NCBI GenBank assembly: GCA_024689485.1
Contig: JAILDK010000066.1
Span: forward strand, 1-38,963
Direction: 5' to 3'
Length of the DNA: 38,963 nt
Source of the DNA: Fibrobacter sp.
Lineage (GTDB): Bacteria > Fibrobacterota > Fibrobacteria > Fibrobacterales > Fibrobacteraceae
How positions within the stretch are numbered: the first letter of the stretch is position 1; each line of letters begins with the position of its first letter. This document shows positions 1 through 38,963 of this stretch, one piece after another. A program made the position numbers and the translations under genes. Under the pieces are notes generated by a model, which saw only the letters and a list, made by a program, of their open reading frames with translations, ran no database searches and was not told where the DNA came from.

Positions 1-459
1 ATTGGACTTTTCCGTCAATGCTGGCACAAGGAAGAAGGCCGCAGCGCCCGTAAAAATTGTGAAGCGACTGATCCGGAATTTGCCATAATGGAAGGGGACT
101 TGCACAATCTTTTGCCGAGCATTGGCGAAGTCAACGGGGACCGCAGCAACTTCATGTTTTCACAGTGGACGAATTCCCCGGAACCGATGTACGGCTCCTG
201 CGAATCGATCGTCGATTTTAAGAATCGCAAGTTCCAGCCGCGAAAAGAAGTGCGCGGGATGCTCGCCCGGATTTCCTTTTACATGGAACAGACCTACGGC
301 ATCAAGCTTTCCAAGGAAAGGCGTCGTCTGTTTGAAATCTGGGATCAGGAATATCCGGTGAACGCTTACGAATGCGAACGCGATGCGCGAATTTACAAGG
401 TACAAGGGGATCACAATCCGTTTGTTTACGCCAAGTGCCGTGAAGCAGGTCTGATATGA
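1..459 (+). CDS. endA: Endonuclease I (EndA/Vvn family), 5'-truncated by the window edge
   Basis: The reading frame is open from base 1 and ends at 457-459. Visible residues include CW, GRSARKNC, MEGDLHNLLP and the family signature GEVNGDRSN, then VDFKNR, a FYM helix, WD.EYPV..YECERD and KVQG.HNP. This matches the C-terminal two thirds of periplasmic endonuclease I (EndA, Vvn, Dns), which cuts DNA non-specifically using one divalent metal. The signal peptide and the EWEH..P motif with the catalytic His would lie before base 1. The Glu and Asn metal-binding region and the paired cysteines are inside the window. An ATG at base 88 exists but falls inside the conserved domain, so it is not the start. 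The stop overlaps the mfd start as ATGA, implying translational coupling. Confidence 0.9.
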   Translation: MGLFRQCWHKEEGRSARKNCEATDPEFAIMEGDLHNLLPSIGEVNGDRSNFMFSQWTNSPEPMYGSCESIVDFKNRKFQPRKEVRGMLARISFYMEQTYGIKLSKERRRLFEIWDQEYPVNAYECERDARIYKVQGDHNPFVYAKCREAGLI

Positions 460-3400
460 CGACTCTTGAATTTCCCGAGTTTTTAGCTTCCCAAAATTTT
501 GGACGCCTTTCGTCTTTTGCGGAACTCCGTTCCGGGATGCTGCACGTCGAAGGTTTGACGCCGGCGGCTTCGGCGTTGATGGTCGCGGATCGCTTTAACA
601 AGTATCCGCAGAGCATTTTGGTGGTCGTAGACGATTACCGTTCGGGCGAAGTTTGGATGCAGAACCTGCAGAGCCTTTGCGGTGAAAAGAACGTGTTCTT
701 TTTCCCGTCGCTCGGAGTGAAGCCTTATGAGCTCAAACTCCCGTTTGCGGGTATTTTGGAAGAACGTTTAAAGTTCTTCAGAGCATCCCAGGGCAAGCTT
801 CCCTTGATTGCGGTTTGCCCGTTGGATTCCTTGCTGCTCCGTTTGCCGGAGCCGAAAGCCTTGGAACAGAAAAAGCTCGTGTTCCGCAAGGGCGATGTAG
901 TGGATCCGCTGTCGCTGCGCAAAACGCTCGGCGATATGGGTTATACGGAACAGCCCGTGGTGAGTACGGTCGGCGAATTTTCGATCCGCGGCTGCATTGT
1001 GGACATCAACCTGTTCATGCAAGATCACCCGGTGCGTTTTGAATTCTTTGGCGATGAAATCGAAAGCATCCGTTCGTTCGATATCTTTTCCCAGCGTTCG
1101 ATCGAAGAACTCGAAAAGGTCGAAGTTTATCCGCACGGAGAGTTCACCCTTTCTGTCGAAGAAAAGTCCAAGGTTCCGCTCGAAGAAGAAGAGCTCATCT
1201 GGTGGCGTCGCCCGGAATATGAAAGTTTAACATCGAGCATCTTCGATTACATGCCCGATGCGGCGATTGTCTTTGACAAACTTTCCGTTTTGGAAGAGTC
1301 CGCGGCAAAGCTCGGCGCCGCCCATGTGAAGGCTTACGAAAAGGCGATTTCCTTTAACCAGAAAGTTTTTCCGCCGATCGATCTGTGGTGGCGCATGGAA
1401 ACATTCCAGGGTGAAATCGCAAAGCGGGTCGCTCTGGATTTGACCCGCGCCCGCATGGAATCTCCGGACTGGATTTCGATTGAGGCGCGGCAGCAGACCA
1501 AAGGCGTTTCGGGGACGAGCGGCCTTGTCAAGGAAATCGAAGGCTTTGATGCGCAGGGCGGTTTGGTTTACCTCGTCGCCCATTCCGAAGGGAGCGCCCA
1601 GCGTGTACAGCATTTGTTCGACGGCGCTCCGATTGCGGGCATTTTAATCGGCGATCTTTCGGACGGCTTCTGGGTTGAATCCGAAAATGTCGCCTTTCTC
1701 ACGGAAGCGGGAATCTTTAACCGCACAGGCAAGGTGCGCCGTAAACGCTCCGTCTCCGGATCGATTTCGGACGCGCTCCTCGTCGAAAGCTTGACCCGTG
1801 GCGATTTTGTCGTGCACGAAGATCACGGCATTGGCCGCTACATGGGACTTGTCCGTGAAAAAATCAACGGCGGCCTCGTGGACTGCATTCAGCTCGATTA
1901 CGCGGACGGTGACCGCTTAAAGTTCCCGGTCTCGGATTTGCGGAAAATTGAAAAGCTTCCGAGTACAGAAGAAGAAACCGTTCCGGAACTCGCACATCTC
2001 GGCAGCAAGAGTTGGGAAAAGCTCAAAGAACGCGTCAAAAAGCGCGTCATCAAAATCGCTCGCGAACTGGTGCAACTTTATGCCAAGCGCGAGCTCATCG
2101 AGGGCTTTCCGTTCCCGCCCGATAGCCGTATGCAAAAGGAATTCGAAGACGCGTTCGAATATGAGCCGACTCCGGATCAGGTGCGTGCAACCAAGGAAAT
2201 CAAGGAAGACATGGAAAATACCCGTCCGATGGACCGCCTCGTTTGCGGTGACGTCGGATTCGGTAAAACGGAAGTGGCGATGCGCGCCGCTTTCAAATGC
2301 GCCTCTTCGCAAAAGCAGGTCGCGGTGCTTGTGCCGACGACGATCCTTGCCGCCCAGCATTACGAAACTTTCAAGGAACGCTTTGCCGCGTTCCCGTTCA
2401 ACATCGCCTTGGTAAACCGTTACAAGACGGCCGCAGAAAAGAAGAAAATTTTCAAGGATGTTTCCGAAGGCAAGATTGACATTGTCGTGGGAACGCATGC
2501 GCTTCTTTCCAATCAAAGCGCCTTCAAGGACTTGGGACTTTTGATCATCGATGAAGAGCAAAAGTTCGGGGTGAAGCAGAAGGAACACTTGCGCGAATTG
2601 CGTTTGACGGTCGATACGCTCAGCATGAGCGCGACGCCGATTCCGCGTTCCTTGCACCTTTCGCTGACCGGCGTGCGCGATATTTCGCTCATCAACACGC
2701 CTCCGATGAACCGCTTGCCTGTGGAAACGAAAATCATCCAGCGGGACGATACGGTTCTTGCCGAAGCAATTCACGACGAACTGGCCCGCGGCGGTCAGGT
2801 GTTTGTGGTGAACGATCGAGTGCAGTCGATAGAACATTTGGCAGAAGACATCGAAGCGATGGCTCCGAATGCCCGTGTGGCGGTCGCGCACGGTCAAATG
2901 GAAGATCACGATTTGGAACGTGTCATGGACGCCTTTATCAAGGGCGACTTCGACGTGCTTGTGAGTACGAGCATTATTGAAAGCGGCCTGGACGTTCCGA
3001 ATGCGAATACGATTCTCATTATGAATGCGCATCATTTTGGCATCAGTCAGCTGTACCAGATGCGCGGACGTGTGGGACGTTCGGATGTGCTCGCTTACGC
3101 TTACCTTGTGATTCCGAAGAACGAAGCGATTTCGGCGGAATCGACAAAGCGTTTGCAGGCCTTGGAACAGTTCACGGATCTCGGCAGCGGCTATCAGCTC
3201 GCGATGCGCGATTTGGAAATCCGTGGCGCAGGAAACCTGCTCGGTTCGGAACAGCACGGCTTTATCGCCGAAGTTGGCTTTGAAACGTATGTGCGCCTTG
3301 TCCGCGAAGCCGTCGAAGAATTGCGTGGCGGTGGGGAAGAATCTTCCAAGGTGCAGCCCCGTGTGGAACTTTCGATCGACGCCTTCTTGCCCGAAACGTA

Positions 3401-3893
3401 CATCACCGATGGCCTTTCCCGCATTTCGATTTACCAACGCTTGGCAAGAACGACCAAGCCCGAAGATTTGCCACCGCTCCTTTCGGAACTCGAAGACCGC
3501 TTTGGTCCAGTGCCGGATGCGGTGAAAAAGCTCTTCCTCGTAACGGAAGTGGCGATGATCGCTGCAAAGCTCCGCATTCAGGGCATCGAAGCGCGCCGAG
3601 GAATGCTTGTGTTCACCTTTGTGGAATTCCCGCCACCCGATCCGAAACTGCTCGCCGAACTTATCGCGGTATCTCCGTTCGGCATGCGCTACGTGGGAAG
3701 CTCTCCGCTGCAAGGAGCCGTGGAACTCGGGCCCGCCCTTTCGAATGAAGCCGCTGCCGAAGCGGCTCTCAGGCTCTTCCGCGCCTTTGCCACGGTCATT
3801 CCAGAAAAGCCCGCAGAAGCTCCGAAGCCGCTTCCCAAAATGCCTGCAGTCGAAACACCGGCCCCCGCGCCGAGTCCGAAAAAAAAAGGCTAA
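456..3893 (+). CDS. mfd: Transcription-repair coupling factor Mfd
   Basis: The 1145-residue product is the ATP-dependent translocase that removes RNA polymerase stalled at DNA lesions and recruits UvrA. Domains in order: an N-terminal UvrB-like module (about 1-330), a CarD-like RNA polymerase-interaction domain (about 448-510, starting VVHEDHGIGRYMG), an SF2 helicase core with Walker A GDVGFGKTE near 600, DEEQKFG near 697 and SATPIPRS near 724, then the second RecA lobe with STSIIESGLDVPN and QMRGRVGRS, RGAGNLLGSEQHG, and the C-terminal TRCF D7 domain. Length is typical. The ATG at 456 overlaps the endA stop. The C-terminus is a Pro/Ala-rich tail ending in an A9 run (3879-3887) coding KKKG-stop. 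A coding-looking extension sits in the +1 frame immediately after it (see findings). Confidence 0.97.
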   Translation: MTTLEFPEFLASQNFGRLSSFAELRSGMLHVEGLTPAASALMVADRFNKYPQSILVVVDDYRSGEVWMQNLQSLCGEKNVFFFPSLGVKPYELKLPFAGILEERLKFFRASQGKLPLIAVCPLDSLLLRLPEPKALEQKKLVFRKGDVVDPLSLRKTLGDMGYTEQPVVSTVGEFSIRGCIVDINLFMQDHPVRFEFFGDEIESIRSFDIFSQRSIEELEKVEVYPHGEFTLSVEEKSKVPLEEEELIWWRRPEYESLTSSIFDYMPDAAIVFDKLSVLEESAAKLGAAHVKAYEKAISFNQKVFPPIDLWWRMETFQGEIAKRVALDLTRARMESPDWISIEARQQTKGVSGTSGLVKEIEGFDAQGGLVYLVAHSEGSAQRVQHLFDGAPIAGILIGDLSDGFWVESENVAFLTEAGIFNRTGKVRRKRSVSGSISDALLVESLTRGDFVVHEDHGIGRYMGLVREKINGGLVDCIQLDYADGDRLKFPVSDLRKIEKLPSTEEETVPELAHLGSKSWEKLKERVKKRVIKIARELVQLYAKRELIEGFPFPPDSRMQKEFEDAFEYEPTPDQVRATKEIKEDMENTRPMDRLVCGDVGFGKTEVAMRAAFKCASSQKQVAVLVPTTILAAQHYETFKERFAAFPFNIALVNRYKTAAEKKKIFKDVSEGKIDIVVGTHALLSNQSAFKDLGLLIIDEEQKFGVKQKEHLRELRLTVDTLSMSATPIPRSLHLSLTGVRDISLINTPPMNRLPVETKIIQRDDTVLAEAIHDELARGGQVFVVNDRVQSIEHLAEDIEAMAPNARVAVAHGQMEDHDLERVMDAFIKGDFDVLVSTSIIESGLDVPNANTILIMNAHHFGISQLYQMRGRVGRSDVLAYAYLVIPKNEAISAESTKRLQALEQFTDLGSGYQLAMRDLEIRGAGNLLGSEQHGFIAEVGFETYVRLVREAVEELRGGGEESSKVQPRVELSIDAFLPETYITDGLSRISIYQRLARTTKPEDLPPLLSELEDRFGPVPDAVKKLFLVTEVAMIAAKLRIQGIEARRGMLVFTFVEFPPPDPKLLAELIAVSPFGMRYVGSSPLQGAVELGPALSNEAAAEAALRLFRAFATVIPEKPAEAPKPLPKMPAVETPAPAPSPKKKG

Positions 3894-3976
3894 GCGGCGA
3901 CCGGCTGTAAAAATCGCTTTCAAGGAACATCCGTCCCGCTTTGAACAGAAGTTCCGCTCGGAATGGTTAGAACATC

Positions 3977-4008
3977 AAAAAAACGCTCGGTAAAACCGAG
4001 CGTTTTTT
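3977..4008. terminator. Bidirectional intrinsic terminator between mfd and the acidic hypothetical gene
   Basis: A perfect 7-bp GC-rich stem, CGCTCGG (3984-3990) and CCGAGCG (3996-4002), encloses a TAAAA loop. It is flanked by seven A on the left and six T on the right, so it can terminate both the rightward mfd transcript and the leftward dapA-acidic protein transcript. Confidence 0.9.
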
Positions 4009-4029
4009 GCTTTAAGCTTTGAAAACGGA

Positions 4030-4596
4030 TTACTTTTCGTCTTCGTCCGCGTAGGCTTCCTGCATCTTCTTCAGAGCAGCCTTCGGGTCGAGTTCGATTT
4101 CTTCCGAAGCGTCTTCCACGAGGGATGCGAATTCATCGTACCAGTCGGTGTAGATTTCCACCTGGAGATGATCCGGACCCGGGAGGGTCAGACGCACGCC
4201 GCATTCGTCACCGATGCGTTCGTTGTAATTGTCGAGTTCCGGCTTCAGAAGAGCGAGGTCCATGCCGTCGAGATCTTCCGGGTCGAGCCAAATCGGAGCT
4301 TCCTTGCCTTCTTCGGAATCGTCTTCCACGACTTCGCCGTCTTCTTCGCAGCTCAGGTCATCTTCTTCTTCGTCGATGCCTGCGTTGTAATAGAATTCTT
4401 CGTCTTCCAGATAGAGCGTTTCCACGAAAACGCACTTGGAACCGAGAGCCTTGGCGACTTCGACGAATTCCTGGAAATTACCGCCGAAATAGCGGCAGGT
4501 TTCTGCGTCCGAATTGATTTCCTGAACAGGAACCGGCAAAAAACCGTAGTTCTTCAGGTTTTCAAAAATTTCGTCAGTCACAGTCTTTTCTGCCAT
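4030..4596 (-). CDS. Acidic hypothetical protein downstream of dapA
   Basis: The 188-residue soluble protein has no signal peptide or membrane segment. It is strongly acidic, with an Asp/Glu-dense stretch from about residue 65 to 105. The rest looks like a compact alpha/beta fold, with an N-terminal helix, a KCVFVETL strand region and a C-terminal TDWYDEFASLVED helix region. I do not recognise the family. The start has a clear AAGGAG Shine-Dalgarno at good spacing. It lies 10 bases after the dapA stop on the same strand, so the two are probably co-transcribed. Nothing in the sequence shows what it does. Confidence 0.8.
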   Translation of the reverse strand: MAEKTVTDEIFENLKNYGFLPVPVQEINSDAETCRYFGGNFQEFVEVAKALGSKCVFVETLYLEDEEFYYNAGIDEEEDDLSCEEDGEVVEDDSEEGKEAPIWLDPEDLDGMDLALLKPELDNYNERIGDECGVRLTLPGPDHLQVEIYTDWYDEFASLVEDASEEIELDPKAALKKMQEAYADEDEK

Positions 4597-4606
4597 GGTA
4601 AACTCC

Positions 4607-5563
4607 TTAGCCGTGATACTTGAGAAGGGAAGGTGCCTTTTCGCGGATGAGCTTCATGATGCGAGCTTCTGCTTCGTCACCACGGGCTGTATCGCGGACG
4701 CTGCACATCGGCTGGAACAGCGGGCTGTTGAACATCGTTCCGAGAGGGATCGGGTTCTTACGGCAGAACGTCGATTCCACGTAGTCACGAGCTGCATCCT
4801 GCAGATCGTCGCACTTCTGGGCTTCACCCTTCTGGAATGCGTTGTAAAGGTCGACAAAGATCTTTGCCGCTTCCGGAATGTTCGCCGTGGCGCTCACGAG
4901 GCCCGTGCCGCCGAGTTCGAGCATGTCGATGAAGAATCCATCTTCGCCGGAAAGAACGGTAAAGTCGTTATTCTTGGTTTCCTTGATCACGCGAACGGTG
5001 TCTTCGTGATACTTTTCGCCGATGCGGAAATCAACAGCCTGCTTGAGACCGATGATGTTCTTGTCTTCGGAGAGGGAAATCAAGGTGTCCGGATGGACGT
5101 AGCTTGCGGTACGGCCCGGGACGTTGTAAATGATGATCTTGGCGCCGGTTTCGGAGCTCAAGGTCTTGAAATGCTTTTCGATGCCTTCCTGGGACGGGTT
5201 GTTGTAATAGCCCGTGACGCAGAGAACGGGGACTTCGGCAATCTTTTCCACTTCCTGAATCATTTCAACCGATTCACGGGTGCAGTTGGAACCTGCACCG
5301 GCAATGACCGGAACGCGCCCGTCCACGTAGTCGAGCGTGAACTTGATGATGTCCAAATGCTGCTTGTGGGTAACCGTCGCACTCTGACCAGTGGTGCCGA
5401 CAGGGAGAATGCCGGAAACGCCCGCGTTGATCAGGTCGTCGATCATCTTTTTCATTTTTTCATAATCGATCGAATTATGAAGGTTCTTGGGATCGTCGTC
5501 CTTGAGGGGCGTAAAGAGAGCGGGAAAAACCCCGCAAAGTTGAGAAGCGTTTGTAATCTGCAT
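4607..5563 (-). CDS. dapA: 4-hydroxy-tetrahydrodipicolinate synthase (DapA family)
   Basis: The 318-residue TIM-barrel aldolase condenses pyruvate with aspartate semialdehyde, the first committed step to meso-diaminopimelate and lysine. Visible signatures are GTTGQSAT (56-63; E. coli has GTTGESAT), GYYNNPSQEG (118-127), YNVPGRT with the catalytic Tyr146 and substrate Arg151, and the Schiff-base Lys174 in GLKQA. Length is slightly above the usual 290-300. The ATG at 5563 has only a weak Shine-Dalgarno. The gene is divergent from the GH74 gene across 165 bases and leads into the acidic hypothetical gene. A related pyruvate-dependent aldolase such as NanA is less likely given the Tyr and Arg context. 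Confidence 0.9.
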   Translation of the reverse strand: MQITNASQLCGVFPALFTPLKDDDPKNLHNSIDYEKMKKMIDDLINAGVSGILPVGTTGQSATVTHKQHLDIIKFTLDYVDGRVPVIAGAGSNCTRESVEMIQEVEKIAEVPVLCVTGYYNNPSQEGIEKHFKTLSSETGAKIIIYNVPGRTASYVHPDTLISLSEDKNIIGLKQAVDFRIGEKYHEDTVRVIKETKNNDFTVLSGEDGFFIDMLELGGTGLVSATANIPEAAKIFVDLYNAFQKGEAQKCDDLQDAARDYVESTFCRKNPIPLGTMFNSPLFQPMCSVRDTARGDEAEARIMKLIREKAPSLLKYHG

Positions 5564-5645
5564 AGGTAGCTATAAAATAGACAAAAATTAGGGTGGATTT
5601 CTCACATTTTTTGCGGAAAATGAAAAATATTACGCGTTTTTTTAC

Positions 5646-5707
5646 TTTCAACTCGTCCAAGTTGAAATATTTGGAACAAAAGGGTATAAATTTAGTTCGG
5701 ATACCCT
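5646..5707. promoter_or_regulatory. Two inverted repeats between divergent dapA and GH74 genes
   Basis: Inverted repeat 1 is TTTCAACT (5646-5653) with AGTTGAAA (5660-5667). Inverted repeat 2 is AGGGTAT (5681-5687) with ATACCCT (5701-5707). Both are perfect and sit 22-83 bases before the GH74 start. They could be operators for sugar-responsive control of the secreted hydrolase or RNA hairpins in its leader. No T-run follows either, so they are not terminators. The Shine-Dalgarno AGGTGG is at 5717-5722. Confidence 0.4.
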
Positions 5708-5728
5708 AAAATTAATAGGTGGTGTGTT

Positions 5729-8599
5729 ATGATGAAGATTGGGAAGTCCCTGGCTGCTCTTACGCTGGGAACGTGTGTGGCATCTACTTCTTTTGCTGCA
5801 GATGCGGATTACAAATGGAGCAATGTGAGCATGGGCGGTGGCGGTTTTGTGTCTGCCGTGCTCGCTTCTAAAATTGAACAGAACGTTTTTTATGCTCGAA
5901 CCGACGTGGGTGGCGCATACCGTTGGAACGAGTCGAGTGCCCATTGGGAATCGATGATGGACTGGGTCGATTTTTCGGAACTCGGTCTTTTGGGTGTTGA
6001 AGCGATGGGCATTGACCCGAAAACGGAAGGCGTCGTTTATTTGATGACGGGTACGAGCTACTTTAGCAGTGGCCGCAGCGCGTTCCTGCGTTCTTCGGAT
6101 TACGGTAAAAGCTGGGAAATCCTCTACACGTGGGATGAAACCGGTGAAAAGGGCGATATCGTAAAGTTCTTTGGCGTGCACGGTAACGGCATGGGACGTG
6201 GCAACGGTGAAGCCTTGGCAATTGACGAAAACAATCCGGATAATTTGTTCTACGGTTCTCGTCGTTCGGGCCTTTGGAAGTCGACGAACAACGGTTCTTC
6301 TTGGAGCCATGTCGACGCTTGGACAACGGCTGCGGGCAGCGATACGACTTGGAACGGTTCGGGCTTTAGCTTTGTGCAGTACGCGCCGGGTTCTTCCAAG
6401 GTGCTTTACGCCGGTTTCCTTCGCGACGGTACAAAGTCCAACGGTACTTTTGAAAACGTCTTTACTTCGACGGATGGCGGCTCTACTTGGAAGGCTTTGC
6501 CGATTCCGGATTCGTTGCGCAGTACGTCTGGCGGAAGCATTGTGCGCCTGATGCCGCAGCGTGCGGTCGTTTCTTCGGATGGCTCGAAACTGACGGTGAC
6601 TTTTGCCGACGGCGCTGGTCCGCACTCGATGATGTGGGATGAAGGCTGGGGCATGATCTATGATGGCTTCGGTCGCGGTGCCGTGTTGCAGTACGATGTG
6701 TCTGCGGGTACCTGGTCCGATGTCTCGCCGGAAAACTTTATCGATGACGGTGGCGATGCGCAGTATGACAACGTCGACGTGCAGGCGATGGCGGAATGCG
6801 AAACGGCCGGTGGCGATGACTGTGAAAACAATTACCCGTATATTGCTCCGTATGGCGGCATTGCGATCAACCCGAATAATTCCGATGAAATGGTCGTGAC
6901 AACGGAAGGTTATCGTGGTCCGCAGTTCTGGTACACGGCTACGAGCGACACGAGCGGTACCTGGAGCGATCAGTGGGGTACAAATATTTACCACACGACC
7001 GATGGCGGTAAAACTTGGGTGGCAAGCTTCAAGTACTACTGGATGGAAGGCGGCTACTATCCGACGACCCAGCAGATGGATGAAAACGGCGTCGGTTGGA
7101 TGCACAACGGTTCTATTCACTGGTCCGGTAGCGTGGCGATTGACCCGTTCAATCATGACCGCGTTTTTGTAAGCTCGGGTAACGGTATTTTCCGCACCGA
7201 GAATATGTCGGATTACACGGTGATCCCGGCTGGAACCTACGATACTACGACAAACTACTACTACTCCAGTGATGAGGCTGTCCAGAATCAGGTCTGGAAG
7301 TTCTCGGCTCACGGAATTGAAGAAACGGTTCCGTATGAAGTGGCAAGCATTCCGGGTGGACCGCTTATTACTGTGACAGCGGACTATGATGGCTTTAGAC
7401 ACGATGATATTGCAAAGTATCCGAGCCATCGTCATTTGACGAGCGTGAGCGGCAAGTATGTTTCTTTGGGCTCTACCTGGGGTCTTGCTTATGCTCCGGT
7501 TTCCGGAACGCTTGTGAAGGTGACGGATGCGCGTTCGTATAAGGACACTTATAACACGATTCCTATCGATCCGGTGCAGTTCTCGACGGACAGCGGTAAG
7601 ACTTGGACCGTGGAAACTTATGTAAGCCTCGATGAAACGCTGAAGGGCGGCACGGTTGCTATTTCTGCGGACGGTGCAACTACGCTTTGGGTGCCGGGCA
7701 ATTCGGGCGCGGCGGTTTATCGCAAGGCAAATTCCGCTTGGAATAAGGTCTCTGGTATTGATAACAACTCTTTTGTGGTGGGCGATGCCAAGAATGCGAA
7801 TGTGTTCTACGCTTACAACCGCACGACGGGTGTTTTCTACAAGAGTACTGACCAGGGCGCAAGCTTTGCCAAGGTAAGCGAACCGGGTACGAGCAATGAC
7901 AAGAAGTTCCGTTCGATTCCGGGTTATGAAGGCGACTTGTGGCTCCCGGTGGCTGTGCGCGATGATAACGGCAATCCGAAGAGCGGCTCTTTGAAGCATT
8001 CGACGGATGGCGGTGCCACTTGGACGGATGTCAGCGGCATGGCTTACTGCGAAGCGGTCGGCTACGGCATTTCCAAAACGGGCACTGGTTATCCGGCCAT
8101 CTACGCTTTCGGTAAGGTGGATGATGTTCTGGGCGTTTACGTGAGCGATGACCAGGGTGCAACTTGGACGCGTGTGAACGATGACGCTCACGAATACGGT
8201 GGACTGGCAAACGGTGAATTTGTGATGGGCGATATGAATACTTATGGTGTCGTTTACATGAGTACCGCAGGTCGCGGCATTGCAGCCCGTGTCCCGAGCG
8301 ATTGGGAAATGGGAACCTCGGAATCTTCTGCCGCTGTGAAGTCCGTTCCGCAGCAGGAAACGACGGTGAAGTTCAGCAAGCTCGCGACTCTCGAAGGTTC
8401 GAACCTGAATTTGACGGTGAACAATTCCCGCGTGAACGTCGCCCTGTTCGATCTCAAGGGTAACCGCATCTTTAGCAAGAGCTACACTTCTTCGACGGTG
8501 CTTCCGCTGAATGAAATGGTGAACTCCCGCGGCGCGTACATTGTCCGTGTCACGAGCGGCTCGACCCAGATGTTGACAGCGAAGGTGAATTTGCACTAG
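5729..8599 (+). CDS. Secreted GH74 xyloglucan hydrolase (xyloglucanase or oligoxyloglucan hydrolase)
   Basis: The 956-residue protein has an N-terminal signal peptide (cleavage likely after ASTSFA near 24). The two-lobed seven-bladed propeller of glycoside hydrolase family 74 follows, beginning YKWSNVSMGGGGF and ARTDVGGAYRW; the Asp in RTDVGG matches a conserved catalytic acid of the family. At least eight Asp-box repeats of the S-x-D-x-G-x-x-W type are present, e.g. SSDYGKSW, STDGGSTW, TTDGGKTW and STDQGASF. GH74 enzymes cut the beta-1,4-glucan backbone of xyloglucan. The last ~70 residues (VNVALFDLKGNRIFSK... to ...AKVNLH) resemble a type IX secretion C-terminal target domain, so surface display or export is likely. 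The start is ATG 5729 or 5732. Exact mode (endo or exo) cannot be read from sequence. Confidence 0.9.
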   Translation: MMKIGKSLAALTLGTCVASTSFAADADYKWSNVSMGGGGFVSAVLASKIEQNVFYARTDVGGAYRWNESSAHWESMMDWVDFSELGLLGVEAMGIDPKTEGVVYLMTGTSYFSSGRSAFLRSSDYGKSWEILYTWDETGEKGDIVKFFGVHGNGMGRGNGEALAIDENNPDNLFYGSRRSGLWKSTNNGSSWSHVDAWTTAAGSDTTWNGSGFSFVQYAPGSSKVLYAGFLRDGTKSNGTFENVFTSTDGGSTWKALPIPDSLRSTSGGSIVRLMPQRAVVSSDGSKLTVTFADGAGPHSMMWDEGWGMIYDGFGRGAVLQYDVSAGTWSDVSPENFIDDGGDAQYDNVDVQAMAECETAGGDDCENNYPYIAPYGGIAINPNNSDEMVVTTEGYRGPQFWYTATSDTSGTWSDQWGTNIYHTTDGGKTWVASFKYYWMEGGYYPTTQQMDENGVGWMHNGSIHWSGSVAIDPFNHDRVFVSSGNGIFRTENMSDYTVIPAGTYDTTTNYYYSSDEAVQNQVWKFSAHGIEETVPYEVASIPGGPLITVTADYDGFRHDDIAKYPSHRHLTSVSGKYVSLGSTWGLAYAPVSGTLVKVTDARSYKDTYNTIPIDPVQFSTDSGKTWTVETYVSLDETLKGGTVAISADGATTLWVPGNSGAAVYRKANSAWNKVSGIDNNSFVVGDAKNANVFYAYNRTTGVFYKSTDQGASFAKVSEPGTSNDKKFRSIPGYEGDLWLPVAVRDDNGNPKSGSLKHSTDGGATWTDVSGMAYCEAVGYGISKTGTGYPAIYAFGKVDDVLGVYVSDDQGATWTRVNDDAHEYGGLANGEFVMGDMNTYGVVYMSTAGRGIAARVPSDWEMGTSESSAAVKSVPQQETTVKFSKLATLEGSNLNLTVNNSRVNVALFDLKGNRIFSKSYTSSTVLPLNEMVNSRGAYIVRVTSGSTQMLTAKVNLH

Positions 8600-8803
8600 G
8601 AATGATCAATTAGCAATTATCAGGAACTTGGAATGGACTTTCTACTGTGGAATGGACGTTGTACAGTGGAAGGGAAATTCTGAGAGAATGATCAATTAAC
8701 AATTATCAGGAATTCGGAATGGATTTTCTACTGTAGAAGATCTCTTCAGAGTTAAATTGTTAATTGTTAATTGATAATTGTTAATTGATAATCGATAATT
8801 TCC
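8600..8803. repeat. AT-rich intergenic repeat island with direct and inverted copies
   Basis: A 53-base unit occurs twice in direct orientation, 8600-8652 and 8686-8738, differing at five positions. An 18-base segment in the second copy (8691-8708) recurs as a perfect inverted copy at 8772-8789, inside a run of overlapping TTAATTG/TTGATAAT words (about 8755-8803). No coding potential is seen. The inverted copies could fold into a long stem after the GH74 stop, but there is no clean T-tract. Confidence 0.85.
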
Positions 8804-8824
8804 CTTTTGAATCTCGGAGTTTGC

Positions 8825-9964
8825 ATGTCTTTTCGGAAAATAGGAATCCTTTCTTTAGCGGCGGTGGCGAGCCTTTTTGCGGCGGGTAAAATCGCTTGCG
8901 TCGGTAACAGTATCACGTTTGGCTTTGGAATTGAATCGTGGCCGGATCAAACTTCATACCCGTATCACTTGCAAACGTTCTTGCGGGCGGAGGGCGATGA
9001 TGCAGCTTCCGATACAGTCGGGAATTTTGGCGTCAGCGGGCTGACCGTTCGAAAGGATGATAATTCTTCGTACTGGAATGGATACAAGTTTACTCCGGCG
9101 ATCGAGTTTGCTGCCGACACGGTCATCATTGAACTCGGCACGAACGACGCTAAGAATTATACCGAGTGGACTACCGCGGAACAAAATGCAAAATACGACG
9201 CGGAAATTCAGGCGGATTTCGAAAGCATGATCGATACGTTCCAGGTCAAATCCAAACCGCGCATCTTTATTTGTCTCGCTCCTTATGCGAATAACAGCTC
9301 ATGGGGAATGTACGACACGGCCATCGTGAATCATGTGATCCCTGCGGTTTTGAAGGCGGGCCTTGAAAAAGGTGTGAACGTGATCGATTTGCATTCGAAC
9401 TTTAGCTACCTCGAAAATCCGAGCTGGTATCTTTCGACGGATACGGTTCACCCGTCTGTGGAAGGGGCAAAGGAACTTGCGAAGATTATCTACGGCTACG
9501 TGCAAAAAGACAATCTGACGATTTCGCAGAACAAGACCGTTTTGACGGCTCCTGCGGGCTATGATTTTCAGTGGTACAAGGACGGTGAAAAAATCGAAGG
9601 CGCGACGGAACAGTCCCTGACGATTTCGGAAAACGGCGAGTATAAGGTTTCGGTGAAAATCGAAGAAAATACGCTTTCCCGCATGGTGACGCACCCGTAC
9701 ACGGTGACGAACCTGGAAACGACTTCGCTTTCGCAGTTAAAAACGCCTGTTTCGAATGTGCATTATGCGGACGGCATCCTTTCGGTTTCGCTTTCCCAAA
9801 AAGAAGTCTTTGCGTTCAAGGTGATGGACGTTCAAGGTCGCGTGTTGCAGGCTCGCACGATTCACGGTGCCGCAGGCGAAAATGCGATTACGGTCGGGCG
9901 TTTGCCGGCTGGGCGCTATATGGCCTTGGTGCAGGGAAAACCTTATTCGTTCCTCGTCAAATAA
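8825..9964 (+). CDS. Secreted SGNH/GDSL hydrolase, probable polysaccharide esterase
   Basis: The 379-residue protein has a signal peptide ending near AAG (residue 21). An SGNH hydrolase domain follows, with the nucleophile Ser29 in VGNSITFG, a block II Gly in NFGVSGLT, GTND (Asn of the oxyanion hole) and the catalytic dyad in DTVHPSVEGA. After it comes an Ig-like module (about 235-290, with FQWYKDG). Last is a C-terminal beta-sandwich tail (FKVMDVQGRVL ... LPAGRYMALVQG) of the type IX sorting type. SGNH proteins next to hemicellulases usually remove acetyl groups, so acetylesterase activity is a reasonable inference but unproven. ATG 8825 is chosen over an in-frame TTG at 8807 because GGAG sits five bases upstream of it and the signal peptide then starts correctly. 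Confidence 0.88.
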   Translation: MSFRKIGILSLAAVASLFAAGKIACVGNSITFGFGIESWPDQTSYPYHLQTFLRAEGDDAASDTVGNFGVSGLTVRKDDNSSYWNGYKFTPAIEFAADTVIIELGTNDAKNYTEWTTAEQNAKYDAEIQADFESMIDTFQVKSKPRIFICLAPYANNSSWGMYDTAIVNHVIPAVLKAGLEKGVNVIDLHSNFSYLENPSWYLSTDTVHPSVEGAKELAKIIYGYVQKDNLTISQNKTVLTAPAGYDFQWYKDGEKIEGATEQSLTISENGEYKVSVKIEENTLSRMVTHPYTVTNLETTSLSQLKTPVSNVHYADGILSVSLSQKEVFAFKVMDVQGRVLQARTIHGAAGENAITVGRLPAGRYMALVQGKPYSFLVK

Positions 9965-10053
9965 AATTTCCATTTGCGGTTAAATAAAATCCGTTTGTCA
10001 AAGGTTTGCTTGTTCGAATTTTTGACGGCGGATTTTTTTCTATTATACGGATT

Positions 10054-10803
10054 ATGAAATGGGTATGGTTTTGTCTGTTTTTTGCCATTTCCGCTTGGGC
10101 TGCGGAAGGGGATACGGTTTACATCGATCTCGTTAAACGGGATACGGTGTATATCAACGTTCCGCAGAAAATCGATACGGTTTATTACGACCCTGCAGAA
10201 CTCATTCATAAGGATGAACGCTCTCCTTCAACGCCTGCTTCGTTGCATACGGTGTACCTGCATTATGATTTGGGAAGCCTTTTGGCTACGGCGGTATGTG
10301 AAAGCCCGATTCTTGTGGCGCAGGTGGAATTCGCTTTGGGCAGGCGTCATTCTCTGATGGTTCCGGCTTCTTTTTTGAAAATTTCACCGAATTCAAAATT
10401 CACCAGCAGCTTTGATTCGGACGATTATTCGGGATCCGTTTACCAGTTTACGGTTGGACTTGCGTACCGCTATTACACGACAGAAAAAAAGTTTGCCGGC
10501 TACTGGAACTTGGAAGCGCAATATGTGCAACGCCATGCGGATTATTCGCATGAGGCTTACAATTACTACAGCGAACAAAATGAGTTTTATGGCTCGGACG
10601 ATGCCACGTATCGCGGGTTACAGCTCGCAATTCGCAAGGGCTGGACCACTCGCGGTTCGGTCAATTTGGGCATTGAACTCGGACTTGCTTATAATTTCGT
10701 GGAAGAATTCCAGTACGAAATTTTAGAGGAAAATCCCATGCTGTATATGACGGATGATATCCAGCTGGAATTCCGCTTGAACTTGGGAATAGGGGCGTTC
10801 TAA
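10054..10803 (+). CDS. Outer-membrane-type protein with three DTVY repeats, paralog 1
   Basis: The 249-residue product has a short signal peptide (MKWVWFCLFFAISAWA). Right after cleavage come three spaced copies of a DTVY(I/Y) motif (GDTVYID, RDTVYIN, IDTVYYD), then an alternating hydrophobic/polar beta-strand pattern with many aromatic residues, ending LEFRLNLGIGAF. That ending resembles a beta-barrel terminal strand. I do not recognise a named family. The start is set at the signal peptide; there is no clear Shine-Dalgarno. A TTGACG-N16-TATACG element (10022-10049) sits so close that the message could be nearly leaderless. The stop overlaps the next gene's start as TAATG. Confidence 0.8.
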   Translation: MKWVWFCLFFAISAWAAEGDTVYIDLVKRDTVYINVPQKIDTVYYDPAELIHKDERSPSTPASLHTVYLHYDLGSLLATAVCESPILVAQVEFALGRRHSLMVPASFLKISPNSKFTSSFDSDDYSGSVYQFTVGLAYRYYTTEKKFAGYWNLEAQYVQRHADYSHEAYNYYSEQNEFYGSDDATYRGLQLAIRKGWTTRGSVNLGIELGLAYNFVEEFQYEILEENPMLYMTDDIQLEFRLNLGIGAF

Positions 10804-11609
10804 TGAAAATTCGCTCTTGGAATGTTCTGCTTTTTGCACTCCTTTTGAGTTCGGCTTCTTGGGCAGTGGATACCGTGTATGTGCAAAAGCGTGTGACAGA
10901 TACGGTCTATGTGATGCAACGCCCAGATACGCTTTACCTGCCGATTTCCGAAAAAAGAGCGGCTCCAGCAAACCCCGAAGAGGCGAAGGATACGGCTTTT
11001 ACGCTTCCGCCTCCTGCGACGATCGTTTACCTTTCTCCGATGATGGCCGCGAATTTATTGATGACTCCTATTTTCCATTATGTGATATTGGATTTTGGAT
11101 TGGGCTATGAAAACCTTTACCGGGGTTCCCTGATTTTCAATTTTGCATCCGTCCATGTTTTTGGCGATGTGGAATTCATGGATGATAAAGAATGGGAAGG
11201 ATTTCGGACGGTTACGAGTTTTAGCGCGGGATATCGCCAATACATTGGCACGATTTGGCTTTGGGAGCCTCGGAAATCATTTTCGAGAAATACCCCGGCG
11301 TGGGCGACATCCTTGTTTGTGCAGGCGATGATCCATCCGGCATTCTTTGCGTCGTATGAAGCACCGATTGAAGATTCTAAAACGGGGAATTACAGCGGTC
11401 ATTTTAGACCGAGTATCGGTGCATCGGCGGGTGTCGGCTATGCACTCGGGGCGAGCGGTTCTGTTTATGAGTTCGGTATGTCGGTCGGGTATCAGTACTG
11501 GCATCATTCCGCTCCGGGTTTATTCAAGGCCGATGATGTGAGCTATGCCCTCGTTAACGGCTATGCAGAAAATCTGTTTGTTCGTTTCGATATTCAAATG
11601 GGATTTTAA
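10803..11609 (+). CDS. Outer-membrane-type protein with DTVY repeats, paralog 2
   Basis: The 268-residue protein has a signal peptide (MKIRSWNVLLFALLLSSASWA), then VDTVYVQ, TDTVYVM and PDTLYLP, a Pro/Ala-rich spacer, and a predicted beta-barrel body. The terminal strand is AENLFVRFDIQMGF, ending in Phe as outer-membrane barrels usually do. The architecture matches the genes on both sides, so these are tandem paralogs. The start overlaps the previous stop by one base, and the downstream gene follows after nine bases. Function is unknown; an outer-membrane or periplasmic surface role is inferred from the signal peptide and barrel pattern only. Confidence 0.8.
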   Translation: MKIRSWNVLLFALLLSSASWAVDTVYVQKRVTDTVYVMQRPDTLYLPISEKRAAPANPEEAKDTAFTLPPPATIVYLSPMMAANLLMTPIFHYVILDFGLGYENLYRGSLIFNFASVHVFGDVEFMDDKEWEGFRTVTSFSAGYRQYIGTIWLWEPRKSFSRNTPAWATSLFVQAMIHPAFFASYEAPIEDSKTGNYSGHFRPSIGASAGVGYALGASGSVYEFGMSVGYQYWHHSAPGLFKADDVSYALVNGYAENLFVRFDIQMGF

Positions 11610-11618
11610 GGAGGAATG

Positions 11619-12332
11619 ATGAAACGTTTGTTGTTTTGGTCTGTTTTATTTTTTGCCGTTTCGAGCTTTGCCGCTGTCGATACGGTCTATGTGGATGAGC
11701 TTCCGAAGCAGGAACCTGTCAAGGAAGAGCCTATTGTGGTGAACAAACACTTTGTTTTTGCCAGTTGGAATCTTTACGGCGAAGCGATCGGCATCGGCTA
11801 TGAAAATTTGTTCCATCCGAAGTTTGCGGCGCAAATCATGTTTGACTATTACTATACCACCGATATTCAGGAATCGAGTTGTGACGGAACGAAGGGCTCC
11901 CTTTACGCGGTGGACTTGCCGATCGCATTGAAGTTCTATGTAATGCCGTATCGTGGCTTTGGAAAGGTGAAGACGATTGGTGTCGATGGAACGGTGAGCG
12001 AATCTTATACGCGAAAGATGGCAGTTTTTGTGGAAGCGAAAGCGATTCCGATGCTGGGAAGTGTCTATGCGACGCGCAAAGCCTCTTCTTATGCGAATGA
12101 ATTGAAATTGGATGAAAAGGAATTTGCACTTTCGTGGGAAATCGGCTTGGGTTATACGCTGATGGGCGAACACTTTTTTATGATGCCGTCGTTCTTTTTT
12201 AGACGCTTTGCGGTGAGCCCGGATTGGTTAACGGAAGTCGAGTATGCAGACGATACAAGCTACCACCGTTCTCCGGCGACGTTCAAAAAACAGGATTTTG
12301 GTTTACACTTTACACTGGGCTACGCGTTCTGA
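11619..12332 (+). CDS. Outer-membrane-type protein with one DTVY motif, paralog 3
   Basis: The 237-residue protein has a signal peptide (MKRLLFWSVLFFAVSSFA), then VDTVYVDELPK and a Lys/Glu/Pro linker. A beta-rich body follows, beginning HFVFASWNLYGEAIGIGYENLF, a stretch resembling GLGYENLY of paralog 2, and ending FGLHFTLGYAF. Only one DTVY copy remains, against three in each of the two upstream paralogs. Strong AAGGAGG at 11608-11614 favours ATG 11619; ATG 11616 is too close. The gene's last 13 bases overlap the convergent HAD gene, and no terminator is visible between them. Confidence 0.8.
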   Translation: MKRLLFWSVLFFAVSSFAAVDTVYVDELPKQEPVKEEPIVVNKHFVFASWNLYGEAIGIGYENLFHPKFAAQIMFDYYYTTDIQESSCDGTKGSLYAVDLPIALKFYVMPYRGFGKVKTIGVDGTVSESYTRKMAVFVEAKAIPMLGSVYATRKASSYANELKLDEKEFALSWEIGLGYTLMGEHFFMMPSFFFRRFAVSPDWLTEVEYADDTSYHRSPATFKKQDFGLHFTLGYAF

Positions 12333-12946
12333 GCGAGCTGAATGTAGTCGGCGTTTTGCTCGACTTCGTTCTGCTTGACCCATGAAGCGTGAATGCCGAG
12401 CTTTTCGGCCGCTTCGCAGTTGTCTTCGCGGTCGTCCCAAAAAAGGCTTTCTTCCGGAATCATGTGGGTCTTTTCGATCATCTGCTTGTAAATGCGAGGG
12501 TCGGGCTTTGCAATTCCCATACGACAAGAAAGGAAGATTTCGTCAAAGAGATCGGGGACGGTGTATCCCAGGTTCATCATGCATTGGACGCAATTTGCCC
12601 AGATGACTTCGTTGATGTTACTCAACAGGTAAACCTTGTATTTTTTGCGAAGCTTGACAATGGTGTGCAAACGTTCGGCGGGAATTTCGCCCTGGAGATC
12701 CGTAATGATCGCCCGGATTTGCGGCAGCGTAACTCCGGGTTTGCAGTAAACAAGAATATCATTCAGCACATCGTCCATGGGACGAATGCCGTCGATAAAA
12801 TCATGCATCAGATGCTTGATTCTGTCGCGATGCTTGGCCTGCGTTTCTTGCGTAATGCCCAAATCCATAAAGATCTTTAGGATCGTTTCGGGCGGGATAT
12901 TCGCAATTACGTTGCCATAGTCAAAGATGATATTCTTGATGCTCAT
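12320..12946 (-). CDS. HAD-superfamily hydrolase, subfamily IA (YihX-like)
   Basis: The 208-residue cytosolic phosphatase-like protein has motif I IIFDYGNVIANI (nucleophile Asp9), motif II LLSNIN, motif III Lys in KPDPRIY and motif IV FWDDREDN. The D-x-G-N-V form of motif I is the one seen in YihX-type sugar-phosphate phosphatases, so a small phosphorylated metabolite is a likely substrate. ATG 12946 is used; a GTG at 12961 would overlap the upstream reductase stop but adds an unlikely leader. It is the last gene of the ahpC-reductase run on this strand. No Shine-Dalgarno is evident, so coupling to the upstream gene is plausible. Confidence 0.85.
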   Translation of the reverse strand: MSIKNIIFDYGNVIANIPPETILKIFMDLGITQETQAKHRDRIKHLMHDFIDGIRPMDDVLNDILVYCKPGVTLPQIRAIITDLQGEIPAERLHTIVKLRKKYKVYLLSNINEVIWANCVQCMMNLGYTVPDLFDEIFLSCRMGIAKPDPRIYKQMIEKTHMIPEESLFWDDREDNCEAAEKLGIHASWVKQNEVEQNADYIQLAQNA

Positions 12947-12960
12947 GCAAATAAAATACA

Positions 12961-14610
12961 CTATTCGGCAGAAATCATGTCCAACAGTTGCTGAATATTT
13001 TTCTTGCCGAAATTCGGAGATCCACCGTTAATCACGAAGCAGGGCACGCTCATGACATTGTATTTGTCCTTCCAAGCGGGGAAGTGGTTCAAGTCATAAA
13101 CTTCTGCCGTGACATTCGGATTTTCGGCGGCGATCTTTTGGGCTGCCATGACGAGTTCCGGGCACATGGTACAGGTGAGTGAAACCATAATGCGCATGTC
13201 CACCGGCTTTTGGATCGCCTGAATTCGTGCCTTCACATCGGCATCCAACGCTTGGCCTGGACCCGCGGCGTTGTAAAGCCCCAGAACAAAGGATGTGAAT
13301 TCATGACCGCCAGGAACTCCGTGGAATGCAAGCCCTGTCGCCGAACCGTCCTTTTTGCAGACGCGGACAAAAGGCTTGTCTTCCGCAGACTCGGAATCGT
13401 TTGCGACTTCTACCGTCAATTTGTCGGTGAGCTTCGCCATCTCTTCCATATAGGTTTTGAGCTCCTGCGAAACCGGACGGTCGTCCAGATAAAGCTTGAG
13501 CGTGAGAGCGTTCTGCATGCGACCGAAGACGGTATTCAGCTGGGCAAGAATATCGCCCGTGAAAAGTCCGCCTGCGTTCGAAGATGGCTGTGAAGCCGTT
13601 TCGCTCAAGCTTTTTCCCGAGGTGCTTTCTGCTGGTTTCGTAAAGTCTGGGATAAGGCCCGTTTTTTCTTGCAGAACTTTGGCGTAATGTTCGAGTTCGG
13701 TTGCCGCTAAGGCGCCGTCGCCGACTGCGGTCACGACCTGGCGAAGCGATTTGACGCAGACGTCTCCGGCGGCGTAAATGCCTTCCACGGATGTTTTTTG
13801 GGAACGGTCCGTGAGAATGTAGCCGTGTTCGTCCAAGTCCACAACGCCTTTGACAAGGTCTGTGGCTGGCTCATAGCCGGCAAAGACAAAGACGCCGAAG
13901 GTGTCGCCGTTTGCCGGCGTGTAAACCGTTTCTTCGCCTGTCTTGTTGTTGCGGTAAACGAGCTTTTTCAATGCGCTATCGCCTTCGACACGAACGACTT
14001 CCGTATTCGGGACAATCGTGATGTCCGGATGCTTTTTAGCCGCATCGGCGGTTGCCTTGGCGCAGGAAAAATCTTCCTTGCGCACGAGGACCGTGACATG
14101 CTTAGCGTACTTGGTGAGGAAGACGCTTTCTTCTGCGGCGGCAAAACCTCCACCGACGACGAAAACGTCCTTGCCGGTAAAGAATTCGCCGTCACAAGTG
14201 GCGCAGTAGGCAACGCCGTGTCCGCGGAATTCCGCTTCCCCTTCAAAGCCTACCATGCGTGGGTGCGCACCTGTCGCAAGCAAAATGCCAAAACAGTTCA
14301 GCGTGCCGCGACTGGTTTCGACCTGTTTTACATCGCCGTTTACGGAAAGGCTTGTCACTTCTGCCAGCATGAATTCCGCGCCAAAGCTCTGGGCCTGCTT
14401 GCGCATGGTATCCGTGAGAGCGGTTCCGCTGGTTTTGTCGACGCCCGGGTAGTTCACCACTTCAGAAGTGATCGTGATTTGCCCCCCGAACTTTTCCTTT
14501 TCCAAAACGACGACGCGGTATTGGGCTCGTGCCAGGTAAAGTGCTGCAGTCAAGCCCGCAGGGCCACCGCCCACGATGACGACGTCATAAAAGTTCTGCG
14601 GTTTTTCCAT
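12961..14610 (-). CDS. Thioredoxin reductase fused to a C-terminal AhpF N-terminal-type domain (permuted AhpF)
   Basis: The 549-residue flavoprotein has a thioredoxin-reductase half (about 1-325) with FAD motif VGGGPAG, redox pair CATC (Cys136, Cys139), NAD(P)H-binding VVGGGFAA and a C-terminal GIYAAGDV. A low-complexity Ser/Thr linker (about 330-360) follows. Residues about 365-549 match the tandem thioredoxin-fold domain normally at the N-terminus of AhpF, including PGGHEFTSFVLGLY and redox pair CTMC (Cys480, Cys483; CHNC in E. coli). In E. coli AhpF the order is the reverse. It probably passes electrons from NAD(P)H to the adjacent AhpC. GAGG precedes the ATG, and the gene starts 14 bases after the ahpC stop. 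Confidence 0.92.
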   Translation of the reverse strand: MEKPQNFYDVVIVGGGPAGLTAALYLARAQYRVVVLEKEKFGGQITITSEVVNYPGVDKTSGTALTDTMRKQAQSFGAEFMLAEVTSLSVNGDVKQVETSRGTLNCFGILLATGAHPRMVGFEGEAEFRGHGVAYCATCDGEFFTGKDVFVVGGGFAAAEESVFLTKYAKHVTVLVRKEDFSCAKATADAAKKHPDITIVPNTEVVRVEGDSALKKLVYRNNKTGEETVYTPANGDTFGVFVFAGYEPATDLVKGVVDLDEHGYILTDRSQKTSVEGIYAAGDVCVKSLRQVVTAVGDGALAATELEHYAKVLQEKTGLIPDFTKPAESTSGKSLSETASQPSSNAGGLFTGDILAQLNTVFGRMQNALTLKLYLDDRPVSQELKTYMEEMAKLTDKLTVEVANDSESAEDKPFVRVCKKDGSATGLAFHGVPGGHEFTSFVLGLYNAAGPGQALDADVKARIQAIQKPVDMRIMVSLTCTMCPELVMAAQKIAAENPNVTAEVYDLNHFPAWKDKYNVMSVPCFVINGGSPNFGKKNIQQLLDMISAE

Positions 14611-14624
14611 ATAAGTTCCTCGGA

Positions 14625-15188
14625 TTAAAGCATACCGACGAGATCGAGACTCGGCTTCAGGGTTTCTTCACCCGGTTTCCATTTGGCCGGGCAAACCTCG
14701 TCGCCGTGTTCACGCACAAATTGCAGAGCCTGCACTTTGCGGAAGAGTTCTTCGGCGTTACGGCCCACATTGCCTGCGTTTACTTCGTAGGCGACAATCT
14801 TGCCGTCCGGATTCACCACGAAGGTTCCGCGTTCCGCCATGCCGTCGGATTCGATCAGCACTTCAAAGTCTTTGCAAAGGGCGTGAGTCGGGTCTGCGAG
14901 CATCGTGTATTCGAGCTTCTTGATGCGTTCCGAGGAATCGTGCCAAGCTTTGTGTACAAAATGGCTGTCCGTGGAGACGGAGAAAATTTCGCAGCCGATC
15001 TTTTGGAATTCGGCGTACTTGTTCTGCAAATCTTCGAGTTCCGTGGGGCAGACAAAGGTAAAGTCTGCCGGGTAGAAGAAGAAAACGCTCCATTTGCCGA
15101 GAATATCAGCCTTGGAAACCTGTTTGAAAGCTCCGTTTTGGAAAGCTTGCACGGTGAAATCAGACACTTCTTTGTTGATGAGAGACAT
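14625..15188 (-). CDS. ahpC: Alkyl hydroperoxide reductase AhpC (2-Cys peroxiredoxin)
   Basis: The 187-residue typical 2-Cys peroxiredoxin reduces hydrogen and organic peroxides. The peroxidatic Cys47 lies in FYPADFTFVCPTE, the resolving Cys166 in GDEVCPAKW, and the active-site Arg120 in ERGTF. Length equals that of E. coli AhpC (187). The GGAG Shine-Dalgarno is clear. It is first in a run with the permuted AhpF-like reductase, which is presumably its electron donor. A TATACT -10-like box at 15223-15228 (reverse strand) suggests its own promoter. No OxyR or PerR site could be recognised. Confidence 0.96.
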   Translation of the reverse strand: MSLINKEVSDFTVQAFQNGAFKQVSKADILGKWSVFFFYPADFTFVCPTELEDLQNKYAEFQKIGCEIFSVSTDSHFVHKAWHDSSERIKKLEYTMLADPTHALCKDFEVLIESDGMAERGTFVVNPDGKIVAYEVNAGNVGRNAEELFRKVQALQFVREHGDEVCPAKWKPGEETLKPSLDLVGML

Positions 15189-15222
15189 ATTTTGCTCCTC
15201 TGAATGGTTTAAGTCTTTTTTT

Positions 15223-15228
15223 AGTATA
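15223..15228 (-). promoter_or_regulatory. Possible -10 box of the ahpC promoter
   Basis: TATACT reads on the reverse strand 35 bases before the ahpC ATG. No convincing -35 element is seen at the right distance, so this is only a candidate. Confidence 0.3.
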
Positions 15229-15239
15229 CAATTTTAAAC

Positions 15240-15270
15240 CGCACATTTCTCACGAAGTGCGCGTTTTTTT
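15240..15270. terminator. Hairpin with T8 on the plus strand between ahpC and the SGNH gene
   Basis: CGCAC (15240-15244) pairs with GTGCG (15257-15261), followed on the plus strand by a run of eight T. No plus-strand gene lies upstream. On the minus strand the hairpin follows the SGNH stop but is trailed only by GGTTT. It may be a weak bidirectional terminator for the urea operon's last gene. Confidence 0.35.
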
Positions 15271-15300
15271 TGAGGTCTTAAAAAAGGAATTAGTCCGAAT

Positions 15301-16452
15301 TTACTGTAAAAGCTCCAAAGCGACGGATTCAGCCATTTTTTCGTAGGCTTTTGCGCTCGGATGCAGATGATCGCCCGAGTCCATGCCGTTTGCAAAGCAT
15401 TCCGGCTTTTGGGAATCGCGGAGAGCCTCGTCAAAATCGACGCAACCGTCAAAGGCTTGGCTTGTGCGAAGCCACGCGTTGAATTCGTTGCGAACGGCGT
15501 CTTTGCTTGCGTTGTAGGTGCGCCATCCAAAAATTGGGAGCAGGGTTCCGCTCCAAACCTTTAACCCCTTTTTTCGGGCGAGAGGCAAGTAGAATTTTTC
15601 AACGCCTTCGATCAAATCTTGGGCGGTCGGCATATCGCTCATTGGACGGAACGGGTTGATTTTGACTCCGACCGGGTGAATGATGTCGTTGATGCCGTGC
15701 TGAATCAAAACGGATTTTGCACCCGCTGTTTCGATTTCGATCGGAAAACGCGTTTCGCCTTTAAGACCGTATGCCGCATAAGTAATGCAGCTGTATTCGC
15801 GGAGAATTCTTGTGCCGCAGACCGCACGGCGAATGATCGAAACATTTTCAAAGCCTTCGCGCTTGGCGCGGAGCTTCAAATAGTCGGGCCAGTCCTGCGC
15901 CGTGATGGAATCTCCGTAGCAGACGAGGGCGAAATTCTTTTCTTCGGTCCAGATGTCGACCGTGTTCAAAAAGTAGAACCAGTTCGTGGAGCGGGAAAGA
16001 TCTTTCGGAAAATCCTTTGCGTCGGCAAAATTTCCGTAGCAGAAAGAACCTTTGGAAAGCGGACCCGTGACGAGCGTTCCCGCGTTCATCTGGGTGAAGT
16101 CTTTGAGGTAGAGGCTCACATCAACGGTTTCGCCCGCAGAAACCGCAAAGGCAATTTCATCGCTCAGAATTTCTTTGCCCGCAGGGATTTCACCGGCAGC
16201 CTTTCCGTTAAACGTAATGGCGATAGGCTCGTAAGAATTGGAATCCTTTTTTGCCACGCAAGCGTTTGAAATTTGGACCGGTTCTGTTCCTGTCAGGTTT
16301 GAAAAATGAAAGCGCAGCTTGGAACCCGAAAAGCAGATTTCGATGGGGTAGCGGAGCGTAAGATCCTTTGCATAGGTCGCTTCCTTGCGATCCGTAATGG
16401 AGGTGGCGTTGCCCCAGCAGGCGACCCATTTCGTGTACTTTTCTGCGGTCAT
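15301..16452 (-). CDS. Cytoplasmic SGNH/GDSL hydrolase with N-terminal beta domain
   Basis: The 383-residue protein lacks a signal peptide. The N-terminal half (about 1-170) is a beta-rich jelly-roll-like region (RFHFSNLTG, ITFNGK, VDVSLYLKDF). The C-terminal half is an SGNH hydrolase with Ser in CYGDSITAQDWP, Gly in RRAVCG, HGINDI (Asn of the oxyanion hole) and the dyad in SGDHLHPSAKAYEKMA. This arrangement is known in esterases acting on sugar esters; the substrate cannot be told. GAGG lies nine bases before ATG 16452. The start is only 16 bases after the ureD stop with no terminator between, so it may be transcribed with the urease operon, although nothing in it points to urea metabolism. 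Confidence 0.85.
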   Translation of the reverse strand: MTAEKYTKWVACWGNATSITDRKEATYAKDLTLRYPIEICFSGSKLRFHFSNLTGTEPVQISNACVAKKDSNSYEPIAITFNGKAAGEIPAGKEILSDEIAFAVSAGETVDVSLYLKDFTQMNAGTLVTGPLSKGSFCYGNFADAKDFPKDLSRSTNWFYFLNTVDIWTEEKNFALVCYGDSITAQDWPDYLKLRAKREGFENVSIIRRAVCGTRILREYSCITYAAYGLKGETRFPIEIETAGAKSVLIQHGINDIIHPVGVKINPFRPMSDMPTAQDLIEGVEKFYLPLARKKGLKVWSGTLLPIFGWRTYNASKDAVRNEFNAWLRTSQAFDGCVDFDEALRDSQKPECFANGMDSGDHLHPSAKAYEKMAESVALELLQ

Positions 16453-16468
16453 GAAAATCCTCGCGATT

Positions 16469-17233
16469 TCAACTTTGCCGCAAATTTAGTTTTTCAAAAA
16501 AGTTCCAAATGGTTTCGCCTCGCATGGAGAGGGCTCTCACAAGAATTCCCTGGGAAAGAGAAGATACTCCGATGGTCCCTTGGAATGATTTTGCGAACGT
16601 TCGAATTTTTTCTTGAAGAATGGATAAAAGGCTTCCTTCAGGCGTATAAAAAAAGAGCATTCCATTGTGGGTGTAGCCTTGCCAAAATCCAAGACGGTAG
16701 TAATCCCATTTTTGGGGATCGATTAACGTATGGTCGGCGAATACAAGTTTATCTTCAACGTAGAATTTTGCACGGCTTCGGTAACTCTTCATTTGAAAAG
16801 CTTCTCCCATCCCGGTGCGCCCACAGGAAAAAATGTCGATAAAAGAAAAAGTCGCCGATTTGGCTAAATGGACTTCGGTCGTATTTTCAAAATGACTTTT
16901 GGCAAAAGGAATGGCGGGATAGGGCTTGTACTCCACATAAGCATTTTCTTTCACTGTAATATTCACATTTTTGAGGGTCTTTTTTCCGTTGGAATCAAAT
17001 ATCTTTTCATAACTCTGCGAAAGAAATGTGGCGTCGGAATTTTTACCGAATTCGAGCTTTAGCTTAAAATGGTCTCCACCCAGAAGCCCTGCGGATGCGG
17101 CCATCATCATGATATCGGCGTGAGGTCCGTTTTGAAAAGGGTGCATGATTTTATAGGGCGATGTATAGAACGCATTTTCGATTTCGGTTTTTCCGTTGCG
17201 AAAACAAGTTTTGATGTTTAGGGCACTCTCCGT
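16469..17233 (-). CDS. ureD: Urease accessory protein UreD (UreH), apparent ACG start
   Basis: The protein is the nickel-loading chaperone scaffold that binds apo-urease and UreF/UreG. Recognised by YKIMHPFQNG, ADIMMMAASAGLLGGD, SQSYEKIF, ENAYVEYKPYPAIPF, EVHLAKSATF and DHTLIDP, all close to Helicobacter UreH. The first ATG in frame (17146) would delete conserved N-terminal sequence (IKTCFRNGKTEIENAFYTSP), which is encoded directly upstream in the same frame. No ATG, GTG or TTG occurs in frame between the ureG stop and 17146. An AGGAGG (17238-17243, reverse strand) overlaps the end of ureG and is followed after four bases by in-frame ACG at 17233. From there the protein is 254 residues, near normal size. 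Either ACG is used or an ATG has mutated. Confidence 0.88.
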   Translation of the reverse strand, partial: TESALNIKTCFRNGKTEIENAFYTSPYKIMHPFQNGPHADIMMMAASAGLLGGDHFKLKLEFGKNSDATFLSQSYEKIFDSNGKKTLKNVNITVKENAYVEYKPYPAIPFAKSHFENTTEVHLAKSATFSFIDIFSCGRTGMGEAFQMKSYRSRAKFYVEDKLVFADHTLIDPQKWDYYRLGFWQGYTHNGMLFFYTPEGSLLSILQEKIRTFAKSFQGTIGVSSLSQGILVRALSMRGETIWNFFEKLNLRQS

Positions 17234-17241
17234 AAAGCCTC

Positions 17242-17850
17242 CTAAACGCCTTCAAACAAGACGCTTTTCTTGATCCATGCGATGACTTCATCGACTCCAT
17301 CTAAATTCATCAAATTGGTGAACAGATGCTTGCGACCATCTCGCATGCGGTCGGAATCTTTTGCCATTACATCTAGGTTTGCTCCTACCAGGGGAGCGAG
17401 ATCCGTTTTGTTGATGACTAAAAGGTCGGAACGCATAACGCCAGGGCCTCCTTTGCGAGGAATTTTTTCGCCTTGGGCAACATCAATGACGTAGATGGTT
17501 GCGTCTGCGAGATCCGGGCTGAAAGTAGCAGAAAGGTTGTCACCGCCACTTTCGATAAAGATGATTTGAACATCGGGAAATTTTTCGGCCATCTCATCGA
17601 CCGCTTCGAGGTTCATGGAACAGTCCTCGCGGATAGCTGTGTGTGGGCAACCTCCGGTTTCTACGCCGACAATTCTTTCTGGAGAAAGCGCTGAATTTTT
17701 GATGAGAAATTCTGCGTCTTCTTTGGTATAAATGTCATTGGTGATCACGCAAATGCTGTATTCTTGCGACATTTTGCGTGTTAATCTTTCGATGAGGGCG
17801 GTCTTGCCGGATCCTACAGGACCACCGACTCCAATTTTAACAAAGCTCAT
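17242..17850 (-). CDS. ureG: Urease accessory GTPase UreG
   Basis: The 202-residue SIMIBI-class GTPase delivers nickel to urease. The P-loop is [15 protein letters not shown] (7-21). Other motifs are the switch [13 protein letters not shown], the metal-binding CPH in [11 protein letters not shown], and the G4 base-recognition NKTDLAP. Length is typical (about 200). The ATG at 17850 follows AAAAAGGAAAA, a modest Shine-Dalgarno. The gene sits between ureF (12-base gap) and ureD, with the ureD ribosome binding site overlapping its stop. Confidence 0.96.
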
Positions 17851-17862
17851 TTTTTTTCCTTT

Positions 17863-18552
17863 TTAACTCATGTACAATCGAGTGTAAAGTTCTTCGTGTT
17901 TCATGCCTGCGATATCAAAACCTGTTCCTCCGATTCCGATAGCATCAATGGTCAAAGTCTTTGCGATTTCAATGGCTTGGATGATTTTTTTCTGTGAGCG
18001 ACTGAGAATCTGTTGTCCGATATTTTGACTCAGAGGAATCATTTTGACGCCGTTTGTAACGATGGCATTGAGTAAACTGTAGACGTATAAGCTTGCGGCA
18101 CTAGAAAGGTCAAGCTTTATATCATACGCGAATAGACCGACGATAATTGCATGATTTCCTGTGCAGGATTGATGCAAAATCATATCGCGATAGGCGTCGA
18201 TCGATTTGAACTCCGATTTGGCGGCTCCTTCGAAGTTTTGGTAGATTTTGAGAAATCGACTACAGAGCTTTTTACAACCGATGCGGACTTCTGCGGGGGA
18301 TTTGTAAGCTGTCGAAAGAGCGTCCAGATCGTCAATCCACTTACGATCGGTAGCATGCTTGTAGGCGAGCATCATCACGCCGAGATCGTTATAGGGCAAA
18401 AGCTGCAGGTAATCATCGACGAAGTTCTCTAAAGCTTTCCCATCAGAAATTTGATGCTTTGCGACAAGCGTCTCTAAGCCATTGGAAAGGGTGAATGCTC
18501 CAATGGGGAAGAGGCTGTCACAAATTTGCATCATTTGAAGTAAAGGACGCAT
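17863..18552 (-). CDS. ureF: Urease accessory protein UreF
   Basis: The 229-residue all-helical accessory protein bridges UreD and UreG in the urease activation complex. Diagnostic stretches are ICDSLFPIGAFTLSNGLET near the N-terminus and the TNGVKMIPLSQNIGQQIL region. The C-terminal part DIAGMKHEELYTRLYMS matches the conserved tail needed for UreD binding. Length agrees with the family. The ATG directly abuts the ureE stop (TAAATG), so translation is likely coupled. Confidence 0.94.
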   Translation of the reverse strand: MRPLLQMMQICDSLFPIGAFTLSNGLETLVAKHQISDGKALENFVDDYLQLLPYNDLGVMMLAYKHATDRKWIDDLDALSTAYKSPAEVRIGCKKLCSRFLKIYQNFEGAAKSEFKSIDAYRDMILHQSCTGNHAIIVGLFAYDIKLDLSSAASLYVYSLLNAIVTNGVKMIPLSQNIGQQILSRSQKKIIQAIEIAKTLTIDAIGIGGTGFDIAGMKHEELYTRLYMS

Positions 18553-19014
18553 TTAATGGGAATGGCTGTGCTCATGTGAAGAACTGGCGCCATGTGCTTT
18601 GCAGACGATGTAATCGGAGAAAAGATCTTTGACGATTTCCACATGAAATCCGAGGTGCTGGAGATAGGTATAGGTCGGTTCATCATACGGAACATGGACA
18701 CTGTTCTCTTTGATTTGGAGAGAAAGATGCCTGTTTCCGAGTTCAAAACAGACTCGACCCATTTCCTGCATACTTGTTACAGAAATACAGATGAGCTTGG
18801 TAAACTTCAATTGAACAGCGTAAATCTTTTCTCCGTCGAATAGAACATCTCCGTTGCTTAATGCTGTATCCACTTGGATGCCGATTTCGTTTCCATCGTC
18901 CGCTACTTTTAAAAGGCGACGCTTATCCAATTCAAACCATTCGAACGGAATTGCGACGATTTCTTTTGAACAGGGGTAATCTCGCAGATTGCCCAAAATT
19001 TTTGTTGTAATCAT
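18553..19014 (-). CDS. ureE: Urease nickel metallochaperone UreE
   Basis: The 153-residue protein has the UreE N-terminal domain (about 1-75, with IPFEWFELDKRRLLKVADDG) and a C-terminal metal-binding domain. The latter includes GNRHLSLQI, VPYDEPTYTYLQHLGF and a short His tail, HEHSHSH. UreE binds nickel and hands it to UreG. The start ATG overlaps the stop of the small membrane-protein gene as ATGA, showing tight coupling with it. The His tail is shorter than in Klebsiella UreE but clearly present. Confidence 0.95.
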   Translation of the reverse strand: MITTKILGNLRDYPCSKEIVAIPFEWFELDKRRLLKVADDGNEIGIQVDTALSNGDVLFDGEKIYAVQLKFTKLICISVTSMQEMGRVCFELGNRHLSLQIKENSVHVPYDEPTYTYLQHLGFHVEIVKDLFSDYIVCKAHGASSSHEHSHSH

Positions 19015-19385
19015 ACCGTTTCTCTCTGTTTTTTAGAAATGGAATGCATGACATGCGAAAAAACAAGAATTCCCCAGACGAGGGTTGTAAACGCGGCTAT
19101 GGCGACGCCTACGGTGGATATTTCCTCTATCATCGTTGCGACGCCTTCGGGAGATGTTGCTGCAGTAAAGAATGGATAAGACGCCATCAATTCTCCATTC
19201 AAAATATGATCGATGATGAGGGCTCCTGTTACAAGCCAAAGCATTTTGGAAAGCAACTTTCCTTCTTTGACAATCGTATCCCGGAGAATTGCTTTTTCCG
19301 AATCCTTCTTGTAGGTATGTTCGATGACAACCGTAGTCAGCGATGTTAAAACGGCTTCTGTCAGTGGGACTACAAAACAACTCAT
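19011..19385 (-). CDS. Small three-helix membrane protein in the ureI position of the urease operon
   Basis: The 124-residue protein has three likely membrane segments: about 3-21 (weak), 45-62 and 88-110. A charged stretch lies at 24-43, and the C-terminus is basic (SISKKQRETV). Polar residues in or near the helices include His60 and Glu65 in IIDHILNGEL, His111 and His114 in FSHVMHS, and His23. It has AAGGAG before ATG 19385, begins 26 bases after ureC and overlaps ureE, so it is a genuine operon member. It is too short for UreI/AmiS (about 195 residues, six helices) and for HupE/UreJ. I do not recognise a named family. Transport or gating of urea, ammonia or nickel is inferred from position only. 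Confidence 0.85.
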   Translation of the reverse strand: MSCFVVPLTEAVLTSLTTVVIEHTYKKDSEKAILRDTIVKEGKLLSKMLWLVTGALIIDHILNGELMASYPFFTAATSPEGVATMIEEISTVGVAIAAFTTLVWGILVFSHVMHSISKKQRETV

Positions 19386-19411
19386 GTGTGACTCCTTTTG
19401 AAAGTATTGTT

Positions 19412-21124
19412 TTAGAAGAGGAAATATCTTTGTGCGAGCGCCAGTTCTGTTGCGGCTTCACAGGTGATAATTTTCCCGTCTACTTTGACTGTGTAAGTTT
19501 CGGGATCTACTTCAATTTTTGAAATACGATTGTTGTGCACCATATCCTTTTTCCCGATATGGCGACAATTTTTGACAGGCAAGATGGTCTTGCTCAGATG
19601 AAGTTCGGATTGAATGTCGTGTTCGTATGCGTACTTCGAGACGAAAGTGACAGAGGTTTTGCTGAGTGCTTTTCCATGGCCTCCGAACATATCTGTATAG
19701 ACGACGGGTTCCGGTGTCGGAATGGATGCGTTGGCGTCTCCCATACGGGATGCACAGATAAAACCATTTTTGAGGATCATTTCGGGCTTTGCTCCGAACA
19801 TGTCCGGTCTCCACAACACGAGATCCGCCATTTTTCCGACTTCGACTGAACCGACGTAGTTCGAAATTCCATGCGTAATGGCGGGATTGATCGTGTATTT
19901 TGCGATGTAGCGTTTGACGCGGTTGTTGTCGTTTCTGGAACTATCGGAGTCGAGTGACCCGAACTGTTTTTTCATTTTGTCCGCGGTTTGCCAGGTGCGA
20001 GTGATGACTTCTCCCACGCGACCCATGGCTTGGGAATCGGAACTCATCATAGAGAAGATTCCCATGTCGTGCAGCACATCTTCTGCCGCGATGGTTTCTG
20101 GTCGAATGCGTGAATCTGCAAACGCAACATCTTCTTTATTCTTTTTGTCTAGATGATGGCAAACCATTAGCATGTCCAAGTGCTCGTCAATCGTATTTCG
20201 TGTAAACGGCATCGTTGGATTGGTTGACGAAGGAAGAACATTCGGAAATGAGGCTGCTCGAATGATGTCCGGAGCGTGTCCTCCTCCAGCGCCTTCTGTA
20301 TGATAGGTGTGAATGGTACGTCCCTTAAAGGCTGCGATCGTATCTTCGACAAAACCTCCTTCGTTGAGCGTATCCGTGTGAATGGAAACGGGAACGTCGA
20401 ATTCGTCAGCAACCTGAAGGCACGTGTCAATGGCTTTCGGTGTGGAACCCCAGTCTTCATGGAGTTTTAAGCCTGCGGCTCCTGCTTTGATTTGCTCACG
20501 AAGCGCTTCCGGATTCGATCCGTTTCCTTTTCCCAAGAATCCGAGGTTCATCGGTAAATCTTCGGCGGCTTCGAGCATTTTATGAATGTTGAATTCGCCC
20601 GGAGTACAGGTTGTTGCGTTGGTTCCGTCGGCAGGACCTGTGCCTCCTCCAATCATCGTCGTGATACCGCTGTAGAGAGCTGTATGAACTTGTGTTGGGG
20701 AAATAAAATGAATATGCGTGTCAATACCACCGGCCGTTAATATTAAGCCTTCGCCGGCAATCGCTTCGGTGGAAGCCCCGATGATCATTCCTGGAGTAAC
20801 GCCGTCCATGATATGCGGGTTCCCAGCTTTGCCAATTCCTGCGATTTTCCCGTCTTTAATGCCGATGTCGGCCTTGTAAATGCCAAAGGCGTCAATGACA
20901 AGAGCGCTCGTAATGACTGTGTCGAGACACTGTTCATCATGAAAGGGAACGGCTTGGCCCATACCGTCGCGAAGGGATTTCCCGCCGCCGAATTTAGCTT
21001 CGTCACCGTAAACGCAATAATCTTTTTCAACTTCGACGATTAAGGAGGTGTCTGCTAAACGAACACGGTCGCCAACGGTTGGACCGTACATTTGCGCATA
21101 ATCTTTTCTTGAAATTTGAATCAT
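19412..21124 (-). CDS. ureC: Urease alpha subunit UreC (Helicobacter UreB type)
   Basis: The 570-residue catalytic subunit hydrolyses urea to ammonia and carbamate. All active-site residues are visible: His137 and His139 (GGIDTHIHF), the carbamylated Lys220 and His222 (GLKLHEDWG), His249 (SIHTDTLNE), His275 ([14 protein letters not shown]), the flap Cys322-His323 (MVCHHLD) and Asp363 ([19 protein letters not shown]). ATG 21124 gives the normal N-terminus [19 protein letters not shown]; a longer open frame upstream only runs into ureAB. The start follows the ureAB stop by one base. The sequence closely resembles Helicobacter UreB. Confidence 0.98.
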
Positions 21125-21125
21125 A

Positions 21126-21806
21126 TCAGATGCCCATAAAACCTTTTGCTCGTGCTTTTTCAAAAGCGGCCTGTTTGACGTCTTTGTCGTCCATCTTTCC
21201 TTCCACAAGTCCGTTTAGACCGTAACCTTCCCGACTTCCACCGATTTCAACGAGAGTCACGCTTTTCGTCTCTCCGGGTTCAAAACGAACGGCGGTTCCG
21301 GCAGGGATATCGAGACGCATGCCGTAAGAAAGTTCTCGGTCAAAGATGAGCTTCTTGTTGACTTCAAAAAAGTGAAAGTGCGAACCGATTTGAACAGGCC
21401 TGTCAGAGGTATTCACGACATCCATTTGGGTTGTGCGCTTGTTTGCGTTGAGCTCAATGAATCCTTTTTCGGTTATGATTTCACCCGGAATCAGTTTCCC
21501 GGTAGAAGGAATCGGATCGTGAACGGTCACGAGCTTTGTTCCATCAGGGAAGGTTGCTTCGACTTGAACTTCGTGAATCATTTCGGCAACGCCATTCATG
21601 ACTTGTTCTGCAGTCAGGAAATGCCTTCCGGCTTCCATCAGTTCTGAAACGTTTTGACCTGCACGCGCGCATTCCAAAAGTTTCATGGAGATATAGGCGA
21701 TCGCTTCTGGATAGTTCAATCGAAGCCCGCTGTCTAAGCGGTTCTTGGCGAGAATTCCGGCAAAGTGCAGCGAGAGTTTTTCTGTTTCTCTGGGGGTTAA
21801 TCGCAT
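21126..21806 (-). CDS. ureAB: Fused urease gamma-beta subunit (Helicobacter UreA type)
   Basis: In this 226-residue protein, residues 1-100 are the gamma subunit ([51 protein letters not shown]). About 103-226 is the beta subunit ([44 protein letters not shown]). Most bacteria encode these separately; fusion is characteristic of Helicobacter. It ends at [10 protein letters not shown] and lacks the roughly dozen-residue C-terminal extension of H. pylori UreA. ATG 21806 is chosen because the family N-terminus starts there and GGGA precedes it. The open frame upstream overlaps urtE. Confidence 0.96.
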
Positions 21807-21823
21807 ATTTTTCCCTTTTAAGT

Positions 21824-22525
21824 TCAATTGGTCATCAGTTTTTGAACTTCGGCTTTGTTGCAGAGCGAGGTTTGATCGTGGAAAATGATGTTTCCTTTTT
21901 CCATGATGTTGACGTAGTGGCTGTTCTCCATCACAAAATCCAGGTACTGTTCGACGAGCAAGATGGTGATACCTTTCCATTCATTGATCTTTCGAATAGC
22001 CCTTCCGATGTCCTGGATAATTGACGGCTGAATTCCTTCAGTGGGCTCGTCGAGAATCAGAATTTTTGGATTCTGAACAAGAGCTCTTGCAATGGCTAAT
22101 TGCTGCTGCTGACCGCCGGACAGATCGCCTCCGCGCCGTTTGGCGAATTTGGGAAGGATCGGGAAAAGATCAAAAATATAATCCGGGATATTTCCTTTTC
22201 CTCCTAGGGGTTGTAAGCCTAATTCCCAGTTCTCCTGTACCGTCATCTGTTGAAAAATATCGCGCCCTTGGGGAACGTAACCGATTCCCATGCGAACTCG
22301 TTCATAAGAGGGGAGTTTGGAAATTTCTTTTCCATTGAAGAGTAAAGATGTTGTGGGACTTGTTTTCACGAGTCCCATGATACTCTTGAGAGTTGTACTT
22401 TTTCCAACGCCGTTTCGACCGATCAAACTGACGATTTTCCCATCGGGAATATCCAAATTTAATCCTTCGATAACGCGGCTTTCGCCGTAATAAGAATCCA
22501 TACTTTTAATGGTCAACATTTTCAT
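21824..22525 (-). CDS. urtE: Urea ABC transporter ATP-binding protein UrtE
   Basis: The 233-residue ATPase belongs to the branched-chain amino acid/urea (LivF-like) class. It has Walker [11 protein letters not shown]-loop YVPQGRDIF, signature [15 protein letters not shown], Walker [15 protein letters not shown] and the switch His region replaced by LLVEQYLDF, as is usual in LivF/UrtE. It partners UrtD to power UrtBC. ATG 22525 overlaps the urtD stop as ATGA, with GAGGAG upstream; a second ATG lies two codons later. ureAB begins 17 bases after its stop, tying uptake to hydrolysis. Confidence 0.94.
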
Positions 22526-23298
22526 TCTCCTCCACGTCCCAGATAAACTTTTTGAACAGTGGAATCCGATAGAACTTCGGCTACAGATCCTTCTTTCAAG
22601 ATTTTTCCTTCGTGAAGAACCGTAACGCGATTTGCAATTTGCTTGACAAAATCCATGTCATGTTCAATCACGACAATGGAACATTCTTTTTGGATTTCTT
22701 TTAAAATTACTCCGGTCTTAAAAGTCTCAGGCTTTCCCATGCCGGCCGCAGGTTCATCGAGCATGATGACTTCTGGCTCCTGCACAAGCTGCATGGCGAT
22801 TTCAAGCCATTGCTTTTCACCGTGGGCAAGCGCTCCTGCTCTCCATTGGCGTTTATCGGAAAGGCCTACTTTCTCTAAGGTTTCTGCAATTTTCTTGACC
22901 TCTTTATCTCGCATCTTGCGCAAGATGGTATCCACAATTCGCTTTCCTTTGCGCAAGGAAAGGATCATGTTCTCTTCAACGGTTAGATTCACAAAAACCG
23001 AGGGAACCTGAAATTTTCTTCCGATGCCAAGCCATACAATCTTGTATTCTTTCATCCCAGTTAGCGTAATGGGCTTTTTATACATCGGGTTGAATACAAT
23101 GTTTCCCTGGGTCGGTTTGGTTTTGGCGCAGATGATGTCAAGTAGGGTCGTTTTCCCGGCACCATTGGGACCGATGAAAAAATGAATATCGTTTCTTTTC
23201 ACCTTTGTTGTAACATCGGTCAATGCGTAAAATCCGTCAAAACAGACAGAAATATGGTTGATTTCCAAAACATATTCGGAAAGAAGTTCTGTTGCCAT
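22522..23298 (-). CDS. urtD: Urea ABC transporter ATP-binding protein UrtD
   Basis: The 258-residue LivG-like ATPase has Walker A GPNGAGKTT, UrtD-type signature LAHGEKQWLEIAMQL, Walker B VIMLDEPAAGMG and switch VVIEHDMDFVKQIA. The LAHG-E-KQWLEI form of the signature distinguishes UrtD from LivG. AGGAGG precedes ATG 23298. It lies eight bases after urtC and overlaps urtE. Confidence 0.94.
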   Translation of the reverse strand: MATELLSEYVLEINHISVCFDGFYALTDVTTKVKRNDIHFFIGPNGAGKTTLLDIICAKTKPTQGNIVFNPMYKKPITLTGMKEYKIVWLGIGRKFQVPSVFVNLTVEENMILSLRKGKRIVDTILRKMRDKEVKKIAETLEKVGLSDKRQWRAGALAHGEKQWLEIAMQLVQEPEVIMLDEPAAGMGKPETFKTGVILKEIQKECSIVVIEHDMDFVKQIANRVTVLHEGKILKEGSVAEVLSDSTVQKVYLGRGGE

Positions 23299-23306
23299 AA
23301 ATCCTC

Positions 23307-24401
23307 CTAGGCCTTAACCTTTCGATCGCGAATCTTTGCGATGAAGTTAGGAGCCTTCTCTTGAACAAGCCCGACAATTCCTCCTTTGAAGAAGAGAATC
23401 GTGACGCAGAACAGAATCCCGATGATGTATTGCCAAATTTCTACCGTACTTCCGGAACTCAGGTTGTATTCGCAAATGTTGATGAAGAAAGCGCCGATGA
23501 CGGCTCCGACAATCGTTCCGCGTCCTCCGATAGCGACCCAAATGACCATACCGATGGAATAAGTGATCGTCATTTGCGATGGGGTAATGCATCCATTGAA
23601 GTTCACAAAGATGGCTCCAGCAATGCCTGCAAATACAGCGGAGACGACATAAATGAATGTTTTGAATCGGCTCACGGGATATCCTGAAAAGTATGTCCTG
23701 TTTTCGCCGTCGCGGATGGCGATCAAAACCTTTCCGAATTTCCGGGTTACAAGGAATCTGGAAATCGCATAAATGAGCACCAAAGCAAAGAGGGAAATAT
23801 AAAACAGCGTAAACATGTTGCCTTGGTTTGCGGATCCTTTGATGCTTCCAAAGATGGATTTGATTTCGGTAATGCCCACGTTTCCATTTGTATAAGGAGA
23901 CATGGCGATAAAGATGGAGCACGCGGCCCATGTAAGAGCTTGGGAAATAATCGAAAAGTAAACGCCTTTTACACGATTCTTGAAGATGAAATATCCGACG
24001 AGCCAAGCGGTAAGACCCGGGATAATTAAAATCAAAAATAAAGATCCTGGCGCATGAAGAAACGGCTTCCAGATCAACGGCAATTCTGTCAATCCTCCGA
24101 TATGCATAAAATCTGTGATTTGACCGCCGGTTGCCTGGAGTTTTAAATACATCGCCATCGCATATCCGCCGAGACCAAAATACAGCCCATGTCCAAGACT
24201 TAAAATTCCCGTGTAGCCCCAGATCAAATCAATTCCAATCGCAACGATTGCAAAACTGATGCATTTTCCGAGGAAAAGGATCGTGGAGCCTCCATTCAGA
24301 ACGCCTGCCGCCAATAGAACCGGCATGATGGCAAGAATGAAAACAATAATTCCAAAAGTGGTATCTGAGCCGTGCTTTAGAAAAAGATTGAGTAAACGCA
24401 T
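23307..24401 (-). CDS. urtC: Urea ABC transporter permease UrtC
   Basis: The 364-residue inner-membrane permease is of the LivM/UrtC class, with about ten hydrophobic segments. Family features are DLIWGYTGILSLGHGLYFGLGGYAMAMYLK near residues 60-90 and GRGTIVGAVIGAFFIN near the C-terminus. The insertion after the third helix region (GGQITDFMHIGGLTELPLIW) is typical of urea rather than amino-acid permeases. GGAG precedes ATG 24401, and the gene starts 11 bases after urtB. Confidence 0.94.
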   Translation of the reverse strand: MRLLNLFLKHGSDTTFGIIVFILAIMPVLLAAGVLNGGSTILFLGKCISFAIVAIGIDLIWGYTGILSLGHGLYFGLGGYAMAMYLKLQATGGQITDFMHIGGLTELPLIWKPFLHAPGSLFLILIIPGLTAWLVGYFIFKNRVKGVYFSIISQALTWAACSIFIAMSPYTNGNVGITEIKSIFGSIKGSANQGNMFTLFYISLFALVLIYAISRFLVTRKFGKVLIAIRDGENRTYFSGYPVSRFKTFIYVVSAVFAGIAGAIFVNFNGCITPSQMTITYSIGMVIWVAIGGRGTIVGAVIGAFFINICEYNLSSGSTVEIWQYIIGILFCVTILFFKGGIVGLVQEKAPNFIAKIRDRKVKA

Positions 24402-24412
24402 AGATTCTCCGA

Positions 24413-25315
24413 CTAGTCCAGGTTACGGCTTTTGATGACAAATAGACCTTGGGGGCGCTTTTGCAAGAAGACGATGACAATCAAAAGGACGACCGCTTTG
24501 GCGATTGTGGAAGATGTGTAATTTTCAGTGAAAATCGAACTGATTCCGATGATTCCTGAACCGATAACAGTACCGATTAGGTTCCCAACGCCTCCGAGCA
24601 CGACAGCCATAAAGGAGTTCACGATATAGCTTTGGCCAACTGTAGAATCAATAGAGCCTAATAAAGCAACAGAACAACCCGCAACTCCTGCAAAACCAGA
24701 ACCCATTGCGAAAGTCAGGTTGTCTACACGTCTGGAATTAATTCCCATGCATTGAGCCATGGGACGGTTTTGCATGACAGCTCGCATCTGGCGTCCAAAA
24801 TTGGATTTGTACATCACAAACCACACTGCCACCATGCAGAGGGACACAAGCAGAATGATAAAGACTCGATTGTACGAAAAAGTGCAGTCGCCGAAGCTGA
24901 TTCCACCGCTTAAAAAAGAAGGTGCATTCACGTTGACGCCTTGAGTACCGAAGATGCTCCGCGCAGCTTGTTGTAATATTAAACTAATGCCCCATGTGGC
25001 CAAAAGACTGTCGATTTCGCGGCCATAGAGTCTTGAAATGACAAATTTTTCAAGGAGACTTCCCAGTAAAAAGGCGACACCGAAGGCTGCAAAAATCGAA
25101 ACGAAATAATAAAGGCTTCCAATGGCACTCGGTAAAAACTGAGTGAAAACTTGTTGGACAACGTAAGTTGTATAGGCGCCAATCATCACAAATTCGCCGT
25201 GAGCCATATTGATCACGCGCATTACGCCAAAGGTAATGGCTAGCCCTAAAGAAGTCAGTAGAATAATTGAACTGAGACTAAGGCCATTGAAAAGAATGTT
25301 GACTGCTTGTTCCAA
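24413..25315 (-). CDS. urtB: Urea ABC transporter permease UrtB, TTG start
   Basis: The 300-residue inner-membrane permease is of the LivH/UrtB class, with FGVMRVINMAHGEFVMIGAYTTY, MRAVMQNRPMAQCMGIN and VLGGVGNLIGTVIGSGIIG. A longer frame from GTG 25390 exists, but that codon lies inside a terminator-like hairpin and adds a non-family leader. TTG 25315 (MEQAVNILFNGLSLSSI) has GAGG six bases upstream and gives the normal N-terminus. Use of TTG plus the upstream hairpin should lower UrtB output relative to UrtA. Confidence 0.92.
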   Translation of the reverse strand: MEQAVNILFNGLSLSSIILLTSLGLAITFGVMRVINMAHGEFVMIGAYTTYVVQQVFTQFLPSAIGSLYYFVSIFAAFGVAFLLGSLLEKFVISRLYGREIDSLLATWGISLILQQAARSIFGTQGVNVNAPSFLSGGISFGDCTFSYNRVFIILLVSLCMVAVWFVMYKSNFGRQMRAVMQNRPMAQCMGINSRRVDNLTFAMGSGFAGVAGCSVALLGSIDSTVGQSYIVNSFMAVVLGGVGNLIGTVIGSGIIGISSIFTENYTSSTIAKAVVLLIVIVFLQKRPQGLFVIKSRNLD

Positions 25316-25363
25316 AATATCCTCGTCTGCTCTGGCTAAAAGATGATGGATGCTGATTTCTTC

Positions 25364-25391
25364 AAAAAGTCGTGCCCCGTGAAGGAGCACG
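25364..25391 (-). terminator. Partial terminator/attenuator between urtA and urtB
   Basis: On the reverse strand CGTGCTCC and GGGGCACG form an 8-bp stem (one G-U pair) with a five-base loop, followed by ACTTTTT. It lies in the 110-base space after the binding-protein gene. In ABC operons such elements usually let the binding protein be made in excess while some transcripts read through. Confidence 0.65.
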
Positions 25392-25425
25392 GCTCTTGAG
25401 GAGAGGTTTTATGAAGACACCGTTT

Positions 25426-26652
25426 TTAATTCAATGGCTGGAGACCTGCCTTGACTGCCCAATCGTAAGTGGTAAGGTACGGGTCAGGAGATACAGGTGC
25501 AGGAGTTGCAAAGACTTCGTGAATCAGACCATCTTCAGCCACTTCGCCGATACGGACAGGCTTCGAAAGGTGCTGATTTTTACCGTCGATGACCACTTTA
25601 CCTTCTGGAGCGGTGAATTCCACAGAACCCGAACGGATCACGCTGAGAACGGAGTCTACAGCAAAGCTTCCTGCCTTTTTAACCGCTTCTGCCCAGAGGT
25701 AAACGGCGTCGTATGCGGCTTCTGCAGGGTCGGAAGTCACACGGTTGGAACCGAACTTTGCCTTGTATGCGGCAACGAAAACGTCATTTTCGGGTGTCTT
25801 GGTCGTTTGATAGTAGTTCCAAGAAACCAGGTGACCTTTCAAAATGCTCGGCCCAATCGTGGAGACTTCTTCTTCTGCAATCGAGAATGACATGGTCATG
25901 TATTCTTTGCTTGTGTAGTTCTTTTCAGACATCTGCTTGAAGAAGGACACGTTACCCGTTCCGTTCAACGTGTTGACGATTACATCAGGCTTTGCCACTT
26001 CGATCTTCGAAATGATAGCGGCAAAATCTGTCTGATCCATATCCGCATATTCTTCGCCGACGACAGAAATGCCTGCGGCTTTTGCCTGTGCGTTGATAAT
26101 CATATTGGCCGTGCGCGGGAATACGTAATCGGAACCGAGCAGGAAGAACTTTTTATAGCCTTTTTCGATCAAGTATTCAATCGCGGGAACGATCTGCTGA
26201 TTTGGAGCTGCGCCTGTATAGACAATATTCGGAGAGGCTTCCATGCCTTCATACTGGACTGGATACCAGAGCAACGATTTGTATTCTTCAAAAATCGGTT
26301 TGACCGCTTTACGCGACGAGGATGTCCAGCAACCGAAAACGGTAGCGACTTTTTCGATATCAACAAGTTTTTCTGCTTTTGTTGCAAATGTTGCTGGTTC
26401 CGAAGCACCGTCTTCTTCTACGAAAATGATTTTTTTCCCGAGGACACCACCGGCGGCATTAATCTGCTCAATAGCAAGAACTTCAGCGTCACGAACCGCT
26501 TTTTCGCTGATGGCCATCGGTCCCGTTAAAGAATGCAGTAAGCCGACCTTTACGGTTGCCTGGCTTTTTTCTTCCTCGCCTCCACAGCCGAAAATTCCGG
26601 CTGTCAAAGCTCCTGCCGCAAGAGTGGTTAAAAGAGTTTTTTTCAGGTTCAT
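25426..26652 (-). CDS. urtA: Urea ABC transporter substrate-binding lipoprotein UrtA
   Basis: The 408-residue protein has a lipoprotein-type signal (MNLKKTLLTTLAAGALTAG, lipobox GIFGC, Cys near 23). The type I periplasmic-binding fold follows: VKVGLLHSLTGPMAISE, NAAGGVLGKKI, VFGCWTSSSRKAV, YPVQYEGMEASPNIVYTGAAPNQQ and FLLGSDYVFPRTAN. The last three are diagnostic of urea/short-amide binding proteins. ATG 26652 is preceded by GAGGA and starts the signal peptide; an upstream in-frame extension has no support. As the first gene it would receive the sigma-54-type promoter at 26686-26705. Confidence 0.96.
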   Translation of the reverse strand: MNLKKTLLTTLAAGALTAGIFGCGGEEEKSQATVKVGLLHSLTGPMAISEKAVRDAEVLAIEQINAAGGVLGKKIIFVEEDGASEPATFATKAEKLVDIEKVATVFGCWTSSSRKAVKPIFEEYKSLLWYPVQYEGMEASPNIVYTGAAPNQQIVPAIEYLIEKGYKKFFLLGSDYVFPRTANMIINAQAKAAGISVVGEEYADMDQTDFAAIISKIEVAKPDVIVNTLNGTGNVSFFKQMSEKNYTSKEYMTMSFSIAEEEVSTIGPSILKGHLVSWNYYQTTKTPENDVFVAAYKAKFGSNRVTSDPAEAAYDAVYLWAEAVKKAGSFAVDSVLSVIRSGSVEFTAPEGKVVIDGKNQHLSKPVRIGEVAEDGLIHEVFATPAPVSPDPYLTTYDWAVKAGLQPLN

Positions 26653-26685
26653 TGTATCCTCGTTGTTGAAGGGTTTTAGTCTGCT

Positions 26686-26705
26686 ATAAGCAAAAGCCTT
26701 GCCAA
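26686..26705 (-). promoter_or_regulatory. Sigma-54 (RpoN) promoter upstream of urtA
   Basis: On the reverse strand TTGGCA-A-G-N4-TTGCT has GG and GC exactly ten bases apart. It matches the -24/-12 consensus TTGGCACG-N4-TTGCW except for one base (A instead of C). The predicted start site is near 26678, leaving a leader of about 26 bases with a GAGGA ribosome site. Confidence 0.75.
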
Positions 26706-26791
26706 ACAATTCAAAAGGACGTTGGAAAAAACTTGCAAAAAAATATCTTGTAAAATTTCGCAAAAAAGGCTTGTTAGATTTTGACGGTTAC

Positions 26792-26810
26792 TTTGTACAA
26801 AATTCTAGAA
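26792..26810. promoter_or_regulatory. Adjacent palindromes, possible enhancer-binding site for the urt promoter
   Basis: TTTGTACAAA (26792-26801) and TTCTAGAA (26803-26810) are perfect palindromes one base apart. They lie about 90-110 bases upstream of the -24 element, the normal range for activators of sigma-54 promoters. Neither matches the NtrC consensus closely. Confidence 0.35.
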
Positions 26811-26823
26811 GATTCATTTTTGT

Positions 26824-26855
26824 AAAAAGAAACGACAGAACTGTTGTTCTGCCGT
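26824..26855 (-). terminator. Intrinsic terminator of the ATP-grasp/alpha-E operon
   Basis: On the reverse strand ACGGCAGAAC and GTTCTGTCGT form a ten-bp stem (one G-U pair) around an AACA loop, followed by TTCTTTTT. It lies 30 bases after the alpha-E stop and separates this operon from urtA. Confidence 0.88.
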
Positions 26856-26884
26856 TCCCTTTTCACGGAGAGATGTTTTTCTGC

Positions 26885-27814
26885 CTAGTTGAAAAAATCT
26901 TTCCAAATCCAATTGCCGAGTTCTGCCAAGTGTTTCTGGTACTTTTCGATTTTTTCGTGAAGGCCTTCCGCAATGATTTCATCGATTGTGGTGAAGTCAA
27001 TGTCGGCGCGGATCTTTCCAATGAGACGAAGCGAATTCGAATTGGCCTTGTGGTGAAGCGCGATGTTTTTGAGCGTCCATTCTGCCTGATCCAAGCAAAA
27101 ACGCATGGAACGCGGAAATTCCTGGGACAGCAACAAAAATTCGGCGACATTGTGCGGCGTTGTATTGGAATAGCGTTTGCGGAACATTTCAAAGGCGCTG
27201 ACGCTTTTGAGAACCGCGTTCCATTGGACCGTATCCAAGACCAAGCCTACCATGCTGATGTCGGGAAGGAGAATGTAATACTTCACATCGAGAATGCGCG
27301 ACGTCTGATCGGCGCGTTCCAAAAGTGTTCCAAGTCTTGCAAAGCTCCAGGCGAGATCGTGATTCATGGTGCCGTAGATGATGCCGATCGTCAACTGTCC
27401 AAATTCCTTGACTTTGGAATAGAAGTTGTGCGGACTTTCCAAAGCTTCTTTTTGAACTTCGGGATCTTTGAGCTTTAAATAGAACTGATTGACTGTAATC
27501 CAAAGTTCCGAAGAGATGCTTTCTCGGATACAGCGGGCGTTTTCACGTGCTGCGGCAACACAAGAAAGAATGCTGTTCGGATTCTCCAAATCGAAAGTCA
27601 AAAAGATCAGCGCATTTTGAATGGTGACATGGGAATATTTTTTGAAGAACATTTCCGTATCGCCGACGGTTTGCAGTACAGGTTCCCAGGGACGTTCTTC
27701 CCCGGGTAAATCCAGCTGCAGCTGCAAATTCACATCGATGCATCGGGCAATATCTTCTGCTCGTTCAATATAACGTCCAAACCAGTAAATGGAATGGGCA
27801 ACGCGACTTAACAT
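26885..27814 (-). CDS. Alpha-E domain protein (DUF403)
   Basis: The 309-residue all-helical protein begins MLSRVAHSIYWFGRYIERAEDIARCIDVN, the family hallmark. It contains ENARCIRESISSELW, IYGTMNHDLAWSFARLGTLLERADQTSRILDVKYY and FCLDQAEWTLKNI. Alpha-E proteins occur in operons with circularly permuted ATP-grasp amidoligases and transglutaminase-like proteases and are thought to help make or process a peptide tag or modification. The biochemical role is not settled. GGAG precedes ATG 27814, and it is the last gene of the four-gene operon, 23 bases after the ATP-grasp gene. Confidence 0.93.
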   Translation of the reverse strand: MLSRVAHSIYWFGRYIERAEDIARCIDVNLQLQLDLPGEERPWEPVLQTVGDTEMFFKKYSHVTIQNALIFLTFDLENPNSILSCVAAARENARCIRESISSELWITVNQFYLKLKDPEVQKEALESPHNFYSKVKEFGQLTIGIIYGTMNHDLAWSFARLGTLLERADQTSRILDVKYYILLPDISMVGLVLDTVQWNAVLKSVSAFEMFRKRYSNTTPHNVAEFLLLSQEFPRSMRFCLDQAEWTLKNIALHHKANSNSLRLIGKIRADIDFTTIDEIIAEGLHEKIEKYQKHLAELGNWIWKDFFN

Positions 27815-27837
27815 AGTTTACTCCGAAATAAAAGGGT

Positions 27838-29325
27838 TTATTGTTGCTGTTGTTCCATCCATTGGCGAGCCTGCCCGTGTTCTGGAGCACGCTCGTTTTC
27901 GGCGAGAACCCATGTGTCTTTACAACCGCCGCCTTGCGAACTATTGACGACGACAGAACCTTTTTTCAATGCGACGCGGGTCAGTCCTCCGGGAAGAATG
28001 TAAGTCTCTTTTCCCTGGATAATGTAAGGACGCAAATCCACATGGCGACCTTCAAATTTTTCGTCGATAATGCAAGGGACGCGGCTCAGGGAAATCATCG
28101 GCTGGGCAATGTAATTGCGCGGATTGGCGAGAATTTTTTTCTTGAACGCCGCGCATTCTTCCGCTGTCGATTTGGGGCCGACGAGCATTCCGTAGCCTCC
28201 CGATTCATTGGTCGCTTTGACGACCATTTTGTCAATATTCTCTAAAACGTGCTTCATCTGCTTGGAATCTTCGCAGACAAATGTCGGAACGTTGGAAATC
28301 AGCGGATCTTCGCCGAGGTAATAGCGGATAATATCCGGAACGAATGTGTAAATCGCCTTGTCATCTGCGACGCCGCAGCCCGGCGCGTTTGCCAGGGCTA
28401 CATTGCCCGCCTTATAAGCTTCGATGAGCCCTGGCACGCCCAGCACGGAGTCGGGGCGAAACACATTCGGATCCAAAAAATCATCGTCGATTCGACGGTA
28501 AATGACATGAACCTGTACAAGTCCATCTGTTGTTCGTGCGTAAACCTTTTTTTCTTTGACGATCAAATCGTTTCCGCACACGAGATCGACGCCCATCTGC
28601 TGCGCAAGATAAGCGTGTTCGTAGTAGGCGGAATTGTAAACGCCCGGAGTCAGCACGACCACTTTCGGGGAATCGATTCCTTCCGCCAGATATTCTAACG
28701 ATTCGCGCAATCGGACGCAGTATTCGTCCACAGGGCGAATCGGGCAACGGCTAAAAACCTGCGGGAACGTCCGTTTCAGAATCTGACGGTTCTGTAAAAC
28801 ATACGAGACGCCGCTTGGACAGCGCATGTTGTCTTCTAAAACGTAGAAGGTTCCGTCCGAATCTCGTACAAGATCCGTCCCGGTGATGTGCGCCCAGATG
28901 CCTTTGGGCGGGGTAAAGTTTTCCATCTGCGGACGGTAAGCGGGGCACGTGCGAATCAAGGATTCAGGAACGATTCCGTCGCGAAGGATTTTCTTTTCGC
29001 CGTAGATGTCGTTCAAAAAACAGTTCAACGCAGCTGTCCGCTGCCTTAAACCTTTGTCGAGAATCTTCCAATCTTCCGCCGAAATAATGCGTGGAATTAC
29101 ATCAAACGGAATGATCTTATCCTTGCCATCTTTACTTCCGTAAACGGCAAAGGTAATGCCATTGTCGAAGAAGGCAGACTCCGCCGCTTTCTGACGTCGC
29201 TGCATTTCGCCTTCCGGAAGACCGTTGATACGCGAAAACAGCGTCTCCGCCACAGGGCGGGGAGAACCGTCTGGAAGACAGAGCTCGTCATAGAAGCCTT
29301 CTGTATCGTAATGGGCAAATTTCAT
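27838..29325 (-). CDS. Circularly permuted ATP-grasp protein (DUF404/DUF407), stand-alone
   Basis: The 495-residue predicted amidoligase carries FDVIPRIISAEDWKILDKGLRQRTAALNCFLNDIYG, IWAHITGTDLVRDSDGTFYVLEDNMRCPSGVSYVLQNR with the metal-ligand Glu/Asn pair in LEDN, KATNESGGYGMLVGP as nucleotide-loop region, and RHVDLRPYIIQG near the end. All expected conserved segments appear intact, so it is likely active. The product of the family is unknown. The C-terminus is Gln-rich (WMEQQQQ). AGGAG precedes ATG 29325, seven bases after the transglutaminase stop. Confidence 0.92.
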   Translation of the reverse strand: MKFAHYDTEGFYDELCLPDGSPRPVAETLFSRINGLPEGEMQRRQKAAESAFFDNGITFAVYGSKDGKDKIIPFDVIPRIISAEDWKILDKGLRQRTAALNCFLNDIYGEKKILRDGIVPESLIRTCPAYRPQMENFTPPKGIWAHITGTDLVRDSDGTFYVLEDNMRCPSGVSYVLQNRQILKRTFPQVFSRCPIRPVDEYCVRLRESLEYLAEGIDSPKVVVLTPGVYNSAYYEHAYLAQQMGVDLVCGNDLIVKEKKVYARTTDGLVQVHVIYRRIDDDFLDPNVFRPDSVLGVPGLIEAYKAGNVALANAPGCGVADDKAIYTFVPDIIRYYLGEDPLISNVPTFVCEDSKQMKHVLENIDKMVVKATNESGGYGMLVGPKSTAEECAAFKKKILANPRNYIAQPMISLSRVPCIIDEKFEGRHVDLRPYIIQGKETYILPGGLTRVALKKGSVVVNSSQGGGCKDTWVLAENERAPEHGQARQWMEQQQQ

Positions 29326-29332
29326 AATTCTC

Positions 29333-30214
29333 CTATTCTGGATTGTTTTTTAAGTCCACATTGACTGCGACTTTTAATGTATGGGGTCCTCCACCCGTAA
29401 TCACGCCCTTGAGAGGGCTTACGTCTCCAAAATCACGTCCCCAAGCGATGATGATATGCTCACTTCCGCCGAGGATATTGTTTGTCGGGTCAAATTCCAC
29501 CCAGCCGTGGCCGGGAAAGAATACGCTGACCCATGCATGGGACGCATCGGAACCAAAAAGCTTTTTCTCTCCTTTGGGCGGGTACGTTCGCAAGTAGCCG
29601 CTGATGTACCTGCACGGCAAATGCAGCGAGCGCAAACACCCGATCATCAAATGCGCGAAATCCTGACAGACGCCTTTTCTTCCGCGAAGAATTTCGGCGG
29701 GCATAGCCCCGATGCGCGTCGCTCCGGGCGTGTAATAGCAGTCCGTGTAAATGCGCGTCATCAGTTCGCTTGCACATTCAAACAAGGGTCTTCCCGCGGT
29801 AAAACTTTTCTTCGCATAGTTTTTGACGGAATCGTCAAAGTTTGCAAAGGGCGATGGGAATGCGTACATCGAAGCGTCCAGTTCTTCTGCCGAATGCGCA
29901 TGTTCAATCTGTTGAACGACATCTTCCCACGGCGGGGAAGTCTTGGGCGGATCTTCGGCGCGAACGTCGACGACTCCAGACGTTTGAATGCGAAAGTGTT
30001 GATGTTCTTCTTCCACGCTAAAGGCAAGCGCTCGATTTCCGAAGATGTCTAAGCGTTCCTGCTTGGCGGCTGGAAAAGGTTCAATTTCAAGACGGTGAGA
30101 AATCCAATGCTGTCGGGGAACCTCCCTGGGTAAAAGATGGGCTAAATGATTGCTGAAAAGGACGGGCAGAGAATAGTCGTAAACGGTTTCGTGATCGATC
30201 TGATAGACGGGCAT
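29333..30214 (-). CDS. Transglutaminase-like cysteine protease/amidase
   Basis: The 293-residue cytosolic protein has an N-terminal beta domain (about 1-80; YQIDHETVYDYSLPV) of the bacterial transglutaminase-N type. The catalytic core follows, with Cys183 in RKGVCQDFAHLMIG, His226 in DASHAWVSVFFPG and Asp242 in GWVEFDPTN. Such proteins sit beside ATP-grasp/alpha-E genes and are proposed to cleave or transfer the peptide bonds those enzymes make. AAGGAG precedes ATG 30214. It lies nine bases after the large fused gene. Confidence 0.93.
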   Translation of the reverse strand: MPVYQIDHETVYDYSLPVLFSNHLAHLLPREVPRQHWISHRLEIEPFPAAKQERLDIFGNRALAFSVEEEHQHFRIQTSGVVDVRAEDPPKTSPPWEDVVQQIEHAHSAEELDASMYAFPSPFANFDDSVKNYAKKSFTAGRPLFECASELMTRIYTDCYYTPGATRIGAMPAEILRGRKGVCQDFAHLMIGCLRSLHLPCRYISGYLRTYPPKGEKKLFGSDASHAWVSVFFPGHGWVEFDPTNNILGGSEHIIIAWGRDFGDVSPLKGVITGGGPHTLKVAVNVDLKNNPE

Positions 30215-30223
30215 AAGTTCTCC

Positions 30224-32665
30224 TTAAACTTCCGTCACAAGCGCGTGGACAATCCCCGCGCGAGGTGCGTGATTTAAGTAGAGCCTGTTGATCAGCTCGG
30301 CCGTTTTTTCAAAAGAAGCGATGCTTTTCGAAATCAAACGTTCAAGGCTCGGACGGCGAGCGTTTTCTTCCACCGAAAGGCTCTTGACATCCGCCAAACG
30401 CAGCTCTGTCTGCAACCGCAAAAGTTCTCGATCGAGCGGCAAAAAAATCGAATCCACGCTCGCATCTCCAGGCAAATGTTTCGCTTCTTCGCAAAGGCGC
30501 AAAACCTGATACGCAACGCTCCTCGGATTGGATTCGTCGCAAAGCAAAAGGTCCAGCACGGGAACCGTCTGCAAACGACCGCCATACCGCCGATGGTAAG
30601 TCATCGTACCGTCGCCGACTTCCAAAAGGGCCTGCAACAACAGCAACTTGAGGGAATCGTCTGCTGGCACATCGACAAGCATCGATTCCAAAAGGCGCAA
30701 CAAGCGAATGCCGCGTTCAATCCGCCGCCCGATTTCCTGAAAGCGCCATTCGTGTCCGCGGGTCATCGATTCCGCCATGACTCCGGAAACGGCTGCGCTG
30801 TCGGTCAGCACGCTTGTCAAATAGGGGATGACCGCCGCTGCGCCAGTTCCGTCGGGCATCTTCGCTGAACCAAAGCTGCTCAAGTAATTCCAAAGATCGT
30901 CCGAAATGCGGTCTCTCAGCTGCACGGAAAGATCTCGAATCTGTTTGAGCGGAATTTGCAAACCGTCGGAACAATCTTTGCGTAAAACGAAATATCTCAA
31001 AGCGTTTTCAGGATCTCCTTCTGTAGAATGGATGCTTTTGAGGAGCCAAGGAATTTCGGGCATTTCGGGCCACGATTCATCCGATAGACGCTCCGCGAGG
31101 ATTCTTGCCACGCGGGACATCATGTTGGTTGCTGCAAGAGCACGTCCTAGGTGATACAGGTTTTCCGCTGCACGGCTTGGCAAATCGCCGCCCGCCCGGG
31201 TCGGCGTGACCACGCTTTCCGCCGGAGCGAGGAGCGAAAATGTGGCGACGGGATGCCCTGCCAAAACCCAAATGTCCTTTTCACCTGTCTGAACAGGTTC
31301 TCCAGGTGCAGAAGGAATCTGGTAAGTCCCATAACCTCCCGGCATGGCGATTGTTTCGGACGGTGTATTGACGCAAAAGAATCGCATCTTGACGTTTGCG
31401 GTGACCCAGCTTTTGTTTCGGTAAACGGGTGCGGTTGAGCCGTCTGTCGCTTCAACGGCAACGTATTTTTCTGGTTCTTTTTCGACCGCTTGCATCAGCG
31501 CGAGCTTTCCTGTGACGGTTAAATCTTTATAAGTCTTAAAATTCTCCTTTCCGAAGATTTTTCGGAACTTCCATTTTTCAGGTTCGTCAAAAATGCGATC
31601 CTTGCTTTTGGAGTCTGCACACCAAAGCGTTTCCACACTCGGAAGCAAAAGTTCTTCATTCAAAAGCGTTTTGCAGACCTCGGGCAAAAAAGGGTTGAAT
31701 ATCGAATGCTCGAGCGCGCCGGAACCGAGGAAGTTCGCCATCGCCGCATTTCCGGCGCGAATGGTGCTGATCAGCCCGACCGCACCTTCGCCCGTATCGA
31801 CGCGCAACTCCAAAGGATCGCAAGCCGTATCCTCGACGCGGCGAAACAGGGTCCCAATCTTTTTCAGCCCCACGAGCGTCTTCATGTACACCTGCATCCG
31901 CCGAACCGCTAAATCGTCGTTTTCCACCAGTGGAATTCCGAGATAGCGGGCGAGTACCGCATCTTCGGCACGGCGTTCCGAATTCGGAGCGGATGCGAGC
32001 ATCGCGACGACGCCTTCAATATTCTGTTCCTTTTGCAAAAGGTTCAGGCAGTCGAGCAAAGTCTTGAAAAATCCCGCCAACCGTTCCGTGTACAGCTTGC
32101 GGAAAAGTTCTGGAAAGGCGCGGCTGACTCCGATCCTGTTTTCCAAGGCTCTTCCAAGTCCATCAGGAACTTGCAAATAATCCTCGGTCACGCGAAAGTT
32201 CCCGTCTGCATCCCGAATCAAATCGGAACCCATCAGATGAATAAAAATTCCGTAGGCCGGTTTGACCTTCCAGGCGACCGATAAAAAATCCGGATTGGCG
32301 AACAAAAGCGCAGGAGGGAGTTTTCCCGTTTTCCAAAGCGTCTGCTCGCCGTACATATCTTCGGCTAGTGCGTTAAAGAGCCTTGCACGTTGCGTCAAAC
32401 CTTCTTTTAATCCGCGCCATTCCTTTGCTGAAATGATCAAGGGCAATGGGTCGGTACGCTTGGATTCGCCGCTGCCCGCGAAAGAAATATCGTTTGAACT
32501 CAGAACGTGATAAAGACGGTTGCAGCGTCTTTCAAATTCCGAGGCGTCCAAGGAATCCATCTTTGCCATTGCGGCAAAGTCGTCGAAGCGTGTTCCTTCT
32601 GGCGGAGAATATTCCGAACCGCCGATTTTGAATTTTAAATTTGGCATACACTCTTTATCTCGCAT
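30224..32665 (-). CDS. Fusion of circularly permuted ATP-grasp and alpha-E domains, ATP-grasp possibly degenerate
   Basis: In this 813-residue protein, residues about 75-470 align with the stand-alone ATP-grasp protein (PLIISAKEWRGLKEGLTQRARLFNAL, IFIHLMGSDLIRDADGNFRVTED). The metal-ligand LEDN is here TEDY, the Gly-rich nucleotide-loop segment is replaced by an unrelated VAVEATDG stretch, and the RPYI segment is absent. From about 495 to 813 is an alpha-E domain (SRAAENLYHLGRALAATNMMSRVARILAERLS). It may act as a regulatory or scaffold partner of the stand-alone enzyme. ATG 32665 is used; ATG 32647 (MPNLKFKIGG) is equally possible. Neither has a strong Shine-Dalgarno, and a terminator hairpin ends ten bases upstream. 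Confidence 0.88.
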   Translation of the reverse strand: MRDKECMPNLKFKIGGSEYSPPEGTRFDDFAAMAKMDSLDASEFERRCNRLYHVLSSNDISFAGSGESKRTDPLPLIISAKEWRGLKEGLTQRARLFNALAEDMYGEQTLWKTGKLPPALLFANPDFLSVAWKVKPAYGIFIHLMGSDLIRDADGNFRVTEDYLQVPDGLGRALENRIGVSRAFPELFRKLYTERLAGFFKTLLDCLNLLQKEQNIEGVVAMLASAPNSERRAEDAVLARYLGIPLVENDDLAVRRMQVYMKTLVGLKKIGTLFRRVEDTACDPLELRVDTGEGAVGLISTIRAGNAAMANFLGSGALEHSIFNPFLPEVCKTLLNEELLLPSVETLWCADSKSKDRIFDEPEKWKFRKIFGKENFKTYKDLTVTGKLALMQAVEKEPEKYVAVEATDGSTAPVYRNKSWVTANVKMRFFCVNTPSETIAMPGGYGTYQIPSAPGEPVQTGEKDIWVLAGHPVATFSLLAPAESVVTPTRAGGDLPSRAAENLYHLGRALAATNMMSRVARILAERLSDESWPEMPEIPWLLKSIHSTEGDPENALRYFVLRKDCSDGLQIPLKQIRDLSVQLRDRISDDLWNYLSSFGSAKMPDGTGAAAVIPYLTSVLTDSAAVSGVMAESMTRGHEWRFQEIGRRIERGIRLLRLLESMLVDVPADDSLKLLLLQALLEVGDGTMTYHRRYGGRLQTVPVLDLLLCDESNPRSVAYQVLRLCEEAKHLPGDASVDSIFLPLDRELLRLQTELRLADVKSLSVEENARRPSLERLISKSIASFEKTAELINRLYLNHAPRAGIVHALVTEV

Positions 32666-32674
32666 TATTTATGC

Positions 32675-32714
32675 CAAAAAAAGAAAACGCTGGAATTCCA
32701 AAGAATTTCAGCGT
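32675..32714 (-). terminator. Strong terminator hairpin after the acetolactate synthase gene
   Basis: On the reverse strand ACGCTGAAATTC pairs with GAATTCCAGCGT (one mismatch) around a four-base loop, followed by a long T-run interrupted by one C. It ends only ten bases before ATG 32665, so any transcript reaching the ATP-grasp operon from upstream must read through it. Confidence 0.85.
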
Positions 32715-32784
32715 CTGTTCTAAAAAGGGAACTTTAAGAATCGACAAATTCTCGACAAAAATTAGAAGTCATTGCAAAATTGTC

Positions 32785-34455
32785 TTAATTTGTAGGCGGA
32801 AGCTCTTCCATCTCTTTCGGCAAATCGTTCTTCAAATGCGCGGAAAGTTCCATGTTCACGGCATAGTCGATCGGGCATTCGATAATGCTCGGCACCTCTT
32901 GCCTAAAGGCATCTTCCAAGGTCGGAATGATATCTGACGCCTTCTCAATGCGATAGCCTTTCAAGTACATGCTTTCCGCATACTTCACAAAATCCGGGTT
33001 CGAAAATCCGATGGCAAAACTTTCGCCGTAGCGCTCTTCCTGCTTCCATTTGATCAGCCCGTAATTGGCGTCGGTAAAGATGAGGGTGACAAACGGCAAG
33101 TGGCAACGTCTTGCGGTTTCGAGTTCCTGGCTGTTCATCATAAATCCGCCGTCTCCGCTAACGGCAAGAACTTTCTTTTCCGGATTCAAAAGCTTGGCGG
33201 CAAGAGCGCCCGGCACGGCAATGCCCATCGTTGCAAATCCGTTCGAAATAATGCAGGTGTTCGGATAGTAACAGTGGTATTCCCGGGCGATCCACATCTT
33301 ATGCGCGCCCACGTCCGAAATCAGAATGTCTTCTTCGCCCATCACGCGGCGAATGTCGTGCAGAACTTTCTGCGGCTTTGGCGGAAAACTTTCGTCATCG
33401 TCGAACATGGACTGATCGTTCACCATCTTCTGTCGAATGGCAAACGCCCATTCCGGTTCTTCGCGGTTCTTGCAAAGCTTTTCCAAGGCGAGGAGCGATT
33501 CCGTCATATGTCCAATGACTTCTTCTTCGGGCTGGTAGAATTTGTTCACATGGTTCGGGGTTTCGTCGATGTGGACGATTCTTTTATCGCCGTTTGGATT
33601 CCATTTGACAGGCGCGTATTCCACAATGTCGTAGCCTACGGTAATCACGAGGTCTGCCTGTTCAATGGCGTAATTGGGATAGTCTTTTTGCGGAATGCCG
33701 ATGCACCAGAGGGAATACGGGCTGTTGCAAGGAATGATTCCCTTTGCCATCATCGTGCTGATGACAGGAATTTTTGTCTTTTCGGCAAACTTGGCGAGGG
33801 TCTTGGACGCCTGATTGCGAACGGCGGAATGCCCGGCGAGGATCACGGGACGTTCTGCGGAACGGATCAGTTCCGCCGCTTTGAGGATCGCTTCGTTGCT
33901 TGCGATGCGGCGGTTTTCGCGGTGATGCTTCAGCGGAATCTGGGCGATTTCGCTTGTGACTTCCTGGGCTGCGATATTGCAGGGAAGGTCAATGTGGCAA
34001 GCTCCCGGTTTTTCGGCTTCGGCGTACTTAAATGCAATGCGAACGATTTCGTTCACCGTATCCGGTCGCACGATCTGCTTCGATCTTTTGGTGATCGGCG
34101 TGAACATGTTCACCAGATCCAAATATTGATGGCTTGTCAAATGCATGCGTTCCGTGCCGACCTGCCCCGTAATCGCCACCAAAGGGGCTCCATCGGAATT
34201 CGCATCGGCAACGCCCGTCACCAGATTGGTGGCTCCCGGTCCAAGGGTCGAAAGGCAAACGCCCGCCTTGCCGGTCAAACGCCCACAAACGTCGGCCATA
34301 AAAGCCGCACCCTGTTCATGGCGCACTGTAATAAACTGGATCGAAGACTTTTTGATGGCCTCCATCAGCTCCAAAGTTTCTTCACCAGGAATCCCGAAGA
34401 TATACTGGACGCCTTCATTTTCTAAACAACGGATTAAAACTTCTGCCGCATTCAT
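32785..34455 (-). CDS. alsS: Acetolactate synthase, catabolic AlsS/BudB-like TPP enzyme
   Basis: The 556-residue thiamine-diphosphate enzyme condenses two pyruvates to acetolactate. It has the catalytic Glu in VQYIFGIPGEETLEL, RHEQGAAFMADVCGRLTGK and STLGPGATNLVTG. A central ITVGYDIVEYAPVKWNPNG follows, then the TPP-binding VSGDGGFMMNSQELETARR with TDANYGLIKWKQ. The GYD-x2-EY and C-terminal DYAVNMELSAHLKNDLPKE stretches resemble catabolic AlsS more than FAD-dependent IlvB, and no small-subunit gene is adjacent. GAGG precedes ATG 34455; the open frame upstream to 34605 has no support. leuCD a few genes away shows branched-chain synthesis nearby, so a biosynthetic role cannot be excluded. Confidence 0.88.
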   Translation of the reverse strand: MNAAEVLIRCLENEGVQYIFGIPGEETLELMEAIKKSSIQFITVRHEQGAAFMADVCGRLTGKAGVCLSTLGPGATNLVTGVADANSDGAPLVAITGQVGTERMHLTSHQYLDLVNMFTPITKRSKQIVRPDTVNEIVRIAFKYAEAEKPGACHIDLPCNIAAQEVTSEIAQIPLKHHRENRRIASNEAILKAAELIRSAERPVILAGHSAVRNQASKTLAKFAEKTKIPVISTMMAKGIIPCNSPYSLWCIGIPQKDYPNYAIEQADLVITVGYDIVEYAPVKWNPNGDKRIVHIDETPNHVNKFYQPEEEVIGHMTESLLALEKLCKNREEPEWAFAIRQKMVNDQSMFDDDESFPPKPQKVLHDIRRVMGEEDILISDVGAHKMWIAREYHCYYPNTCIISNGFATMGIAVPGALAAKLLNPEKKVLAVSGDGGFMMNSQELETARRCHLPFVTLIFTDANYGLIKWKQEERYGESFAIGFSNPDFVKYAESMYLKGYRIEKASDIIPTLEDAFRQEVPSIIECPIDYAVNMELSAHLKNDLPKEMEELPPTN

Positions 34456-34555
34456 TTTTGTAACCTCGCCTAATGTGAAATTAAACCCGCAAATTCTATG
34501 CCGAAACACGGGGACTTTGACGATTACAGCGAAAAATGCAGAAGGCGGCTTTAAA

Positions 34556-34592
34556 ACAAAAAGAAAACCTCTACAAAATTGTAAAGGTTTTT
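34556..34592 (-). terminator. Intrinsic terminator after the YwlG-like gene
   Basis: On the reverse strand AACCTTTAC pairs with GTAGAGGTT (one G-U pair) across a six-base loop, followed by TTCTTTTTG. It lies 28 bases after the upstream stop and before the alsS leader (34456-34555), which holds no other clear element. Confidence 0.75.
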
Positions 34593-34619
34593 GAAAATGC
34601 GACAAAAATGAAATAGAAA

Positions 34620-35219
34620 TTAAGCCGGGTAGCCTTCTTTCAAGCTTTCATCGTAATGGGCGCGTTCGCCGCCGATAAACTTCGGACGAGTCCGCGCCGC
34701 AATCAAGAGCGCCTTGCCGACGTGGTTCTGCTTCAAGCGGACTGGAACGGCGACTTCCTTCAAATGCATGCCGATGAGCGTTCCGCCGATATCGAGACCG
34801 GCATCCGCCTTGATGTGTTCCAGGGCGACCGGATTTTGGAAGGCCGCATAGCAAGCCGTTGCAAAGGATCCGCCGGCCTTGGGCTGCGGAACGACGTTTA
34901 CAATTTCTGCGTTCGGGACTGCGGCACGTTCCACGATGATCGCTCGGTTCAAATGTTCACAGCACTGCGCCGCAACGTAAATACCGAGGGGAGCGAAAAC
35001 GCTTTCGAGTCCGGCGAGGATCGCCTTGCCGACTTCCGGCACGGAATGGCTGCCGACCTGCTCGCCGAGGGTTTCGCTTGTGCTGCAACCGATGACGACG
35101 ATGTTTCCGGAATGGAGCTTGGCGGCTTCGACCAATTCTTGCGCTGCGTTTGCCGCATCTTTTTGGATCTGTTCAACGATGGATTCGTCTTTGACTTCGT
35201 ATGTGTTCAAACCTGACAT
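34620..35219 (-). CDS. UPF0340/TIGR01440 family protein (YwlG-like)
   Basis: The 199-residue soluble protein contains NIVVIGCSTSETLGEQVGSHSV, VAAQCCEHLNRAIIVER, VPQPKAGGSFATACYAAF and ADAGLDIGGTLIGMHLKEVAVPVRL, the conserved blocks of the YwlG family. No biochemical function is firmly assigned to it. The start is ATG 35219 with GAGG at good spacing; a TTG at 35240 would overlap this ribosome site. It is divergent from the GGDEF gene across 64 bases and followed by its own terminator. Confidence 0.9.
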   Translation of the reverse strand: MSGLNTYEVKDESIVEQIQKDAANAAQELVEAAKLHSGNIVVIGCSTSETLGEQVGSHSVPEVGKAILAGLESVFAPLGIYVAAQCCEHLNRAIIVERAAVPNAEIVNVVPQPKAGGSFATACYAAFQNPVALEHIKADAGLDIGGTLIGMHLKEVAVPVRLKQNHVGKALLIAARTRPKFIGGERAHYDESLKEGYPA

Positions 35220-35283
35220 TTCTAAGCCTCTAACAAACAATTTAGAAAATCTATGTATATTTTTTTTACCTAGGAGGTGTTTG

Positions 35284-36810
35284 ATGGGTAAAGATCAATT
35301 CTTTACATTGGAATCTTACGAAGCGTTTTTGAGACAGACCCGCGTCAAAATCAACAAGATGTTGAATAAGGTCTTGTGGATTTGCATTGTGACGGGACCG
35401 GCTCTGGCATTTGGAGTTTGGACGGGAATGTTCCCTCGCGTTCAGTATATCACCTGCCTTTGGATTGCGATTCTCATGGCCTTGCTCGCTTTGGGGCATC
35501 GGTTGCTGACGGAAAAATTTCCGGATTCCAAGGTGACGAGTTATTTCGCTCTGATTGCGCTGGATTTTTTGCTCGTTTACATGGCGAATTCGCATATCAA
35601 TATTGCGCTGACCTATTACATCGTTCCGCTGGTCGCGCTTTTGTTCTGCGACAAGAGGCTTTACCTGCAGGCGAGCGCGTTTAATTTTGTGGTGATGCTC
35701 GGATCCGTGTGGAATATTTCGGAATATTATGCGGCCACGACTGTGATGGATGAAACTCCGCTCCAGTGGTATTTGAACTTGGTGGGCGGCTATGTGATTG
35801 AAAGCGTGATCATGGTTTCGACAGGCTATGTCGTTTGCAAGTACATGACCGTTTACTTCTCGAACTTCTACCGGAACAAGGAAGAATTGCTCGAAAAGGA
35901 AGCGAAGATTTCGGAGCAGTTTGCCATTCTCAGCTCCATGACGGAAATTTACCAGAGCATCAACCTGTTGGATCTGGAAACGCAAACGTCTACCTTCTTT
36001 GGTCAGAATCACGAAGATTTGGAAGTTTTGGACTGGTCCAAGCAGATGCGTACCAAGCTGAACGAGGATCTTTCCCGACAGGTGATGCTCGACCAGTATG
36101 ATAACTTCTTGCGCTTTACGAACCTTGCCACTTTGAAGGAGCGTTTGGGCCAAAAGAAGAGCATCAGTTCGGAATTCATCAGTACGATTCAGGGATGGTT
36201 CCGCGCCCAGTATATTGTGGTGAGTCGCGACGAAAACGGTGTTCCGACCAAGGTGATTTACACGATCCAGAATATCGATGAAGACAAGAAGCGTGAAGAA
36301 CGTTTGATCCGCATCTCGAATACCGACGAACTGACCCGCGTCTTCAACCGCAGATCCTATGAAAATGATATTCGCCCGTTCCGCAGAGGCATGGTGGACC
36401 CGAACCTCGTACTTGTTTCCGCGGACGTGAATGGCTTGAAGAAGGTGAACGATACCTTGGGCCATGAAGCGGGGGATGAAATTATCCGTGCGACGGCGAA
36501 CTGCCTTGTGTCGACGATGGGGAATATTGGAAAGGTTTACCGCGTCGGTGGCGATGAATTCATGGTCGTCGCATACGTGAGAAACGGAAACTTTGAAGAC
36601 GTCAAGAATAAATTCTTGGAACAGGTGAGCGCTTGGACGGGAAAGTTGGTGGACAGCCTTTCCGTTTCCATCGGCTACGTTTGCAAAAAAGATTACCCCG
36701 ATTCAGACATCGATGCTCTGGAAAAGACAGTCGACGGTTTGATGTACCAGATGAAGCAGAAATTCTACAGCGAAGGAGAAACTCTCTTCCGCGAACCTAA
36801 TACCTTATAA
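35284..36810 (+). CDS. Membrane diguanylate cyclase with PAS-like and GGDEF domains
   Basis: The 508-residue protein has about six hydrophobic segments in residues 30-205 (VLWICIVTGPALAFGVW, YITCLWIAILMALLAL, FALIALDFLLVYMA, IALTYYIVPLVALLFC and two more). A linker/coiled region (about 210-235) and a PAS-like domain (about 240-345) follow. The GGDEF domain has DELTRVFNRRSYE and an intact YRVGGDEFMVV. It should make cyclic di-GMP. No RxxD inhibitory site is found at the usual position before GGDEF. AGGAGGTG seven to eight bases before ATG 35284 fixes the start. The stop codon falls inside a short tandem repeat. Confidence 0.92.
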   Translation: MGKDQFFTLESYEAFLRQTRVKINKMLNKVLWICIVTGPALAFGVWTGMFPRVQYITCLWIAILMALLALGHRLLTEKFPDSKVTSYFALIALDFLLVYMANSHINIALTYYIVPLVALLFCDKRLYLQASAFNFVVMLGSVWNISEYYAATTVMDETPLQWYLNLVGGYVIESVIMVSTGYVVCKYMTVYFSNFYRNKEELLEKEAKISEQFAILSSMTEIYQSINLLDLETQTSTFFGQNHEDLEVLDWSKQMRTKLNEDLSRQVMLDQYDNFLRFTNLATLKERLGQKKSISSEFISTIQGWFRAQYIVVSRDENGVPTKVIYTIQNIDEDKKREERLIRISNTDELTRVFNRRSYENDIRPFRRGMVDPNLVLVSADVNGLKKVNDTLGHEAGDEIIRATANCLVSTMGNIGKVYRVGGDEFMVVAYVRNGNFEDVKNKFLEQVSAWTGKLVDSLSVSIGYVCKKDYPDSDIDALEKTVDGLMYQMKQKFYSEGETLFREPNTL

Positions 36811-36844
36811 CTAGTACCTTATAACTAATACTCAATACTTAATA
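36801..36844. repeat. Short AT-rich tandem repeat at the end of the GGDEF gene
   Basis: TACCTTATAACTA occurs at 36801-36813 and again at 36815-36827, followed by related AATACT words to about 36844. The first copy supplies the last codons and the TAA stop of the GGDEF gene. The words recall, but do not equal, those of the island at 8600-8803. Confidence 0.7.
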
Positions 36845-36927
36845 CTTTCCGTTCCATTTTACAGTCGCCGTAAAACTTTTGCTATATTAGGCGCAACATT
36901 TCGTACATCCCTACGAGAAGGTGTTCT

Positions 36928-38337
36928 ATGGGCAAAAATTTATACCAGAAAGTGTTTGAAAGCCACATCGTGGGCAAACTCCCGAGCGGACAGTATCAGC
37001 TGTTCATCGGAACTCATCTTTGCCATGAAGTGACTAGTCCGCAGGCCTTTGCGATGCTTCGCGAAGAAGGTCTTAAGGTTAAGTATCCGGAACGTACATT
37101 CGCGACGGTTGACCACATCATTCCGACGACGACCGATGCGCGTGTTCGTCCGTTCAAGGATCCGGTTTCGGAAGAAATGCTTGAACACCTCGAAAAGAAC
37201 ACTCGCGATTTCGGCGTTCGCTTCTTTGGACCGGATGCTGGCGAACAGGGTGTGATTCACATCGTTGGCCCGGAAGAAGGCGTGACCCAACCGGGTATGA
37301 CGGTCGCCTGTGGTGACTCCCATACGGCAACGCACGGTGCATTCGGCGCTGTGGCTTTCGGTATCGGTACAAGCCAGGTGGCAGACGTCCTCGCTACGCA
37401 GACTCTCGCCATGAGCCCGCTCAAGACCCGCCGCATCAACTTCACCGGCAAGCTTCAGCCGGGTGTGACGGCAAAGGATATCGCTCTCGCTTACATCGCA
37501 AAGCTCGGCGTGAACGGCGGCGTTGGCTACGCTTACGAATTCGCCGGTCCGGTGATTGAAAACCTCGATATGGAAGGCCGTATGACGGTCTGCAACATGG
37601 CCATCGAAGGTGGCGCACGTGTCGGTTACTGCAATCCGGACGAAAAGACTTTCGCATTCCTCCGCGGCAAGCCGTTTGCTCCGAAGGAAGACAAGTGGGA
37701 CGAAGCGGTCGCATACTGGAAGTCTGTCGCTTCCGATCCGGACGCAACGTTCGACGACGAAATTGAAATTGACTGCAACAAGCTCGAACCGATGGTCACC
37801 TGGGGCATCACCCCGGCACAGGCCATGCAGTTGAACGAAAACATGCCGAAGATCAGCGAATTCTCCGGCTCCGAACAGAAGGTCATCCGCGAAGCCTATG
37901 AATACATGGGCTGGGAAGAAGGTGGCAAGATGCTCGGCACTCCGATCGATATCGCATTCGTCGGTAGCTGCACGAACGGCCGTCTTCCGGACTTGATCGC
38001 CGCTGCAGAAATCATGAAGGGCAACCACGTTTGCCCGACGGTGAAGATGTGGGTTGTTCCGGGTTCCCAGAAGATCAAGAAGGAAGCCGAAGACCTCGGC
38101 CTCGACAAGATCTTTACGGAAGCCGGTGCTGAATGGCGCGACGCGGGATGCTCTCTTTGCCTCGCGATGAACCCGGATAAGCTTCAGGGCCGTCAGGTCA
38201 GCGCAAGCTCGAGTAACCGTAACTTCAAGGGTCGCCAGGGTAGCCCGAGCGGCCGTACGATCCTCATGAGCCCGATCATGGTGGCTGCTGCCGCCATCGA
38301 AGGTAAAGTGACCGACGTTCGCAAGTACATCAAGTAA
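36928..38337 (+). CDS. leuC: 3-isopropylmalate dehydratase large subunit LeuC
   Basis: The 469-residue aconitase-family enzyme interconverts 2- and 3-isopropylmalate in leucine synthesis. The three [4Fe-4S] ligands are visible: Cys348 ([12 protein letters not shown]), Cys408 and Cys411 ([14 protein letters not shown]). Substrate-loop motifs [31 protein letters not shown] and [10 protein letters not shown] are also present. Length matches bacterial LeuC. GAAGGTG precedes the ATG. A TATATT box lies about 45 bases upstream. No T-box or leader peptide was found in the 117-base gap. leuD follows after 14 bases. Confidence 0.97.
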
Positions 38338-38351
38338 GGAGCGCAAAGATT

Positions 38352-38960
38352 ATGTTGACTGTGATTGATACTGTGAAGGGTTCCGGCATTCCTCTGCGCG
38401 GAAACGACATCGACACGGACCGCATCATTCCGGCCCGCTTCCTCAAGTGCGTGACGTTCGACGGCCTTGGACAGAACGCTTTTGCCGACGATATCGCTGG
38501 CCTCGAAGCTCAGGGCAAGGTTCATCCGTTCCGTGACCCGAAGTATGCGAAGGGCACCGTCCTCGTTTCGAACCGTAACTTCGGCTGCGGCTCGAGCCGT
38601 GAACACGCTCCGCAGGCTTTGAAGCGCTGGGGCGTCCGCGCGATCATCGCCGAAAGCTATTCCGAAATCTTCTTCGGCAACTGCGTCGCAATCGGCGTGC
38701 CGTGCTTCCGCGTTTCTCACGAAGTGGCGGACAAGATCCTCTCCTGGATCGAAGAACATCCGTCGGAAGAAATCGTGACGAGCACTCAGGACCGTACCTT
38801 GACGATGGGCGGGGAAGTCATTCCTCTCGAACTCGCCGACGGTCCGCGTGGCCAGTTCCTCGACGGTTCTTGGCACGCACGCGCTGTCCTCATGTCTCAT
38901 GCGGATGACGTGGAAAAGCTTGCAAACAAACTTCCGTACATGAAGTTCCTTGCTCGTTAA
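38352..38960 (+). CDS. leuD: 3-isopropylmalate dehydratase small subunit LeuD
   Basis: The 202-residue swivel-domain partner of LeuC carries GNDIDTDRIIPARFLK, VSNRNFGCGSSREHAPQALKRWGVRAIIAESYSEIFFGN and GVPCFRVS, all diagnostic. It is complete, ending three bases before the window edge. AAGGAG overlaps the leuC stop (TAAGGAG), 9 bases before ATG 38352. leuB and leuA may follow outside the window. Confidence 0.97.
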   Translation: MLTVIDTVKGSGIPLRGNDIDTDRIIPARFLKCVTFDGLGQNAFADDIAGLEAQGKVHPFRDPKYAKGTVLVSNRNFGCGSSREHAPQALKRWGVRAIIAESYSEIFFGNCVAIGVPCFRVSHEVADKILSWIEEHPSEEIVTSTQDRTLTMGGEVIPLELADGPRGQFLDGSWHARAVLMSHADDVEKLANKLPYMKFLAR

Positions 38961-38963
38961 TTT

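Follow-up and report, generated by a model that had tools for sequence, protein, structure and literature searches.

The urease operon of a Fibrobacter sp. genome contains a gene for a small membrane protein, here termed X, whose homologues accompany three unrelated nickel systems. The linkage of X to nickel is well supported, and its best explanation is that X is probably a Ni2+ capture and import protein, which in some cases works with a small partner protein, Y. Either alone or together with the probably related Y, X may well constitute a novel importer family of minimal size, with three helices and an N-terminal Cys-based Ni2+ site. Such importers, occurring in Fibrobacteraceae, Treponema and rumen or gut Bacteroidales, would provide nickel to urease, to nickel-pincer enzymes and to oxidoreductases that depend on HypAB.

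The stretch of DNA analysed here (the window; 38,963 nucleotides) carries on its minus strand, in this order, urtABCDE, ureAB (a gamma-beta fusion), ureC, X, ureE, ureF, ureG and ureD. The X reading frame starts with ATG at position 19385, between ureC and ureE, and encodes 124 amino acids. The following features were located:

21824..26649, minus strand: urtE, urtD, urtC, urtB and urtA, putative urea ABC transporter (sequence and same order in relatives)
21126..21806, minus strand: ureAB gamma-beta fusion (Pfam; start placed where the gamma domain begins)
19412..21124, minus strand: ureC, urease alpha (Pfam)
19392..19399, minus strand: ribosome-binding site of X, AAAAGGAG, 6 nt 5' of the ATG
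19374..19385, minus strand: M-[SAC]-C-F motif at the N terminus of X, proposed to capture Ni2+ on the outside (56-homologue alignment)
19011..19385, minus strand: X, three-helix membrane protein, candidate for Ni2+ capture or uptake (without Pfam, NCBIfam or PDB match)
18553..19014, minus strand: ureE, ATGA overlap with X (Pfam)
17863..18552, minus strand: ureF (Pfam)
17242..17850, minus strand: ureG (Pfam)
16469..17146, minus strand: ureD (ureH) (Pfam)

X follows ureC at a spacing of 26 bp. As stated in a first-pass annotation of this DNA, it looks like an expressed gene: both its own AAAAGGAG site and the ATGA shared by its stop codon and the ureE start (junction GGTATGATTAC) were confirmed. 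The urt genes were putatively assigned from their sequence and from matching operons in relatives, and suggest that the window already encodes a urea uptake system 5' of the urease genes. An Rfam match to RF02514 (5' ureB sRNA) at 20680-20974 on the plus strand, opposite ureC, was also obtained in locus L055 and is probably due to the ureC coding sequence being conserved. Nickel/cobalt riboswitches were not found in any of 14 sources.

X contains three hydrophobic segments, and its AlphaFold2 model, which is of moderate confidence (mean pLDDT 78, pTM 0.52), has helices at residues 5-27, 32-62 and 79-123. The earlier descriptions of X as a three-helix protein other than UreI and as a member of an unrecognised family both held. 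No family was assigned by searches of Pfam (E<=1), NCBIfam and PDB sequences or by Foldseek against the PDB. Homology to UreI, and with it a function as urea channel of that type, was rejected with 0 of 21 family members matching AmiS_UreI at E<=10 (Pfam). Scattered weak Pfam matches, such as that of one member to MerC (E=0.16), were taken as chance.

Members of the X family are three-helix inner-membrane proteins of about 96-140 amino acids. A search of 101 genomes around that of the window, which was counted too, found them in 17; they also occurred in 13 of 247 Spirochaetota genomes and in 23 more loci of other genomes, nearly all of them from rumen or gut Bacteroidales plus one Treponema. 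In one sampled Bacteroidales order X is rare (two of 247 genomes). X homologues are under purifying selection: each of ten pairs had a dN much lower than its dS. Within the window's genus (six genomes), presence of X coincided exactly with presence of urease or LarC. LarC was encoded in 10 of the 13 X-positive Spirochaetota genomes as compared to 85 of 247 overall (p=0.0017), counts which overstate independence because LarC, urease and X share lineages; the three LarC-negative genomes had hypAB loci or urt instead. Genome G044 possesses urease while X was undetected; its contig stops after ureE, before the ureG-ureD site at which X resides in its genus.

A nickel-maturation gene (ure, lar or hyp) was present within 8 kb of X in 47 of 50 inspected loci, including the window. 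The exceptions were (i) L026, with X at a contig edge beside DUF5692; (ii) L038 from a Treponema, with X directly 3' of urtABCDE on a contig in which no urease genes were found; and (iii) L088, where X and Y stand by themselves in a genome that encodes LarC. The urease setting comprises the window and five other Fibrobacteraceae, the latter with the order ureG-X-Y-ureD, and one Treponema with urtABCDE-X-Y. In Fibrobacteraceae and most X-positive Treponema, X occurs with larB, larC and larE (nickel-pincer cofactor), and the Fibrobacteraceae lar loci with X also encode TatC and a DUF362 protein with a Tat signal. The third setting, that of Bacteroidales and two Treponema, comprises hypB, a gene for a large FAD/iron-sulphur oxidoreductase, and then hypA, X and DUF5692. 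Such loci (L021:3078-8784, L078:9521-14847 and L084:4587-10101, from rumen Bacteroidales and Treponema) resemble the neighbourhoods of isoprene-reductase homologues and are putatively of that type; nickel has been proposed independently for these homologues, and DUF5692 was seen as their neighbour (PMC10134865). Urease, LarBCE and HypAB concern different enzymes and different substrates, nickel being their sole common factor.

Two further observations were made in lar loci. At L045:11068-15397 and in similar Fibrobacteraceae loci, larB-larC-larE occurs with no evident larA, and the cluster is adjoined by genes for the Tat-signal DUF362 protein and for TatA/TatC; this arrangement possibly points to a nickel-pincer enzyme that is exported and has Tat genes of its own. 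In Treponema, an ArsP_1-type permease (PF03773, tested in L081) is encoded near lar genes and X at L081:5841-6719, and similarly in L077 and L086.

The first-pass annotation had placed X in the ureI slot of a Helicobacter-like operon and proposed a specific linkage to urease. The position between ureC and ureE was correct for the window, but is coincidental, as five other Fibrobacteraceae have X between ureG and ureD. The proposed urease linkage failed a preset neighbourhood test: most homologues are located in lar or hypAB-type loci, outside urease operons. A urea, ammonia or proton channel replacing UreI, to which the gene order in the window and the place of X directly after urtABCDE in one Treponema might point, is very improbable given these urease-free loci, the lack of AmiS/UreI matches and the urea ABC transporter already encoded upstream. 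Of the earlier proposal of a transporter or gate, membrane transport or metal handling is retained as probable, with nickel among the options it had named, whereas gating of urea, ammonia or protons is disfavoured because the feature common to the contexts of X is nickel. Equally improbable is a role in redox or cofactor steps shared by these loci rather than in nickel metabolism: DUF362 is found near many lar-linked copies, and an oxidoreductase gene and DUF5692 adjoin Bacteroidales X, yet neither neighbour occurs in the urease operons, and the three contexts share no redox partner.

Mapped on the X tree, which has weak support at many forks and some long branches that join each other, the context label changed at least six times. 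X of the window is nearest to a lar-linked X (54%), whereas the other urease-linked copies of Fibrobacteraceae form a supported branch of their own beside different lar-linked copies. X was therefore acquired by urease operons on two or more occasions. That different nickel systems recruited it repeatedly would be difficult to account for if X did not act on nickel.

The survey of known nickel importers covered CbiM/NikM, HupE/UreJ and NicO. CbiM/NikM was encoded in none of 24 X-positive genomes as opposed to 36 of 60 X-less genomes classed as nickel-using by the presence of LarC or urease (p=6e-8; genomes not independent). The same held for LarC-positive Spirochaetota, with CbiM/NikM in 0 of 8 X-positive and 20 of 29 X-less genomes (p=6e-4; genomes not independent). 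In G015, G064, G081, G083 and G443, NikM is encoded within 2 kb of larC, a place held by X in relatives; in G015, which belongs to the window's family, larB-larC-larE is followed by a gene for a CbiM/PDGLE protein and then by NikQ- and NikO-like genes (the latter recognised by inspection). X shows two properties expected of a nickel-uptake class, linkage to genes for nickel enzymes or their maturation and complementarity with CbiM. Export of nickel, by which X would protect cells that import the metal for their enzymes, is improbable: X is a membrane protein in nickel loci, and a MerR-type regulator adjoins it in some lar loci, but it is complementary to the importer NikM and located within maturation operons.

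Fourteen residues never varied in 56 X sequences (Met1, Cys3, Phe4, Pro7, Leu45, Leu49, Leu56, His60, Gly64, Glu65, Glu88, Gly93, Thr101 and Trp104), and residue 2 was Ser, Ala or Cys in all of them. Cys3, His60, Glu65 and Glu88 are thus invariant candidate ligands. The first-pass annotation had singled out His60, Glu65, His111 and His114, of which only the first two are invariant, and had passed over Cys3 and Glu88. Mean numbers of Lys and Arg were 0 in the N terminus, 5.3 in loop 1, 0.5 in loop 2 and 4.4 in the C-terminal tail. Since positive charge is concentrated in loop 1 and the C-terminal tail and nearly missing from the N terminus and loop 2, the positive-inside rule predicts an N-out/C-in orientation. 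This would place Cys3 at the outer face of the membrane, together with His60 and Glu65, where helix 2 ends, and Glu88, where helix 3 begins.

These predictions also bear on whether X might bind nickel at the membrane without transporting it, acting as metallochaperone, as sensor or as scaffold on which the maturation proteins or another importer (e.g., NicO) would assemble. The small size of X and its invariant candidate ligands would suit such a function. So would the lack, in the window, of an energy-coupling gene next to X other than those for the ATPases of the urea transporter. In addition, NicO was present in all ten Fibrobacteraceae tested, two of them X-negative, and this NicO-family protein might move nickel too. 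We nevertheless consider this function unlikely. The four ligands are predicted to be outside, away from UreE, LarC and HypB; the 16 Treponema and Bacteroidales genomes tested encode no NicO, CbiM or HupE that X could assist; and NikM takes a position beside larC in the absence of X. In the window genome, NicO belongs to another metal transport locus (L098:3796-6204; G000 contig C76) with the order DUF1007, NicO, ZIP transporter.

For nickel import by X, the following route is proposed. X, with its N terminus outside and its C terminus inside, would bind Ni2+ at an outer-face site formed by an N-terminal [Ser/Ala/Cys]-Cys, after probable removal of Met, or by Met-x-Cys, together with His60, Glu65 and Glu88. 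The N-terminal amine and Cys, at position 2 if Met is removed or 3 if it is kept, would make a plausible Ni2+ chelate, judged from general metal chemistry and by analogy to nickel superoxide dismutase and NikM. An oligomer of X, or X together with Y where Y exists, would move Ni2+ inward; an oligomer must be assumed because three helices are few for a permease. UreE/UreG, LarC or HypA/HypB would then load Ni2+ into urease, the nickel-pincer cofactor or the HypAB-dependent oxidoreductase, so that X would supply the nickel enzymes encoded beside it.

Y is an unnamed membrane protein of 90-110 amino acids encoded directly 3' of X in many loci (e.g., L055:10021-10332, L054:9387-9704 and L038:10396-10671) and matched no Pfam or NCBIfam family. 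It is weakly similar to X (WGASLMW..D as compared to WGGSALL..EH), and alignment with hhalign (E=2e-4, probability 47%) tentatively suggests that the two are paralogs. Y was not found in the window genome or the tested Bacteroidales genomes. Its absence from the former implies that X can act without Y.

Few transporter families are known to bring nickel into bacteria. X has no match to those tested, and the recurrence of its family beside the genes of three different nickel enzymes suggests an unrecognised route of bacterial nickel uptake. Active ureases in a cattle-rumen metaproteome were assigned to Fibrobacter and Treponema (PMC8776097). As lineages of both carry X, in one Treponema beside a urea transporter, X may set how much nickel is available for ureolysis and the release of ammonia in the rumen. 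X could also be used to recognise nickel-dependent loci, among them the putative isoprene-reductase-type operons, for which a dependence on nickel is only a proposal (PMC10134865).

Among known systems, UreI/AmiS of H. pylori resembles X in gene-order position alone. UreI has six helices as compared to three in X, and X homologues occur without urease. NicO/NiCoT proteins (PF03824) transport nickel or cobalt; X has no PF03824 match, and NicO is shared by the two X-negative relatives. NikM/CbiM (PF01891), the substrate-binding membrane subunit of ECF nickel/cobalt transporters, is encoded with larBCE in relatives, as is X, and its N terminus helps to bind the metal at the outer face. It has about seven helices, whereas X has three, no PF01891 match and no NikQ/NikO ATPase partners beside it in the window operon. 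HupE/UreJ (PF04955) is larger than X, which has no PF04955 match, and was absent from all 26 genomes tested, including 24 that carry X. HupE/UreJ and UreH, secondary transporters for nickel encoded in urease and hydrogenase operons, are nevertheless like X in being small membrane proteins for which nickel transport was predicted from this kind of genome context (PMC2667541).

Follow-up and report, generated by a model that had tools for sequence, protein, structure and literature searches.

A conserved sigma-54 promoter before the urea transporter gene urtA in a relative of Fibrobacter, and its company of nitrogen and chaperone genes

Sigma-54 (RpoN) holds RNA polymerase at its promoters in a closed complex, the opening of which is driven by ATP. 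As the consensus of these promoters we used YTGGCACGRNNNTTGCW, while TGCACY-N5-RGTGCA and TGT-N10-ACA describe the sites of the activators NtrC and NifA. Sigma-54 control has been predicted for urease COGs, mainly of alpha- and beta-Proteobacteria, and for PII in the available part of PMC12316311, which also predicts –24/–12 promoters before grpE, groES, dnaK, and genes of small heat-shock proteins in Bacteroidota and Planctomycetota; Fibrobacter is absent from its main text. Here, we describe a urea operon within a 38,963-nucleotide stretch of Fibrobacterota DNA (the window). Like the urea genes under sigma-54/NtrC control in Proteobacteria, it is preceded by a –24/–12 element in a genome that encodes RpoN and enhancer-binding proteins. 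The promoter thus adds a member to a kind already known. Loci termed "Fibrobacter" below belong to a genus (g2) that we took as Fibrobacter and that is distinct from the window genome's own genus.

The urtA promoter and its conservation

One strand carries all frames of the operon, which opens with urtA and urtBCDE, continues with the urease genes, and closes with ureD (Table 1); a 124-aa frame between urease alpha and UreE (19011–19385) had no Pfam match. UrtA is present in 17 of the 150 genomes searched, including the window's (18 loci in all), and absent from all five other genomes of the window's genus. UrtA is 70–84% identical when records of Fibrobacter are compared with those of several Treponema and numerous Clostridia, most of them gut-derived, a similarity across phyla hinting at transfer between them.

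Table 1 Features of the urea locus in the window
Feature	Position	Strand	Evidence
Sigma-54 promoter TTTGGCAAGGCTTTTGCT	26689..26706	-	sequence, matrix score, conservation
urtA ATG (26650-26652) and ribosome site GAGG (26658-26661)	26650..26661	-	read from sequence
Terminator-like hairpin with U-rich tail	26822..26866	-	-24.9 kcal/mol, z -5.79
Palindromes TTTGTACAAA (26792-26801) and TTCTAGAA (26803-26810)	26792..26810	.	chance-like
urtA, urea ABC transporter substrate-binding protein	25426..26652	-	TIGR03407, 514.7 bits
urtB, urtC, urtD, urtE, urea ABC permeases and ATPases	21824..25390	-	TIGR03409, TIGR03408, TIGR03411, TIGR03410, all above cut-off
Urease gamma/beta fusion, urease alpha, 124-aa frame, UreE, UreF, UreG-type, UreD	16469..21980	-	

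The original prediction had placed a near-consensus GG-N10-GC promoter at a suitable distance from the urtA ribosome site, and both parts held. The sequence TTTGGCAAGGCTTTTGCT departs from the –24/–12 consensus by one base and is the window's best site by 13 bits; the ribosome site and the ATG follow downstream, with 36 nt between the sigma-54 site and the start codon. Its –24 GG (26702–26703) and –12 GC (26690–26691) have the GG-N10-GC spacing and lie, with one mismatch, within the pattern TGGCACG-N4-TTGCW; transcription of urtA would then start near 26678. The terminator-like hairpin closes the Alpha-E/ATP-grasp operon upstream and, given this termination, urtA most likely needs a promoter of its own.

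With up to two mismatches, the plain consensus matches three times in the window against 2.0 expected, and such chance frequency makes the motif by itself weak evidence. The urtA site is the only match in the window with a single mismatch to YTGGCACGRNNNTTGCW. Scored with a matrix of 64 family sites from which it was itself excluded, it reaches 22.8 bits (next best in the window, 9.9), a value attained in one of 50 shuffled windows. These frequencies, the one-base departure from the family's TTGGCACG, and the lack of a recovered activator site upstream of urtA in the window would all suit a chance or relict match, with urtA transcribed instead from a conventional promoter of the sigma-70 type somewhere in the AT-rich gap. 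We regard this as very improbable, as the same site stands in the same place before urtA in related genomes: TGGCA-N6-TTGC is found at all eight family loci and at nine of ten class-level loci, the tenth (L052) having TGGCA-N6-TCGC. Furthermore, the spacer between the site and an enhancer block in Fibrobacter (see below) is not conserved, unlike the site itself.

With a matrix built from 51 non-urtA promoters, the sites at the eight family loci score 23.2–30.9 bits, each 51–55 nt before the match, and the class-level urtA sites just 3.8–12.7 bits, with L047 and L048 scoring higher at another position. When 69 named urtA relatives were inspected, two Fibrobacter records matched 12 and 13 of the 13 consensus bases. 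None of the other 67 matched at least 11 of 13 positions within 350 bases, a count in which the upstream bases of L215 are not covered and late match starts (for example, L206, L208, and L222–L224) leave mostly coding sequence, so that a promoter further out could be missed. The case for the predicted urtA promoter is therefore carried by position and conservation, not by the motif alone and, at the level of sequence, the sigma-54 promoter before urtA is supported as genuine and as conserved in evolution.

Candidate operators upstream of urtA

Palindromes TTTGTACAAA and TTCTAGAA had been proposed as NtrC-like activator sites. Both are present, at distances of 88 and 99 nt upstream from the –24 GG. 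Their proposed role found no support: in 2000 shuffles of the AT-rich gap, 33% contained a palindrome of at least 10 bp and 5.7% such an adjacent pair, and neither palindrome is the element conserved in Fibrobacter. Nor did the gap contain a canonical NtrC site at up to three mismatches (25 in the window versus 31 expected) or a NifA site.

The Fibrobacter element is a conserved block of 66 columns shared by six urtA loci, roughly 100–160 nt upstream of –24 and nearer to it in L042, L043, and L040. It recurs before a Fibrobacter CP-ATP-grasp operon, where it scores 27.2 bits (E 5e-7) and the highest of 300 shuffles reached 6.5; a profile search of the window gave 1.8 bits, equaled by 12 of 300 shuffles. 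In the window, an operon for CP-ATP-grasp, Alpha-E, and transglutaminase proteins (26885–32665) adjoins urtA upstream. Given the urtA enhancer block in the Fibrobacter relative (L093), this little-known CP-ATP-grasp/Alpha-E system may be nitrogen-controlled; its place beside urtA is compatible with shared nitrogen control and no proof of it. The window's CP-ATP-grasp/Alpha-E operon is itself closely preceded by a weak site, TTTGGCATAAATAATGCG.

The Fibrobacter urtA block contains TTTACA-type half sites, like the glnK, gltB, and glutamine synthetase promoters. From 17 nitrogen promoters (Fibrobacter urtA included; the window's own excluded and near-duplicates L108, L110, and L041 dropped before the search), we obtained the palindrome TTTACAAAATTTGTAAA, scoring 79.0 versus at most 46.3 in 12 shuffled sets. 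Learned without urtA, from eight Fibrobacter glnK, gltB, and glutamine synthetase promoters, it matched two of six Fibrobacter urtA promoters (0 and 1 of 500 shuffles), was weak at a third (25 of 500), and was clearly missing at the remaining three (81–197 of 500). Its match in the window was equaled by 262 of 500 shuffles. Genome-wide, allowing one mismatch, TTTACAAAATTTGTAAA occurs in 20 rows (16 places) in five genomes versus 2 for the control; seven of these places, every one in Fibrobacter, have a sigma-54 site nearby, as against none of four in the window's genus.

A separate palindrome from nine glnK and glnN promoters of the window's genus scored above shuffles. We rejected it, as these promoters are closely related, the search went through eight widths between 12 and 20, and its best urtA match fell inside the terminator stem; the corresponding matrix gave no reliable site upstream of urtA.

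Nitrogen control and the sigma-54 machinery

The original prediction hinged on an rpoN gene and proposed looking for enhancer-binding proteins, and the genome contains both: a single rpoN, complete with all three domains (AID, CBD, and DBD), and nine matches to PF00158, five of them strong enhancer-binding proteins (E below 1e-60). Among these proteins, L002 (GAF-AAA) is encoded directly behind gltD and is the best candidate for the activator of urtA in this genome. Another, L004, combines a receiver domain, an AAA domain, and a Fis-type HTH, and its gene lies ~0.4 kb behind that of a sensor kinase. In one Fibrobacter genome (G029), a GAF-type activator (L131) is encoded after two genes which, on inspection by eye, belong to amino acid biosynthesis. 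A sigma-54 site and a pair of nitrogen palindromes lie ahead, an arrangement that suggests autoregulation.

Scanning for further promoters, we found 25 matches to TGGCA-N6-TTGCW in this genome against 16 to the reversed pattern. In our judgment, eleven stand a short way ahead of a gene: those of the nitrogen group are urtA, glnK, and type III glutamine synthetase, those of the chaperone group dnaK, two grpE, groES, htpG, clpB, and hsp20, and the last encodes a 270-aa sigma factor. The other 14 were inside frames or not resolved. The stricter TTGGCAYG-N4-TTGCW had 77 matches in seven genomes (7 reversed), of which five identical ones in G003 look like a repeat and are to be discounted, and 35 in five further genomes (2 reversed), repeats in G007 included. 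Identical –24/–12-like words occur at L062, L069, and L125 (G003) and at L294 and L299 (G007), those in G003 close to what looked, by eye, like a Cas1-type gene; they are probably repeats, not promoters.

A search for the motif before other nitrogen genes had been suggested, and in this genome the scan returned strong sites at type III glutamine synthetase and, with 27.6 bits, at glnK-amtB. The gltB gene of Fibrobacter relatives also follows a strong site; the gltBD operon of this genome had none at 11 bits. Profile checks in this genome covered DnaK, two GrpE, GroES, HtpG, ClpB (N-terminal part alone, below the model's full-length cut-off), Hsp20, PII, glutamine synthetase III, and AmtB, with Hsp20, PII, and one GrpE falling below cut-offs; in relatives, where gene names behind sigma-54 sites were mostly read by eye, they were limited to three proteins: GltB (G003), the ATP-grasp protein (L093), and the activator (L153).

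From rpoN, the five enhancer-binding proteins, and the sites at glnK-amtB and type III glutamine synthetase, we infer that urtA would depend on sigma-54, with nitrogen limitation as its signal and an enhancer-binding protein as its activator. RNA polymerase with sigma-54 would sit at 26689–26706 as a closed complex; an upstream-bound enhancer-binding protein, active at nitrogen shortage, would open it by ATP hydrolysis; and urtABCDE and the urease genes would then be transcribed, allowing the cell to take up urea and hydrolyze it to ammonia. We consider a switch of this kind under nitrogen shortage quite probable. Nitrogen control, also part of the original prediction, is our best reading of the urtA promoter and draws on the company it keeps, namely glnK-amtB and type III glutamine synthetase here and gltB in relatives.

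RpoN in Fibrobacteraceae is not nitrogen-specific: since it also fronts chaperone genes, nitrogen control does not follow from the use of this sigma factor by itself. A real urtA promoter might accordingly answer to an activator that senses urea itself, envelope stress, or growth phase, as would accord with the family's sigma-54 sites at chaperone genes and at the gene of a sigma-70-type factor, and with a nitrogen-type operator not being recovered in the window. This reading appears unlikely to us in view of the TTTACA-type half sites that the Fibrobacter urtA block shares with glnK, gltB, and glutamine synthetase, and of the nitrogen palindrome found at two of six Fibrobacter urtA promoters, and weakly at a third, when learned without them. 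The strict chaperone palindrome, moreover, occurs only three times in this genome and not at urtA. Nitrogen control thus remains our preferred reading. Urea recycling feeds cellulose degraders of the gut, and the urtA promoter is its probable switch in this Fibrobacter relative.

A gene for a 270-aa sigma-70-type factor stands behind a strong sigma-54 site in this genome (L026/L270) and at L071, L094, L101, L107, and L123; six sigma-70-type matches are listed for this genome. A third palindrome, GTCATAAATTTATGAC, learned from six promoters of this gene, failed on one held-out promoter and was set aside.

Chaperone genes behind sigma-54 sites

Sigma-54 also appears to drive heat-shock chaperone genes in the family, a side result that is of more interest than the urtA promoter. 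The dnaK, grpE, groES, htpG, clpB, and hsp20 genes have –24/–12 sites, most of them accompanied by a 17-bp palindrome, TGTTTCA-NNN-TGAAACA. Chaperone loci with sigma-54 sites are L011–L016, L030, and L033 in this genome and lie within L055–L125 and L225–L240 in relatives. Learned from 25 chaperone promoters (six near-duplicates dropped: L055 twice, L082, L105, L112, and L115), the palindrome scored 139.8 versus at most 56.4 in shuffled sets. Genome-wide, it occupies 16 places in six of seven genomes (one control match), and each of these has a sigma-54 site no further than about 120 nt away; at htpG, the promoter comes first and the palindrome follows downstream.

On 19 held-out promoters, the chaperone matrix reached at least 19 bits in seven of nine from dnaK, groES, grpE, and hsp20 and in none of three from htpG, and gave at most 9.4 bits in six nitrogen promoters and 5.6 bits in one sigma factor promoter. 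A strict pattern combining palindrome and promoter was found in just two of 80 genomes and was discarded as too strict for use.

Of six genomes tested for HrcA, five (G000, G003, G029, G021, and G111) yielded none and one (G093, a class-level relative) had it. There, an activator of the L004 type (L241, 5734–7149) follows hrcA, dnaK, and dnaJ on the same strand; dnaK and dnaJ were read by eye, and the gap separating hrcA from dnaK presumably contains grpE. When all activators were compared, the L004 type was the only one with a full-length relative in each of five genomes. This occurrence and the linkage in G093 make an L004-type protein a candidate for binding the chaperone palindrome, and suggest a chaperone response resting on an ATP-driven activator instead of HrcA.

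In a broader scheme, sigma-54 of Fibrobacteraceae would be split by operator into a nitrogen set (urtA, glnK-amtB, glutamine synthetase, gltB, and the CP-ATP-grasp operon) and a heat-shock set (dnaK, grpE, groES, htpG, clpB, and hsp20) whose palindrome is bound by an NtrC-type activator, enhancer-dependent activation having taken over the chaperones as HrcA was lost. We see the chances of this scheme as evenly balanced. The operators behind it can be tested, in a phylum on whose gene regulation the literature searched has little to say.

Compared with NtrC control in Proteobacteria, the Fibrobacterota window differs in having no canonical NtrC site in the gap before urtA, and the candidate activator is a GAF-type protein encoded behind gltD rather than a demonstrated NtrB-NtrC pair. 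The chaperone genes invite another comparison: as in Bacteroidota and Planctomycetota, in the available part of PMC12316311, grpE, groES, dnaK, and small heat-shock genes of Fibrobacteraceae follow –24/–12 elements. The chaperone set extends this reported sigma-54 trend into another phylum and, beyond what that part describes, adds a shared palindrome and a candidate activator.
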